47,544 nt of DNA from positions 1 through 47,544 of the forward strand of contig VGZZ01000016.1 in the NCBI GenBank assembly GCA_016872285.1. The letters run 5' to 3'. Shown here piece after piece: positions 1 through 47,544 of this stretch (positions are counted from its first letter, which is position 1; each line of letters starts with the position of its first letter). Made by a program: the position numbers and the translations under genes. Source of the DNA: SAR202 cluster bacterium. GTDB taxonomy: Bacteria; Chloroflexota; Dehalococcoidia; Lucifugimonadales; GCA-2712585. The notes under the pieces are model-generated. The model had not been told where the DNA came from. It made no database searches and worked only from the letters and a program-made list of their open reading frames with translations.

Positions 1-182
1 CCCATCACCCACGGGAACCTCACCTCCTCGTTCGGCCCCTCACGAGTCAATATGTCGCTGTAATTCACCCCCGCCGCCTCGACTTGGATTAGCACCTGCC
101 CCTTGCCCGCCTTCGGCTCCGGTGCTTCCTCGTACCGCATCACCTCCGCCCCACCGAATCTATGTATACGTATTGCTTTCAT
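1..182 (-). CDS. Quinone oxidoreductase / zinc-type alcohol dehydrogenase, N-terminal fragment
   Basis: Partial gene: the ATG lies at 182-180 on the minus strand and the frame stays open to the left edge, giving 60 codons and no stop. The peptide begins MKAIRIHRFGGAEVMRYEEA and continues through AAGVNYSDILTREG. This is the opening of the GroES-like domain of the MDR superfamily (NADPH:quinone reductase, zeta-crystallin and zinc alcohol dehydrogenases); the VNYSDI motif is typical of the quinone-reductase branch. The expected role is NAD(P)H-dependent reduction of quinones or enones in the cytoplasm, but the cofactor domain is outside the window. A weak AGG lies about 10 nt upstream of the start. 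The gene is divergent from the toxin-antitoxin pair. Confidence 0.8.
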   Translation of the reverse strand, partial: MKAIRIHRFGGAEVMRYEEAPEPKAGKGQVLIQVEAAGVNYSDILTREGPNEEVRFPWVM

Positions 183-249
183 ATATTTTTGCCTGTGACT
201 ATAAGTCCTTGAAGTTTCGCAAAAAGCCCACGCCTTGGATAGTTACACT

Positions 250-276
250 TTGGCCCTTGCTAGCGTGCGATATAAT
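250..276 (+). promoter_or_regulatory. Probable promoter of the toxin-antitoxin operon
   Basis: A perfect TATAAT -10 box lies at 271-276. The best -35 match is TTGGCC at 250-255, with a short 15-nt spacer, so the -35 assignment is weak. The expected start of transcription is near 283, right at the palindrome that follows. Confidence 0.5.
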
Positions 277-284
277 AAACAAGC

Positions 285-298
285 TGACCTATAGGTCA
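285..298. promoter_or_regulatory. 14-bp palindrome, candidate antitoxin operator
   Basis: TGACCTATAGGTCA is a perfect 14-bp palindrome between the TATAAT box (271-276) and the antitoxin ribosome-binding site (GGAGG, 302-306). Phd/YefM-type antitoxins autoregulate by binding short palindromes over the promoter and start site, so this is the natural operator candidate. Binding itself is inferred. Confidence 0.55.
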
Positions 299-311
299 CT
301 TGGAGGTTGGC

Positions 312-617
312 ATGACCAAAAAAGTTTCCGCTGCCAAGGCTAAGGCCCATTTCTCTGAGCTCACTGCTAATGTGGCCCGCACCGGCCAGCGGGTCATCAT
401 TGAACGACGCGGCAAACCCGTGGCTGCAATTGTTAGCATAGGGGATTTGGAATGTCTGGAACGTGAACAGCGATTATCAGAAGAGCCTGTAGGTGCCCTG
501 GCTCTGGTAGGTGCTTGGAGCGATCTGATGACTGATGAAGAAATAGACCAATTTATAAAGGATATCTATGAATCGCGAGAACGAGACTTCGGCCGGCCAG
601 TGGAGCTGGAGCCTTAA
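312..617 (+). CDS. Type II antitoxin, Phd/YefM family
   Basis: A 101-aa protein starting MTKKVSAAKAKAHFSELTAN. The ATG at 312 is preferred over an in-frame ATG at 300 because GGAGG at 302-306 sits 5 nt upstream. Residues 1-50 match the Phd/YefM DNA-binding fold: an AKAHFSEL helix, a GQRVIIERRGKPVAAIVS beta stretch, then a linker. The acidic C-terminal half (TDEEIDQFIKDIYE) is the likely toxin-neutralising tail. Its stop overlaps the toxin start (TAATG at 615-619), which implies coupled translation. It probably represses its own promoter at the adjacent palindrome. The pair is less GC-rich than the genes that follow, as is common for mobile toxin-antitoxin modules. Confidence 0.85.
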   Translation: MTKKVSAAKAKAHFSELTANVARTGQRVIIERRGKPVAAIVSIGDLECLEREQRLSEEPVGALALVGAWSDLMTDEEIDQFIKDIYESRERDFGRPVELEP

Positions 618-1024
618 TGTACCTGTTTGATACAGATACACTCAGTAATTTAATGCGGCCCACTCCTGTGCCCCCTCTTATCAGAAAGATGGCTTCTGTG
701 CCGAAACCTCAGCAGTTTACTTCAGCTATCAGCTTGAGCGAGCTTTTTTATGGCGCCTACAGGGTAGGGGAAAGAAAGGAACGCCTTCTTGACCAAATTG
801 AACTCCTCTTGTTCTCTAACATAACGGTGCTTCCCTTTGATACTGAAGCTTCCCGACGCTATGGTTCACTGCGGGCTAACCTTGAAAGCACAGGTCAGTT
901 CATCGGAGACCCGGACATCCGTATAGCGGCAATTGCTCTCGCGCGAGACCTTATTGTTGTAACTGGCAACATGCGCCACTTCTCCCGTGTGCCTGGGCTA
1001 CGAGTAGAAAACTGGCTCCAATAA
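617..1024 (+). CDS. vapC: PIN-domain toxin ribonuclease (VapC family)
   Basis: A 135-aa PIN-domain protein, a normal length for VapC. The acidic active-site pattern is visible: MYLFDTDTLS at the N-terminus (D5/D7), SELFYG with E42, GDPDIRIAAIAL with D98/D100, and VTGN with N118 before the closing strand. VapC toxins are Mg-dependent endoribonucleases that cleave tRNA or rRNA when the antitoxin is degraded. The ATG overlaps the antitoxin stop by one base. Pairing of a Phd-type antitoxin with a VapC toxin is common. The exact RNA target cannot be read from sequence. Confidence 0.88.
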   Translation: MYLFDTDTLSNLMRPTPVPPLIRKMASVPKPQQFTSAISLSELFYGAYRVGERKERLLDQIELLLFSNITVLPFDTEASRRYGSLRANLESTGQFIGDPDIRIAAIALARDLIVVTGNMRHFSRVPGLRVENWLQ

Positions 1025-1098
1025 ATCAGTCTTAAGCTCCCTGAAACTCCTATAAATCCTTCCCTCCCACGCCCCAGCCGTGATACGCTTATCGAGTC

Positions 1099-2235
1099 AT
1101 GAAAGAAGTCATCCAAGAAGCCGCGCGGCTCCTGGAGCAGGGCCAGCCCTGCGTCCTCGCCACCGTCGTCCGCACCCGGGGCTCCACCCCCCAGAAGCCC
1201 GGCGCCAAGCTCGTCGTCCGCGCCGACGGCACCGCCCTCGGCACCCTAGGCGGCGGCTGCGTCGAGGGCGATATCTGGTTCGCCGCCTCGGAGATGCTCA
1301 AGCGTCACGAAGGCCCCCAGTTCAAGGACTACTATCTGAACGAGGACATCGCCGCCCGCGACGGCCTGGTCTGCGGCGGCACCATGTACTTCTTCCTCGA
1401 CCCCCTCAACCCCGACGACTTCCTCCCCTACGCCCGCGACATCCTCCACGCCTACGATGGCGGCCCCGTCTGTGGCGCCGCCACCATCGTCAAGGCTAAC
1501 GACCCCTCCCTCATGGGCAAACGCCTCCTCCTCCGCGACGACGGCCCCGCCCACGGCTCCCTCGGCTCCCCCACCCTCGACCGCCAGGCCATCGACGCCA
1601 TCCGCCAGGTCGCCGACCTGGGCAACAACACCTACCTCGTCGCCGACAACGGTACCGAGCTTTTCATCGAAGGCTTCACCACGCCGCCCACCCTGGTCAT
1701 CATGGGCGGCGGCCACGTCGGCAAGGCCATGTATCACGCCGCCCTCCCCCTGGGCTTCCGCATCTATGTCGTCGACGACCGCCCCGACTTCGCCAGCAAG
1801 GAGCGATTCCCCGACGCCGCCGGCGCCGTCCTCGCCCCCTTCGAAAAAGGCCTCGACCAAATCCCCATCAACGCCAACACCTACATCGTTGTCGCCACTC
1901 GAGGCCACCGACAGGACGACCTGGCACTAGAGGCTGCCGTCCAGACTCCTGCCACCTACGTGGGCCTCATGGGCAGCAAGCGCAAGACCCTCCTCATCTA
2001 CAAGCACCTCCTCAAGAAGGGCTACTCACCTGAAGTTCTGCGAAAGGTCAAAGCCCCCGTCGGTCTGGACATCGGCGCCCTCACCCCCGAAGAAATCACC
2101 GTCAGCGTCCTCGCCGAAATCATCATGGTCCGACGAGGCGGCAAAGGCGGCCCCATGCAAATGGCCCGCAAATATTTCGACAAAGCCATGGAACAGTCCC
2201 GCGCCAAAGAACCCGCCGCCACCCCCTCTGACTAG
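1099..2235 (+). CDS. xdhC: XdhC/CoxI family molybdoenzyme maturation protein
   Basis: A 378-aa protein with the two-domain XdhC layout. The N-terminal XdhC/CoxI domain carries RTRGSTPQKPGAKLVV (about residues 25-40) and GTLGGGCVEGDIW (48-60). The C-terminal Rossmann domain begins at LVIMGGGHVGKAMYHAAL with GGGHVG at 203-208, and ATRGHRQDD and GLMGSKRK follow. Family members bind molybdenum cofactor, promote its sulfuration and insert it into xanthine dehydrogenase or CO dehydrogenase-type hydroxylases. The next gene is a MobA/MocA-like nucleotidyltransferase, so the two probably serve the same molybdoenzyme, which is not in this window. Coding sequence is extremely C-rich, which creates long false antisense frames. 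Confidence 0.9.
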   Translation: MKEVIQEAARLLEQGQPCVLATVVRTRGSTPQKPGAKLVVRADGTALGTLGGGCVEGDIWFAASEMLKRHEGPQFKDYYLNEDIAARDGLVCGGTMYFFLDPLNPDDFLPYARDILHAYDGGPVCGAATIVKANDPSLMGKRLLLRDDGPAHGSLGSPTLDRQAIDAIRQVADLGNNTYLVADNGTELFIEGFTTPPTLVIMGGGHVGKAMYHAALPLGFRIYVVDDRPDFASKERFPDAAGAVLAPFEKGLDQIPINANTYIVVATRGHRQDDLALEAAVQTPATYVGLMGSKRKTLLIYKHLLKKGYSPEVLRKVKAPVGLDIGALTPEEITVSVLAEIIMVRRGGKGGPMQMARKYFDKAMEQSRAKEPAATPSD

Positions 2236-2255
2236 AATCATCCGCATCCTATCCG

Positions 2256-2312
2256 TCTTCTTTCCTCTCCCTTGATGGGAGAGGATTAAGGTGAGGGTGA
2301 AACCCTAGAAGC
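2256..2312. repeat. Dispersed palindromic intergenic repeat (CTCTCCC...CCCTAG type)
   Basis: An inverted repeat (CTCTCCCTTGATGGGAGAG) followed by a GGTGAGGGTGAAACCCTAG-like tail. The same arrangement recurs near 5988-6064, 10328-10378, 10417-10470 and 13950-14000. Confidence 0.7.
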
Positions 2313-2361
2313 ACAAAACACATATCTATGCCAACCACCCTTCACCGAAGGTTCTCTATCA

Positions 2362-2976
2362 GTGTCCTCCCCTAAACCTAAACCTCTCCTCCGCACCGCC
2401 GCCCTCCTCCTCGCCGCCGGCGAGTCCACCCGCATGGGCCGGCTCAAAGCCCTCCTCCCCTGGAAAAACTCCACCCTCCTCCAGGCCCAGCTATCCTCCC
2501 TCCACGACGCCGCCCTCTCCCCCATCATCCTCGTCCTCGGCCACCGCGCCGCCGACCTCCAGCCCCTCGCCAAACCCTTCCCCGCTGTCCGAATCGTCCA
2601 CAACCCCCACTACAAACAAGGCAAGACCACCAGCATAAAAGCCGGCCTCGCGGCCCTCAACGACGGTGAAACCGACGCCATCCTAATCCTCAACGTAGAC
2701 CAGCCCCGCTCCCCCGCCACCCTCCAGCGAATCGTGGAAGCCCACCACCGCTCCCGCGCCGCCATCACCATCCCCACCTACAAAAGCAAAGGCGGCCACC
2801 CCGTCATCTATAACATCAGCCTCCTGCCCAAACTCCTCGCTATCTCAGAAGACACCCAGGGCCTCAAAGCCCTCACCCACAACAGCCCCCACCCCATCCT
2901 TCGCTTCGACGCCGCCACCCCGGAAGTCATCTTGGATCTTAATACTGAGGAAGACTACCAGCGCGCCATTGATTGA
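2362..2976 (+). CDS. MobA/MocA-like molybdopterin nucleotidyltransferase
   Basis: A 204-aa NTP-transferase of the MobA/MocA fold. The signature AALLLAAGESTRMGRLKALL (residues 13-32) is the nucleotide-binding loop with its GxxxRMGxxK pattern. ILILNVDQPR in the middle gives the metal-binding Asp after a beta strand, and GGHPVIY is the conserved second-substrate segment. Such enzymes add CMP or GMP to molybdopterin; next to xdhC a MocA-type CTP transferase for a xanthine dehydrogenase-family enzyme is the best guess. Translation starts at GTG 2362, with GAAGG about 10 nt upstream. A repeat separates it from xdhC, so co-transcription is likely but not certain. Confidence 0.8.
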   Translation: MSSPKPKPLLRTAALLLAAGESTRMGRLKALLPWKNSTLLQAQLSSLHDAALSPIILVLGHRAADLQPLAKPFPAVRIVHNPHYKQGKTTSIKAGLAALNDGETDAILILNVDQPRSPATLQRIVEAHHRSRAAITIPTYKSKGGHPVIYNISLLPKLLAISEDTQGLKALTHNSPHPILRFDAATPEVILDLNTEEDYQRAID

Positions 2977-3127
2977 AGACGGAACTCGGCTGAGCCTTCC
3001 CGTCAGCTCTAGTCGTCGTTTGTGGTTGGTAACGCCTAAATCTCGGGCCTAAATTTCCACATTAGCCGCATTTATTTAGCAGAACTTCCTCCGCCCTCCG
3101 CCCTCCGGCACCGGCTCCGTGAGACGC

Positions 3128-3160
3128 AAAAAACCAGGCCCAGCGTCCGCCGGGCCTGGG
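3128..3160 (-). terminator. Rho-independent terminator
   Basis: Perfect 8-bp stem CCAGGCCC/GGGCCTGG (3134-3141 with 3152-3159), 10-nt loop. On the minus strand the stem is followed directly by TTTTTT. On the plus strand only a short TTTT after a 5-nt gap follows, so minus-strand termination is favoured, though it may also end the mobA-like transcript. Confidence 0.75.
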
Positions 3161-3450
3161 CTAGGTTTTCCTCACCATCGGCCCCACATACCTGGCCTCT
3201 AGGGCCAGAGGAGCCTCCCGATGCAATCGGGATTACTTGGCTATATCCTCAAGTTAGCGTGGAGCCTTCAGGCTTTCTGATGCCCCGCTGGCTCTCCTTC
3301 ACAAACCTCTGCTCAGCGACTCAACCCTTCAAAACCAGCGAGGCGTCTACAAGGGAAGTGCCACTGATGGTTCCATACGTGGCGCCTTACCATCTTCGCC
3401 TCCTTTCGCTGTATTTGAGGGTTATGACTATCTTTTACTCATACCTATTT
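3129..3450 (-). ncRNA. Candidate structured RNA or small-leader transcript of unknown class
   Basis: Read on the minus strand this 613-nt gap holds an AT-rich start region (3430-3490), several short perfect hairpins and a strong terminator. Visible stems include GCCAC/GTGGC (3360-3384), AGCCT/AGGCT near 3263-3276, CTGGCC/GGCCAG (3192-3208), CCCGAT/ATCGGG (3217-3231) and the terminator stem at 3134-3159 followed by TTTTTT. I could not match it to tmRNA, RNase P, 6S, SRP RNA, a T-box or any riboswitch I know. A weak promoter (TTGCCT, 17 nt, CAAAAT) is possible near 3440-3475. No gene lies downstream on this strand before the 3' end of the mobA-like gene. It could instead be a degraded remnant with repeats in it. 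Confidence 0.35.
3313..3393 (-). CDS. Possible 26-aa small ORF with a strong ribosome-binding site
   Basis: ATG at 3393-3391 is preceded by AAAGGAGG (3406-3399) at a 5-nt spacing, close to ideal. The frame encodes 26 residues, MVRRHVWNHQWHFPCRRLAG followed by FEGLSR, rich in His, Trp and Arg, and stops at 3313. It lies inside the candidate structured RNA and upstream of its terminator, an arrangement that resembles a leader peptide, but no regulated gene follows. Function is unknown and chance occurrence is possible. Confidence 0.3.
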   Translation of the reverse strand: MVRRHVWNHQWHFPCRRLAGFEGLSR

Positions 3451-3589
3451 TGATAAAGAATTGTTAAAAAGGCAATAGTTGCAAATCGTATGTTCCGTTT
3501 CGTAATTCGTACTCTCGCCGTCCCCCTGCGTCAATTTCCGACTCCTGTGATACCATGGTTCCGCCTCACCACCACCCTGGAGGAATCCC

Positions 3590-4777
3590 ATGAAAGCCCT
3601 CGAAGGCGTCCGAGTCCTGGACCTCACCCGCGCCCTGGCCGGACCCTACTGCACCCTCATGCTCGCCGACTACGGCGCCGACGTCATTAAAATCGAAGTC
3701 CCCGGCAAGGGCGACGATACCCGCGCTTGGGGCCCGCCCTATATCCACGACGAGTCCGCCTACTTCCTCTCCATTAACCGCAACAAGCGCAGCCTCACCC
3801 TCAACCTCAAAGAGCCTGAAGCCCGCGAAATCTTCATGAAGCTCGCCCGCGACGCCGATGTCATCGTCGAAAACTACACCCCCGGCGTCGTCCACCGCCT
3901 CGGCATCGACTACGACTCCGTCAAGGCCGTCAAGCCTGACATCGTCTACTGCTCCATCTCCGGCTTCGGCCAGACCGGCCCTTACCGCGAGCTCCCCGCC
4001 TACGACCAGATGATGCAGGGCGTCGGCGGCATCATGAGTCTCACCGGCGACCCCGACGGCCCCCCCATGAAAGTCGGCATCGCCATCACCGACATCGGCG
4101 CCGGCATGCTCGGCGCCTACGCCGTCATGACAGCCCTCTTCCACCGCGCCCGCACCGGCCAGGGCCAGTACCTCGACGTGTCGATGCTCGACCTCCAGGT
4201 CTCCTGGCTCACCTACCAGGCCGGGGCCTACTTCGCTGCCGGCAGCCCGCCCCCCCGAGTCGGCGCCGCCCACCCCAACCTGGTCCCTTACCAGGCCTTC
4301 AAGTGTTCCGACGGCAAGTACGTCAACGTCGCCGTCGGCAACGACCGCTTCTGGCTCCGCTTCTGCGACGCCCTGGGCCGACAGGATCTCGCCCAGGACC
4401 CCGCCTACGCCCAAAACAAGGACCGGGTGCGGCAGCGCGCCAAACTCGTCGGCATCCTGGAGCAGGAGTTCAAGAAGAAGCCTGTAAAGCACTGGGTACA
4501 AGTCCTGGAAAAAGGCGGCGTCCCCTGCGGCCCCATCAATGACATGGCCGATGTCTTCTCCAACCCTCAGGTTATCGAGAGAAAAATGCTGGCGGAGATG
4601 GACCACCCCACGGCGGGCCGCATCAAGCAGACCGGCATCTCCATCAAGTTCTCCGACACGCCCGGCGAGATTAAATCGCCTCCGCCGGTGCTAGGTCAGC
4701 ATAATGAGGAGATTCTTACAAGCCTGGGCTATTCCCGCGATGATGTAAAATCTCTCAAGCAGAGCGGTATCTTATAG
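3590..4777 (+). CDS. CaiB/BaiF family class III CoA-transferase
   Basis: A 395-aa protein, the normal length for class III CoA-transferases. It opens MKALEGVRVLDLTRALAGPY, the family hallmark, and continues with GADVIKIEVPGKGDDTR. The catalytic Asp that forms the acyl-enzyme anhydride (Asp169 of formyl-CoA transferase) corresponds to D201 in YLDVSMLDLQVSW. The C-terminal part has GVPCGPIND (CoA site) and PPPVLGQHNEEIL. The reaction is CoA transfer between a carboxylate and an acyl-CoA; the natural substrate cannot be told from sequence. GGAGG lies just upstream of the ATG. An ATP-grasp protein starts 18 nt after its stop, so the two are probably one transcript. Confidence 0.92.
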   Translation: MKALEGVRVLDLTRALAGPYCTLMLADYGADVIKIEVPGKGDDTRAWGPPYIHDESAYFLSINRNKRSLTLNLKEPEAREIFMKLARDADVIVENYTPGVVHRLGIDYDSVKAVKPDIVYCSISGFGQTGPYRELPAYDQMMQGVGGIMSLTGDPDGPPMKVGIAITDIGAGMLGAYAVMTALFHRARTGQGQYLDVSMLDLQVSWLTYQAGAYFAAGSPPPRVGAAHPNLVPYQAFKCSDGKYVNVAVGNDRFWLRFCDALGRQDLAQDPAYAQNKDRVRQRAKLVGILEQEFKKKPVKHWVQVLEKGGVPCGPINDMADVFSNPQVIERKMLAEMDHPTAGRIKQTGISIKFSDTPGEIKSPPPVLGQHNEEILTSLGYSRDDVKSLKQSGIL

Positions 4778-4795
4778 CCGACTGCTTGGAGCTAT

Positions 4796-5791
4796 ATGGC
4801 TACCTTCTACGATGTCGCCCTGGCCAACGACCAGCAGTTCTTTAGCTCCCGCATCCGCGAGTTCTGCGCCCAGTTTGAGCTCTCCTTTTTCCTCATCGAG
4901 CCTACCTGGGCCTTCGATTTTCTCTCCAAGCTGGAGGAGCGCGAAATCGGCGTCCGAGTCCTTATCGACATGTCCGCCGACGCCTATGACATCGAAAACA
5001 TCTACTTCAAAATCGCCAAGGAGGTGGCCGAGCAGGGTGGCTATGTCATCAACGACCCCGACCTCTCCGCCGCCGCCTCCCACAAGGGCCTCTTCCATCA
5101 TACCCTCGCCAACAACAGCGTCCTCGTGCCGCCCACCGTCATCGTTCCTCGAAAAGACATCGATACCTTCCGCCTCACCAGAGAAATCACTAATCAAATA
5201 GGCACGCCCTTCGTGGTAAAGCCCGGCTGGGGCGGTGGACGCATCGGCGTCATCCTGGACGCCACTTCCGAGGACGACATCCTCCGCTCCGCCAAAGAAG
5301 CCATCGACTCTGACTCCTTCCTCCTCCAGCGCCGCCTCACTCCCAAGCAGCTGGACAGCCACGTGGCCTGGTTCCGCGTCTTCTACGTCTTCGGCGAGGT
5401 TATCCCTTGCTGGTGGGAGCCGCCCGCAAATCAGTACCAGCTTGTCACTCCCCTCCAGCGTAAGACCTACCACCTCTCCGCCCTGGCCCGAATGGCCCGC
5501 GAGATCGCCCGCCTCTCCAAGGTCGAGTTCTTCTCCACCGAAATCACCCTCGCCGACGACGGCAAGTTCTACGCCGTCGACTACCTGAACACCGACTGCG
5601 ATATGCGCGTCAAGTCCTTCTGGCCCACCGGCGTCCCCGACGAGGTCGTCCGCCACATCGCCTGGATTCTTGTAGAGCAGGCCCGCGACCGAGTCCACCG
5701 CTCCCGCGGCGTCTTCGACCACGAGCTGCTCATCAAAGACCAGGACTGGAACACCCGCCGCAAAAAAGGCCAGCTCGTCCCCGGCGAATAA
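4796..5791 (+). CDS. ATP-grasp domain protein, unknown ligase
   Basis: A 331-aa protein with a RimK-like ATP-grasp outline. An N-terminal alpha/beta region (1-100) precedes PPTVIVPRKD and TPFVVKPGWGGGRIGVIL (about 137-155), the ATP-binding lysine and glycine-rich loop. SFLLQRRL is the adenine-contact strand, and FYAVDYLNTDCDMR near 260-273 stands in the place of the usual Mg-binding ExN motif. ATP-grasp ligases join a carboxylate to an amine or thiol through an acyl-phosphate. The likely acceptor is unknown. It follows a CoA-transferase by 18 nt with TTGGAG as ribosome-binding site, suggesting joint expression. No fused domain is visible. Confidence 0.7.
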   Translation: MATFYDVALANDQQFFSSRIREFCAQFELSFFLIEPTWAFDFLSKLEEREIGVRVLIDMSADAYDIENIYFKIAKEVAEQGGYVINDPDLSAAASHKGLFHHTLANNSVLVPPTVIVPRKDIDTFRLTREITNQIGTPFVVKPGWGGGRIGVILDATSEDDILRSAKEAIDSDSFLLQRRLTPKQLDSHVAWFRVFYVFGEVIPCWWEPPANQYQLVTPLQRKTYHLSALARMAREIARLSKVEFFSTEITLADDGKFYAVDYLNTDCDMRVKSFWPTGVPDEVVRHIAWILVEQARDRVHRSRGVFDHELLIKDQDWNTRRKKGQLVPGE

Positions 5792-5808
5792 AGGATTGAG
5801 GGTTTTCT

Positions 5809-5844
5809 GTCATTCTGAGCCCCGCGAAGAATCTAATCGACGTG
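5809..5844 (+). repeat. GTCATTCTGAG...GAAGAATCT dispersed repeat
   Basis: Carries GTCATTCTGAGC, GCGAAGAATCTAATCGACGT. A second near-identical copy is at 8413-8448 and a diverged one at 8489-8518. Similar sequences are common between genes in several bacterial phyla, so this is a known style of repeat. Confidence 0.8.
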
Positions 5845-5987
5845 ACTGCTACTACGCCCATCCTCGCATCCACCTTACCAATTCAAAATTACAGGAGAGG
5901 TCGCTTCACCTTCTCTTATCCCTTCCCATTCGACACCTGGTGCTAACTGATGGCCTATGTGTGTTTAAGGTCTGACCGCCACCAAGA

Positions 5988-6064
5988 AAATCCCTTCTCC
6001 CCTTGTGGGAGAAGGCGTAGGTCGAAGACTCGCCGTGGCGAGATGAGGGGTGAATCCCTAGAGC
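5988..6064. repeat. Dispersed palindromic repeat
   Basis: CCCTTCTCCCC, then TTGTGGGAGAAGG forms the hairpin, followed by CTCGCCGTGGCGAG (a second hairpin) and GAGGGGTGAATCCCTAG. The CGCCGTGGCGAGAT part recurs at 7389-7403. Confidence 0.7.
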
Positions 6065-6169
6065 CGAGGAGCCTGTATCACCACCACCTCCCTCTGGCCG
6101 ATTCCCGTCTGATCCCTTCCTCCCATCCGGGAGGGAAAGTTAGGTAGGGGGCCTCCCCTCGACCCACCC

Positions 6170-7096
6170 ATGCCTATCCTTCTCTTACTTGTCATAATCC
6201 TCGCTTCCTTAGCCTTCTTTACCCTCCTCGCCGTCTCCGCCGTCGCCCTCTGGGTCGCCTACGACTACGTCCGCACCCGCCGCTACCCCGTCGACCAGTG
6301 GGGCCACCCCTCCGACTTCCCCATCGACTATGAAGACGTCTCCTTCCCCAGCCGCCACGACCTCCTCAAAATCAGCGGCTGGTACCTACCCTCCGGCGAC
6401 GACTCTCGATGCCTCATCCTCCTCCAGGGCGACGGCCACCACCGCAACAGCCCCGGCATCCGCGCCCTGCTCCTGGGCCGAGACCTGGCGCAGCACGGCT
6501 ACAGCGTTTTGTTATTCGACTTCCGTGGTCGCGGCGACTCGCGGGGCCATCGAGGCTCCGCTGGCGACCGCGAGCGATGGGACCTCCTCGGCGCCCTCGA
6601 CTACGTCAACAGCCGCGGCATCCCCACCGAAAAAATCGGCCTCGTCGGCTTCTCCCTAGGCGCCGCCGTCGCCCTCCTCGTCGCCGACCAGGAAAAGCGC
6701 ATCCCCGCCCTGGTCTCCGATAGCTGCTACCTGGACACCCTCCCTGACCTGGAAAACGTCCCCTTCCTCTTCTTCACCCTTCCTAAATGGTTCCGCGTCC
6801 CCACCATCCTCGCGGGCAAGTGGTTCCTCGCCGCCGACTTCAGCCAGGTGCGTCCAGTCAAAATGGTCCATAAAATCGCTCCCAGGCCCGTCTTCTTCAT
6901 CCACGGCCAGGAAGACCACGTCGTCCCCTACCGAGAGACCATCGTCCTCCACCAGGCCTCCAAAAACCCCAACAATCAGCTCTGGATCGTCCCCGGCGCC
7001 GGCCACGTCCACACCTACGCCACCCACCCCAAAGAATACCTCCGCCTCATCGTCCCCTTCTTCAACCGCCACATCCCCAAAGACTCTCCTAACTAG
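6170..7096 (+). CDS. Membrane-anchored alpha/beta hydrolase
   Basis: A 308-aa serine hydrolase. Residues 1-30 are a strongly hydrophobic segment (leucine, valine and alanine rich) that should act as a single membrane anchor, leaving the catalytic domain on one face. Catalytic residues are readable: nucleophile S162 in GLVGFSLGAA, acid D249 in FIHGQEDHVVP, and base H279 in VPGAGHVHTY. FDFRGRGDSRGHRG (117-130) is the typical segment ahead of the nucleophile elbow. Family resemblance is to BAAT/YqiA-like or dienelactone hydrolase-like proteins; substrate is unknown. There is no clear ribosome-binding site upstream of the ATG, so translation may start on a short leader. It stands alone, flanked by repeats. 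Confidence 0.85.
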   Translation: MPILLLLVIILASLAFFTLLAVSAVALWVAYDYVRTRRYPVDQWGHPSDFPIDYEDVSFPSRHDLLKISGWYLPSGDDSRCLILLQGDGHHRNSPGIRALLLGRDLAQHGYSVLLFDFRGRGDSRGHRGSAGDRERWDLLGALDYVNSRGIPTEKIGLVGFSLGAAVALLVADQEKRIPALVSDSCYLDTLPDLENVPFLFFTLPKWFRVPTILAGKWFLAADFSQVRPVKMVHKIAPRPVFFIHGQEDHVVPYRETIVLHQASKNPNNQLWIVPGAGHVHTYATHPKEYLRLIVPFFNRHIPKDSPN

Positions 7097-7690
7097 GTCG
7101 CCCAATCCGCTCCTCTCGGCTTCCTGCGACGCAACCTTCCCATCTGGGTGGTGTTTCTCTTTAGGAGGGCTGGGCGTTCCCCTCTGGTCCCCCTTCTTCT
7201 CCTATTGCAAAGTGCTTCGCTGCCTTAAAGCATATATCGCGGAGTCTCCTCATCCTTGATATTTATTCAATGAGGAGGCTCGATTTATCGGCCCGATGCA
7301 ATCGGACCGTCCTGAGTATGCCGAAGGAGGGGGTTGTGGTTCCTTATATTCCCTCCCTCTTCTCAAAAAGGAGAAGAGGGCTGCAAGTTCGCCGTGGCGA
7401 GATAAAGGATGATGAGGTGCTCATATTATCCTTCCATTTCCAGCAGACCCGTGATGCACATTATGGGTTCAGCTTTGAAAAACCACGAACCTTTCGAAAA
7501 ATGGGGTCTGGATTGTCCCATCAGGTTCTCCCTCTTCTCCTATTGCAAAGGAGAAGAGGGAGTTAGAGGGTGATGAGGTGATCCTTATTTTCTTTCCCTC
7601 TTCTCCCGTAGTCGGGAGAAGAGGGACAAAGGGTGATGAGGGCGACCCGAACGCGAGTGACGCCCGCACCCAGTACCTAGAAGGAGAAAA
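7097..7690. other. Repeat-rich intergenic stretch, no gene seen
   Basis: About 590 nt made largely of short palindromic elements: CCCGATGCAATCGG (7292-7305), a GTCCTGAGTATGCCGAAGGA block (7309-7328), CTCTTCTC/GAGAAGAG hairpins (near 7350-7380, 7531-7560 and 7596-7625). Open frames here are repeat translations and are not supported. Confidence 0.75.
7525..7592 (+). repeat. Modular dispersed repeat, internally deleted copy
   Basis: Hairpin CTCTTCTCC...GGAGAAGAG with a TATTGCAAA loop, then GAGTTAGA and GGGTGATGAGGTGATCCTTA. The copy at 45540-45632 (opposite strand) has the same ends but carries an extra 24-nt block between GTTAGA and GGGTGATG. Confidence 0.8.
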
Positions 7691-8245
7691 TCACCCCCAC
7701 TCTAACCCCACAAACTTTAGGAAATCCTCAATCCGCCGTCGCTTTGACGTCGGGTCCTCATTCCACCGCCGCACCTGCTCGTTATACGACTCCTGCGCCT
7801 CCGTGTACGACACGTAGTCCCGCCTCACCGGCCCCTCCTCCACCTCCCCATCCGTATCGTGCTTCCCAAAGCACGGCTCGTCTATCAGCCTGAACGGCCC
7901 CTGCGGCTTGTCGAAGTCCACCGGTTGGAACGGGTACTGCCGGCAAATGTGCGGCTTGAACTCATGTATCGAACACACGTTGTTCTTCAAAAATGTGCAC
8001 TGCCCCATGTCCTCATTCTCCACTCGACCCAGCACCATCGCCAGCTTCCCAAACTTGGAATTGAACAGCCTCTCGTCCGACTCCTCCAGCGGCGGCTTAA
8101 AGTCCGTAGGCCGGTAAAACTCCACAAACTCCGATATCGGCTTGTTCATCCGATTCTGTATGCGCTTAACATCCACCGGCAGCACCAGCGGCACATACCG
8201 CTTGCAGCACTCCCCGCACTGTGTGCATCGCCACTTAATAGCCAT
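7691..8245 (-). CDS. YkgJ-family cysteine-cluster metal-binding protein
   Basis: A 184-aa protein of the YkgJ family (zinc- or iron-chelating domain). The N-terminal CTQCGECCKRY gives CxxCxxCC at residues 7-14. A second cluster follows in CTFLKNNVCSIHEFKPHICR QYPF (about 82-107), matching the family's C..C....KP..CR.YPF pattern, and EPCFGK adds a last Cys. The family is thought to bind an Fe-S cluster or zinc; biochemical function is unproven. The protein has no signal peptide or membrane segment. Plus-strand sequence over this gene is C-rich although the gene is on the minus strand. Confidence 0.82.
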   Translation of the reverse strand: MAIKWRCTQCGECCKRYVPLVLPVDVKRIQNRMNKPISEFVEFYRPTDFKPPLEESDERLFNSKFGKLAMVLGRVENEDMGQCTFLKNNVCSIHEFKPHICRQYPFQPVDFDKPQGPFRLIDEPCFGKHDTDGEVEEGPVRRDYVSYTEAQESYNEQVRRWNEDPTSKRRRIEDFLKFVGLEWG

Positions 8246-9150
8246 AGCCGTCTTAGTTTAACCCATCATTTCGACTGTATCATCATGCCTTTTAACGCCA
8301 AGAAATCTCCATCAATGACTGGTCTCATATTTTGTGGAGGCGAGACCATCTCGCCATTAGCCCCTAACGCCTGACGCTAGTTGAGTTGGCGCCTACAAAA
8401 AGGAGGCGTGTTTGTCATTCTGAGCCTGCGAAGAATCTAATCGACGTGCCCGTTGCCTCGCCCCTCATGTCACTAACAAGGCTACTATTGTCATTCCGAG
8501 CGTAGTCGAGGAATCTGTTATGACGGTAACCTCGTTTCTCATATCACTGACACGCCCCGCATCTTCTCGTTTCCATTGTCGTCAGCGTCTCACACTAGTA
8601 ACAGCCATCTGTTGGAGCAGGTCTACCGTAACCTTATCTCCTGCCTCACCCATAGAAGAGACCTCCCCTCTCCGACTCTCCTCCCATACCTACCTCTTCT
8701 TCCGATGTGACAACTTCTTGTAGCCTTAAGCCTTCTCCTTCTGCTATCCTCTCTATCCCTCCAGCCCATCTCTCCATCGCCCCATCTTCATGAAAGGCCA
8801 TTGAAAAGATAACAACCGGGACAACCTCTAAAACAATTCTGTATCTAGTCCACGCCTGAAACCCTGAATTGTTTCCCCTAAAAACTTTTTACAAATATCC
8901 TCAGGGCGAAAAACCAAACAAGGCTCCACCTCATTCGTTTCCTCAAAACTAAAATTTTAGTGGGGTCTAAAAGAAAATCCATCGCCGTCCGAAATCCCGA
9001 TGGGATCGGGAGGGAGGCTCATCCGCCTCAGGAGGATCGGCCCTCCCCGCCCCAGCATTAGTTCCTTCCCCACAAAAACTAATCCCCCGCCATTGCCCGC
9101 CACTATTCCTTCCCCTATCATTGCCCCAACCCACCCATAAGGAACCTAAA
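8246..9150. other. Intergenic stretch of ~900 nt with repeats and an AT-rich block
   Basis: Two GTCATTC-type repeats (8413-8448 and 8489-8518), an AT-rich block (about 8800-8960) containing the palindrome ACTAAAATTTTAGT (8948-8961), and a hairpin ATCCCGATGGGATCGGGA around 8992-9009. No convincing gene: the only frames are under 75 codons without ribosome-binding sites. Confidence 0.65.
8413..8448 (+). repeat. GTCATTCTGAG...GAAGAATCT dispersed repeat
   Basis: Nearly identical to 5809-5844: TGTCATTCTGAGCC then GCGAAGAATCTAATCGACGT. A diverged third copy (TGTCATTCCGAG, GAGGAATCTGTTA) follows at 8489-8518. Confidence 0.8.
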
Positions 9151-9945
9151 ATGGACTTAGGTATAAAAGGACGCGCCGCCATCGTCGGCGGCTCCAGCCG
9201 TGGCATGGGCAAGTCCGCCGCCCTCACCCTCGCCCGCGAAGGCGCCTCCGTCGTCATCTGCTCCCGCACCGAGGCCGATATCCGCAAGGCCGAAAAAGAA
9301 ATCGCCGCCGCCTCCAGCCCCAAGCAGGTCCTCGCCCTCGCCGCCGACCTTACCAAACCCGACGTCATTAAGAGCGTGGTCCGACAGACCCTCGGCCGCT
9401 TTGGCCGCATCGATATCCTGGTCAACAACGTTGGCGGCCCGCCCCCAGGCCAGCCCTCCCAGCTCACCGACGAGCAGTGGTACGCCGCCCTTGAGCAAAA
9501 CTTCCTCAGCGCCGTCCGCATGACCCGCGAGGTTCTCCCCCACATGAAAGAGCGCAAGTGGGGACGAGTCATCAATCTCCTCTCCAACGCCGTCCGACAG
9601 CCCGTCCTCGACCTCGTCCTCTCCACCTCCAGCCGCCTCGCCGTCGTCGGCTACGCCAAGATGCTCTCCAACGAGGTCTCCCAGTTCGGGATCACCGTCA
9701 ACAACGTCCTCCCCGGCCAGGTCCTCACCGACCGCATGACCTCCCTCTACGGCAAAATGGCCAAAGAGCAGGGCCGCGATATGCAAGCCATGATGGACGA
9801 AGCCGCGGGCCGAATCCCCATGCGACGCCTCGGCCGCCCCGAAGAAATGGGCGACCTCATCGCCTTCCTCGCCTCAGACCGCGCCAGCTACATCACCGGC
9901 CAGAGCATCAGCCTTGACGGCGGCGCCCTCCAAGCCGTGATCTAG
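9151..9945 (+). CDS. SDR-family protein with an atypical catalytic site
   Basis: A 264-aa short-chain dehydrogenase/reductase fold. The ATG at 9151 is chosen because AAGGA lies about 8 nt upstream; an in-frame upstream TTG is less likely. Cofactor loop GGSSRGMGKS (13-22), SRTEAD after the second strand, LVNNVGG (90-96) and the C-terminal ITGQSISLDGG are standard. The catalytic YxxxK is not: aligning LSTSSRLAVVGYAK with a usual YSASKAAVVG places Ser158 at Tyr and Arg162 at Lys. Ser145 is retained. This resembles the beta-ketoacyl-reductase-like SDR subgroup known to lack the normal tetrad. It may reduce a 3-keto substrate by an altered mechanism, or have lost catalysis. It stands alone. Confidence 0.85.
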   Translation: MDLGIKGRAAIVGGSSRGMGKSAALTLAREGASVVICSRTEADIRKAEKEIAAASSPKQVLALAADLTKPDVIKSVVRQTLGRFGRIDILVNNVGGPPPGQPSQLTDEQWYAALEQNFLSAVRMTREVLPHMKERKWGRVINLLSNAVRQPVLDLVLSTSSRLAVVGYAKMLSNEVSQFGITVNNVLPGQVLTDRMTSLYGKMAKEQGRDMQAMMDEAAGRIPMRRLGRPEEMGDLIAFLASDRASYITGQSISLDGGALQAVI

Positions 9946-9989
9946 GGATGGAATATAGGCGTTCCTAGTAATGAGTTACTCGAGGTAGG

Positions 9990-10018
9990 TTACCAAATTG
10001 CCGTCCAGTAACCATAAT
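9990..10018 (+). promoter_or_regulatory. Probable promoter of the small gene at 10060
   Basis: TTACCA at 9990-9995, 17-nt spacer, CATAAT at 10013-10018. Placed about 42 nt upstream of the start codon, which has its own strong AAGGAGG. Confidence 0.45.
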
Positions 10019-10059
10019 ATTGGTGAAGTTCCTAGAGCATATGCCAAGGAGGTTTCGCT

Positions 10060-10302
10060 ATGAGGACTGGAGATGTTGACCACAACGTAATTCTCCGCAT
10101 CGTCCGTGAAATGCATAGGGAGTTTCACACCAAGGATGTCTCTCAACATCCGGCAGCCAAAGCGGCACATAGCCTTCATGTACATGAGCGTAGCTACAAC
10201 TCGGTCATTGGCAGGCATCTTAGCCGAAACGATGCTGGGATAGGTATCCGTCAAGACGAGTCCCCACGCGGTCGCCGGGGCGTATATTGGATAAAGGCGT
10301 GA
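10060..10302 (+). CDS. Small protein of unknown function (80 aa)
   Basis: ATG at 10060 has AAGGAGG at 10046-10052 with a 7-nt spacer, and a reasonable promoter lies upstream, so this is more than a chance frame. The 80-aa product is His- and Arg-rich and ends in RGRRGVYWIKA, a pattern seen at the edge of winged-helix domains; SYNSVIGRHLSRND could be the preceding helix. Codon composition differs from the very C-rich neighbours. I do not recognise a family. It lies between a solitary SDR gene and the pmbA/tldD pair on the opposite strand, so context gives no function. Confidence 0.5.
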   Translation: MRTGDVDHNVILRIVREMHREFHTKDVSQHPAAKAAHSLHVHERSYNSVIGRHLSRNDAGIGIRQDESPRGRRGVYWIKA

Positions 10303-10327
10303 TAGCTGGACAAGGAGCCTGCCCAGG

Positions 10328-10470
10328 AAATCCCTTCTCCCCTTGCGAGAGAAGGTTAGGATGAGGGGTAAACCCTAGGCAGAGAAGACGAGCATTAGAG
10401 TCACTCGCCACCCCTTCTTCCTCCTTCTCCCCCTTGATGGGGGAGAACAGAAGAGAGGGTGAAACCCTAG
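10328..10470. repeat. Two tandem copies of the palindromic CTTCTCCC...CCCTAG repeat
   Basis: First copy at 10328-10378 (CCCTTCTCCCCTTGCGAGAG, then GAGGGGTAAACCCTAG). Second at 10417-10470 (CTTCTCCCCCTTGATGGGGG, then GAGAGGGTGAAACCCTAG). A third, partial piece (CTTCTCCC, GGAGAG) lies near 10517-10547 just beyond the end of pmbA. Confidence 0.7.
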
Positions 10471-10552
10471 TTCCACGCCCCGTCCGTCAGGCTAGACCAT
10501 ACCTTCCACGCTGCGTATATCCCCTTCTCCCGCCGCACAAGGAGAGATTCCC

Positions 10553-12118
10553 CTACCTCTGATAAACCCCCTCCATATACTCCCCTATCTCCTCCACCCT
10601 CAGCCCCTCCACCGCCACCTCCGGCGCCCACGTCACCTGGTCGGAAGCCCATCTCACTGTCCCCCGAGGCGGATGCCCTATCCCCAGCACGCTGTTTATC
10701 ACCCGCAAGATGTTGTCATTCAGCCGCAGCGTGTTCGGCTTGATAGGCGCCGCCAGCCGCCCGCCCTTGATAAGGTACGAGTCCCCCACCACCGTCCCGC
10801 TAAAGTCCGCCGCCGTGATGCCGTTCACCGGGTAGGTGTACCACAGCCGCCCGATGTACAGCCCATCATCCACCATCCGCATCAGCTCCTCCGTCGACCG
10901 CTTTCTCCGACCCTCCAGCACCAGGTTCGTCGGCGTTATCGACGGCGGCGAGTCAAAGTTCCGGCCTCCGCCTCGGCCCGTCCTGAACCCGTTCCGGGGC
11001 GCGATACCCTGGGCCACCCGGCTCGGCTCCACGCCCAGCTTCTCCTTGCCCTTGGGGTCGTGCAGTATCCGCTGAGTCTCGTAATAGTTGGACAAGGCCC
11101 CCTTCAATACGCCGTCCTTGATCATCTCCGTCCGGCCCGTCGGCACACCTTCGTCCGTGATAGCCTTCGATGCCGCCAGCCCCGCCGCCGACCCGTCGTC
11201 ATATAGGTAGACCTCCTCCGACGCCACCTTCTTTCCCATCTTCCCCAGGAACGGCGACGCCCCTGCGTAGAACATATTCAAATTCAGTCCAGGCATCAGT
11301 ATCCACTCCAGCAGCTCCGCCACCGCCTGCGGCCCCAGGACAACCCTATACGCCCCGGACGCCACCCTCTGCCCGCCGATGGCCCGTATGGCGCTCCGCG
11401 CCGCCTCCGCCGCCGAGTCCCCCGCAAACCCCGACAGGCTGGGGCTGGTGCCCCATCCCGTCCCCTTGGCGTCGTGGTCCTCTACCATCGCCGTCGCGAA
11501 GGACATAATCAGCGTAGACTCGTCTGTCTGCACCGACGGGAAGTGAAAGGAGCCGACGGCCATCCGTTCCTTCAGCATCACCACGTCGCCGCCCAAAATC
11601 AGCCCCAGCTCCTTCACCTTGTCCGGCGACTTGGCCGCCCCTAGCAGCTCCTCCGACGACTGGAATACCTCCAGCGCCCTGTTCACCGACGCCCAGCCCG
11701 CCTGCACCAGCTTGCCCCCCTTGGAAGACATCAACACCGGGTCGTGGTACTTGGTCAGCGTTGGCTGCTCTCCCGTCGGCTTGGGCAGCGATACATACTC
11801 CGGGTCCAGCACCGCCCCTCGCCGCGCCTTCTCCAGCGCCTTCTTCACGCCTTCGAGTGATAGGTTGGTCGGCTCGCTCCCAAAGCCCGTCTTCACTCCA
11901 TCTCCCCCCTTCAAAGCCACCCTTATCCCCAACCCATAAGACTCCACCGACTTCGGCTCCTCCACCCCGTTGCTCGGTATCCGTGACGTGTAGTTGAGCC
12001 GCACCGTTAGGTTCTCGTTGGCCGATGCAAACACCTCCGCCTCGGTTACATCCTTCTGCGTCTTCAGGTACTTGAGCGCGTCGCTGACGGAACGCTTTAG
12101 CTGGGCAATGGACAGCAT
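10553..12118 (-). CDS. pmbA: PmbA/TldE-like metallopeptidase-family protein
   Basis: A 521-aa member of the TldD/PmbA family (peptidase U62). It lacks the HExxxH metal motif, as expected for the TldE/PmbA partner. Family landmarks include an N-terminal alpha/beta domain, YRVVLGPQAVAELLEW, the variable middle domain, and the C-terminal beta-rich NGITAADFSGTVVGDSYLIK. In known systems TldD and PmbA form a heterodimeric zinc protease that degrades unfolded peptides and trims modified peptides such as microcins. Its ATG at 12118 overlaps the tldD stop (TAATG), showing translational coupling. It is longer than E. coli PmbA (about 450 aa). No peptide-precursor gene is seen nearby. Confidence 0.88.
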   Translation of the reverse strand: MLSIAQLKRSVSDALKYLKTQKDVTEAEVFASANENLTVRLNYTSRIPSNGVEEPKSVESYGLGIRVALKGGDGVKTGFGSEPTNLSLEGVKKALEKARRGAVLDPEYVSLPKPTGEQPTLTKYHDPVLMSSKGGKLVQAGWASVNRALEVFQSSEELLGAAKSPDKVKELGLILGGDVVMLKERMAVGSFHFPSVQTDESTLIMSFATAMVEDHDAKGTGWGTSPSLSGFAGDSAAEAARSAIRAIGGQRVASGAYRVVLGPQAVAELLEWILMPGLNLNMFYAGASPFLGKMGKKVASEEVYLYDDGSAAGLAASKAITDEGVPTGRTEMIKDGVLKGALSNYYETQRILHDPKGKEKLGVEPSRVAQGIAPRNGFRTGRGGGRNFDSPPSITPTNLVLEGRRKRSTEELMRMVDDGLYIGRLWYTYPVNGITAADFSGTVVGDSYLIKGGRLAAPIKPNTLRLNDNILRVINSVLGIGHPPRGTVRWASDQVTWAPEVAVEGLRVEEIGEYMEGVYQR

Positions 12119-13689
12119 TAGTTGCCACCTCCCGTCAGCCTGGCTATGCCCCGCATCGTTGGCCCACCGTTGCTCATACGCTTGGCCTGCATCGGCTGCC
12201 CCTTGCCGCAGTTGGGTATCGGGTACATGCGGAAGTCATTCCCCACGGCGTCGATGCTCATGAAATAGTCCCTCGTGTCCGACGTTATCCCCCCGTCCCT
12301 ATACACCTGCCCCAGCTCGCCGTTCCGAATCTCATACACCTTCACCGCCGTAATGCGGAAGTTCTCCCTCGACTCCGCTATCGACGGCGTCCGGTGCCCC
12401 GACACGTAGTACCCCTTGTCCACCTCTCTGATGATCTCCTGCGGGTCGCGATTACCCGGCGCAAAGACCGTGTTGGACATGCGAATCAGCGGTATCAGGT
12501 ACGACTCCGTGGCCCTGAACGACCCGTTAGGTTCCACCCCCAGCACCGCCGCCGTCTGCCGGCTGTTCAGGAACTCCTCAAACACCCCGTTCCTAATGTG
12601 GTACGCCCGCCGCGATGGCGTCCCGTCATGGTCGTAGGGATAGTGGCCGTAGCCCTCCACTGTCGGGTCCGAGTAGGCGCTGACCAGCGGCGACGCCACC
12701 TGCTTGCCGATCATGTTGTCCTTCAAGTCCCTGAAGAACCAGCTTCGGCCCGCATACGCCGTCTCAAACTTCAGCGCCCGGTCCAACTCCGAAGGGTGCC
12801 CCACCACTTCATGCGCTACCAGGGTATTGAAGTGCGGGTCCGTGACTACCACCACCTCCTTCTCCGTGGGCTTCAGGCGCGGCGCCTTGACTAGCTCCTC
12901 GGCGTTCTTGCCCAGCTCTTTGCAGAACTCCTCAAAGCTCTTGAGGCTGATGACGCCCTTGTTGTGCCCCTCCGTCAGTACCTCCCACCCGCGCTGGTGG
13001 CCGGTGAAGTCGTATATCTCTACTGTCCCGTCCTTCCCGCTTCCTATAACGATGCAGAACCCCTCGGTCTGAGCATAACTGTAATCGATGTCCGCCCCTT
13101 CTGAACTCACATACAGCTCGCGAATCAGTGATGTCACCGCCGACGTCGCCGCATACACTACGCTGCTCCCCTCACCCTTGGCAGCCTGGCATCCTTCCAC
13201 CGCCATCTTTACCGTCGCGTCCAGCGGCACCGACCGCGGGTCATCCCGAAAGATAGGCTTGATAGTGTCCTGCGAGATGTGTACCGGCGCCAGTCCCATG
13301 GCATAGAAGCTCTCCGCCAATGCTCCGAACTGCTTGCGGGCCATGGCCTTCTGCCGCGCGCTGGACCTGGCGCGTCGATGCGCCTCCTCTATCCCCTCCC
13401 ATACCACTGTCTCTATGTTCTTTACGTCCGACGGCCCCAAAATCTTCCCGTAGTACCCCGGCGACGCCGTCTTCCCGCCTGCTATCACCCTCACCCCAAA
13501 GTCGAAAGCCACGTCCTCGGCGCTGGCCTTAGGCTGGCCGTTCTCAGACATCGCGCCCTTCTCTTCCTTAAACTCCATCCGCACGTCGCAGTGCTGGAGG
13601 CCGGTAAGCCGTTTGGCGCTCTCTGTCACCAGCGCCCTGAGCTTAGGCCGAATCTTGTCCAGGACATCTACTGATACTTTGGAAGGCAT
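12118..13689 (-). CDS. tldD: TldD-like zinc metallopeptidase
   Basis: A 523-aa TldD-family protein. The catalytic metal motif HEVVGH (HExxxH) is at residues 293-298 in NTLVAHEVVGHPSELDRALK, with the third ligand expected in the C-terminal domain. SYLIPLIRMSNTVFAPG is a TldD landmark. It pairs with the overlapping pmbA gene to form the active peptidase. Start: ATG at 13689 with AGAGGG about 5 nt upstream. The gene reads in a region where the plus strand is C-rich, making its coding strand G-rich, unlike plus-strand neighbours. Substrate is not apparent from context. Confidence 0.9.
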   Translation of the reverse strand: MPSKVSVDVLDKIRPKLRALVTESAKRLTGLQHCDVRMEFKEEKGAMSENGQPKASAEDVAFDFGVRVIAGGKTASPGYYGKILGPSDVKNIETVVWEGIEEAHRRARSSARQKAMARKQFGALAESFYAMGLAPVHISQDTIKPIFRDDPRSVPLDATVKMAVEGCQAAKGEGSSVVYAATSAVTSLIRELYVSSEGADIDYSYAQTEGFCIVIGSGKDGTVEIYDFTGHQRGWEVLTEGHNKGVISLKSFEEFCKELGKNAEELVKAPRLKPTEKEVVVVTDPHFNTLVAHEVVGHPSELDRALKFETAYAGRSWFFRDLKDNMIGKQVASPLVSAYSDPTVEGYGHYPYDHDGTPSRRAYHIRNGVFEEFLNSRQTAAVLGVEPNGSFRATESYLIPLIRMSNTVFAPGNRDPQEIIREVDKGYYVSGHRTPSIAESRENFRITAVKVYEIRNGELGQVYRDGGITSDTRDYFMSIDAVGNDFRMYPIPNCGKGQPMQAKRMSNGGPTMRGIARLTGGGN

Positions 13690-14275
13690 AGACCCTCTTT
13701 TATTGCGTCGTTAAAGGCATTATAAGCTAGGCTTGAGCCGACCATAAAGCAAGAGCCCCGAATGTTCGGGGCTCTGAAGTCTAAAAGCCATCTCATAAAC
13801 CCATTATTACCATTGCTATGAACAAGGCTTAGCGCGGCACCCGGTCTCCTTCAGGTCCTCTCTCCCCTTGATGATGGGTGTTGCTAATTAATGGAGGTGT
13901 TGGTTTCAACCCAGGTGCCGCCAATCATTGCTAGGCATCCCTTTTTACCCCTTCTCCACCTTGATGGGGGAGAACAGAAGAGAGGGTGAAACCCTGCCAC
14001 CAACAGCCCTTTATCACTACCGACATTCCTGTTTTTCCCACTCTCGCCATGGGAAGGACTAGCAACACCCATCCTTGAGGGAGAGAGTTAGACGCCGTCC
14101 TGAGTATGTAGAAGGAGAGAGGGGTTGGGGTGGATAGGTGGGGGATCTCTCCTTGTTTTCATCCTTGCTGCTGGCCCCATACAATCAGGCCATCAAGGAT
14201 TCCGATTGAATATTTGAATATGCGGAATTGGCCCCCTCACCTATTTATGAGACTACTTCTAATGCAATCTACTGA
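13690..14275. other. Intergenic stretch with a hairpin and repeats
   Basis: Holds an 11-bp perfect hairpin (13752-13775), a palindromic repeat (13950-14000: CTTCTCCACCTTGATGGGGG, then GAGAGGGTGAAACCCTG), and a GTCCTGAGTATG repeat piece (14097-14108). The 62-codon frame at 13884-14072 crosses the repeat and is not supported. Confidence 0.7.
13752..13775. terminator. Strong hairpin, possible terminator
   Basis: AGAGCCCCGAA / TTCGGGGCTCT, a perfect 11-bp stem with a 2-nt TG centre. It lies upstream of tldD on the minus strand. No clear T-run follows on either strand, so it could instead be a regulatory hairpin. Confidence 0.4.
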
Positions 14276-14746
14276 CTAGCGCTTTGCTTTGTATTCCTTA
14301 ATGGCGTCATCCAGAGTGGCCCAGGCCAGCAGCGCGCACTTGATGCGAATCGGGAACTTGCGTACGCCCTGCAATGCCTCCAGTTCGCCCACCTGCTCCG
14401 CCTCTTCACCAGTCAAAGCATGGCCTTGCATTACACTTCTGAAAAGCTCGGAGAGTTCATGGGCTTGGTCCAGGGACTTTCGCTTCACTAGTTGGGTCAG
14501 CATAGATGCTGAGGCTTGGCTGATAGAGCAACCCTGGCCGGTGAACCGGCTGGTTTCAACCCTTCCTTCGGGACTGAGTTTCATCTCCAAGACCACCTCG
14601 TCACCGCAGAAGGGATTGAACCCTCGCGAGGACAGGTCCGCCTGTGGCAGCTTGCCCTTGTTCCTCGGATTGCGATAGTGGTCCAGGATGACTTCCTGGT
14701 ATATCTCGTCCAACTCTGCCGGGAATGCCGACTCTTGTGAAACCAT
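14276..14746 (-). CDS. sufU: SufU, Fe-S scaffold / sulfur-transfer protein
   Basis: A 156-aa IscU-fold protein of the SufU type. The three conserved cysteines are C47 (NPFCGD, with D49), C73 (GQGCSIS) and C137 (RIKCALLAW). The insertion between the second and third cysteines (about 64 residues) is the SufU hallmark. SufU accepts persulfide sulfur from SufS through a zinc site and passes it to SufBCD. It is the last gene of the suf operon, starting 10 nt beyond the sufS stop. Length and motifs are normal. Confidence 0.93.
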   Translation of the reverse strand: MVSQESAFPAELDEIYQEVILDHYRNPRNKGKLPQADLSSRGFNPFCGDEVVLEMKLSPEGRVETSRFTGQGCSISQASASMLTQLVKRKSLDQAHELSELFRSVMQGHALTGEEAEQVGELEALQGVRKFPIRIKCALLAWATLDDAIKEYKAKR

Positions 14747-14756
14747 CTGACGGTCC

Positions 14757-16010
14757 TTAAGCGCGGGGTTTGCCCGATGGCGCCTTGGCGAAATACTTGA
14801 GCGCCTTCTTCATCGCCGCCGCCAGGGCGTCCACCTCTTCTTCGGTGTTGTAGATGTAGAAGCTGGCCCTGGCCGTTGCGGGAACTCCCAGCCTGCCCCG
14901 CACCAGCGGCATAGCGCAGTGATGCCCGGCCCTAACCGCAATGCCTTCCCTGTCTAGTATCGTGCCCAGGTCGTGAGGATGCAGGTCCGGCGAGTGGAAG
15001 GACACGATGCCGCCTCGTTTGGACAGGTCCGGCGAGCCGAAGAAGTGAAAGTCTTCGCTGAGTTCCTTCATGGCGCCCAAAGCGTACCGAGTTATCGATA
15101 TTTCATGCTCTCGCACATTGTTCATGCCCAGGGACTGCAAATAGTCCACTGCTGTTCCCAACGCAATAGTATCGGCGAAGTTTGGCGTGCCAGCCTCGAA
15201 TCTTACCGGCAAGTCATTCCATGTGGCTGACTCCAGGGTCACCTCCCGCACCATGTCGCCGCCCCGCAGCCACGGCTCCATGGTCTCAAGCACAGCTTTC
15301 TTTACATATAGGCCGCCAGTGCCGGTAGGCCCTAGCATCTTGTGGCTGGAAAAAGCCAGGAAGTCGCAGTCCAAGTCCTTCACGTCGGTAGGCAGGTGGG
15401 GCACGCTCTGGGCGGCGTCCACCAGCATCAGCGCCCCCACAGCGTGAGCCTTGCGGGCTATCTCCTTGACGGGGTTGATAGTGCCCAGCACGTTGGACAT
15501 ATGATTCATGGCTACCAGCTTGGTGCGTTTGGTCAGTACTGAGTCTAATCTAGAAAGGTCTAACGTGCCTTCCTCGGTGACCTGCAGAAACCGTAACTTT
15601 GCTCCTTTAGCCTGGGCTACACGCTGCCAGGGCACCAGGTTGCTATGATGCTCCATCTCGGTCAGAAGTATCTCGTCGCCTTCCTTAACGTTGGACATAG
15701 CCCAGGTGTTGGCTACAAGGTTGATGCCTTCCGTAGTGCCGCGCACCAGCACCATGCATTCCGTCGGCGCGCCGATAAAACGCGCTATCTTCTCTCGCGC
15801 GCCCTCATATTTTTCGGTGGCTTCCATGCTCAGCGCGTGGACGCCCCGATGCACATTGGAGTTGTACTTTTCGTATACCTCCGCCAGCGCTTGAATCACC
15901 TGTTTTGGCTTCTGGGAAGTAGCTGCGTTGTCCAGGTATATCAGAGGTTTCCCATAGACCTTGCGGGATAGAATTGGAAAGTCTTGTCTAATCTTTTTAA
16001 CGTCCAGCAT
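14757..16010 (-). CDS. sufS: SufS cysteine desulfurase
   Basis: A 417-aa class II group PLP enzyme. K224 in SSHKMLGPTGTGGLYVKK is the PLP-binding lysine, H121/H122 and D198 in LMLVDAAQS are cofactor contacts, and C365 in RAGHHCAMPL is the persulfide-forming cysteine in the short loop typical of SufS. It removes sulfur from cysteine for Fe-S cluster assembly, with SufU as acceptor. It lies 18 nt after the sufD stop in sufBCDSU. A complete, standard family member. Confidence 0.95.
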   Translation of the reverse strand: MLDVKKIRQDFPILSRKVYGKPLIYLDNAATSQKPKQVIQALAEVYEKYNSNVHRGVHALSMEATEKYEGAREKIARFIGAPTECMVLVRGTTEGINLVANTWAMSNVKEGDEILLTEMEHHSNLVPWQRVAQAKGAKLRFLQVTEEGTLDLSRLDSVLTKRTKLVAMNHMSNVLGTINPVKEIARKAHAVGALMLVDAAQSVPHLPTDVKDLDCDFLAFSSHKMLGPTGTGGLYVKKAVLETMEPWLRGGDMVREVTLESATWNDLPVRFEAGTPNFADTIALGTAVDYLQSLGMNNVREHEISITRYALGAMKELSEDFHFFGSPDLSKRGGIVSFHSPDLHPHDLGTILDREGIAVRAGHHCAMPLVRGRLGVPATARASFYIYNTEEEVDALAAAMKKALKYFAKAPSGKPRA

Positions 16011-16028
16011 AGTTCCTTCTGCTCAAAG

Positions 16029-17390
16029 CTATTGCCGCAGCTCAGTAACCTTAGATTCCATAAGTTCAACCATGAGCCGCTCAGTCACCATCTCGCTTGC
16101 GGATTTTTTGAACTCGTCATGGGCTATAGAATCTATGACTTCGCCAATGAATCCCTGAATCAAGAGGTGCCGCGCCACGTCCTGCGACAACCCGCGGCTT
16201 TGAAGATAGAAAAGGGCATCCTTGTCCAACTGGCCGCTGGCGGCGCCGTGCCCGCACTTCACATCGTCGGCGTAGATCCAGAAGGCCGGCTTGGTGAAGG
16301 CCTCGGCCTGCGGCGAAAGGAGCAGGTTCTTGTCCTCTTGTCGCGCGTCCACTTTCTGAGCGCCAGGCCGCACGATGATGCTGCCATGAAACACCGCCCG
16401 CGACTTGCCCCCTAACACACCCTTGTACAATTCACGGCTAGTGGTATGGGGTTTGGCGTGGTCTATGATGACCTGATTGTCGATATGCTGAGTCCCGCTG
16501 GCGATGTAAACGCCGTTCAGGGTGCAGGAGCTGCCTTCGGACGCTATAACCACATTCAGGTTATTCCTCACCAACGCGCCGCCCAAGTCAAGGGTTACCG
16601 AATGGAAGCTGGCGTTCTCGCCAAGTTCCACTTGTGTCGTTCCTACGTGATACGCGCCTAGGCTGTGGCGTTGCAGCCGGTAGTGCTGCACTGACGACCC
16701 GGCCCCCACCACGACTTCTGAAACTGCGTTTGAAAAGTAGCGGCCTCCATACAAACCAACGTGGCTTTCAATAACCATTGCCTTGCTGTCCTTCCCCGTC
16801 ACCACCAGGACTCTCGGATTAGACAGACTGTCAGGCTGGCGGCCCGAGTTTATGAAAAGGCAATGAATGGGATGCGGCAGTGACAGATTCTCATGGACAT
16901 ATACTAGAGCGCCGTGGTTAACTAATGCCGTATTAATCGAAGTAAACGCCTGGTGTTCATACCCCGCGTGGCGCGTTAGGTGTTCCCTTAGAAGATCGTT
17001 TTGTGTTCCTAAGGCTTCTGCCAGATCACTGACAATAACCCCTGAAGGCACATTAACAACTGAAGATAGCTTTTTGGAGTAAAAGCCGTCCACGAATACC
17101 AGAGTGCGCCATCTGCCTTCTCCCAACGTGAACGCTTCAATTTCCGATGACGTGAGAGAAGGTGTGGAGGTTGGTATATTAAATTGAGTATGGGCTATGG
17201 GAGCAACATCCGTGTACTTCCACTCTTCGTTGTCCCGGCGCGCCACAGGAAAACCTAGCTCGCTAAAGCGGTCCATGGCTTGCCGCTTGATATCGCGAAG
17301 CCATGGCGGGGTCTTACTCTGGCCGTTGCGTTCCATGGCATCGAAGGCTGAATGATAAGCGGATTTCTCCGGCGCTTGAGGTCGAATCAT
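16029..17390 (-). CDS. sufD: SufD, SufBCD scaffold component
   Basis: A 453-aa SufD. The start is taken at ATG 17390 because GGAG lies 5 nt upstream; an in-frame GTG at 17396 overlaps that GGAG and is less likely. The central beta-helix region (LYGGRYFSNAVSEVVVGAGS) and the C-terminal VRPGAQKVDARQEDKNLLLS, KCGHGAASGQLDKDALFYLQ segments are diagnostic. SufD pairs with SufB on a SufC dimer to form the ATP-driven scaffold. Its stop and the sufS start are 18 nt apart. Confidence 0.93.
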   Translation of the reverse strand: MIRPQAPEKSAYHSAFDAMERNGQSKTPPWLRDIKRQAMDRFSELGFPVARRDNEEWKYTDVAPIAHTQFNIPTSTPSLTSSEIEAFTLGEGRWRTLVFVDGFYSKKLSSVVNVPSGVIVSDLAEALGTQNDLLREHLTRHAGYEHQAFTSINTALVNHGALVYVHENLSLPHPIHCLFINSGRQPDSLSNPRVLVVTGKDSKAMVIESHVGLYGGRYFSNAVSEVVVGAGSSVQHYRLQRHSLGAYHVGTTQVELGENASFHSVTLDLGGALVRNNLNVVIASEGSSCTLNGVYIASGTQHIDNQVIIDHAKPHTTSRELYKGVLGGKSRAVFHGSIIVRPGAQKVDARQEDKNLLLSPQAEAFTKPAFWIYADDVKCGHGAASGQLDKDALFYLQSRGLSQDVARHLLIQGFIGEVIDSIAHDEFKKSASEMVTERLMVELMESKVTELRQ

Positions 17391-17406
17391 TTGCACTCCA
17401 GCTATA

Positions 17407-18165
17407 TCAGCGACCTTTGGGCGCTAGGGCTTCAAACTTCTCATACCCCTGGGACTCGACTTCCGATGCCAGGTCGCGGTCTCCGGACTGCACAATTCGT
17501 CCTCCGACCAGCACATGCACCCTATCGGGGACCACATAGCCAAGGATGCGCTGATAGTGAGTGACCAGCAGAATGGACTTATCCGGTCCTTTGAGCTGGT
17601 TTATCCCCTCAGCCACTATCCTCAACGCGTCTACGTCCAGCCCGGAATCAGGCTCGTCCAGAATCGACAACTTCGGCTCCAGGATAGCCATTTGGAGAAT
17701 CTCGTTGCGCTTTTTCTCGCCGCCTGAAAAACCCTGGTTTACCGACCGCTTGGCCATGGCGGGGTCTAAGTCTACAATCTTGGCCTTTTGCCTCAGCAAG
17801 CGATCAAACTTTAAAGGGTCCAGTTCCTCGTGCCCGTGAGTCTTGCGAATAGCGTTGTATCCAGCGCGAATAAACTGGTCTAGGCGTACGCCGGGGACTT
17901 CTATGGGGTGCTGGAAGGACAGGAAAACGCCGGCCCTAGCCCGGTCTTCCGGTGTCATCTGCAGCAGGTCCCGGCCCTCGAAAAGCACCTGACCCAGACT
18001 GACTTCGTAGCCCGGCTTGCCCGCCAGCACATAAGCAAGAGTACTTTTGCCGGAGCCATTAGGTCCCATAATGGCATGGGTCTCGCCTGGTTTTAGGCTC
18101 AAGGTCAAGCCTTTTAGAATAGGCTGACCATTCACTGAGACGTGCAGGTCTTTGACTTCAAGCAT
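17407..18165 (-). CDS. sufC: SufC ATPase
   Basis: A 252-aa ABC-type ATPase. Walker A GPNGSGKST is at residues 34-42. The signature is unusual-looking but typical of SufC (FSGGEKKRNEILQMA), Walker B is LSILDEPDSGLDVDAL, and the switch His is in LLVTHYQRIL. It powers the SufBCD complex in the cytoplasm and is not a transporter. It sits between sufB and sufD with gaps of 7 and about 16 nt. Confidence 0.95.
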   Translation of the reverse strand: MLEVKDLHVSVNGQPILKGLTLSLKPGETHAIMGPNGSGKSTLAYVLAGKPGYEVSLGQVLFEGRDLLQMTPEDRARAGVFLSFQHPIEVPGVRLDQFIRAGYNAIRKTHGHEELDPLKFDRLLRQKAKIVDLDPAMAKRSVNQGFSGGEKKRNEILQMAILEPKLSILDEPDSGLDVDALRIVAEGINQLKGPDKSILLVTHYQRILGYVVPDRVHVLVGGRIVQSGDRDLASEVESQGYEKFEALAPKGR

Positions 18166-18172
18166 GATTTTC

Positions 18173-19630
18173 TTAACCTACCGTGCCTTCCAGATTTAGT
18201 TCCAAAAGCCTGGTCGCCTCCACTGCGAACTCGAAAGGCAGCTTCTGGAAGACCTCTTTGCAAAAGCCGTTGATTATGAGCGAGTGGGCCTGCTCCGGGC
18301 TTAGACCCCGCTGCTGGCAATAGAAAAGCATGTCCTCGTCCACTTTGGACGTAAAGGCTTCGTGCTCCAGGTGAGCGGTGTTGTTCCTCACTTCGACGTA
18401 AGGGGTCGTATGCGCGCCGCACTTGTCGCCGATTAGAAGGGAGTCGCACTGGGTGAAGTTCCAGGCGTTGTCGGCTTTAGGCATCACTCGTACGAGTCCT
18501 CGATAGGTGTTCTGGCCGTGGCCTGCGGAAATACCCTTGGAGATGATCTTGCTGCGCGAGTTCTTGCCGATATGGATCATCTTGGTGCCTGTGTCCGCCT
18601 GCTGGTAGCCTTTAGTCAGAGCGACCGAATAAAACTCTCCGACGGAGTTATCGCCCTGCAGGATGACGCTGGGATACTTCCATGTGATAGCAGAGCCGGT
18701 CTCCACCTGAGTCCAGGAGATCTTGGAGTCGCGGCCTGCGCACTTGCCTCGCTTAGTCACGAAGTTATAAATGCCGCCGACACCCTTCTCATCGCCTGGA
18801 TACCAGTTCTGGATGGTCGAATACTTGATTTCAGCCCTGCCCAAAGCCACCAGTTCTACGACGGCGGCGTGAAGCTGGTTCACGTCTCGCATAGGAGCGC
18901 TGCACCCCTCCAGGTAGCTTACATAGCTGCCCTCTTCGGCGATTATCAGCGTTCGCTCAAATTGGCCGGTTTCGGCGGTGTTGATACGGAAGTACGTAGT
19001 GAGTTCCAGGGGACACCTCACGCCCTTGGGTACATAACAGAAGGAGCCGTCGGAAAAGACCGCGGAGTTCAACGCGGCGAAATAGTTATCTGAGTATGGC
19101 ACCACAGACCCCAGATATTTCTTGACTAGCTCCGGATGGTTCTGCACGGCCTCCGAGAAGGAACAGAATATAATCCCGTGTTTCTCCAGTTCTTCCCTGA
19201 ATGTGGTGGCCACTGACACGCTGTCGAAGATAGCGTCCACTGCTACACCGACTAATCGCTTCTGTTCGTCCAACGGTATGCCCAGTTTCTCATAAGTGCG
19301 AAGGAGTTCGGGGTCTACTTCTTCCAGGCTGTTGTACTTCTTCTTAGACTTGGGGGCTGCGTAATATATGATGTCCTGGTAGTTGATGGCCGGAAATCTT
19401 ACATTGGCCCATCGAGGCAATTGATCACGCTCATGCAGGCTCTTCCAATGCCGGTAGGCCTTTAGACGCCAGTCAAGCATGAACTCAGGCTCGTTCTTCT
19501 TAGCCGAAATCCACCGTACTATGTCCTCACTAAGGCCCTTAGGGGCTGTTTCCGACTCAATAGGGGTCACGAAGCCGTATTTGTAGCCCTGTTCCGCTAA
19601 AGTCTTTACCTGCTGGTTAGCTGTGGTCAC
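18173..19630 (-). CDS. sufB: SufB, Fe-S cluster assembly scaffold
   Basis: A 485-aa SufB. Start is GTG at 19630 with GGGAGAAG upstream. Landmarks are [58 protein letters not shown] and [20 protein letters not shown]. SufB is the core on which the nascent cluster forms, with SufD and SufC. First gene of the sufBCDSU operon. The 228-nt upstream region holds a candidate promoter and two interleaved inverted repeats. Fe-S clusters made here would serve nearby proteins such as HpnH and the 34197-36236 oxidoreductase. Confidence 0.95.
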
Positions 19631-19710
19631 GTCTTCTCCCTGATAGCTCCTTTGAGGACGTAGTACGCCTAGAGTGCGCGCTCATAATTGGAAAGCCCGA
19701 TGCGAATCTT

Positions 19711-19781
19711 CGACAATAAGTAGTCGGCTCAAATTTGCGCTGGACGCTTTAGTTGACCTATTGTCGAGTTTCTTAGTCAAC
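19711..19781 (-). promoter_or_regulatory. Interleaved inverted repeats in the suf leader
   Basis: Two inverted repeats overlap: GTTGAC (19752-19757) with GTCAAC (19776-19781), and CGACAATA (19711-19718) with TATTGTCG (19759-19766). They lie between the candidate promoter and sufB. They could be operators for an Fe-S regulator or, since the arms alternate, a pseudoknot or alternative hairpins in the mRNA leader. Confidence 0.4.
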
Positions 19782-19795
19782 AATTATTCTCTCAC

Positions 19796-19824
19796 ATAAT
19801 TGCATACTTTGAAAAGGCAGTCAA
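19796..19824 (-). promoter_or_regulatory. Candidate suf promoter
   Basis: On the minus strand TTGACT (19824-19819), 17-nt spacer, AATTAT (19801-19796). Expected transcription start near 19789, giving a leader of about 160 nt before the sufB GTG. Confidence 0.45.
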
Positions 19825-19858
19825 TAGGAATCTAGGTTGACAAGTTGGACGGTTGGTT

Positions 19859-20818
19859 TTAGCGGCTACGGGACTCGACGTAAGCGCGTAGAGCGCCTTC
19901 CGAAGCATATTGACATTGGAACCCTGTGTTCTTTAAAAGCTTGTCTGTGCTTAAAACTATGGGGTATCTGACCAGGTCTAACCCTCCCCGGGAAGCCTCT
20001 TTCTGCAGTCCCAGCCTCCATGCTGCTTGTACTAACGGATACGCAAGGAAGCTCGGGAGCGTCACAGCTTTCTTGCCCAGGATTCGCGCTACGTCGCTAT
20101 ACGGCAGCGCGCCGTTGCCTGCAACGTTGAAAACACCAGGCACCGGATTGTCGCAAAACCATGCTAGCAGCCTTGCCAGGTCCTGACCGTGAATGAATTG
20201 GATAGGTGGGTTGTATCCGGAAACCATGAGTAAAAGAGGCTTGTTCAGCGCTCTCGCCACGTAACCCTCTCCTGGACCCATCACCATGCAGCAGCGAAGA
20301 ATTGTGATGTTCAACTCTGGATGCTGCCGATGGAAGTCCCAGAGGGCTTGCTCGCTCAGAGCTTTGGTCATCGAGTATTGAAAGCCAACCAACGGCTTCG
20401 ATTTGTAATCTTCCGTGATTGGCACCGGGTTCTCGCGCCTAGCTCCGTAGACTGTGTGACTGCTTAGATAGATAAATTCATTAGCGCCGGCGGTAACGCT
20501 GGCCTCCATAACATTGTGAAGGCACTCCAGATTCGCCAAACGTATTTTCTCCGCTTCACCACCGCTTCGGCCTTCGCGCATCTGGAAGGCTAGATGCACC
20601 ACTGTTTTTATGGGTCGAGCGGCCAATAATTCAGGGTTCAATGGACGGCTCAAATCCATTTCATGGAATGTGAGGTTGGGTGGGCGCTCTGCTGGTTTCC
20701 TGATGTCCAGGCCAATGACCTGCCGGCCGTTTTCTAACAGCCTCTGCGCCAGCAAGGAACCAATAAACCCGGCGGCGCCCGTAACAAGAACAGGCGGTTG
20801 GGGTGCAGCCTCAGGCAT
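19859..20818 (-). CDS. NAD-dependent epimerase/dehydratase (extended SDR)
   Basis: A 319-aa extended SDR. LVTGAAGFIGSLLAQRLL (11-28) is the NAD-binding loop, GLDIRK the ribose-contact strand end, LSSHTVYG the catalytic Ser/Thr region, and Y148/K152 in FQYSMTKALSE the YxxxK pair. Enzymes of this fold epimerise, dehydrate or reduce nucleotide sugars; the substrate is not identifiable. It is the last gene of the long hopanoid/sugar operon: its ATG overlaps the upstream gene by 8 nt. It is clearly different from HpnA in the same operon, which has its own YKRSK motif. Confidence 0.82.
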   Translation of the reverse strand: MPEAAPQPPVLVTGAAGFIGSLLAQRLLENGRQVIGLDIRKPAERPPNLTFHEMDLSRPLNPELLAARPIKTVVHLAFQMREGRSGGEAEKIRLANLECLHNVMEASVTAGANEFIYLSSHTVYGARRENPVPITEDYKSKPLVGFQYSMTKALSEQALWDFHRQHPELNITILRCCMVMGPGEGYVARALNKPLLLMVSGYNPPIQFIHGQDLARLLAWFCDNPVPGVFNVAGNGALPYSDVARILGKKAVTLPSFLAYPLVQAAWRLGLQKEASRGGLDLVRYPIVLSTDKLLKNTGFQCQYASEGALRAYVESRSR

Positions 20819-21182
20819 CAGGCGCGGTGTCTATAAAGTCGAAACGCAGGACTCCTAGGCCGGCCACCTCAAAACCCATGACTATCTTATGAGGGCCACT
20901 GATTAGCCTGACGCCTTTGGAAACTACGGTCGTAGTCTTATTAAGGGCAATAGAAAAGGGGTACTTCTCTGATATTTGGCCGAATCCTACTTGCTTGCCG
21001 TCTACGACAAATGAAGAGTTCTCCAAAGGGACTTCTATGCCATCTATGGTAAGTGGCAGCAAACGCTTCGCATAGCCCGAACCGAGTTTATTGAGCAAAT
21101 CGAAAGCCATGCCGTCGGGCGTTTGCCTGAGGCTTCCTTTTACATAGAGCCTTCTTAGGAGGAAGCTAGGGACTGTTACCAT
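20811..21182 (-). CDS. Conserved-looking protein of unknown function (123 aa)
   Basis: An ATG at 21182 starts a 123-aa protein; a TTG one codon earlier is also in frame. It overlaps the aldolase stop by 17 nt and the epimerase start by 8 nt, so it is a real operon member. Sequence is a compact alpha/beta protein without membrane segments, cysteines or obvious catalytic motif; segments such as VPSFLLRRLYVKGSL, GSGYAKRLLPLTIDGIEVPL and VMGFEVAGLGVLRFDFID look like structured beta strands of a small barrel. I do not recognise a named family. Position between aldolase and epimerase suggests an accessory role in the same sugar or hopanoid step. Confidence 0.75.
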   Translation of the reverse strand: MVTVPSFLLRRLYVKGSLRQTPDGMAFDLLNKLGSGYAKRLLPLTIDGIEVPLENSSFVVDGKQVGFGQISEKYPFSIALNKTTTVVSKGVRLISGPHKIVMGFEVAGLGVLRFDFIDTAPDA

Positions 21183-21861
21183 CAAGGCCTCCCTTAGCTC
21201 TGGCCTCCATCATTTTCATACGAAAAAGCTCCTCTTCTATCCTTGCTGCTTGTTCCGGTAACGCTCTGCTCCGGCCTAGGATAGAAGTATATAGGAATAT
21301 TTGAGCCAGGCGCTCAGCCAAGAAGGTTACTTCCAGCGCTTCCTTCAAGTCCAACCCCACAGACAGGAGCCCGTGGTGTGCCAGCATTGCCGCCATTCGA
21401 TTCTCCAGAGCCTCGCTAGCCCGCTGTGCTAGCTCTTCTGTGCCAGGAAAAGCATACTCGGCCCTTCGTATTCCACCTCCAATCTTTATGATCACTTCGT
21501 CGATAATCGGGGGCAGCTCTTCTATGGCTATCGATGCCGCTGTCGCGAATACAGGGTGGGTGTGGACTACGGCGTTTATCTCAGGGCGCCGCCTGTATAC
21601 TTCCAGATGTAACGCAGACTCTGAAGATGGCGGACGCTCCTCCTCCACCGGCTCCCCGTTCTCGTCGATAATCACCAGGTCATCATTTGATACAGTCTCA
21701 AGCTCGGCGCCCATGGGCGTTATGAGAACCGTGTACTTGTTGGACTGTCGCAGTCTCATGCTAACGTTGCCGCTGCTTCCTAAAACAAGCCCGGCTTTGG
21801 CCAATCTGTGGCAAGACTGACAAAGGGCTTCGCGTTCTTTAACCCATCTACTATTAGGCAA
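21166..21861 (-). CDS. Class II aldolase/adducin family protein
   Basis: A 231-aa class II aldolase similar to L-fuculose-phosphate aldolase and L-ribulose-5-phosphate 4-epimerase. Phosphate-binding SGN is at 30-32 and SSE at 79-81. The zinc ligands match FucA: H100 and H102 (VVHTHPVFA) and H163 (AHHGLL), with E81 as the acid/base. The expected reaction is retro-aldol cleavage, or synthesis, of a phosphorylated ketose giving dihydroxyacetone phosphate plus an aldehyde. It starts 1 nt after the FGGY kinase stop, so kinase and aldolase probably act in sequence on one sugar. Confidence 0.87.
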   Translation of the reverse strand: MPNSRWVKEREALCQSCHRLAKAGLVLGSSGNVSMRLRQSNKYTVLITPMGAELETVSNDDLVIIDENGEPVEEERPPSSESALHLEVYRRRPEINAVVHTHPVFATAASIAIEELPPIIDEVIIKIGGGIRRAEYAFPGTEELAQRASEALENRMAAMLAHHGLLSVGLDLKEALEVTFLAERLAQIFLYTSILGRSRALPEQAARIEEELFRMKMMEARAKGGLDGNSP

Positions 21862-21862
21862 G

Positions 21863-23356
21863 CTAGCTGTCCTGAATCCTCTGATAGAGTAACTTCCACT
21901 GCTGGAACAGCTCTTGGTACTCTAAAGTACGTACCATCTCAGGCTCGAAGACTTCTAAATCTGAGGCCATCTCCCGGCAAGCTTCAGAGAGATTCGAGTA
22001 TATCCCTGCCGCCGAAGCCGCAGCCATGGACGCTCCAATACTGCTCACGTCCGGGCCTGTGGCGCGCCTCACAGGACGTCCAATCACATCGGCGATGGTT
22101 TTGGCAAGTACAGCGCTTTGGGCCATGCCGCCGCCAATGTGAAGCGTTTCAGAAGAATATCCGTTTACCTTTTCCATAGCCGGGACGTTTTCTTTTAGAC
22201 TGTAGGCAAGATTCTCATAGAACGCGTGAAGGATTTGACCTGGGTTAGTTTCCTCGTAGCTTAACGGAGTATTGAAAGTTATACCGCCTCTCTGCAACTT
22301 GGCTCTTGGAGCGCTGCTAAGGCTTGGACCTAGAAAACAGGTTACGCCTTCGCTTCCAGGCTCCGTTGCCTCCGCTAGAGAATCCGCGTATTCCCAGGGC
22401 ATCTCCTTACCCATGAGCATCTCTTTCAACCATCGGTGGGCGTTTCCAGCATCCCCAAGATTAGCTTCCAATGTCCACATTCCGTCTATCGGGTAGCAGC
22501 CGGTCCAAAAGTTCATCTGGGTATCATGACGCGGCTGTTTGGTTATGGACTGGACGGCGCAGCTCCATCCCGCGACTACGCCGGTTTGACCATAATCCAT
22601 TAACCCCATGCCCAGCAGGCCGCATTGCGTATCCGCTCCAGCTAGCGTAACCGGAATTCCTGGCAGCAGCCCCAGGGACTTAGCTGCGCTTTCCTTTAAT
22701 ATCCCGGCAACTGCTCCAGATTCTGCAAGAGGCGGAAGCTTTTCCATCGGCACTCCAATGTTCGAAAGCAGACTCGCCGGTCGTTGACGGTTGTATATGT
22801 TCAGCAAGCCAGTCGAAGCCGCCAGTGACGCTTCGCAGGTTGCCTCGCCAGTAAGCCTGTATACCAGCCACCCAGGGAGTGTAAGAAGATGGCGTAGTCT
22901 ATGGATGATATCTGGTTTATTCTTGCGAGCCCAGTGAATTTTTGCCGGCGCCAGAAGGAGCAAAGGAAAGTGTCCGGTAGTCTTGTATACCTCTATCCCC
23001 CACTCTTCCTGCATCGCCAGTCCCTCAAAGCTGGCGCGTAAGTCTATGTTGGGGCTTAGCATCAGCTCTTTGTCATCGCCGTCTAGAAGGGCGATTCCCT
23101 GTCTTTGGCCTGTAACGCCAACGGCCCTGATATCTCGGGCGGAAATATTCGCATCCTTTAAACACCTTGTAACCAGATGCGTCACATCAGCCATAATCTT
23201 TTGAGCGTCTAATTCGCGGGCCAGTCGAGGGCCATCTCGCGGCGTACGGACTTGCACTCTTGACGCCGATGATGCTAGGACCCTGCCTTTAACGTCTGTA
23301 ATTGCGCAGTGGAGGCTGCTTGTGCCGAGGTCCAAAGCCAACAGGTTATCTCCCAC
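21863..23356 (-). CDS. FGGY-family carbohydrate kinase
   Basis: A 497-aa two-domain sugar kinase. GTG start at 23356, overlapping the preceding gene by 11 nt. ALDLGTSSLHCAITD (7-21) is the N-terminal phosphate loop, VTGQRQGIALLD the substrate side, and D242 in LAGADTQCGLLG the probable catalytic base. HIGGGMAQSAVLAK is the C-terminal ATP motif, followed by GASMAAASAAGIY. It resembles xylulokinase and autoinducer-2 kinase branches. It should phosphorylate a keto-sugar or polyol for the class II aldolase downstream. The exact sugar is unknown. Confidence 0.87.
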   Translation of the reverse strand: MGDNLLALDLGTSSLHCAITDVKGRVLASSASRVQVRTPRDGPRLARELDAQKIMADVTHLVTRCLKDANISARDIRAVGVTGQRQGIALLDGDDKELMLSPNIDLRASFEGLAMQEEWGIEVYKTTGHFPLLLLAPAKIHWARKNKPDIIHRLRHLLTLPGWLVYRLTGEATCEASLAASTGLLNIYNRQRPASLLSNIGVPMEKLPPLAESGAVAGILKESAAKSLGLLPGIPVTLAGADTQCGLLGMGLMDYGQTGVVAGWSCAVQSITKQPRHDTQMNFWTGCYPIDGMWTLEANLGDAGNAHRWLKEMLMGKEMPWEYADSLAEATEPGSEGVTCFLGPSLSSAPRAKLQRGGITFNTPLSYEETNPGQILHAFYENLAYSLKENVPAMEKVNGYSSETLHIGGGMAQSAVLAKTIADVIGRPVRRATGPDVSSIGASMAAASAAGIYSNLSEACREMASDLEVFEPEMVRTLEYQELFQQWKLLYQRIQDS

Positions 23357-24344
23357 GGCGACGCCACACTCCTGGATTCGCTAGCCTGTGGGGTCGTCGG
23401 CCCGACAGAAATCTCTCCAGGTCATCCAGAATCATCAACGAGTGTCGCTCAATCGTCCCATCGGTTGCTCCGCCTACGTGGGGAGTAAGAACGACATTAT
23501 CCAGTTTTAGCAGCGGGCTTGAGGGCGCAATCGGATGAGACTCGTGAACGTCAAAGGCGGCGCCGGCCAATTGTCCAGAAGTGAGCGCGTCAACCAGAGC
23601 AGTCTCGTCGACGAGGTCGTGGGATGCTGTATTGATTAGATAGGACTTCCTGGGCATCAACGCCAGGGTTTGGCTGTTCAGCATGTTCTTGGTTTCACTA
23701 GTGGATGGGGCGTGTAGTGTAACGAATTTGGATTCCTTCAGCAGTGTCTTTAGGTCCGTGAGTTGCGCTCCGTACTTGCGCTGGCCTTGAACATCCACCG
23801 CAGGGTCATGGGCCAGGACACGCATACCAAAGGCTTGTCCTAAATTCGAAACCTTCTTTCCTGCCGCGCCTAGACCCACGACTCCCAGGGTACTGCCGTT
23901 CAGTTCAACGCCCCGATGGCTGATATATGCCTCCACTGGGTCTCGCCATCGCCCGTCCTTTACATAACAGTCCAGCGATGAAACCCGTCTAGCCAGGGCT
24001 AGTATCAGAGCAAAAGTCATCTCAGCTACCGATTGGGCATTGCGTCCTGGCGTATGTACGACTACAACTCCATGTTCTGTTGCGGCATCAAGGTCAACAT
24101 GATTGACGGCTCCCCGACACAACCCCACGAACTTCAGATTCGGCGCCTCCGCAAAAACTTCACAGAACACGAAGTCAGCTTCAACTATAAGTACCTCTAT
24201 ACCTTCCCGATGGAGCCTTTGTCCCAACTCCTGGGGCGCCCAGATTTTTCGTGTTTCCGTCCAGCTTTCGTAAGTGATTTGTGAGACTTCTCTCAAGTGA
24301 GTCAGCGCAGAGCTTGAGAACGGGGCCAGGACTAAAGCCTTCAT
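23346..24344 (-). CDS. D-2-hydroxyacid dehydrogenase relative lacking two catalytic residues
   Basis: A 332-aa protein of the D-isomer 2-hydroxyacid dehydrogenase fold (3-phosphoglycerate dehydrogenase-like). GVVGLGAAGKKV (154-165) binds NAD, with HDPAVD closing the site. The usual substrate-binding Arg of NxARG is Ser241 (INTASHDLVDE) and the catalytic Glu of DVFxxEP aligns with His270 (FDVHESHP); the catalytic His289 in LTPHVGGAT is kept. The enzyme may therefore use a different substrate or mechanism. Its ATG lies 1 nt after the hpnE stop, joining the hopanoid genes to the sugar module, and its stop overlaps the kinase start. Confidence 0.85.
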   Translation of the reverse strand: MKALVLAPFSSSALTHLREVSQITYESWTETRKIWAPQELGQRLHREGIEVLIVEADFVFCEVFAEAPNLKFVGLCRGAVNHVDLDAATEHGVVVVHTPGRNAQSVAEMTFALILALARRVSSLDCYVKDGRWRDPVEAYISHRGVELNGSTLGVVGLGAAGKKVSNLGQAFGMRVLAHDPAVDVQGQRKYGAQLTDLKTLLKESKFVTLHAPSTSETKNMLNSQTLALMPRKSYLINTASHDLVDETALVDALTSGQLAGAAFDVHESHPIAPSSPLLKLDNVVLTPHVGGATDGTIERHSLMILDDLERFLSGRRPHRLANPGVWRRRGR

Positions 24345-24345
24345 C

Positions 24346-25716
24346 TTATTCGTGTAGCAGCGTCTGAATAGCTTCCGCCGCCTTTACACCGCTGCGCACT
24401 GCCCCCTCCATGGTCGAAGGCCAGCCTGTGTCCGTCCACTCTCCTGCCAGGAATAGATTTCTTATGGGAGATTTTGCTTTAGGCCTTAGCTTTTCGATGC
24501 CAGGCAGACATCTAAATGTAGCCTTATCCTGCTTAACAATCAGTACACGCTCGATCTTGGCCTGGCGCGCCGCGGGAAACGCCTGAGCCATAGCTTCTAC
24601 GAAGGTCTTCTGCAAAGCTTCTTTCGGCTGGTCTATATACTCGAAGGCGCCGCTCAGCGATATGCTTACTCGCTTTCCGCCGGAACCGTCGCCGCCCTGA
24701 ATCGCATCCAGGTTAAACACCCACTGTAGTGGCGATTCCACTAAGGCTACAAAGTCCTCTGTCATCACTGGTCTGTCATACCAGAGGTGGACATTGACAA
24801 TAGGCGCGGTTTGAAATTTGGAGAGAGCTTCAAAATAGGGCTGTGCCTTTACCTCGGACGCTAGTAGTGTGGATAGGGCGTCCGCGGGCAAAGCGCTGAT
24901 AAAGAAGTCTCCATGGATAGAGGTGCCGTCAGAGAGTTCTAAACTTTCCACCTTGCCGTTTCTAATATTTAGAGCGGTAGCCGACTTACCCATAATGAGT
25001 CTTCCATGCCGGGACTGTATGTAACTTTGAGCGGCGTCTGCCATGAGGGCGGACAATCCAACTCGTGCGTAACCCACGCAGGCGCTGCGACGGCTTTTCA
25101 TGATGCCCTCTTGGAATATCATGAGACCCATAAAAGCGCTGGTGCATTTTACGTCATCATTTACACAGGGCTTTACGATTAGATTCCAGAGGTTCTCGAT
25201 TGCCCGTGGGCTTTGACTATGGCTACTCAGCCAGTCAGAAAAAGTCTGTTCACCAAGCCGCGTCCTGTAGCGGTTAGTGAATCTTATAACCGCTAACGCG
25301 TAAATAGCGAGTAATTTTTCCTTCAGGCTCAGATGTCGGTAGCCAAGAAAGGATGGCAAAAGGTGGAAGGGACTCGGCAGAGGCGCCGACCAGAGCCGTG
25401 AGGACTTGGCCCCAGGTGTTGATACCTTAATGCTGAGCTTGCTTTGAAGATAAGCGTTTTGAAAGGTGCTGAGCTTTTTGAGGAAGTCGATGTAGTAATC
25501 GCAGCAACCCAGGAAAACGTGCTGTCCATTATCCACCATTTGACCGGTCTCTCGGTCAGTAAACGAAAAAGCCCTTCCACCTAGGTAGGGGCGTTTCTCC
25601 ACCAGCGTCACCTTATGACCCGCGTCTAGAAGATGGCAAGCGGCTGACATGCCGGCGAGTCCGCCGCCGATAATAACTATGTGGGAAGGGGCTGTGGCAG
25701 TAGGCTTTTTAGCCAT
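24346..25716 (-). CDS. hpnE: HpnE, hydroxysqualene dehydroxylase
   Basis: A 456-aa FAD-dependent amine-oxidase-fold enzyme. IVIIGGGLAGMSAACHLLDA binds FAD, with EKRPYLGGRAFSF next; LFLAGEWTDTGWPSTMEGAV (C-terminal) is the second FAD contact. It matches squalene-associated FAD-dependent desaturases, which reduce hydroxysqualene to squalene. It follows hpnC-hpnD, with a 40-nt overlap with the hpnD end, giving the complete HpnC-D-E route from farnesyl diphosphate to squalene. The next gene starts 1 nt after its stop. Confidence 0.92.
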   Translation of the reverse strand: MAKKPTATAPSHIVIIGGGLAGMSAACHLLDAGHKVTLVEKRPYLGGRAFSFTDRETGQMVDNGQHVFLGCCDYYIDFLKKLSTFQNAYLQSKLSIKVSTPGAKSSRLWSAPLPSPFHLLPSFLGYRHLSLKEKLLAIYALAVIRFTNRYRTRLGEQTFSDWLSSHSQSPRAIENLWNLIVKPCVNDDVKCTSAFMGLMIFQEGIMKSRRSACVGYARVGLSALMADAAQSYIQSRHGRLIMGKSATALNIRNGKVESLELSDGTSIHGDFFISALPADALSTLLASEVKAQPYFEALSKFQTAPIVNVHLWYDRPVMTEDFVALVESPLQWVFNLDAIQGGDGSGGKRVSISLSGAFEYIDQPKEALQKTFVEAMAQAFPAARQAKIERVLIVKQDKATFRCLPGIEKLRPKAKSPIRNLFLAGEWTDTGWPSTMEGAVRSGVKAAEAIQTLLHE

Positions 25717-26558
25717 GTGGTTGCTGTCACCAAGGCCTTTTCGCGGCCGCTCAGGCTGATTTTGCCCTCGAACACGTTATAACCCTTTGACTCGATTCTG
25801 TCCAAGATCCCGCGATAAAGCTGCGCCAGTACGGCCGGGCATGCCCTTGATCTAAGTGAAAGGTAAGGCATGAGCTTCATGCCGCTGTTGAAATATTCCC
25901 TCGCCCTCTCAGCTTGGAAGCGCATTAATTTCTGCTGAGGCTCGTTAATTACGCCCCCTATAAGGTCGTCCTCCTTATATCCAAAGCGGCTCATTTCATC
26001 TTGGGGAATATAAATCCGGCCTCGTTTTAGGTCTTCCCGCACATCTCTGAGGATGTTAGTCAATTGCATAGCGAGGCCAAGGTCTATGGCATGTTTCTTT
26101 GCTCTAGGGTGCTTGAAGCCGAAGATATGTATGCACACCAGCCCTACCGCTGAAGCCACTCGATAGCAATACAGGCGGAGCTCTTCAAAATTGCTATAAC
26201 GGGCCTTAGTAAGGTCCATTTCTACACCGCTTATGACCTCGTCAAAATACTCCTTGGGGATCTTATAGGTTTTAGCGCTGTCAGCTAAGGCAATGAACAC
26301 ATTATCTAGAGGTTTGTCATCGTAAGCCTCTGAGAGCTTCTGTCGAAGGGTGGAAAGCGCTTTCAGCTTATCCTCCAGGGTGGACTCTTCATCTACGGCG
26401 TCGTCACAGTAGCGGCAGAAAGCATAGGCCGCGTATATAGCTAGACGCTTCTTGAATGGCAATGTGATGAAGGCGTAATAAAAATTGCGCGCCTCACGTT
26501 TAGTGATACGTCTGCATTCTTCATAGGCTTGTCTAATAGCATCGGTTGAAGTTTTCAT
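25677..26558 (-). CDS. hpnD: HpnD, presqualene diphosphate synthase
   Basis: A 293-aa squalene/phytoene synthase-family enzyme. The ATG at 26558 has GGGGGAG about 6 nt upstream; the longer frame to 26645 would run into hpnC. The two metal-binding Asp-rich motifs are visible: CDDAVDE (51-57) and RDVREDLKRGRIYIP (171-185). HpnD joins two farnesyl diphosphates to presqualene diphosphate, the substrate for HpnC. It lies 29 nt after the hpnC stop and overlaps hpnE by 40 nt. Confidence 0.9.
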   Translation of the reverse strand: MKTSTDAIRQAYEECRRITKREARNFYYAFITLPFKKRLAIYAAYAFCRYCDDAVDEESTLEDKLKALSTLRQKLSEAYDDKPLDNVFIALADSAKTYKIPKEYFDEVISGVEMDLTKARYSNFEELRLYCYRVASAVGLVCIHIFGFKHPRAKKHAIDLGLAMQLTNILRDVREDLKRGRIYIPQDEMSRFGYKEDDLIGGVINEPQQKLMRFQAERAREYFNSGMKLMPYLSLRSRACPAVLAQLYRGILDRIESKGYNVFEGKISLSGREKALVTATTWLKSLLPQPLPT

Positions 26559-26587
26559 ATCCGCTCCCCCAGGGGAGGCTCTACTGG

Positions 26588-27481
26588 CTAAACGGTAACG
26601 TGGCCACCCAGGCGCATTCTGAGATAAGTGGAGGCAAATAGCCATCCTTTTCTAAAACGCGAAAGGCGAGGCCTCCGGCTTAGTACATCGTAGTCCTGCT
26701 TTTCGATGGCCTCAAGCACCGCCAATCCCCCGCGGTTGAATAGCGCGATATCTACTTTGGCTATGCCTCCCACCTGTTCCACCAGTCCCAGCCCCCTTCC
26801 AAATAGCTCTTTAGTGCGCTCAACCTCAAATTCCATCAATCGCCTGAACTTTTCATCAGCCTGACCTTGGGCTATCTGTTCTTCGGTCACGCCAAAGCGT
26901 CGCAAGTCCTCTAATGGCAAGTAAATCCTGCCCATTCCGTAGTCTCGCGTTACGTCCTGCCAGAAGTTTGTGAGCTGCAAAGCGGTGCATGTAAAGTCCG
27001 AGAGCTTCTGTCGCGCTTCGTCTCTATATCCAAACACATAGAGGACCAATCGACCACACGGATTCGCCGAATGGTCACAATAATGTAGAAGGTCCTGATA
27101 AGTCTGGTATCGACTGGTTTTTTGGTCTGCGCGGTTGGCTTGAATGAGCTTCCAAAAGGGCTCTTTTGGAATATCGAAGGTATTAATGGTCTCTTGGAGG
27201 GCTACCATAACTGGATGCGCGGGCTGCCCTTGGTAGCAACGGTCCAAGTCCCTTTCCCAATTGTCCAAAAGCTGGAGGCGGCTGCCTGGCGCTTCATCCC
27301 CCAGATCGTCCACCGTGCGGGCGTAGCCGTAAAGGTTGTATATATGCTGGCGCAGTTTCCGAGGAATAAGAAGAGAGCCTACGGTGAAGTTCTCATAGTG
27401 TGTTAGAGCTAGACGACGACAGTGCTCTTGGGCTTCCTCTCGGCTCCAAATCTTCGTGTCAGAGGTAAGCAGGACCACCAC
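26588..27481 (-). CDS. hpnC: HpnC, hydroxysqualene synthase
   Basis: A 297-aa squalene/phytoene synthase-family protein. Start GTG at 27481 with GGGAGG about 8 nt upstream (an adjacent GTG at 27478 is possible). The Asp-rich motifs are DDLGDE (58-63) and QDVTRDYGMGRIYLP (175-189). In the three-enzyme route HpnC converts presqualene diphosphate to hydroxysqualene. Its position ahead of hpnD and hpnE supports the assignment over a phytoene synthase. HpnC and HpnD share the fold but differ clearly in sequence. Confidence 0.9.
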   Translation of the reverse strand: MVVLLTSDTKIWSREEAQEHCRRLALTHYENFTVGSLLIPRKLRQHIYNLYGYARTVDDLGDEAPGSRLQLLDNWERDLDRCYQGQPAHPVMVALQETINTFDIPKEPFWKLIQANRADQKTSRYQTYQDLLHYCDHSANPCGRLVLYVFGYRDEARQKLSDFTCTALQLTNFWQDVTRDYGMGRIYLPLEDLRRFGVTEEQIAQGQADEKFRRLMEFEVERTKELFGRGLGLVEQVGGIAKVDIALFNRGGLAVLEAIEKQDYDVLSRRPRLSRFRKGWLFASTYLRMRLGGHVTV

Positions 27482-27485
27482 CCAG

Positions 27486-27992
27486 TCAGCCTCCCATCAC
27501 CTGCACCAGCACCTCCCTGGGGCGGGGTCTGTCTAGCTCTACCATAAAGACACGCTGCCACCGCCCTATTTGCAGAGCGCCGTTGATAATAGGAATAGTC
27601 TCGCTCGTGCTTAAGAGAAGCTGCTGGCAGTGGGCATGGCCGTTTGGGCATTCGTTCTCAGTCATATTTACTGTGCGTATGGTGAAATCGTTGTGCTTGT
27701 AGTCGCCATTTCTAGGCGCCATACGTTCCAGGAAGCGCTTCATATCCTCGATTAATAGAGGCTCGTTTTCGTTTAATCTTATAGCCGCTGTGGTATGACG
27801 TGAAAAAATCGTCACGACGCCGTTCTTGACCCCAGCCTGCGTCAGGCAATTCTTCACGTGGTCCGTAATGTCGATAAACTCAGGGGCGTCCTTGGCCTCC
27901 AGCTTTAGCGAGAAGACTTGCACTCGCATCTTCTCTTCTGTGCTGGATATCCGCTGGGGTACCTGGACAGGCTTAACTTTGAGTGTGCTCAT
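27486..27992 (-). CDS. yjbQ: YjbQ family protein (UPF0047)
   Basis: A 168-aa protein of the UPF0047/YjbQ family. Diagnostic segments are FSRHTTAAIRLNENEPLLIEDM and ECPNGHAHCQQLLLSTSETI, with conserved His residues that could hold a metal, and a closing GRWQRVFMVELDRPR. E. coli YjbQ shows weak thiamine-phosphate synthase activity, but the main function is unsettled. It is embedded between squalene-hopene cyclase and hpnC with gaps of 6 and 4 nt and has its own GAGGAAA site. This placement is unexpected and may only be hitchhiking, or may point to a role in isoprenoid metabolism. Confidence 0.88.
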   Translation of the reverse strand: MSTLKVKPVQVPQRISSTEEKMRVQVFSLKLEAKDAPEFIDITDHVKNCLTQAGVKNGVVTIFSRHTTAAIRLNENEPLLIEDMKRFLERMAPRNGDYKHNDFTIRTVNMTENECPNGHAHCQQLLLSTSETIPIINGALQIGRWQRVFMVELDRPRPREVLVQVMGG

Positions 27993-27998
27993 TTTCCT

Positions 27999-30002
27999 CT
28001 ACTCTTTATAAGTCCTCTTAAATCTTCCCAGAGCTGTCAAGGGCCAGTAATGTCGATACAGGTGATAGTTGATCATGAAGGCATTTTCCATATCCAGGCC
28101 TTGGTAGGCTTCCTCGCCGGGTTTCGGCAGGCGCTTCAATCTTTGACCGACACCGTACCCCGGAAACCCGGTGCCAGTGTAATGAGGTTCGTCCCAGGTG
28201 CCGTCACCCTTCTGTGTCCTGCATAGGTATTCGATGCCTCGCGCAACCGAAATGCTGCCGTTCTCGCAGGAAGCTAAAAGCGACAGCAACGCCCAGGCCG
28301 TCTGTGACGGCGTACTAGGCCCCGTGCCTCTGAGTGCGAAGTCTACATAAGAGCCGCAGCTCTCTCCCCAGCCCCCGTCATCATTCTGGTGGGATTTGAC
28401 CCAATCAACCGCTTTACGGATATATGGCAGAGTCATATCTTCCCCGATTGCCTGCAAGGCGGGGAGTACAGCCCCCGTGCCATAGATATAGTTAACGCCC
28501 CATCGCCCGAACCAGGAGCCATCCTCCTCTTGCTCGTCTCGTATGAACTTGTACGCTTTCGCCACTGCGGGATGTTCCTTATTGAAGCCAAGTCTGCCTA
28601 ATGCTTCCAGCACATGCGCCGTCACATCCACGCTTGGCGGGTCTAAAGTCTCGCCGAAGTCCGCAAACGGTATCTTGCTCATTAAAGCCCGATTGTTATC
28701 CTTGTCGAAGGCCGCCCAGCCGCCATTCTTGCTCTGCAGCCCGAAGACCCACCGTACCCCCAAATCTATAGCGTTGCGGCGCCGCTGGTCCTCCTCACCT
28801 GTCAAGCGGGCCCACTCCAGGGCAATCAACACCTCCGCCACGTCATCCACGTCAGGATAATTGTCGTTGGCGAACTCAAAAGCCCACCCGCCGGGCGGTG
28901 TCTTCGGGGACTTCACGGCCCAGTCGCCCTTCCGCAGAATCTGGCGCGCGATGAGCCAGCGGGTTGGCCTCTGCATTTCGTCGCTTTCTGCCGACATCCC
29001 GGATTCCAGCATAGCCGTCAGAGCCAGGCATGTATCCCATACAGGTGACACACATGCTTGGACCCTCCAAGTATTCTCTTCTTCAATAGCAAAGGTCTCA
29101 AATCCTTGGAGTCCAGCGTTCATTACCGGGTGTTCCAATGTGTAGCCTAAGTGTTTCAAAGCAATAAGCGAGTAGACCCATGGTGGCTGAATGCCGCCCC
29201 AAGAGCCGTCGGCTTCCTGGTGCTCCACTATCCACTGGGCGGCCATCCTTTTCGCTGTCTCGCGTCCGATTTTCACCGGGGCCTTCTCATATAACCTGAG
29301 GAAACGGTCGGCGCTATAAAATAGCGCTCTCCAGGGGTCTGTAGGTCTGGGTATCGATAGGGATGTCTTAGTTTGCTCTTTGACAACAGGATAAAGTTCC
29401 CTAATAGCAGCCTGTGGAGGCACGGGACTAACGGGTCGGTCGGTAAGAATTATGCACATAGGCACAATAGTTGCTCTGGCCCAGCTGGAAAATTCATATA
29501 TGTTAAAGGGCAGCCAACTGGGAAGTAAGACCATCTCCGGCGGCATCACCGGCAGGCCCTTCCAGTCGTACTGTCCCAGCATGGCCAGCCAGATCCGAGT
29601 GAAAATTCTGGTTTGGGGCACGCCACCTTTAGATAGAATGAATTGCCTTGCCTTCATCATCGGAGCGGCATCGGCGGAAAGGCCGCAGAGCTTAAGGGCG
29701 AAGTAGCATTCGACCGAAGTGCTTAGATTGCCCGGCGCGTCGAAATATTGCACCCAGGAGCCATCCGGTTGCTGTCGGCTCAAAATATAGTTGGCAATTT
29801 TCCTTTTTCGCTCCGGGTTATTCACACCCAGCAGATGGCAGAGCATGACATATTCGGCTTCCATGGTGGGATTGGACTCCAGTTCTCCCCACCAGTAACC
29901 CTGCTCATGCTGAATTTTAAGCATGTAGCCTTGGGCCCTCTGGACAGTAATATCCAATTGGGCCTTTAGCTGCGCTTCAATTTTATTTTGTGTGATTGTC
30001 AT
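27999..30002 (-). CDS. shc: Squalene-hopene cyclase (HpnF)
   Basis: A 667-aa triterpene cyclase. The catalytic acid motif DVDDVA is at 384-389 (DxDD, equivalent to D374-D377 of the Alicyclobacillus enzyme; Thr after DD is Val here). Several QW repeats are visible, such as QEADGSWGG, QSKNGGWAAFD, QNDDGGWGE and QKGDGTWDE, plus GTGFPGYG near the end. It cyclises squalene to hopene at the membrane face. It is preceded by hpnA (16 nt) and followed by yjbQ (6 nt). Length matches the bacterial family (630-720 aa). Confidence 0.95.
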   Translation of the reverse strand: MTITQNKIEAQLKAQLDITVQRAQGYMLKIQHEQGYWWGELESNPTMEAEYVMLCHLLGVNNPERKRKIANYILSRQQPDGSWVQYFDAPGNLSTSVECYFALKLCGLSADAAPMMKARQFILSKGGVPQTRIFTRIWLAMLGQYDWKGLPVMPPEMVLLPSWLPFNIYEFSSWARATIVPMCIILTDRPVSPVPPQAAIRELYPVVKEQTKTSLSIPRPTDPWRALFYSADRFLRLYEKAPVKIGRETAKRMAAQWIVEHQEADGSWGGIQPPWVYSLIALKHLGYTLEHPVMNAGLQGFETFAIEEENTWRVQACVSPVWDTCLALTAMLESGMSAESDEMQRPTRWLIARQILRKGDWAVKSPKTPPGGWAFEFANDNYPDVDDVAEVLIALEWARLTGEEDQRRRNAIDLGVRWVFGLQSKNGGWAAFDKDNNRALMSKIPFADFGETLDPPSVDVTAHVLEALGRLGFNKEHPAVAKAYKFIRDEQEEDGSWFGRWGVNYIYGTGAVLPALQAIGEDMTLPYIRKAVDWVKSHQNDDGGWGESCGSYVDFALRGTGPSTPSQTAWALLSLLASCENGSISVARGIEYLCRTQKGDGTWDEPHYTGTGFPGYGVGQRLKRLPKPGEEAYQGLDMENAFMINYHLYRHYWPLTALGRFKRTYKE

Positions 30003-30018
30003 GGCCTTATTTATAGGC

Positions 30019-31002
30019 CTAAGCTCTCCCGTATTCCTTAAACCACCTCACTGCCTTCCCCAGGGCACCCTCTATAGGGCTTTGAGGCATCCCTAGTTCC
30101 CTGACTGCCTTGCCTGAGCTGACATACATAGGCTTTTGGGCCACCAGTAATCCTTCTAGAGGCAATATGGGTTGTCTCCTAAGTAATTTTCCTTCAGCCC
30201 AGTAGTCCAGCCGCGAAAGGCCTATCAGGGGCCCCAATGGTGCGCGGAATCTTGGCCCTTTCAGTCCTGTAATCTTCGCCAACAGGTCAAGCATCTCCTT
30301 CAGGGTCATGTTTTGATGACCCAGTATGTACCGATGGCCAGGTCTGCCCCTTTCCATGGCTAGAATATGGCCTATGGCTACGTCTTCTACGTCGACCAGG
30401 TTCATGCCTGTGTTCACATACGCTGGAAGGCGCCGCCGCAGGAAGTCTCGAATAATGCCCCCGGTTGGCGTAGGCTTCACATCCCACGGTCCTACGGGCG
30501 CCGTGGGATTCACCACCACCACCGGGAGACCTGAGGAGTTCATCTTCAGGGCCTCCTGCTCTCCAAGCCATTTGGAACGTTTGTAATGGCCCTTCAAGTC
30601 TTTCCATGCCGGCTGCATCTCCTCGGTTCCTTCAGCGCCCTTTGCTAGACCTATTGTCGAAACGGTGCTGGTATACACTACCTTCTCAGCGCCCGCGGCC
30701 AGCGCCTCCTGTAGGAGGGTCTTAGTGCCGTCTACATTCACCCTGTAGACCTCCTTTGGGTCACGGCTCCAAAAGGTGTACAGGGCCGCGCAGTGGAAGA
30801 CCGCTTGACACCCTTTCAGTGCCCTGGCAAGAGACTCCCTGTTCTCTAAGTCTCCCTGGACTATCTCCACCCCGGTATTCTCAAGTGTTAAGGTGCTGCT
30901 GCGAGGCCTTGCCAGAGCCCTTACCTGGTAACCCTTAGCAGTTAAGGACCTCGCCAAATTCCCACCGATAAAACCTGTAGCCCCCGTAACCAATACTTTC
31001 AC
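30019..31002 (-). CDS. hpnA: HpnA, hopanoid-associated sugar epimerase
   Basis: A 327-aa extended SDR. Start GTG at 31002, 1 nt after the hpnG stop. VLVTGATGFIGGNLARSL (3-20) binds NAD(P), and Y140/K144 in HYKRSKWLGE form the catalytic pair. The VVNPTAPVGPWDVKPTPTGG segment is typical of the HpnA branch. Known hpnA genes lie in hopanoid clusters and are named for that association; the enzyme's substrate is not firmly established. Its place between hpnG and the cyclase supports the name. Confidence 0.87.
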   Translation of the reverse strand: MKVLVTGATGFIGGNLARSLTAKGYQVRALARPRSSTLTLENTGVEIVQGDLENRESLARALKGCQAVFHCAALYTFWSRDPKEVYRVNVDGTKTLLQEALAAGAEKVVYTSTVSTIGLAKGAEGTEEMQPAWKDLKGHYKRSKWLGEQEALKMNSSGLPVVVVNPTAPVGPWDVKPTPTGGIIRDFLRRRLPAYVNTGMNLVDVEDVAIGHILAMERGRPGHRYILGHQNMTLKEMLDLLAKITGLKGPRFRAPLGPLIGLSRLDYWAEGKLLRRQPILPLEGLLVAQKPMYVSSGKAVRELGMPQSPIEGALGKAVRWFKEYGRA

Positions 31003-31003
31003 G

Positions 31004-31720
31004 TTAGGCTGGACTCAGTATCCCTCCCGATATAAGGTTGGGTACGAACCTGCCGGCAAAAACGCCAAGGCTCTTCTTTGCGGCGCCCGCCTTTTTTGCC
31101 ATGGATAGGAGGATGAGAACGTTGGCGGGCCTCCGGATAGCGCCCAGCGCAATGCTCAGACCCCTACCCGAGTCATCAGTGCTGGCGAACTCCTCAATAA
31201 CAGCTGGAAGGTCATCATTGACTGTGTCCACTACTGCTCTGACCGATATAAAAGGCACATTTGCCTCTGCGCACCGCTGGGCTAGCCAGTAATCTTCCAT
31301 GTTCACAGTCGACACGGCGTACTCCCTAGCTAGCGCCGCTTTCTGGCGGCTGCTGCGAACAACGCCGTCAACAGTGAGAGAGTCTCCCATCGAAAACGGA
31401 ATCCCGACCGCCGTCAAATTCTTCTCTGCTTGCTCCGCAAACGCGGGTGTGGCGCTCAGCACTAGCTCCTGGTTTTGCGCAAGGAATCGCTTTGCCAGGA
31501 TAAGCCATCCTGGCGTGAGACTAGATGTGAGTCCGCCGCAGAACCCCAGTGCCAGCACCAAATGCGGCCTCTCACCTTCAGTAAGCAGTTTCTGCATAGA
31601 TTCTATAGCGCGTTCCTTGCCTACTCCTACCGTAGTGACAGAATAGCCCTCCGTCACACGTCGGAGAGGCCACCGCAGGGCGGCAGCCTCTTCTTTTATA
31701 GCTGTGACAATGGCAATCAT
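31004..31720 (-). CDS. hpnG: HpnG, adenosylhopane nucleoside phosphorylase
   Basis: A 238-aa protein of the PNP/MTA-nucleosidase fold: IVTAIKEEAAALRWPL at the N-terminus, TTVGVGKERA, ALGFCGGLTSSL and VNMEDYWLAQ, the ribose-binding Met-Glu pair. In hopanoid producers HpnG releases adenine from adenosylhopane to give (phospho)ribosylhopane. It starts 2 nt after the hpnH stop and ends 1 nt before hpnA. The pairing with hpnH indicates that this organism makes side-chain-extended hopanoids, not just hopene. Confidence 0.9.
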   Translation of the reverse strand: MIAIVTAIKEEAAALRWPLRRVTEGYSVTTVGVGKERAIESMQKLLTEGERPHLVLALGFCGGLTSSLTPGWLILAKRFLAQNQELVLSATPAFAEQAEKNLTAVGIPFSMGDSLTVDGVVRSSRQKAALAREYAVSTVNMEDYWLAQRCAEANVPFISVRAVVDTVNDDLPAVIEEFASTDDSGRGLSIALGAIRRPANVLILLSMAKKAGAAKKSLGVFAGRFVPNLISGGILSPA

Positions 31721-31722
31721 TT

Positions 31723-32808
31723 TTAGCTGGCGCCTATGCCGCTCTTGCTTACCGCGCCGGTCTTAATGAGCGTGAGCCAGTCCCTCGGATTGCCGATGGC
31801 GTTGAATATGGTGGCGGACTCAAAGCCGCAGTGCATCATGCAGTTTGCGCACCGCGGGTCCTTCCCCACGCCGTACTTTTCCCAGACCTCTTCCTTCATG
31901 ACCTCCGACACATTTTTAACGTGCGCGTCGGCAAGGGGATAGCACGGAAGCCGCCAACCTTCGACGGTGTAGGTTGGATTGGAGTAGGCGGTGCACTGGT
32001 ATTCCCGCTCTCCTCTCAAGAAGTTGAGGTATAGAGGGTTGTTATAGAACCGGATATCCTTGGTCTTCTCCGGGTCCAGGATCTTCTTAAAGACTGTCTT
32101 GGATTCCTCGCGCAGCAGGAACTGCTCCCGATCGCTTATCGACTGATAGTCATATCCAGGCGACACCATGCAGCCCTCAACACCCATGGCGGTGAGCATT
32201 CGGAACATCTCGTGCAGGTCATCAACGTCGCTGCCGCGAAAGATTGTCGTGTTGGTGCAAACTCGATAACCCTCCTCCAGCGCCAGCTTAATACCATCCA
32301 CGGCTTTCTTGAACACGCCCTTCCTAGCAACTGACTCGTCGTGCTTCTCCTCCATTCCGTCCATGTGGATGACCCAGCAGAAGTACTTGGACGGCCTTAT
32401 CTTTTTTATCACCCGTTCCATCAGCAGGCCGTTGGAACAGCAGTAGACGAAATACTTTCGATTTACCAGCTCGTTTATGATCTCGTGGATCTGAGGATGT
32501 ATGGTGGGCTCCCCGCCGGCGATGGATATAATCGGGGCTCCCGACTGTTCCGCCGCCCTTATAGCCTCCTCCACCGGCATCATCTTGCTCATCACGGCCT
32601 TATATTCTCGGATGCGGCCGCATCCTACACAGGAGAGGTTGCACATCTCCAGAGGCTCCAACATAGTTACCAGGGGAAAGCGCCTTCGCCCCTTAAGTTT
32701 CTGACTCAGCATATAGGAAGCAAGACGGAGGGAAAGCTCCATGGGCCTCTTTGAAGGCCTAATAGTCCCTGTTCCAAGGGCCCTTTTCTCCTCAGTTACA
32801 ACAGCCAC
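31723..32808 (-). CDS. hpnH: HpnH, radical SAM adenosylhopane synthase
   Basis: A 361-aa radical SAM protein. The cluster motif CNLSCVGC (C56, C60, C63; CxxxCxxC) follows LVTMLEPLEM. AGGEPTIHPQI is the SAM-binding GGE segment. The C-terminal part has further Cys (CTAYSNPTY, CYPLADAH, CANCMMHCG). HpnH attaches the 5'-deoxyadenosyl group of SAM to diploptene. Start is GTG at 32808, 9 nt after the prenyl synthase stop. It needs an Fe-S cluster, which the adjacent suf operon could supply. Confidence 0.93.
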   Translation of the reverse strand: MAVVTEEKRALGTGTIRPSKRPMELSLRLASYMLSQKLKGRRRFPLVTMLEPLEMCNLSCVGCGRIREYKAVMSKMMPVEEAIRAAEQSGAPIISIAGGEPTIHPQIHEIINELVNRKYFVYCCSNGLLMERVIKKIRPSKYFCWVIHMDGMEEKHDESVARKGVFKKAVDGIKLALEEGYRVCTNTTIFRGSDVDDLHEMFRMLTAMGVEGCMVSPGYDYQSISDREQFLLREESKTVFKKILDPEKTKDIRFYNNPLYLNFLRGEREYQCTAYSNPTYTVEGWRLPCYPLADAHVKNVSEVMKEEVWEKYGVGKDPRCANCMMHCGFESATIFNAIGNPRDWLTLIKTGAVSKSGIGAS

Positions 32809-32817
32809 GGTAACCCC

Positions 32818-33873
32818 CTAGTATTCTCGGTTTACCAAGAAATCGATTAATTCTTCGGCTTCCTGCTTTGCCCACGCATGGAGAGGCAAGCCTTCTAATG
32901 ACCGAAGTCCTGAGGAAGCCTCAGCTTCTATTAGTGATTGCGCTTGCCGGCGGGCCCCGCATTCCTCAAGAACCGCCAGCACATTCTCTACATCTCCCTC
33001 GCTTAAGGATTTTTTCTGATATATAGCAGCCATCTCATTGCGGGCCTTAGGCCTGGCGTTTTCCAAAGCGTAAACAATCGGGTAAGACTTCTTGCGTCGT
33101 CTGATGTCGTTTCCGGCTGACTTTCCTGTCTGGTGCTCGTATCCCCATATACCCAACATGTCGTCTTTGACTTGGAAAATTCTGCCTAAGCGGACTCCGT
33201 ATTCGATAAACGCCTCTTCGTGAGATGGGTCCTCGCTGCCCAGCAGGGCGCCGATCTGAACGCTGCAAGTAATCAAAGCCCCCGTCTTTCGCCGGATCAT
33301 ATCCAAATACTGGTTCTGGCTTATGGTCAAGTTATTTTCAAAGTCCAGGTCCATGCACTGGCCTTCTATCATTGCCAGGCTGCTTTCCACCAGGCTTTGC
33401 GAGACTCGGAGGGCCCTTTCCTGGGTAATCCCCTTCTCCTTTAGCCCCATGGCGGTTTGATAGGCAAGGCAGTGCATTGCGTCACCGGACACCAGGGCCT
33501 TTCCAGGTCCCCACAAGTACCAAACGGTTGGACGATGCCTCCGTTCAATATCACCGTCCTGAATGTCGTCATGTATAAGCGAGAAGTTGTGAATAAATTC
33601 CAGGGCCGCCGCGGCGGGCAGAGCCTTATTCCAGTCGCCGCCCAAAGCGTGGCATCCGAAAAGGCAAAGGGCAGGTCGCAGCGCCTTGCCTTGCCCTTCT
33701 GGCGTATCCAGCGCTTCACCCTGCTCATTCCTCCATCCCATGTGGTATTGCAGGACCCTGTCCATTTCAAAGCCTGTTTTGGGAAGCATAAAGTAAAGTT
33801 CCTGCTGCACCTGCGCTCCGTAACGAGTGAACAGGCCTGGCAGGGGCCGACGGGCAGTAGATGAAGGCGTCAT
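32818..33873 (-). CDS. Polyprenyl diphosphate synthase (IspA/GGPPS family)
   Basis: A 351-aa trans-prenyltransferase. The ATG at 33873 is chosen: a longer frame reaching 33978 would start inside a promoter (33969-33997). DDIQD, the first Asp-rich motif, is at 102-106 in LIHDDIQDGDIERRHRP; the second is the less usual DDMLG in FQVKDDMLGIWG. GKALRPALC carries the diphosphate-binding Lys/Arg. It makes farnesyl or geranylgeranyl diphosphate; as first gene of the hopanoid operon the likely product is farnesyl diphosphate for HpnD. Chain length cannot be settled by eye. Confidence 0.88.
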   Translation of the reverse strand: MTPSSTARRPLPGLFTRYGAQVQQELYFMLPKTGFEMDRVLQYHMGWRNEQGEALDTPEGQGKALRPALCLFGCHALGGDWNKALPAAAALEFIHNFSLIHDDIQDGDIERRHRPTVWYLWGPGKALVSGDAMHCLAYQTAMGLKEKGITQERALRVSQSLVESSLAMIEGQCMDLDFENNLTISQNQYLDMIRRKTGALITCSVQIGALLGSEDPSHEEAFIEYGVRLGRIFQVKDDMLGIWGYEHQTGKSAGNDIRRRKKSYPIVYALENARPKARNEMAAIYQKKSLSEGDVENVLAVLEECGARRQAQSLIEAEASSGLRSLEGLPLHAWAKQEAEELIDFLVNREY

Positions 33874-33947
33874 AAGGTTGAAGTTTACCTGAGATTCTCT
33901 GTGAGCGACCGCATATCTCCGGGTTGAAGGTCTTAATGCTAGAGATA

Positions 33948-33962
33948 CATCGTAATACGATG
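33948..33962. promoter_or_regulatory. 15-bp palindrome at the hopanoid operon start site
   Basis: CATCGTAATACGATG: two perfect 7-bp arms around a central A. It begins at the predicted transcription start (about 33962) and extends downstream, the usual position for a repressor operator. The regulator is not in the window. Confidence 0.5.
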
Positions 33963-33968
33963 CCCGAA

Positions 33969-33997
33969 ATCCTAACAAAGCCTACTCGCAGTGTCAA
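33969..33997 (-). promoter_or_regulatory. Promoter of the hopanoid operon
   Basis: On the minus strand TTGACA (33997-33992), 17-nt spacer, TAGGAT (33974-33969). Close to the sigma-70 consensus, about 90 nt upstream of the prenyl synthase ATG. Confidence 0.7.
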
Positions 33998-34196
33998 TAC
34001 AAATCAAATGTGATAATAGTCTCATTACTGCCGCAGAGCTTTACATCCAGGACCGCCGCGAGGTGACATTCTTGGAAGCCTGCTTTGAAGAGCCTCAGCC
34101 GTAAAAGACTAGATTAAAATCTCGAGTCGGTGCACAGAACTTGTTGGATGCTACACTGTACAGCCTAACCCCCAATTTGAGGTAAGATTAGCGCAC

Positions 34197-36236
34197 ATGG
34201 TTCCTCCTGATAGTATCTTTGGTTCTATAAATACCTGGGTGGGCGTTTATCTAGCCCTTGCCGCCGCTCTGGCAGCCTCAGGCCATTTCCTGTACCACCG
34301 CGTAATCAAACTTATCCTCCTTGGCCGAAGGGACCTGCGATTCGACCAGCCCCTCAAACGTCTTTTTAACTTCCTGCTCATCACTCCCGGCCAGAAAAAA
34401 GTCCTTCAGCGGTTCTCGCTTAAAGATAAGTCGGGCCTGGGTCACGTTATCATCTTCTATGGCTTCCTTTCCTTCCTTCTCAGCTACGTCATCTTCATCT
34501 TTGGCGATTCCGTTTGGCGGGACTTCTCCAAAACCCTGCTGACTGAGACCGGCGCCCAGGTCTACGCCATGTACCTTGACATAATGGCTGGCGCTATATT
34601 ATTCGCCTTGGCCTGGGCTTTCCTACGTCGATGGGTGGCCAAGCCCCACCGGCTCAGCTTTGACCTCACCAGGGCCAAGGACGCCGTTATAATAGTCGCC
34701 CTCATCGCCACCCTAATGGTATCTACCCTTCTGACTGAGGCCTTTTACGTCGCCAAGGGTGGAGTTGGCCCGGAGTCCAAGGTTATCATAGGCGGCGCCA
34801 TAGGCGATTGGTTCGTTGATTTGGGTATAGGCTTCCATACCGCCAATACTTTCCACGGTCTCTTCTGGTGGCTCCATCTGCTGACTATTCTGGGCTTCGG
34901 CATATATATCCAATTCTCGAAGCATATGCATATGATGGCAGCCCCGGTAAACTCGTTCTTTAAGTCTCTCAAGCCTTCGAGTGTGATGGATCCTATCGAC
35001 CTGGAAAAAGCCGAGCATTTCGGCGCAGGCAGAGTCCAAGACCTCACCTGGAAGCAGCTCCTGGACGGCTACGCCTGCGCCGTCTGCGGCCGATGCACCG
35101 CGTCATGCCCGGCCCACCTGACAGGCAAGGTCCTTTCGCCCATGCATATCGTTGAGAACACTAAAGATTACTTATTGGAGTTCGGACCTGTAGTAGCCAG
35201 GGGACAGGAGCCGCCAGCCGACAAACCTCTCATTGGGCATGCTGTGTCGGAAGAAGCCATCTGGGACTGTGTTACCTGCGGCGCATGCATGGAGGAGTGC
35301 CCGGTACAGGTGGAGCACGTGCCCACGATTATGGACATGCGCCGCAATCTGGTGCTCGAGCAGTCCAAGCTGCCCCCCACGGCTATGGACGCCCTTATGA
35401 GCATGGAGCAGCGAGGCCATCCGTGGCGCGGCAGCCAGTTCTCTCGTATTGACTGGGCCAAGGGCCTTGATGTTAAGACCATCGCGGAAAAGCCGAGTGC
35501 TGAAGTCCTTTTCTGGGTGGGCTGCACCGCCGCTCTAGAGCAGAAAAGCCAGCGCATCGCCCGCGCGATGGCGAGGGTACTCCTTCGCGCCGGCATTGAC
35601 TTCGCCATCCTCGGCGACGAGGAGCGTTGTACCGGCGACCCGGCCCGTCGAATGGGCAACGAGTATCTTTTTCAGACTCTGGCCGCCCAGAACGTTGCTG
35701 CGTTCCAGAAATATAGCGTCAAAACGGTGGTGACTACTTGTCCTCACTGCTTCAATACCCTCCGCAATGAGTACCCTCAACTTGGACTCTCATCTAATGT
35801 TCAGGTGCTTCATTACACCCAGTTTGTTGACAGTCTGATAAAGGACGGCAAACTCAAGCCCGTCAAAGCCATCAACGAGACCGTTGCTTACCACGACTCC
35901 TGCTATTTAGGCCGGCATAACGGGATTTATGACCAGCCGCGCGACATCGCGAAAGCCATTCCAGGCTTAAAACTGGTGGAGATGGGGGAACGATGCCGTG
36001 AGCGGGGCTTCTGCTGCGGCGCCGGCGGCGGGCATCTATGGATTGAACAGAGCCGGGGCACGCGCATCAACCACGCCCGCACTGAACACTTTCTCGCTAC
36101 GGGGGCTAAGACAGTGGGAGTCTCATGCCCTTACTGCCTTCAGATGCTTGAAGAGGGCGTTGAGTCAAAAGGCAAGTCGGGCGAGAGGAAGGTCCGTGAC
36201 GTTCTGGAGCTCCTGGCAGACAGTGTGGAGGGTTAG
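34197..36236 (+). CDS. Membrane Fe-S/CCG oxidoreductase, ETF:menaquinone oxidoreductase-like
   Basis: A 679-aa fusion. Residues 1-245 hold five or so membrane segments (about 15-35, 83-103, 122-142, 163-183, 220-240) resembling the cytochrome b-like NarI domain, with His residues for heme. A 4Fe-4S dicluster domain follows: C294/297/300/304 and C358/361/364/368. The C-terminal half has two CCG domains (TTCPHCFNTL, SCYLGRHN, GFCCGAGGGH, SCPYC). The same architecture occurs in EMO/EtfD, which passes electrons from ETF to menaquinone during fatty-acid oxidation, and more distantly in HdrDE. Acyl-CoA genes lie downstream. An alternative is another thiol/disulfide or lactate-type reductase. Confidence 0.8.
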   Translation: MVPPDSIFGSINTWVGVYLALAAALAASGHFLYHRVIKLILLGRRDLRFDQPLKRLFNFLLITPGQKKVLQRFSLKDKSGLGHVIIFYGFLSFLLSYVIFIFGDSVWRDFSKTLLTETGAQVYAMYLDIMAGAILFALAWAFLRRWVAKPHRLSFDLTRAKDAVIIVALIATLMVSTLLTEAFYVAKGGVGPESKVIIGGAIGDWFVDLGIGFHTANTFHGLFWWLHLLTILGFGIYIQFSKHMHMMAAPVNSFFKSLKPSSVMDPIDLEKAEHFGAGRVQDLTWKQLLDGYACAVCGRCTASCPAHLTGKVLSPMHIVENTKDYLLEFGPVVARGQEPPADKPLIGHAVSEEAIWDCVTCGACMEECPVQVEHVPTIMDMRRNLVLEQSKLPPTAMDALMSMEQRGHPWRGSQFSRIDWAKGLDVKTIAEKPSAEVLFWVGCTAALEQKSQRIARAMARVLLRAGIDFAILGDEERCTGDPARRMGNEYLFQTLAAQNVAAFQKYSVKTVVTTCPHCFNTLRNEYPQLGLSSNVQVLHYTQFVDSLIKDGKLKPVKAINETVAYHDSCYLGRHNGIYDQPRDIAKAIPGLKLVEMGERCRERGFCCGAGGGHLWIEQSRGTRINHARTEHFLATGAKTVGVSCPYCLQMLEEGVESKGKSGERKVRDVLELLADSVEG

Positions 36237-36280
36237 GGCTAACCCGCGGTTTAATTAGTAAGCTTCGAATTATCGACTCG

Positions 36281-36502
36281 CTATTCTATAGACCTGGCAT
36301 GAGCTATTTCACGGCGTCCTATGGATCGAACGTCAAGTGACTTTACTGAAACCACTACTACTGTTTCACCGTCTAAAGCTGTAAATTCAACTTCATAACC
36401 TTTGGCGCCGTGACTTAGTACTACTGTCCCGACGTCTCCCCTCTTCAGCCTGTGTTCAGGCAAGTCAATATTTAAGACTACTATATCTAAGTCTCTAATC
36501 AT
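36281..36502 (-). CDS. DUF4926-like small protein
   Basis: A 73-aa protein opening MIRDLDIVVLNIDLPEHRLK and then RGDVGTVVLSHGAKGYEVEF, the short beta-barrel pattern of DUF4926, a family annotated beside DUF6883 proteins and sometimes toxins. It has GGAGGAGC upstream and an ATGA overlap with the preceding gene, so the two are translated together. It may be an antitoxin or immunity-like partner; this is inference from layout. Confidence 0.7.
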   Translation of the reverse strand: MIRDLDIVVLNIDLPEHRLKRGDVGTVVLSHGAKGYEVEFTALDGETVVVVSVKSLDVRSIGRREIAHARSIE

Positions 36503-36846
36503 CTTTTGCTCCTCCGCAGAGGATATGCGGTTACTAACCTGGGTACGATGCTACCCGAATCTATAAACCACACCACGCGTACTACAGGATTTCTGCTATC
36601 GGGAGTTTTAATTCTACTCTCAATAGTGGACCTCATTCCAAAGACGGATTCTTCTGTGAGAGCTACATCATGTTCCTTTGCATGCTGCAAGAGAGCGCTT
36701 GCGAGGGTTTCTATTGAATTAGATGAAAAGCCAAACTGCTCAAAGAAGACCGCCTTGTGGCGGCCATAGGAGTGAGAACGAGAGAGAAGATAGTCAGCTA
36801 GCTTGGAATCAGGAACTTCTGCATTGTTTAAATTGGGCAACTTCAT
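36499..36846 (-). CDS. DUF6883-like protein
   Basis: A 115-aa protein beginning MKLPNLNNAEVPDSKLADYL and continuing LSRSHSYGRHKAVFFEQFGF, matching the DUF6883 pattern (PN...A.V...KL.DYLL...H..GR.KA.FF...G). The ATG at 36846 overlaps the kinase stop (ATGA); a longer frame to 37077 would lie inside the kinase gene. The end, WFIDSGSIVPRLVTAYPL, is also family-typical. Function is unknown; some relatives are fused to phage-like or toxin-like domains. Confidence 0.72.
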   Translation of the reverse strand: MKLPNLNNAEVPDSKLADYLLSRSHSYGRHKAVFFEQFGFSSNSIETLASALLQHAKEHDVALTEESVFGMRSTIESRIKTPDSRNPVVRVVWFIDSGSIVPRLVTAYPLRRSKR

Positions 36847-37514
36847 AGCTTTGTAACTAGCCCTACCACCTCCCTCACCGCTGCCTTCAAATCCACATTC
36901 ACCACTACCGGTACTCCGTATTTCTGGGCCTGGGCCAGAAGCTCCTCCTGAAGTATAAACATCCGCTTCAAGTCGTAATCTGATAAGTGGCGCAGCCTGT
37001 GGTTTGGGCTCAGCGCTCGCTTCTTCAACTCCTCCCGGTCTGGCACATCCAATACAACCATCAGGTCCGCTCCCCACTCCTTATAGTCGACTACGCCGGG
37101 CACAAAATGACTCCCTTCCAGCACCATTCCTATTCCCTCTCGCTTCGCCCTCTGGGTGCAAGACCGCATCACCGGCTTCATCAATTCCGCCTGGGCTACG
37201 CACCCTCTCAGTATTCTCTCGGGCGTAATTGGGCCTCTTTTCTCATCAAGTTCCGCATACGCAGTGAAGGAGTGGCTCCGGATAAGCCGCGCTTGCGGTT
37301 CGGTCAAAAAAGGCTCCATCGCTGCCCTCATGAAGCCTGTGCTCAGATGATGTGTAAGGCCTAACTCTTCAGTAAGCGCTGAGGCGAGCGTAGTCTTTCC
37401 GACGCCGGGTACCCCCTCTAGAATGATAATCAGAGATGACTGCTGACTCTCCACCTTGTACAACTTGCCTTCATCTTTCACTGAATAAGTATTCCTTAAT
37501 CCAGGCAAAATCAC
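36843..37514 (-). CDS. P-loop kinase, 2-phosphoglycerate kinase/zeta-toxin-like
   Basis: Up to 223 aa. EGVPGVGKTTLASAL with the Walker A at 34-42, LSTGFMRAAMEPFL after it, VLEGSHFVPGVVDYKEW in the middle and NHRLRHLSDYDLKRM near the end resemble archaeal 2-phosphoglycerate kinases and related nucleotide kinases. Start is uncertain: GTG 37514 lies at the predicted transcription start of a TTGGCT-N17-TAGTAT promoter, so it would be leaderless; GTG 37481 with AAGGA upstream is an alternative that keeps the P-loop. Overlaps the DUF6883-like gene by ATGA. Substrate not determinable. Confidence 0.75.
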   Translation of the reverse strand: MILPGLRNTYSVKDEGKLYKVESQQSSLIIILEGVPGVGKTTLASALTEELGLTHHLSTGFMRAAMEPFLTEPQARLIRSHSFTAYAELDEKRGPITPERILRGCVAQAELMKPVMRSCTQRAKREGIGMVLEGSHFVPGVVDYKEWGADLMVVLDVPDREELKKRALSPNHRLRHLSDYDLKRMFILQEELLAQAQKYGVPVVVNVDLKAAVREVVGLVTKL

Positions 37515-37518
37515 CGCT

Positions 37519-37547
37519 ATACTATCGGCAGATAATATCTAAGCCAA
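37519..37547 (-). promoter_or_regulatory. Promoter of the kinase/DUF6883/DUF4926 cassette
   Basis: TTGGCT (37547-37542), 17-nt spacer, TAGTAT (37524-37519) on the minus strand. Start of transcription expected near 37512. Confidence 0.5.
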
Positions 37548-37552
37548 GTAAG

Positions 37553-39130
37553 TTAAGCAGCATCCTCTATGGGGTAGCAGTATTTCTCCCTCAGCACCCT
37601 TTTAAGCACTTTGCCCAAAGCGTTCCGGGGTAGCTCTTCGACAAACACCACCGACTCGGGCCGTTTGAAGCTGGCCAGCCTTTGATGGCAATACTCGATG
37701 AGTTCGATTTCTGAGCAGGCAGCCCCACCTTTCTTTACCACCAGGGCCCTGACCCTTTCACTCCAATCAATGTCCGGCACCCCGATGATGGCTGCGTCAT
37801 CTACGGCGGGATGGGACATCAGGGCTTGCTCTACTTCCTCCGGCGATATCATCTCGCCACCCCGTTTAATAAAGTCTTTTGATCTGCCTGACAGGTACAG
37901 ATAACCGTCCTCGTCCATATACCCTAGGTCCCCAGTGAATAGCCAGCCCCCATGGAAAGCCCCCTTGGTCGCCTGCTCGTTTCTCCAATACCCTTGCATA
38001 ATACGAGACCCCCTCGCCGCTACCTCGCCTACCTGTCCTGAAGGCAGCGGCAGTCCCTCCTCGTCCATCACCGCCACCTCGACGTCCGGTAGGGCCTTAC
38101 CGACGGAAGTAAGTCGTTTCAGTTTCTTTTCGATGGCTTCCGGCGAGCCCGAAAGCTCATGGTCTTCCGGCGGAAGCATAGTGATGGTCGAAGCGGTCTC
38201 AGTCTGGCCGAAGGCATTGATGAACCGCACTCCGGGCATGGCTTTAATCGCCTTCTTAATCACTTCCACCGGCATGGGCGCAGCGCCGTAGGTGATAATC
38301 TTAAGACTCGACAGGTCATAGTCATTGAACTTGGCGTGTTCGACGACCTGCTTGAGCATAGTCGGGACGACACCTGCCCGGGTTGCGCGCTCCGACTGCG
38401 CCAGTTCCATCCATGTTTCCGCGTCGAACTGCCGCATTAACACCGTAGTGCGTCCGCCGTACACCGAAGCCAATGCGCCTTGCATGCCTGCAATGTGATA
38501 CATAGGCACGCACAACAGATTGCGCTCTTCAGCCGACTCTGGGTCCGGCGGTTCAACGCTGGAGAGCATGTATGAGCTGAAGCTCTCGTGACTCAGCATT
38601 ACCGCCTTTGGTGTGCCGGTGGTGCCTGCCGTAAATAGCAGCAAAGTTGTGTCCGAGTCTTGAGCCGTTGGAAAGTGACGCTCCTCTGCCGAGGAGGCTC
38701 CGATAACATCATCGTAGAACACCCACTGGCCGCCGTTTCGCTCTTCCACCGTAATCACGTAATCTGCTGGGCATGAATCCTTGAGAGCATCCTTGGCGGT
38801 GGTGAAGTAGCGCTTGCCGACAAAAAGCACAGTCGGCTCGCAGATGTTGAGCATGTGGGCCATTTCGTCAGACTTTGCCCGATAATTGAACGGCACAAAG
38901 ATCGCGTCCAACCTGGCGCAGGCGAAATAGGCTTCCAGCATTGCAGGCGTGTTTACGTCCATCATCGCCACACGGTCACCGCGGCCAATCCCCATGTCGG
39001 CCAGGGCGTTGGCCAGTCGATTGCTTCGCTCCTGAAGATGGGCAAAAGTTGTGCGGTTGCCCTCGAAGACAATAGCCTCGCGCTCAGGCACAATAGCCGC
39101 CGCAATGGAAAGGAATTCGTTGCTATTCAC
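37553..39130 (-). CDS. Acyl-CoA synthetase (AMP-forming)
   Basis: A 525-aa adenylate-forming enzyme. The ATP-binding TAGTTGTPK is at 167-175, GDLGYMDEDGYLYLSGRSKD and FIKRGGEMISPEEVE mark the hinge, and K507 in LGKVLKR is the catalytic lysine of the C-terminal domain. It activates a carboxylic acid to acyl-AMP and then acyl-CoA, most like medium/long-chain acyl-CoA ligases. Start is GTG 39130. It lies 40 nt after the second enoyl-CoA hydratase, so the three probably form one fatty-acid or aromatic-acid oxidation unit. Confidence 0.9.
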   Translation of the reverse strand: MNSNEFLSIAAAIVPEREAIVFEGNRTTFAHLQERSNRLANALADMGIGRGDRVAMMDVNTPAMLEAYFACARLDAIFVPFNYRAKSDEMAHMLNICEPTVLFVGKRYFTTAKDALKDSCPADYVITVEERNGGQWVFYDDVIGASSAEERHFPTAQDSDTTLLLFTAGTTGTPKAVMLSHESFSSYMLSSVEPPDPESAEERNLLCVPMYHIAGMQGALASVYGGRTTVLMRQFDAETWMELAQSERATRAGVVPTMLKQVVEHAKFNDYDLSSLKIITYGAAPMPVEVIKKAIKAMPGVRFINAFGQTETASTITMLPPEDHELSGSPEAIEKKLKRLTSVGKALPDVEVAVMDEEGLPLPSGQVGEVAARGSRIMQGYWRNEQATKGAFHGGWLFTGDLGYMDEDGYLYLSGRSKDFIKRGGEMISPEEVEQALMSHPAVDDAAIIGVPDIDWSERVRALVVKKGGAACSEIELIEYCHQRLASFKRPESVVFVEELPRNALGKVLKRVLREKYCYPIEDAA

Positions 39131-39170
39131 GGATAACTCTTCTAGGAAGCTTCACAGAGATTATATAGGT

Positions 39171-39899
39171 CTATGACGGCTGGGTGGTGAGCAGCTTCAA
39201 AGCCAGACGCCTTTCTAACTCTAGCGACCTGTCCAATGGCAAATCTGCGCCTCGATGAATTGCCTCTTTCAGACCAGCTGCCGCTTTAGAGTCTAGGGAG
39301 GCTAACCTGTCAGCCAGGTTTAAAGTTTCGGCTTGCAGCGATTTGACGGACACCACTTTTGTGGCTAGCCCAAGTTTTGAAGCCTCTTCAGCTCCAACCA
39401 CGTGACCCGTCAGCAGAAGCTCTAGCGCCGGCGCAAGGCCGATGGCCCGTGAAATAGTCTGAGTGCCGCCGGCCGCGGGAATGAGGCCAAGATGGGTTTC
39501 AGGCATTGAGAACTTAGCATCATAAGATACAATCCGAATATCGCATAACATCGCCATCTCCAGCCCGCTGCCAATGCAGTGACCGTGAATAGAGGCTATC
39601 AATGGTTTAGCCATATCTAGGAATAATCCCCAGATATCCCTTTCCCATCGGACCTCACGCGCGACTGATAATGATGGGGCCGCGCCAAACTCGGTAAGGT
39701 CCGCGCCGGCGCAGAAATCGAAGCCTGCTCCGTTCAAGACAACACATTTTACGTCGGTGTCGTCACGTACAGCCTCCAGCGCCTGCCACAGGTCGTCACG
39801 CATCCTGGTATCAAAAGCGTTCCGAATCTGGGGGCGATTTAGGGTGATAGTGGCGACATGCCCGTCCTTCAAATAGAGAATAGTGTCGAAAGCTTCCAA
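39171..39899 (-). CDS. Enoyl-CoA hydratase/isomerase (copy 2)
   Basis: A 242-aa crotonase. TTG start at 39899, 1 nt after the upstream stop, implying translational coupling. Both catalytic Glu of crotonases are present: GSGLEMAMLCD (E144 equivalent) and SMPETHLGLIPAAGGTQ (E164 equivalent). The oxyanion-hole segment is GAGFDFCAGADL. It should hydrate trans-2-enoyl-CoA. The gene sits between the other crotonase and the acyl-CoA synthetase. Confidence 0.9.
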   Translation of the reverse strand: MEAFDTILYLKDGHVATITLNRPQIRNAFDTRMRDDLWQALEAVRDDTDVKCVVLNGAGFDFCAGADLTEFGAAPSLSVAREVRWERDIWGLFLDMAKPLIASIHGHCIGSGLEMAMLCDIRIVSYDAKFSMPETHLGLIPAAGGTQTISRAIGLAPALELLLTGHVVGAEEASKLGLATKVVSVKSLQAETLNLADRLASLDSKAAAGLKEAIHRGADLPLDRSLELERRLALKLLTTQPS

Positions 39900-39900
39900 C

Positions 39901-40695
39901 TTAGCGTCCCACGAACCTGGGTTTTCTCTTGGACAGGAACGACTCTACACCCTGCTTGCGGTCTTCTGTGGTCTGCAACAGAAAGCTCAGGTCTGCTTCC
40001 AGCCTCAGTCCTTGTTGCAGTGTCATGTCTTTGCCCATATACACAGCCTCTTTAGTATAACGAGCAGCAATTGGTGCGGCTTCGGCGATTTGTGAGGCTA
40101 GGCTGGTAGCTGATTTTAAAGCGCCCTTGCCGTCATCCTCCACTTTGTTGACCAGGCCCACGGCTAGCGCTTCATCCGCATCGATTAACCGTTGAGTTAG
40201 CAGAAGTTCCAGGGTCCTGGCTTTCCCTACCAGCCGGACTAGACGTTGAGAGCCGCCGTCCCAGGGAATAGCCCCACGGGCCAGATCGGTGAATCCAAGC
40301 CTGGCGGTGCGGGCGGCTACCCTGAGATCGCAGGCCAGGGCCAGTTCCAGCCCGTGGTCCACGGCGTCTCCGTTAATGGCGGCAATGGAAGGTTGTGGAA
40401 GGCTAGCCAGGGCCGAGGCGCATCGTAAACTATCTAACCACCCTTCCACATCCTCGGACGTGGCGCTTTCGGAAGGCGGGTTATAGGCCTCCCGTCCGCT
40501 GGAGAACACCTTGCCGGCGCCAGTAATTACTACCGCCCGAATACGTTTGTCGTGTTCTATCTGCTGGCAGGCCTCCTTTAGCTCACGCGCCGAATCCGCG
40601 GTGACACAATTGTGCCGGGAAGGACAACTTAATGTTAGCAATGCAACGTGTCCCTTGTAGGACACTTTAATGAATCTGAATTCCACCAGCGTCAA
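39901..40695 (-). CDS. Crotonase-family protein (copy 1, altered active site)
   Basis: A 264-aa crotonase. GAGKVFSSGRE is the oxyanion-hole region, and DHGLELALACD keeps the first catalytic Glu. The second Glu position reads LGFTDLARGAIPWDGGSQ, so Asp replaces Glu and the usual PGAGG is PWDGG. It may act as an isomerase or hydrolase instead of a hydratase. Start codon is uncertain: TTG 40695 or GTG 40686, neither with a good ribosome-binding site. Transcribed divergently from groES. Confidence 0.85.
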   Translation of the reverse strand: MTLVEFRFIKVSYKGHVALLTLSCPSRHNCVTADSARELKEACQQIEHDKRIRAVVITGAGKVFSSGREAYNPPSESATSEDVEGWLDSLRCASALASLPQPSIAAINGDAVDHGLELALACDLRVAARTARLGFTDLARGAIPWDGGSQRLVRLVGKARTLELLLTQRLIDADEALAVGLVNKVEDDGKGALKSATSLASQIAEAAPIAARYTKEAVYMGKDMTLQQGLRLEADLSFLLQTTEDRKQGVESFLSKRKPRFVGR

Positions 40696-40724
40696 GCTCG
40701 ATAGCGTGGGTTAGCCCAAGACTC

Positions 40725-40754
40725 TTGACAGTATTTTCAGGGGTAGTTTATCAT
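40725..40754 (+). promoter_or_regulatory. groESL promoter
   Basis: TTGACA at 40725-40730, 18-nt spacer, TATCAT at 40749-40754. The start of transcription is expected about 4 nt before the CIRCE element. Confidence 0.7.
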
Positions 40755-40764
40755 ATGCCAAGAA

Positions 40765-40791
40765 TTAGCACTCGAAACACTCGAGTGCTAA
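40765..40791. promoter_or_regulatory. CIRCE operator (HrcA binding site)
   Basis: Exact consensus TTAGCACTC-N9-GAGTGCTAA directly after the groESL promoter. HrcA represses heat-shock operons through this site; hrcA is not in the window. Confidence 0.97.
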
Positions 40792-40841
40792 ATTGTGAGT
40801 AGCGTAAGGCCATCTAAATTTCAATTCAGAAGGAGGGAGCC

Positions 40842-41135
40842 TTGGTTAGGTTTACGCCGTTAGGTGAGAGGTTGATAGTAAGACCCATTGAGCAGGAAGA
40901 GAAGACCTCTTCCGGCATCATTCTGCCTGACACCGCTAAAGAGAAGCCCCAGGAGGGTGAAGTGGTGGCCGTGGGTCCCGGCCGCACAAATGAGGACGGG
41001 AAACGCGTCCCCATGGAGGTCAAGTCAGGTGACAGGATTATCTACTCCAAGTTTGCCGGCACCGAGTATAAAGAGGCCGGCCAGGAGTACCTGATATTGC
41101 GCGAGAGTGACGTTTTAGCGAAGGTATCTAAATAA
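40842..41135 (+). CDS. groES: GroES co-chaperonin
   Basis: A 97-aa GroES. TTG start at 40842 with GGAGGG 5-6 nt upstream. [14 protein letters not shown] opens the protein; the mobile loop [20 protein letters not shown] contacts GroEL, and [13 protein letters not shown] closes it. It caps GroEL during folding. First gene of the CIRCE-controlled operon, 15 nt before groEL. Confidence 0.97.
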
Positions 41136-42770
<1,635 letters not shown>

Positions 42771-42797
42771 GCCCAACCGTTTAAGAGTAGGAGAACC

Positions 42798-42833
42798 ACA
42801 GGGGCGGTCCACTTGGGCCGCCCCTGTCCTTTT
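42798..42833 (+). terminator. Terminator after groEL
   Basis: 10-bp stem ACAGGGGCGG / CCGCCCCTGT (42798-42807, 42818-42827) followed by CCTTTTC. It lies between the convergent groEL and sbcC genes and may serve both. Confidence 0.8.
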
Positions 42834-42840
42834 CTGAAGG

Positions 42841-45420
42841 TCAGCTTATCCAGGCCGTGGACGCGCCGTTGCGCTTCTCCACCTCTATTCTCACCGGGAA
42901 GGCTTCTTTCAAGTCGTCCAGGTGAGTTATCACTATGATGCGCTGAAAGTCTGGCTCGATGGCGTGGATGACGTCCAGGATGCGTTCTCGCCCCGTGGCG
43001 TCCTGGGTGCCAAAGCCTTCGTCGATGAATAGGGTGGGAAGGGGCGCGCCGCTGCGATGGGCCAGGGCTTTGGACAGGGCGATGCGCAGGGCCAGGTTTA
43101 TGCGGAAGGCCTCGCCGCCGCTGAACATCTCATAGCTTCGGGGGCCCAGCTCATCGCTTATCTTTATCTCCAGGGTCTCGGTGAACTCGCCGCGGCGGGA
43201 CTTAAGCTCTTGCTGGGTTTCCAGTTTAACGTTCATTCGACCGTCAGACATACGACGCAGAAGTTCGTTAGCGTACTCCTCGATATAGGGCAGCACCGTC
43301 TCGATTAGAAGAGCCTGGACGCCCTTCTTACCAAAAGCCTGGGACAGTTCACTATAGACGGACTGTTCGTCTCGTAGCCCTGCTGCCTGAGGCCGCTTGT
43401 GAGCGGCCTGCCTTTCGGCCTCTTCAACCTTGCGCAGCCTATCCTCCAGACCACCTTTGCTGGCGAGGAGGGACTGCTGCTTGCTGCGGGACTCTTGAAG
43501 CTGCGAGTCCACCGCTAGCAGCTTCTGCTTCCGACCCGCCAGTCCTGCGGCCTGAGTTCTCAGATGAGCAACCGTTTCTCCAATCTGGGACTGTTCTTTC
43601 CGTCGCTGCTCCACCAGCGACTTTGACCTCCATAGGGAGGCTTCTTCGCGGGGGAGCGCTTCTAGGGCCTCACTGAGTTTGGCGTGCTTTTGGATATAAG
43701 GTTGGTAGTCTTGGACTTGCCGGAATAGCTTGCTATGGCCTTCCGGGGAGTAAGTTAACCCAGCCACTTGGGCCTCAACGGCGGCTAGCTCCTGTCGTTG
43801 CTGTGGGGCGTGGGATTCGGAGGCTAGCTCCGCCTTGACGGTCTTGGACTCGGCGCGCAGGGTTTCGGCTTCGGCGGCGGCGTGGCTGGACTCTTGCAGC
43901 TCCTTTTCCAGGGTGGCGATTTGACGTTGGGTCTGCTGCTGGCGCTGTTTTAGAGTGGCGTCCCGCTGGGGGATCTCCCTATCCATCTTTGCCTTTTCGG
44001 CTTTGAGTTCTTTTAGCTGGGAGTCCTTTGTGCGGTAGTCCGCGAGCTTGCGGTCAATCTCTGTCTTGTAGGAGCCAATGAGGTCGCGGCAGCGGTCTTG
44101 ACCGAGGGGGGTGTTGCAGAGGGGGCACTGGGCGGTTAGCGGAGACGCCTGCAGCACGTTTAGCTTGGACCGAAGCTCTTTTCCTTCGACGGCGAGGGAT
44201 TCGAGTTCCGCGGCGGCCTGGCCCAAGTGGACTGCGACGGCTTGCAAGCGGGTCCGCTCCTGGGCGATGGCCGCTTCTTCGGTGCCCAGGCTATCCATAG
44301 TAGCTTTGGCCTGGATGATGCGAGCTTCAATGGCCGGGCGCGCCTGAGCTTTAGGCTCCAGCTCTCGGGTTAGACGCTGTTTCAGGAACTTCTCCCGCTC
44401 TTCCAGCCGGGCCTTGGCCTGGGCGATGGCTTGTTTAAGGGAGACGGCCTTATTGTTCAGGGTGTCGTAGTGGCGGCGGGCAGAGTCCATGGCCTCATAT
44501 TGTTTAAGCAAGGACTGATATTCAGCGAAGCCGGCCTGGATGGTGTCCTGGTTTGTCACCAGGGCACGGTAGCCGGAGATTCGCGCTTCTTGCTGGCGTA
44601 TCTCGGCCAGGAAGTGCTGAAGCTCGGACTGAAGGCCGGGCAAACGGGCTTCCAGGTCTTGTGCTTGACGGGCCTTTTGCTCCAGGTCCATGACTTCGCG
44701 GCGCAGGGCGTCGGCTTCAAGGGTGGCGGCGTCGATGGCGGAGGCGAGGGTTTGGAGGTCGGCGTTGACCACGGCGAGGGACTGCTGGTATTCGTCCTTG
44801 TGGGCGGCTTCCTGGGTGAGGTAGGCGAGGGCGGCCTCGATTTCGGCGGCCTGGCGGTCGTGTTCCTGGGCGCGCTGGCGGCTGCGCTCCTGCATCTCAT
44901 CGAATCGGTCAAGGCCCAGGACTTTGGCGAGGACTTCCTTGCGCTCGCCGGGAGGCTTGTTGGTGAACTCGTCGGCGCGGCCCTGGATCAGGAAGGAGCT
45001 GTTGATGAAGGTCTTATAGTCCATGCCGATGAGCTGCTCTATCTTGGCCTGGGTCTGCGCGATGGAGTCGCCGGTGATAGGGGTGAAGGCGTCGCCGGCG
45101 CTGATCTGAAGCTGAAGGTCGCTTTTGCCGGAGCCTCGGCGGGCGGTGCGGCTTCGGCGGCGGATAACCTTGTAGCCGCCGCCGCGGGCCTGGAACTCCA
45201 GCTCCACCGACATGTGGTCCTGGCCGAAGTGGATAAGGTAGTCGTCAAACTTGCTGCGGGCTTCGCCCCACAACGCCCAGGTGACGGCGTCCAGGAGGGC
45301 GCTTTTGCCGTGGCCGTTGGCGCCGCTGAGGCAGGCGACGTGGATGCCGGTGAAGTCCAGCGGGGGCTGGGGGCCTTTATAAGATAAGAAGTTCTCCAGG
45401 GTGAGCTTGGTGGGGATCAT
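42841..45420 (-). CDS. sbcC: SbcC-like exonuclease subunit (Rad50 family)
   Basis: An 859-aa SMC-like ATPase. Walker A GANGHGKSALLDAV at 33-46 lies near the N-terminus, then long Glu/Arg/Gln-rich coiled coils on both sides of a zinc hook (CPLC, C432/C435), then a C-terminal ABC head with FSGGEAFRINLALRI and Walker B LFIDEGFGTQD. With SbcD it forms a nuclease that trims hairpins and DNA ends. The usual neighbour sbcD is absent: repeats and ffh lie upstream. The nuclease subunit must be elsewhere. Confidence 0.9.
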   Translation of the reverse strand: MIPTKLTLENFLSYKGPQPPLDFTGIHVACLSGANGHGKSALLDAVTWALWGEARSKFDDYLIHFGQDHMSVELEFQARGGGYKVIRRRSRTARRGSGKSDLQLQISAGDAFTPITGDSIAQTQAKIEQLIGMDYKTFINSSFLIQGRADEFTNKPPGERKEVLAKVLGLDRFDEMQERSRQRAQEHDRQAAEIEAALAYLTQEAAHKDEYQQSLAVVNADLQTLASAIDAATLEADALRREVMDLEQKARQAQDLEARLPGLQSELQHFLAEIRQQEARISGYRALVTNQDTIQAGFAEYQSLLKQYEAMDSARRHYDTLNNKAVSLKQAIAQAKARLEEREKFLKQRLTRELEPKAQARPAIEARIIQAKATMDSLGTEEAAIAQERTRLQAVAVHLGQAAAELESLAVEGKELRSKLNVLQASPLTAQCPLCNTPLGQDRCRDLIGSYKTEIDRKLADYRTKDSQLKELKAEKAKMDREIPQRDATLKQRQQQTQRQIATLEKELQESSHAAAEAETLRAESKTVKAELASESHAPQQRQELAAVEAQVAGLTYSPEGHSKLFRQVQDYQPYIQKHAKLSEALEALPREEASLWRSKSLVEQRRKEQSQIGETVAHLRTQAAGLAGRKQKLLAVDSQLQESRSKQQSLLASKGGLEDRLRKVEEAERQAAHKRPQAAGLRDEQSVYSELSQAFGKKGVQALLIETVLPYIEEYANELLRRMSDGRMNVKLETQQELKSRRGEFTETLEIKISDELGPRSYEMFSGGEAFRINLALRIALSKALAHRSGAPLPTLFIDEGFGTQDATGRERILDVIHAIEPDFQRIIVITHLDDLKEAFPVRIEVEKRNGASTAWIS

Positions 45421-45467
45421 GGGGATGGCCTAAGCATGGCCGTGTTATGTGCCACACGCCAGTCTAT

Positions 45468-45632
45468 AAGCGGGATACCATCCCCTGGCCCCTTTCCCGA
45501 CTGCATCGGGACTGAGTACAGCCTGCTGGAAGGGGAAGAGAAAATAAGGATCACCTCATCACCCTCCTTCGGCATACTCAGGACGGCGTCTAACTCCCTC
45601 TTCTCCTTTGCAATAGGAGAAGAGGGAGAACC
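45468..45632 (-). repeat. Full-length modular dispersed repeat, left copy
   Basis: On the minus strand: CTCTTCTCC hairpin, GAGTTAGA, GTCCTGAGTATGCCGAAGGA, GGGTGATGAGGTGATCCTTA, then CTTCCAGCAGGCTGTACT, TCCCGATGCAGTCGGGA and GGGGATGGTATCCCGCTT. The last ~95 nt match 47395-47493 in opposite orientation. Confidence 0.85.
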
Positions 45633-45755
45633 TGAGGAGAGGGGTGACAGAGATATGGTCGTCGCCGGGTTCTGGCTAGCGAGGCTAGGCAGGCTGTTTT
45701 GGTAAGGGTGCATTGGGGTAATTTTAGCATTGGGCGGCGGGAGTGCCTATCTGCC

Positions 45756-45785
45756 TTGACCCTATTCTTGGGGGATGCCTACAAT
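45756..45785 (+). promoter_or_regulatory. ffh promoter
   Basis: TTGACC at 45756-45761, 18-nt spacer, TACAAT at 45780-45785. The expected start is near 45792, only a few nt before the ATG at 45795. Confidence 0.6.
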
Positions 45786-45794
45786 TAGCTGGCT

Positions 45795-47138
45795 ATGTTT
45801 GATGTATTGACAGATAAACTGAATTCGGTGTTCAGGTCGCTGACCTCCAAGGGTCGGCTGACGGAGAAGGATGTGGACGAGGCGCTGCGGCATGTGCGTT
45901 TGGCCCTGCTGGAGGCGGACGTCAACTTCAAGGTGGCCAGGGACTTCGTCGCGAAGGTGAGGGAGAGGGTAGTAGGTCAGGCGGTGCTGGAGTCGCTGAC
46001 GCCGGGGCAGACGGTTATCAAGATTGTGAATGAGGAGATGACGGCCATCCTGTCGGGAGGGGACCACAGGATGGGGAAGGCGTCACAGCCGCCGACGGTG
46101 CTGATGCTGGTGGGGTTGCAGGGGAGCGGGAAGACGACCACGGCGGCCAAGCTGGCGCTGCACCTGCGTCGAGGGGGGCAGTCGGCCATGCTGGTGGCGG
46201 CGGACCTGAGGAGGCCGGCGGCCATACAGCAGCTTATGGCGCTGGGGAAGCAGTTGGACGTTCCGGTATATCACGAGGAGACGTCGTCAACGCCGGTGAA
46301 GGTGGCGGAGGTGGGGGTGAAGCGGGCCAAGGAGCTGGGGCTCCACTGGGTTATCGTCGATACGGGGGGACGGCTGCATATCGATGACGAGCTGATGGGC
46401 GAGCTGGCGGAGATACGGGGCCGGGTATCGCCGACGGAGACGCTGTTGGTGGTGGACAGCATGACGGGGCAGGACGCGGTGAACGCGGCGTCGGAGTTTC
46501 ACGCGCGGGTGCCGCTGACGGGCCTGATTATGACCAAGCTGGACGGGGACGCGCGAGGCGGGGCGGCCCTGTCGATAACTCGAGTCACCGGCGTGCCCAT
46601 CAAGTTCATCGGCGTTGGAGAGCGGCCCGACGGGCTGGAGCCGTTCTATCCGGACAGGCTGGCGTCTCGAATCCTGGGCATGGGCGACGTGCTGACGCTC
46701 ATCGAGAAGACCCAGGAGATGGTGGACGAGAAGAAGGCCAAGGAGCTGGAGAAGAAGATTCGCAAGGCGACATTTGACCTGAACGACTTCTTGGACCAGC
46801 TGCAGGCGATGAAGCGGATGGGGTCGATAACATCTTTCATGGAGATGGTGCCGGGGTTCAATCGTCTGAGCAAGAAGCTGCCGGCGAACGCTTTCGACGA
46901 GAAGCAGATAAAGAAGGTGGAGGCGATTGTCCGGTCTATGACAGGGCAGGAGCGCCGCAATCCGGATATTATCAACGGCAGCAGGCGGCGCCGGATAGCC
47001 GTGGGGAGCGGGACGCAGCCGGCGGACGTGAACCATCTTATCAACCAGTTCGGCCAGGCGCAGAGGATGATGAAGCAGCTGTCGCAGGGGAAGGGGCCAA
47101 GGCAGTTAATGCAGATGATGAAGGGTGGGGGACGGTAG
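45795..47138 (+). CDS. ffh: Ffh, signal recognition particle GTPase (SRP54)
   Basis: A 447-aa SRP54. N domain (1-90), then the GTPase with GLQGSGKTTTAAKL (107-120), DTGGRLHIDDELMGEL, VVDSMTGQDAVN and TKLDGDARGG, and the Met-rich M domain (about 320-447, MKRMGSITSFMEMVPG and QMMKQLSQGKGPRQLMQMMK). It binds signal sequences and SRP RNA for membrane targeting. There is no ribosome-binding site; with the promoter just upstream it may be leaderless. Inverted repeat copies flank it. Confidence 0.97.
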   Translation: MFDVLTDKLNSVFRSLTSKGRLTEKDVDEALRHVRLALLEADVNFKVARDFVAKVRERVVGQAVLESLTPGQTVIKIVNEEMTAILSGGDHRMGKASQPPTVLMLVGLQGSGKTTTAAKLALHLRRGGQSAMLVAADLRRPAAIQQLMALGKQLDVPVYHEETSSTPVKVAEVGVKRAKELGLHWVIVDTGGRLHIDDELMGELAEIRGRVSPTETLLVVDSMTGQDAVNAASEFHARVPLTGLIMTKLDGDARGGAALSITRVTGVPIKFIGVGERPDGLEPFYPDRLASRILGMGDVLTLIEKTQEMVDEKKAKELEKKIRKATFDLNDFLDQLQAMKRMGSITSFMEMVPGFNRLSKKLPANAFDEKQIKKVEAIVRSMTGQERRNPDIINGSRRRRIAVGSGTQPADVNHLINQFGQAQRMMKQLSQGKGPRQLMQMMKGGGR

Positions 47139-47544
47139 GGAGGCCCACCGACCCTTTCCGCCCCTTTCTGCGACGCGGCCATTTTGTGGGAAAGCTGGCG
47201 TTGTTCTCATTCGGGATACCATCCCCTGGCCTCTTCCTGCTGACGCGTGATGGGTATTAAAAGCCTAGCTCATGAAAAACCACACGCCTTTTTGACAGTG
47301 GGGTCGGGGTTCCCCTCTGGTGCCCCTCTTCTCCTACCTTGTAGAAATTGAGGACGAAGGACGAAATCCCGACGAAGTCGGGAAGGGGGATAGGGGGTGA
47401 TGAGGTGATCTTATTTATCTCTTCCCCTTCCAGCAGGCTGTACTAAGTCCCGATGCAGTCGGGAAAGGGATAAAGGGGATGGTATCCCGCTTAAGACCAG
47501 GTACGTATTGCGCATCAAACGTCTCGACGTAGGGGCAAGGTCAC
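47139..47544. other. Right-end intergenic stretch with repeats
   Basis: No gene seen. A partial direct copy of the repeat end (CGGGATACCATCCCCTGGCC, near 47213-47232), hairpins TCCCGACGAAGTCGGGA and the inverted repeat copy at 47395-47493. Confidence 0.7.
47395..47493 (+). repeat. Modular dispersed repeat, right copy (inverted relative to left)
   Basis: GGTGATGAGGTGATCTTATT, CTTCCCCTTCCAGCAGGCTG, TCCCGATGCAGTCGGGA and GGGGATGGTATCCCGCTTAA. It pairs almost base for base with the reverse complement of 45468-45566 across the ffh gene. Confidence 0.85.

Follow-up and report, generated by a model that had tools for sequence, protein, structure and literature searches.

SgrS/SgrT, RNAIII/hld and SR1/SR1P are dual-function small RNAs (sRNAs), autonomous transcripts in which a promoter, a small open reading frame (sORF), a structured part and an intrinsic terminator come together. 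Short reading frames also accompany RNA structure in tmRNA (RF00023) and in TnaC, RAPP-type arrest peptides and antibiotic-sensing upstream ORFs, where a short ORF with a strong Shine–Dalgarno (SD) sequence carries an aromatic/proline motif at a fixed register and is followed directly by a helix. Intergenic conserved sORFs whose position does not suit regulation of a main ORF are likewise found among the sORF/uORF candidate motifs of comparative RNA discovery, in the available passages of PMC11109978. Elements of each recur in the RNA analyzed here, which is encoded on the minus strand of a 47,544-nucleotide stretch of DNA from a SAR202 cluster bacterium (the window) and almost certainly represents a real, conserved family of stand-alone RNA genes and not a chance arrangement. 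Unlike tmRNA, it has an SD and a start codon of its own for initiating translation; unlike the three dual-function sRNAs, it is conserved across a whole class and has its sORF interlocked with the main helix, one strand of which is coding; and whereas known arrest leaders regulate a downstream gene in cis, here no such gene is conserved and the arrest is putative. We know of no leader-peptide arrest element that matches its W-x-F-P motif and fixed spacing to the helix P1.

A preliminary description of the window had proposed an unexplained structured transcript on the minus strand, and positions 3128-3475 of that strand do hold an ideal SD (5 nt upstream of the ATG at 3393) and an ORF of 26 codons, together with several stems and a strong terminator (Table 1). 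The minus-strand fold reaches -132 kcal/mol, compared with -109.6 ± 4.8 kcal/mol for dinucleotide shuffles (z = -4.7; equaled in 0 of 100), and its helices covary in homologues. The terminator is as strong as first thought and does end in TTTTTT, but the 8 bp originally given to its stem were too few, a terminator scanner finding 11 pairs. No gene follows on the same strand, again as had been noted, the next genes (MobA-like NTP transferase and XdhC) lying on the plus strand. The element is present as a single copy in the host genome. At the window edge (300-1024), a Phd/YefM antitoxin gene is followed by one for a PIN-domain protein, a VapBC-like toxin–antitoxin pair.

Table 1. The sORF-bearing RNA element and its neighbors, in window coordinates
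Feature	Position	Strand	Basis or remark
Putative promoter: TTGCCT (3470-3475), 17 nt, CAAAAT (3447-3452)	3447-3475	-	weak, 8/12 by eye
Shine–Dalgarno sequence AAAGGAGG	3399-3406	-	also in homologues, which were partly chosen for an SD
Small ORF MVRRHVWNHQWHFPCRRLAGFEGLSR*	3313-3393	-	pN/pS 0.40 in frame; W11, F/Y13 and P14 conserved
W-H-F-P codons (family core W-x-[FY]-P)	3352-3363	-	homologue alignment
P1 5' strand GCCTCGCTGG, within the ORF, 7 nt past the Pro codon	3335-3344	-	covariation
P1 3' strand CCAGCGGGGC	3282-3291	-	two-sided changes in 10/11 P1 pairs; 90% of cells paired
P2 5' strand GGCTCCAC (3259-3266) and outer GCC (3271-3273)	3259-3273	-	inner part by covariation; outer part by eye
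P3 5' side	3239-3250	-	covariation
P3 apical hairpin ATCCCGATTGCATCGGGA, letters of the dispersed palindrome	3216-3233	-	covariation; hairpins of relatives
P3 3' side	3209-3215	-	covariation
P4 hairpin CTGGCCCTAGAGGCCAG	3192-3208	-	94.7% of cells paired; double changes in 6/7 pairs
P2 3' strand GTGGGGCC (3180-3187) and outer GG	3175-3187	-	inner part by covariation; outer part by eye
Intrinsic terminator CCAGGCCCGGCGGACGCTGGGCCTGG TTTTTT	3128-3159	-	scanner; strict terminators enriched in homologues
MobA-like NTP transferase, convergent neighbor outside the element	2362-2976	+	lies beyond the terminator
XdhC gene	1099-2235	+	neighbor beyond the MobA-like gene

Searches against known families agreed with the earlier impression that the element fits no known class. 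Neither the window locus nor 20 homologous loci matched any Rfam family at gathering or permissive thresholds, a result consistent with no known class, and Pfam and NCBIfam likewise gave no match. A tmRNA was rejected, with no RF00023 match at the locus and the host's own tmRNA situated elsewhere (G000:C53:6977-7331, 161 bits). No match to 6S RNA (RF00013) and no closing rod were found, which is weak evidence because Rfam's 6S model finds nothing in most control genomes either. The available passages of PMC11109978 do not describe the present RNA: its main text makes no mention of Dehalogenimonas or Chloroflexi, and the single Dehalococcoides motif recovered from it by text search is an rdhA leader.

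The sequence and stems, whose absence from relatives would have spoken against the preliminary description, are kept among homologues. When 98 relatives were searched by blastn, one match was strong (75% over 167 nt, E 2e-21) and ran from the 3' part of P1 to the terminator, and two weak ones of 72 and 54 nt spanned the ORF alone, so that the ORF is conserved apart from the structure. A peptide-based search then yielded fifteen loci sharing this layout. We also scanned one genome per species across 84,980 bacterial species with a DNA pattern comprising the SD, the start and [NYFI]H-x-W-x-[FY]-P; all 30 matches were in Chloroflexota, many of them titled Dehalococcoidia or SAR202, where about one chance match was expected (an estimate from base frequencies). 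Profile and pattern searches placed the RNA in other orders of the class Dehalococcoidia as well, including one family of mostly complete genomes in which it occurred in 8/8 genomes of a 1.7-2.1 Mb genus and 3/3 of a 1.4-1.5 Mb genus; by inference, these genera apparently correspond to Dehalogenimonas and Dehalococcoides. Phylum-wide pattern matches outside the class look like chance, because they had either no sORF start codon or no P1, and viral contigs yielded no match. A covariance-model search over the class, in which few candidates were scored per genome, under-detects the family. The RNA gene is thus a previously uncatalogued one found class-wide in Dehalococcoidia, apparently including cultured, pollutant-degrading organohalide respirers.

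The covariation check that had been suggested for homologous loci showed that P1 to P4 covary strongly. In an alignment of 49 sequences to a covariance model derived from 11, which leans to that model, pairing holds in 88.7% of cells, changes on both sides occur in 31 of 33 pairs and 260 double-change cells are seen versus 77 expected (0/500 shuffles); the signal was abolished when partners were shifted by 1-3 columns. A plain MAFFT alignment gave a weaker result in the same direction (81.5% paired; 30 double-change cells versus 13.8), and the P4 hairpin is visible there too. Strands cut from the covariance-model alignment paired better within their own sequence than between sequences, both for P1 (-19.1 versus -12.4 kcal/mol) and for P2 (-14.0 versus -10.3 kcal/mol), with 0/2000 permutations doing as well in either case. 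Together, these comparisons indicate that helices P1-P4 form. A further pairing suggested by RNAalifold, in which CTTCC/GGAAG would join the WHFP codons to the P1-P2 linker, had no covariation by eye and was dropped. The 5' region has an extra fold in 23 of 39 sequences (z below -1), several of them with a clear 5' hairpin.

To assess selection on the peptide, we compared 38 aligned sORFs over codons 2-14, where pN/pS, calculated from sequence pairs that are not independent, was 0.40 in frame but 1.39 and 1.44 in the two alternative frames; across the 30 nt upstream of the sORF it was 0.8-1.0. In the core W-x-[FY]-P, P14 is invariant, W11 is present in 37 of 38 (once R) and position 13 is F or Y, an invariance partly set by selection of the sequences, because the homologue search demanded much of this motif. 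All four CCN codons are used for the conserved proline, and tryptophan is codon 11 in 38 of 46 sORFs, while the N-terminal half varies between clades. Programmed frameshifting at TTY-CCN was considered and rejected, since no slippery sequence is conserved and conservation is at the amino-acid level. In two members (L008 and L107) the ORF ends one codon past the proline, so whatever follows W-x-F-P is dispensable at the protein level. Possible non-ATG starts were also seen, the L100 ORF seemingly beginning at ATT and a candidate Dehalococcoides ORF (L158) at TTG. The substitution pattern argues that the sORF encodes a conserved peptide of ~25 residues that is translated and under protein-level selection. 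A short ORF under such selection with a motif at a fixed position is what characterizes leader and arrest peptides, and an autonomous unit with a translated sORF, as judged by sequence comparison, is what characterizes dual-function sRNAs.

We also examined the surroundings of the homologues. A sigma-70 promoter scoring at least 9/12 lay shortly upstream in 71% of them, compared with 7% of mononucleotide shuffles, and the window's own promoter, although weak, falls within the region where homologues carry it. Strict intrinsic terminators were found downstream in 24/45 homologues but in only 1/45 shuffled regions. These signals point to an autonomous transcription unit with its own promoter and terminator; with the conservation, the covariation and the codon-level selection, they bear out the original proposal that this is a structured RNA standing alone and carrying a small ORF. 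The cis-regulated downstream gene typical of leader peptides was not found among the homologues; the genes that lie past them, usually in convergent orientation, represent over a dozen unrelated families, several of the neighbor ORF calls being mechanical and maybe spurious in this GC-rich DNA. Past the terminator lie MobA in part of SAR202, a SAM hydroxide adenosyltransferase in the two Dehalococcoidaceae-like genera and, elsewhere, MFS, NAPRTase, GTP cyclohydrolase, MTHFR-type, aminotransferase, DUF4395, M50, LemA, HAD, PHP and other genes. A link to the MobA and XdhC neighbors was rejected, as this convergent synteny is confined to part of SAR202 and the candidate Dehalococcoidales have the SAM hydroxide adenosyltransferase in that place.

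The sORF and P1 stand in a nearly constant relation. P1 is a helix of 10-14 bp whose 5' strand is sORF coding sequence; it begins 7-8 nt past the proline codon in 36 of 46 members, and the stop codon lies inside the P1 loop in 41 of 46, within a homologue list filtered for P1, a filter that would let through just 4% of shuffled downstream regions. A distance of 7-8 nt from the A-site codon is where a downstream helix meets the ribosome's mRNA entry channel. We propose that a promoter of its own would yield an RNA of ~300 nt with a 5' region, a strong SD and a ~25-codon sORF, followed by P1, a three-way domain of P2/P3/P4 and the terminator. With the proline codon in the A site, P1 would start at the opening of the ribosome's mRNA channel, and this helix and a nascent chain ending in W-x-F would together make a programmed pause, for which geometry and conservation leave us evenly divided between belief and doubt. 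Ribosomes passing the block would open P1 and terminate in its loop, so that the ribosome would gate how the RNA folds, how accessible it is or how stable it is; the RNA would itself be the output, working in trans or as an RNP bound to the ribosome. The reading as a whole, a stand-alone translated structured RNA whose sORF sets a ribosome at W-x-F-P against P1, we regard as having an even chance of being right. A more tentative idea, and one that we think somewhat doubtful, is that the RNA represents a new type of regulator: an arrest leader lacking any cis target, whose micro-ORF serves to lodge a ribosome on its own helix, with either the ribosome-RNA complex or the gated RNA acting in trans.

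Several loci depart from the common layout. In a SAR202 subgroup (L066, L067, L075, L076 and L094), the P2-P4 region is reduced while the sORF, P1 and terminator are kept, and since L066, L067 and L075 have lost most of P2-P4, this domain is dispensable there. Two tandem copies ~410 nt apart occur at L112 (1501-1668 and 1912-2102, in a contig region shared with L092); the upstream copy (1501-1668) has no in-frame sORF start and retains P1, P2 and P4, so either P1 may act without a ribosome, in which case the RNA may not need one, or this copy is decaying. A 3.97 Mb Dehalococcoidia chromosome (OY282456.1, L080) also has two tandem copies, both with a W-H-F-P sORF, and OY282494.1 has two copies (L071 and L095).

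These variants bear on the alternatives to a ribosome set against P1. If the RNA were instead a dual-function sRNA, a working micropeptide joined to a largely independent base-pairing or protein-binding sRNA without any pause, then the protein-level selection on the sORF, the autonomous promoter and terminator and the structure kept by the L112 copy without an sORF would all be expected. We nevertheless consider this unlikely, as only W-x-F-P and its register are fixed while N-terminal residues differ among clades, the constant distance from W-x-F-P to P1 is unneeded for an independent peptide and the peptide can stop one residue past the proline. Less probable again is a micropeptide mRNA, in which the peptide is the sole product and P1 to P4 stabilize the mRNA or tune translation: the codon selection and the SAR202 subgroup with little of P2-P4 agree with it, as does the finding that SD and P1 5' strand pair slightly better when both come from one sequence than when they come from different ones (-12.5 versus -11.5 kcal/mol, p = 0.003), a weak hint that this strand can also mask the SD, for part of which relatedness could account. 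Against it are the strong covariation of P2-P4 in most members and the very paralogue that has the structure without the sORF.

A classical attenuator, in which stalling would replace P1 (1:2) and P2 (3:4) by a 2:3 antiterminator, so that transcription runs on into a downstream gene, has the required leader peptide, two successive hairpins and a terminator. Moreover, P2 by eye appears extended and directly followed by a U-rich run in L087, L098 and L104, where the three-way domain may be the terminator hairpin itself. With no consistent gene downstream, we hold an attenuator to be very improbable. When ALTERNATIVES was tested, the trp-type 2:3 pairing was -7.6 within versus -7.4 kcal/mol between sequences (p = 0.28), and a 1:4 alternative was not supported either. 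Finally, the preliminary description had recognized one stem (CCCGAT/ATCGGG, 3217-3231) as part of the dispersed repeats, correctly, given that it belongs to a palindrome with two sites in the window versus 0.03 expected and 14 in the genome. Its further suggestion that part of the element may be repeat-derived did not hold: relatives form the same apical hairpin with different letters (CCCGTTGACACGGG, CCCACGAGTGGG), so the element is not repeat-derived. Hairpins of repeat or mobile-element origin beside a chance ORF, which the match of that one stem would favor, are accordingly given virtually no credence, in view of the single genome copy, the lack of any viral-contig match, the clade-restricted distribution and the covariation. 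As for the palindrome CCCGATNNNATCGGG itself (3217-3231 and 8996-9010 in the window), its loops vary among the genome sites, a reversed control pattern has 0 sites, and the relative G082 carries a 20-mer with this palindrome in it at least five times.

Members of the class live in marine, soil and groundwater habitats, and a conserved structured RNA gene there had escaped cataloguing. In it, a conserved micropeptide is coupled to an RNA helix at ribosome-footprint distance with no gene to control, and the family lets one ask whether arrest-type sORFs can be parts of free-standing RNAs.
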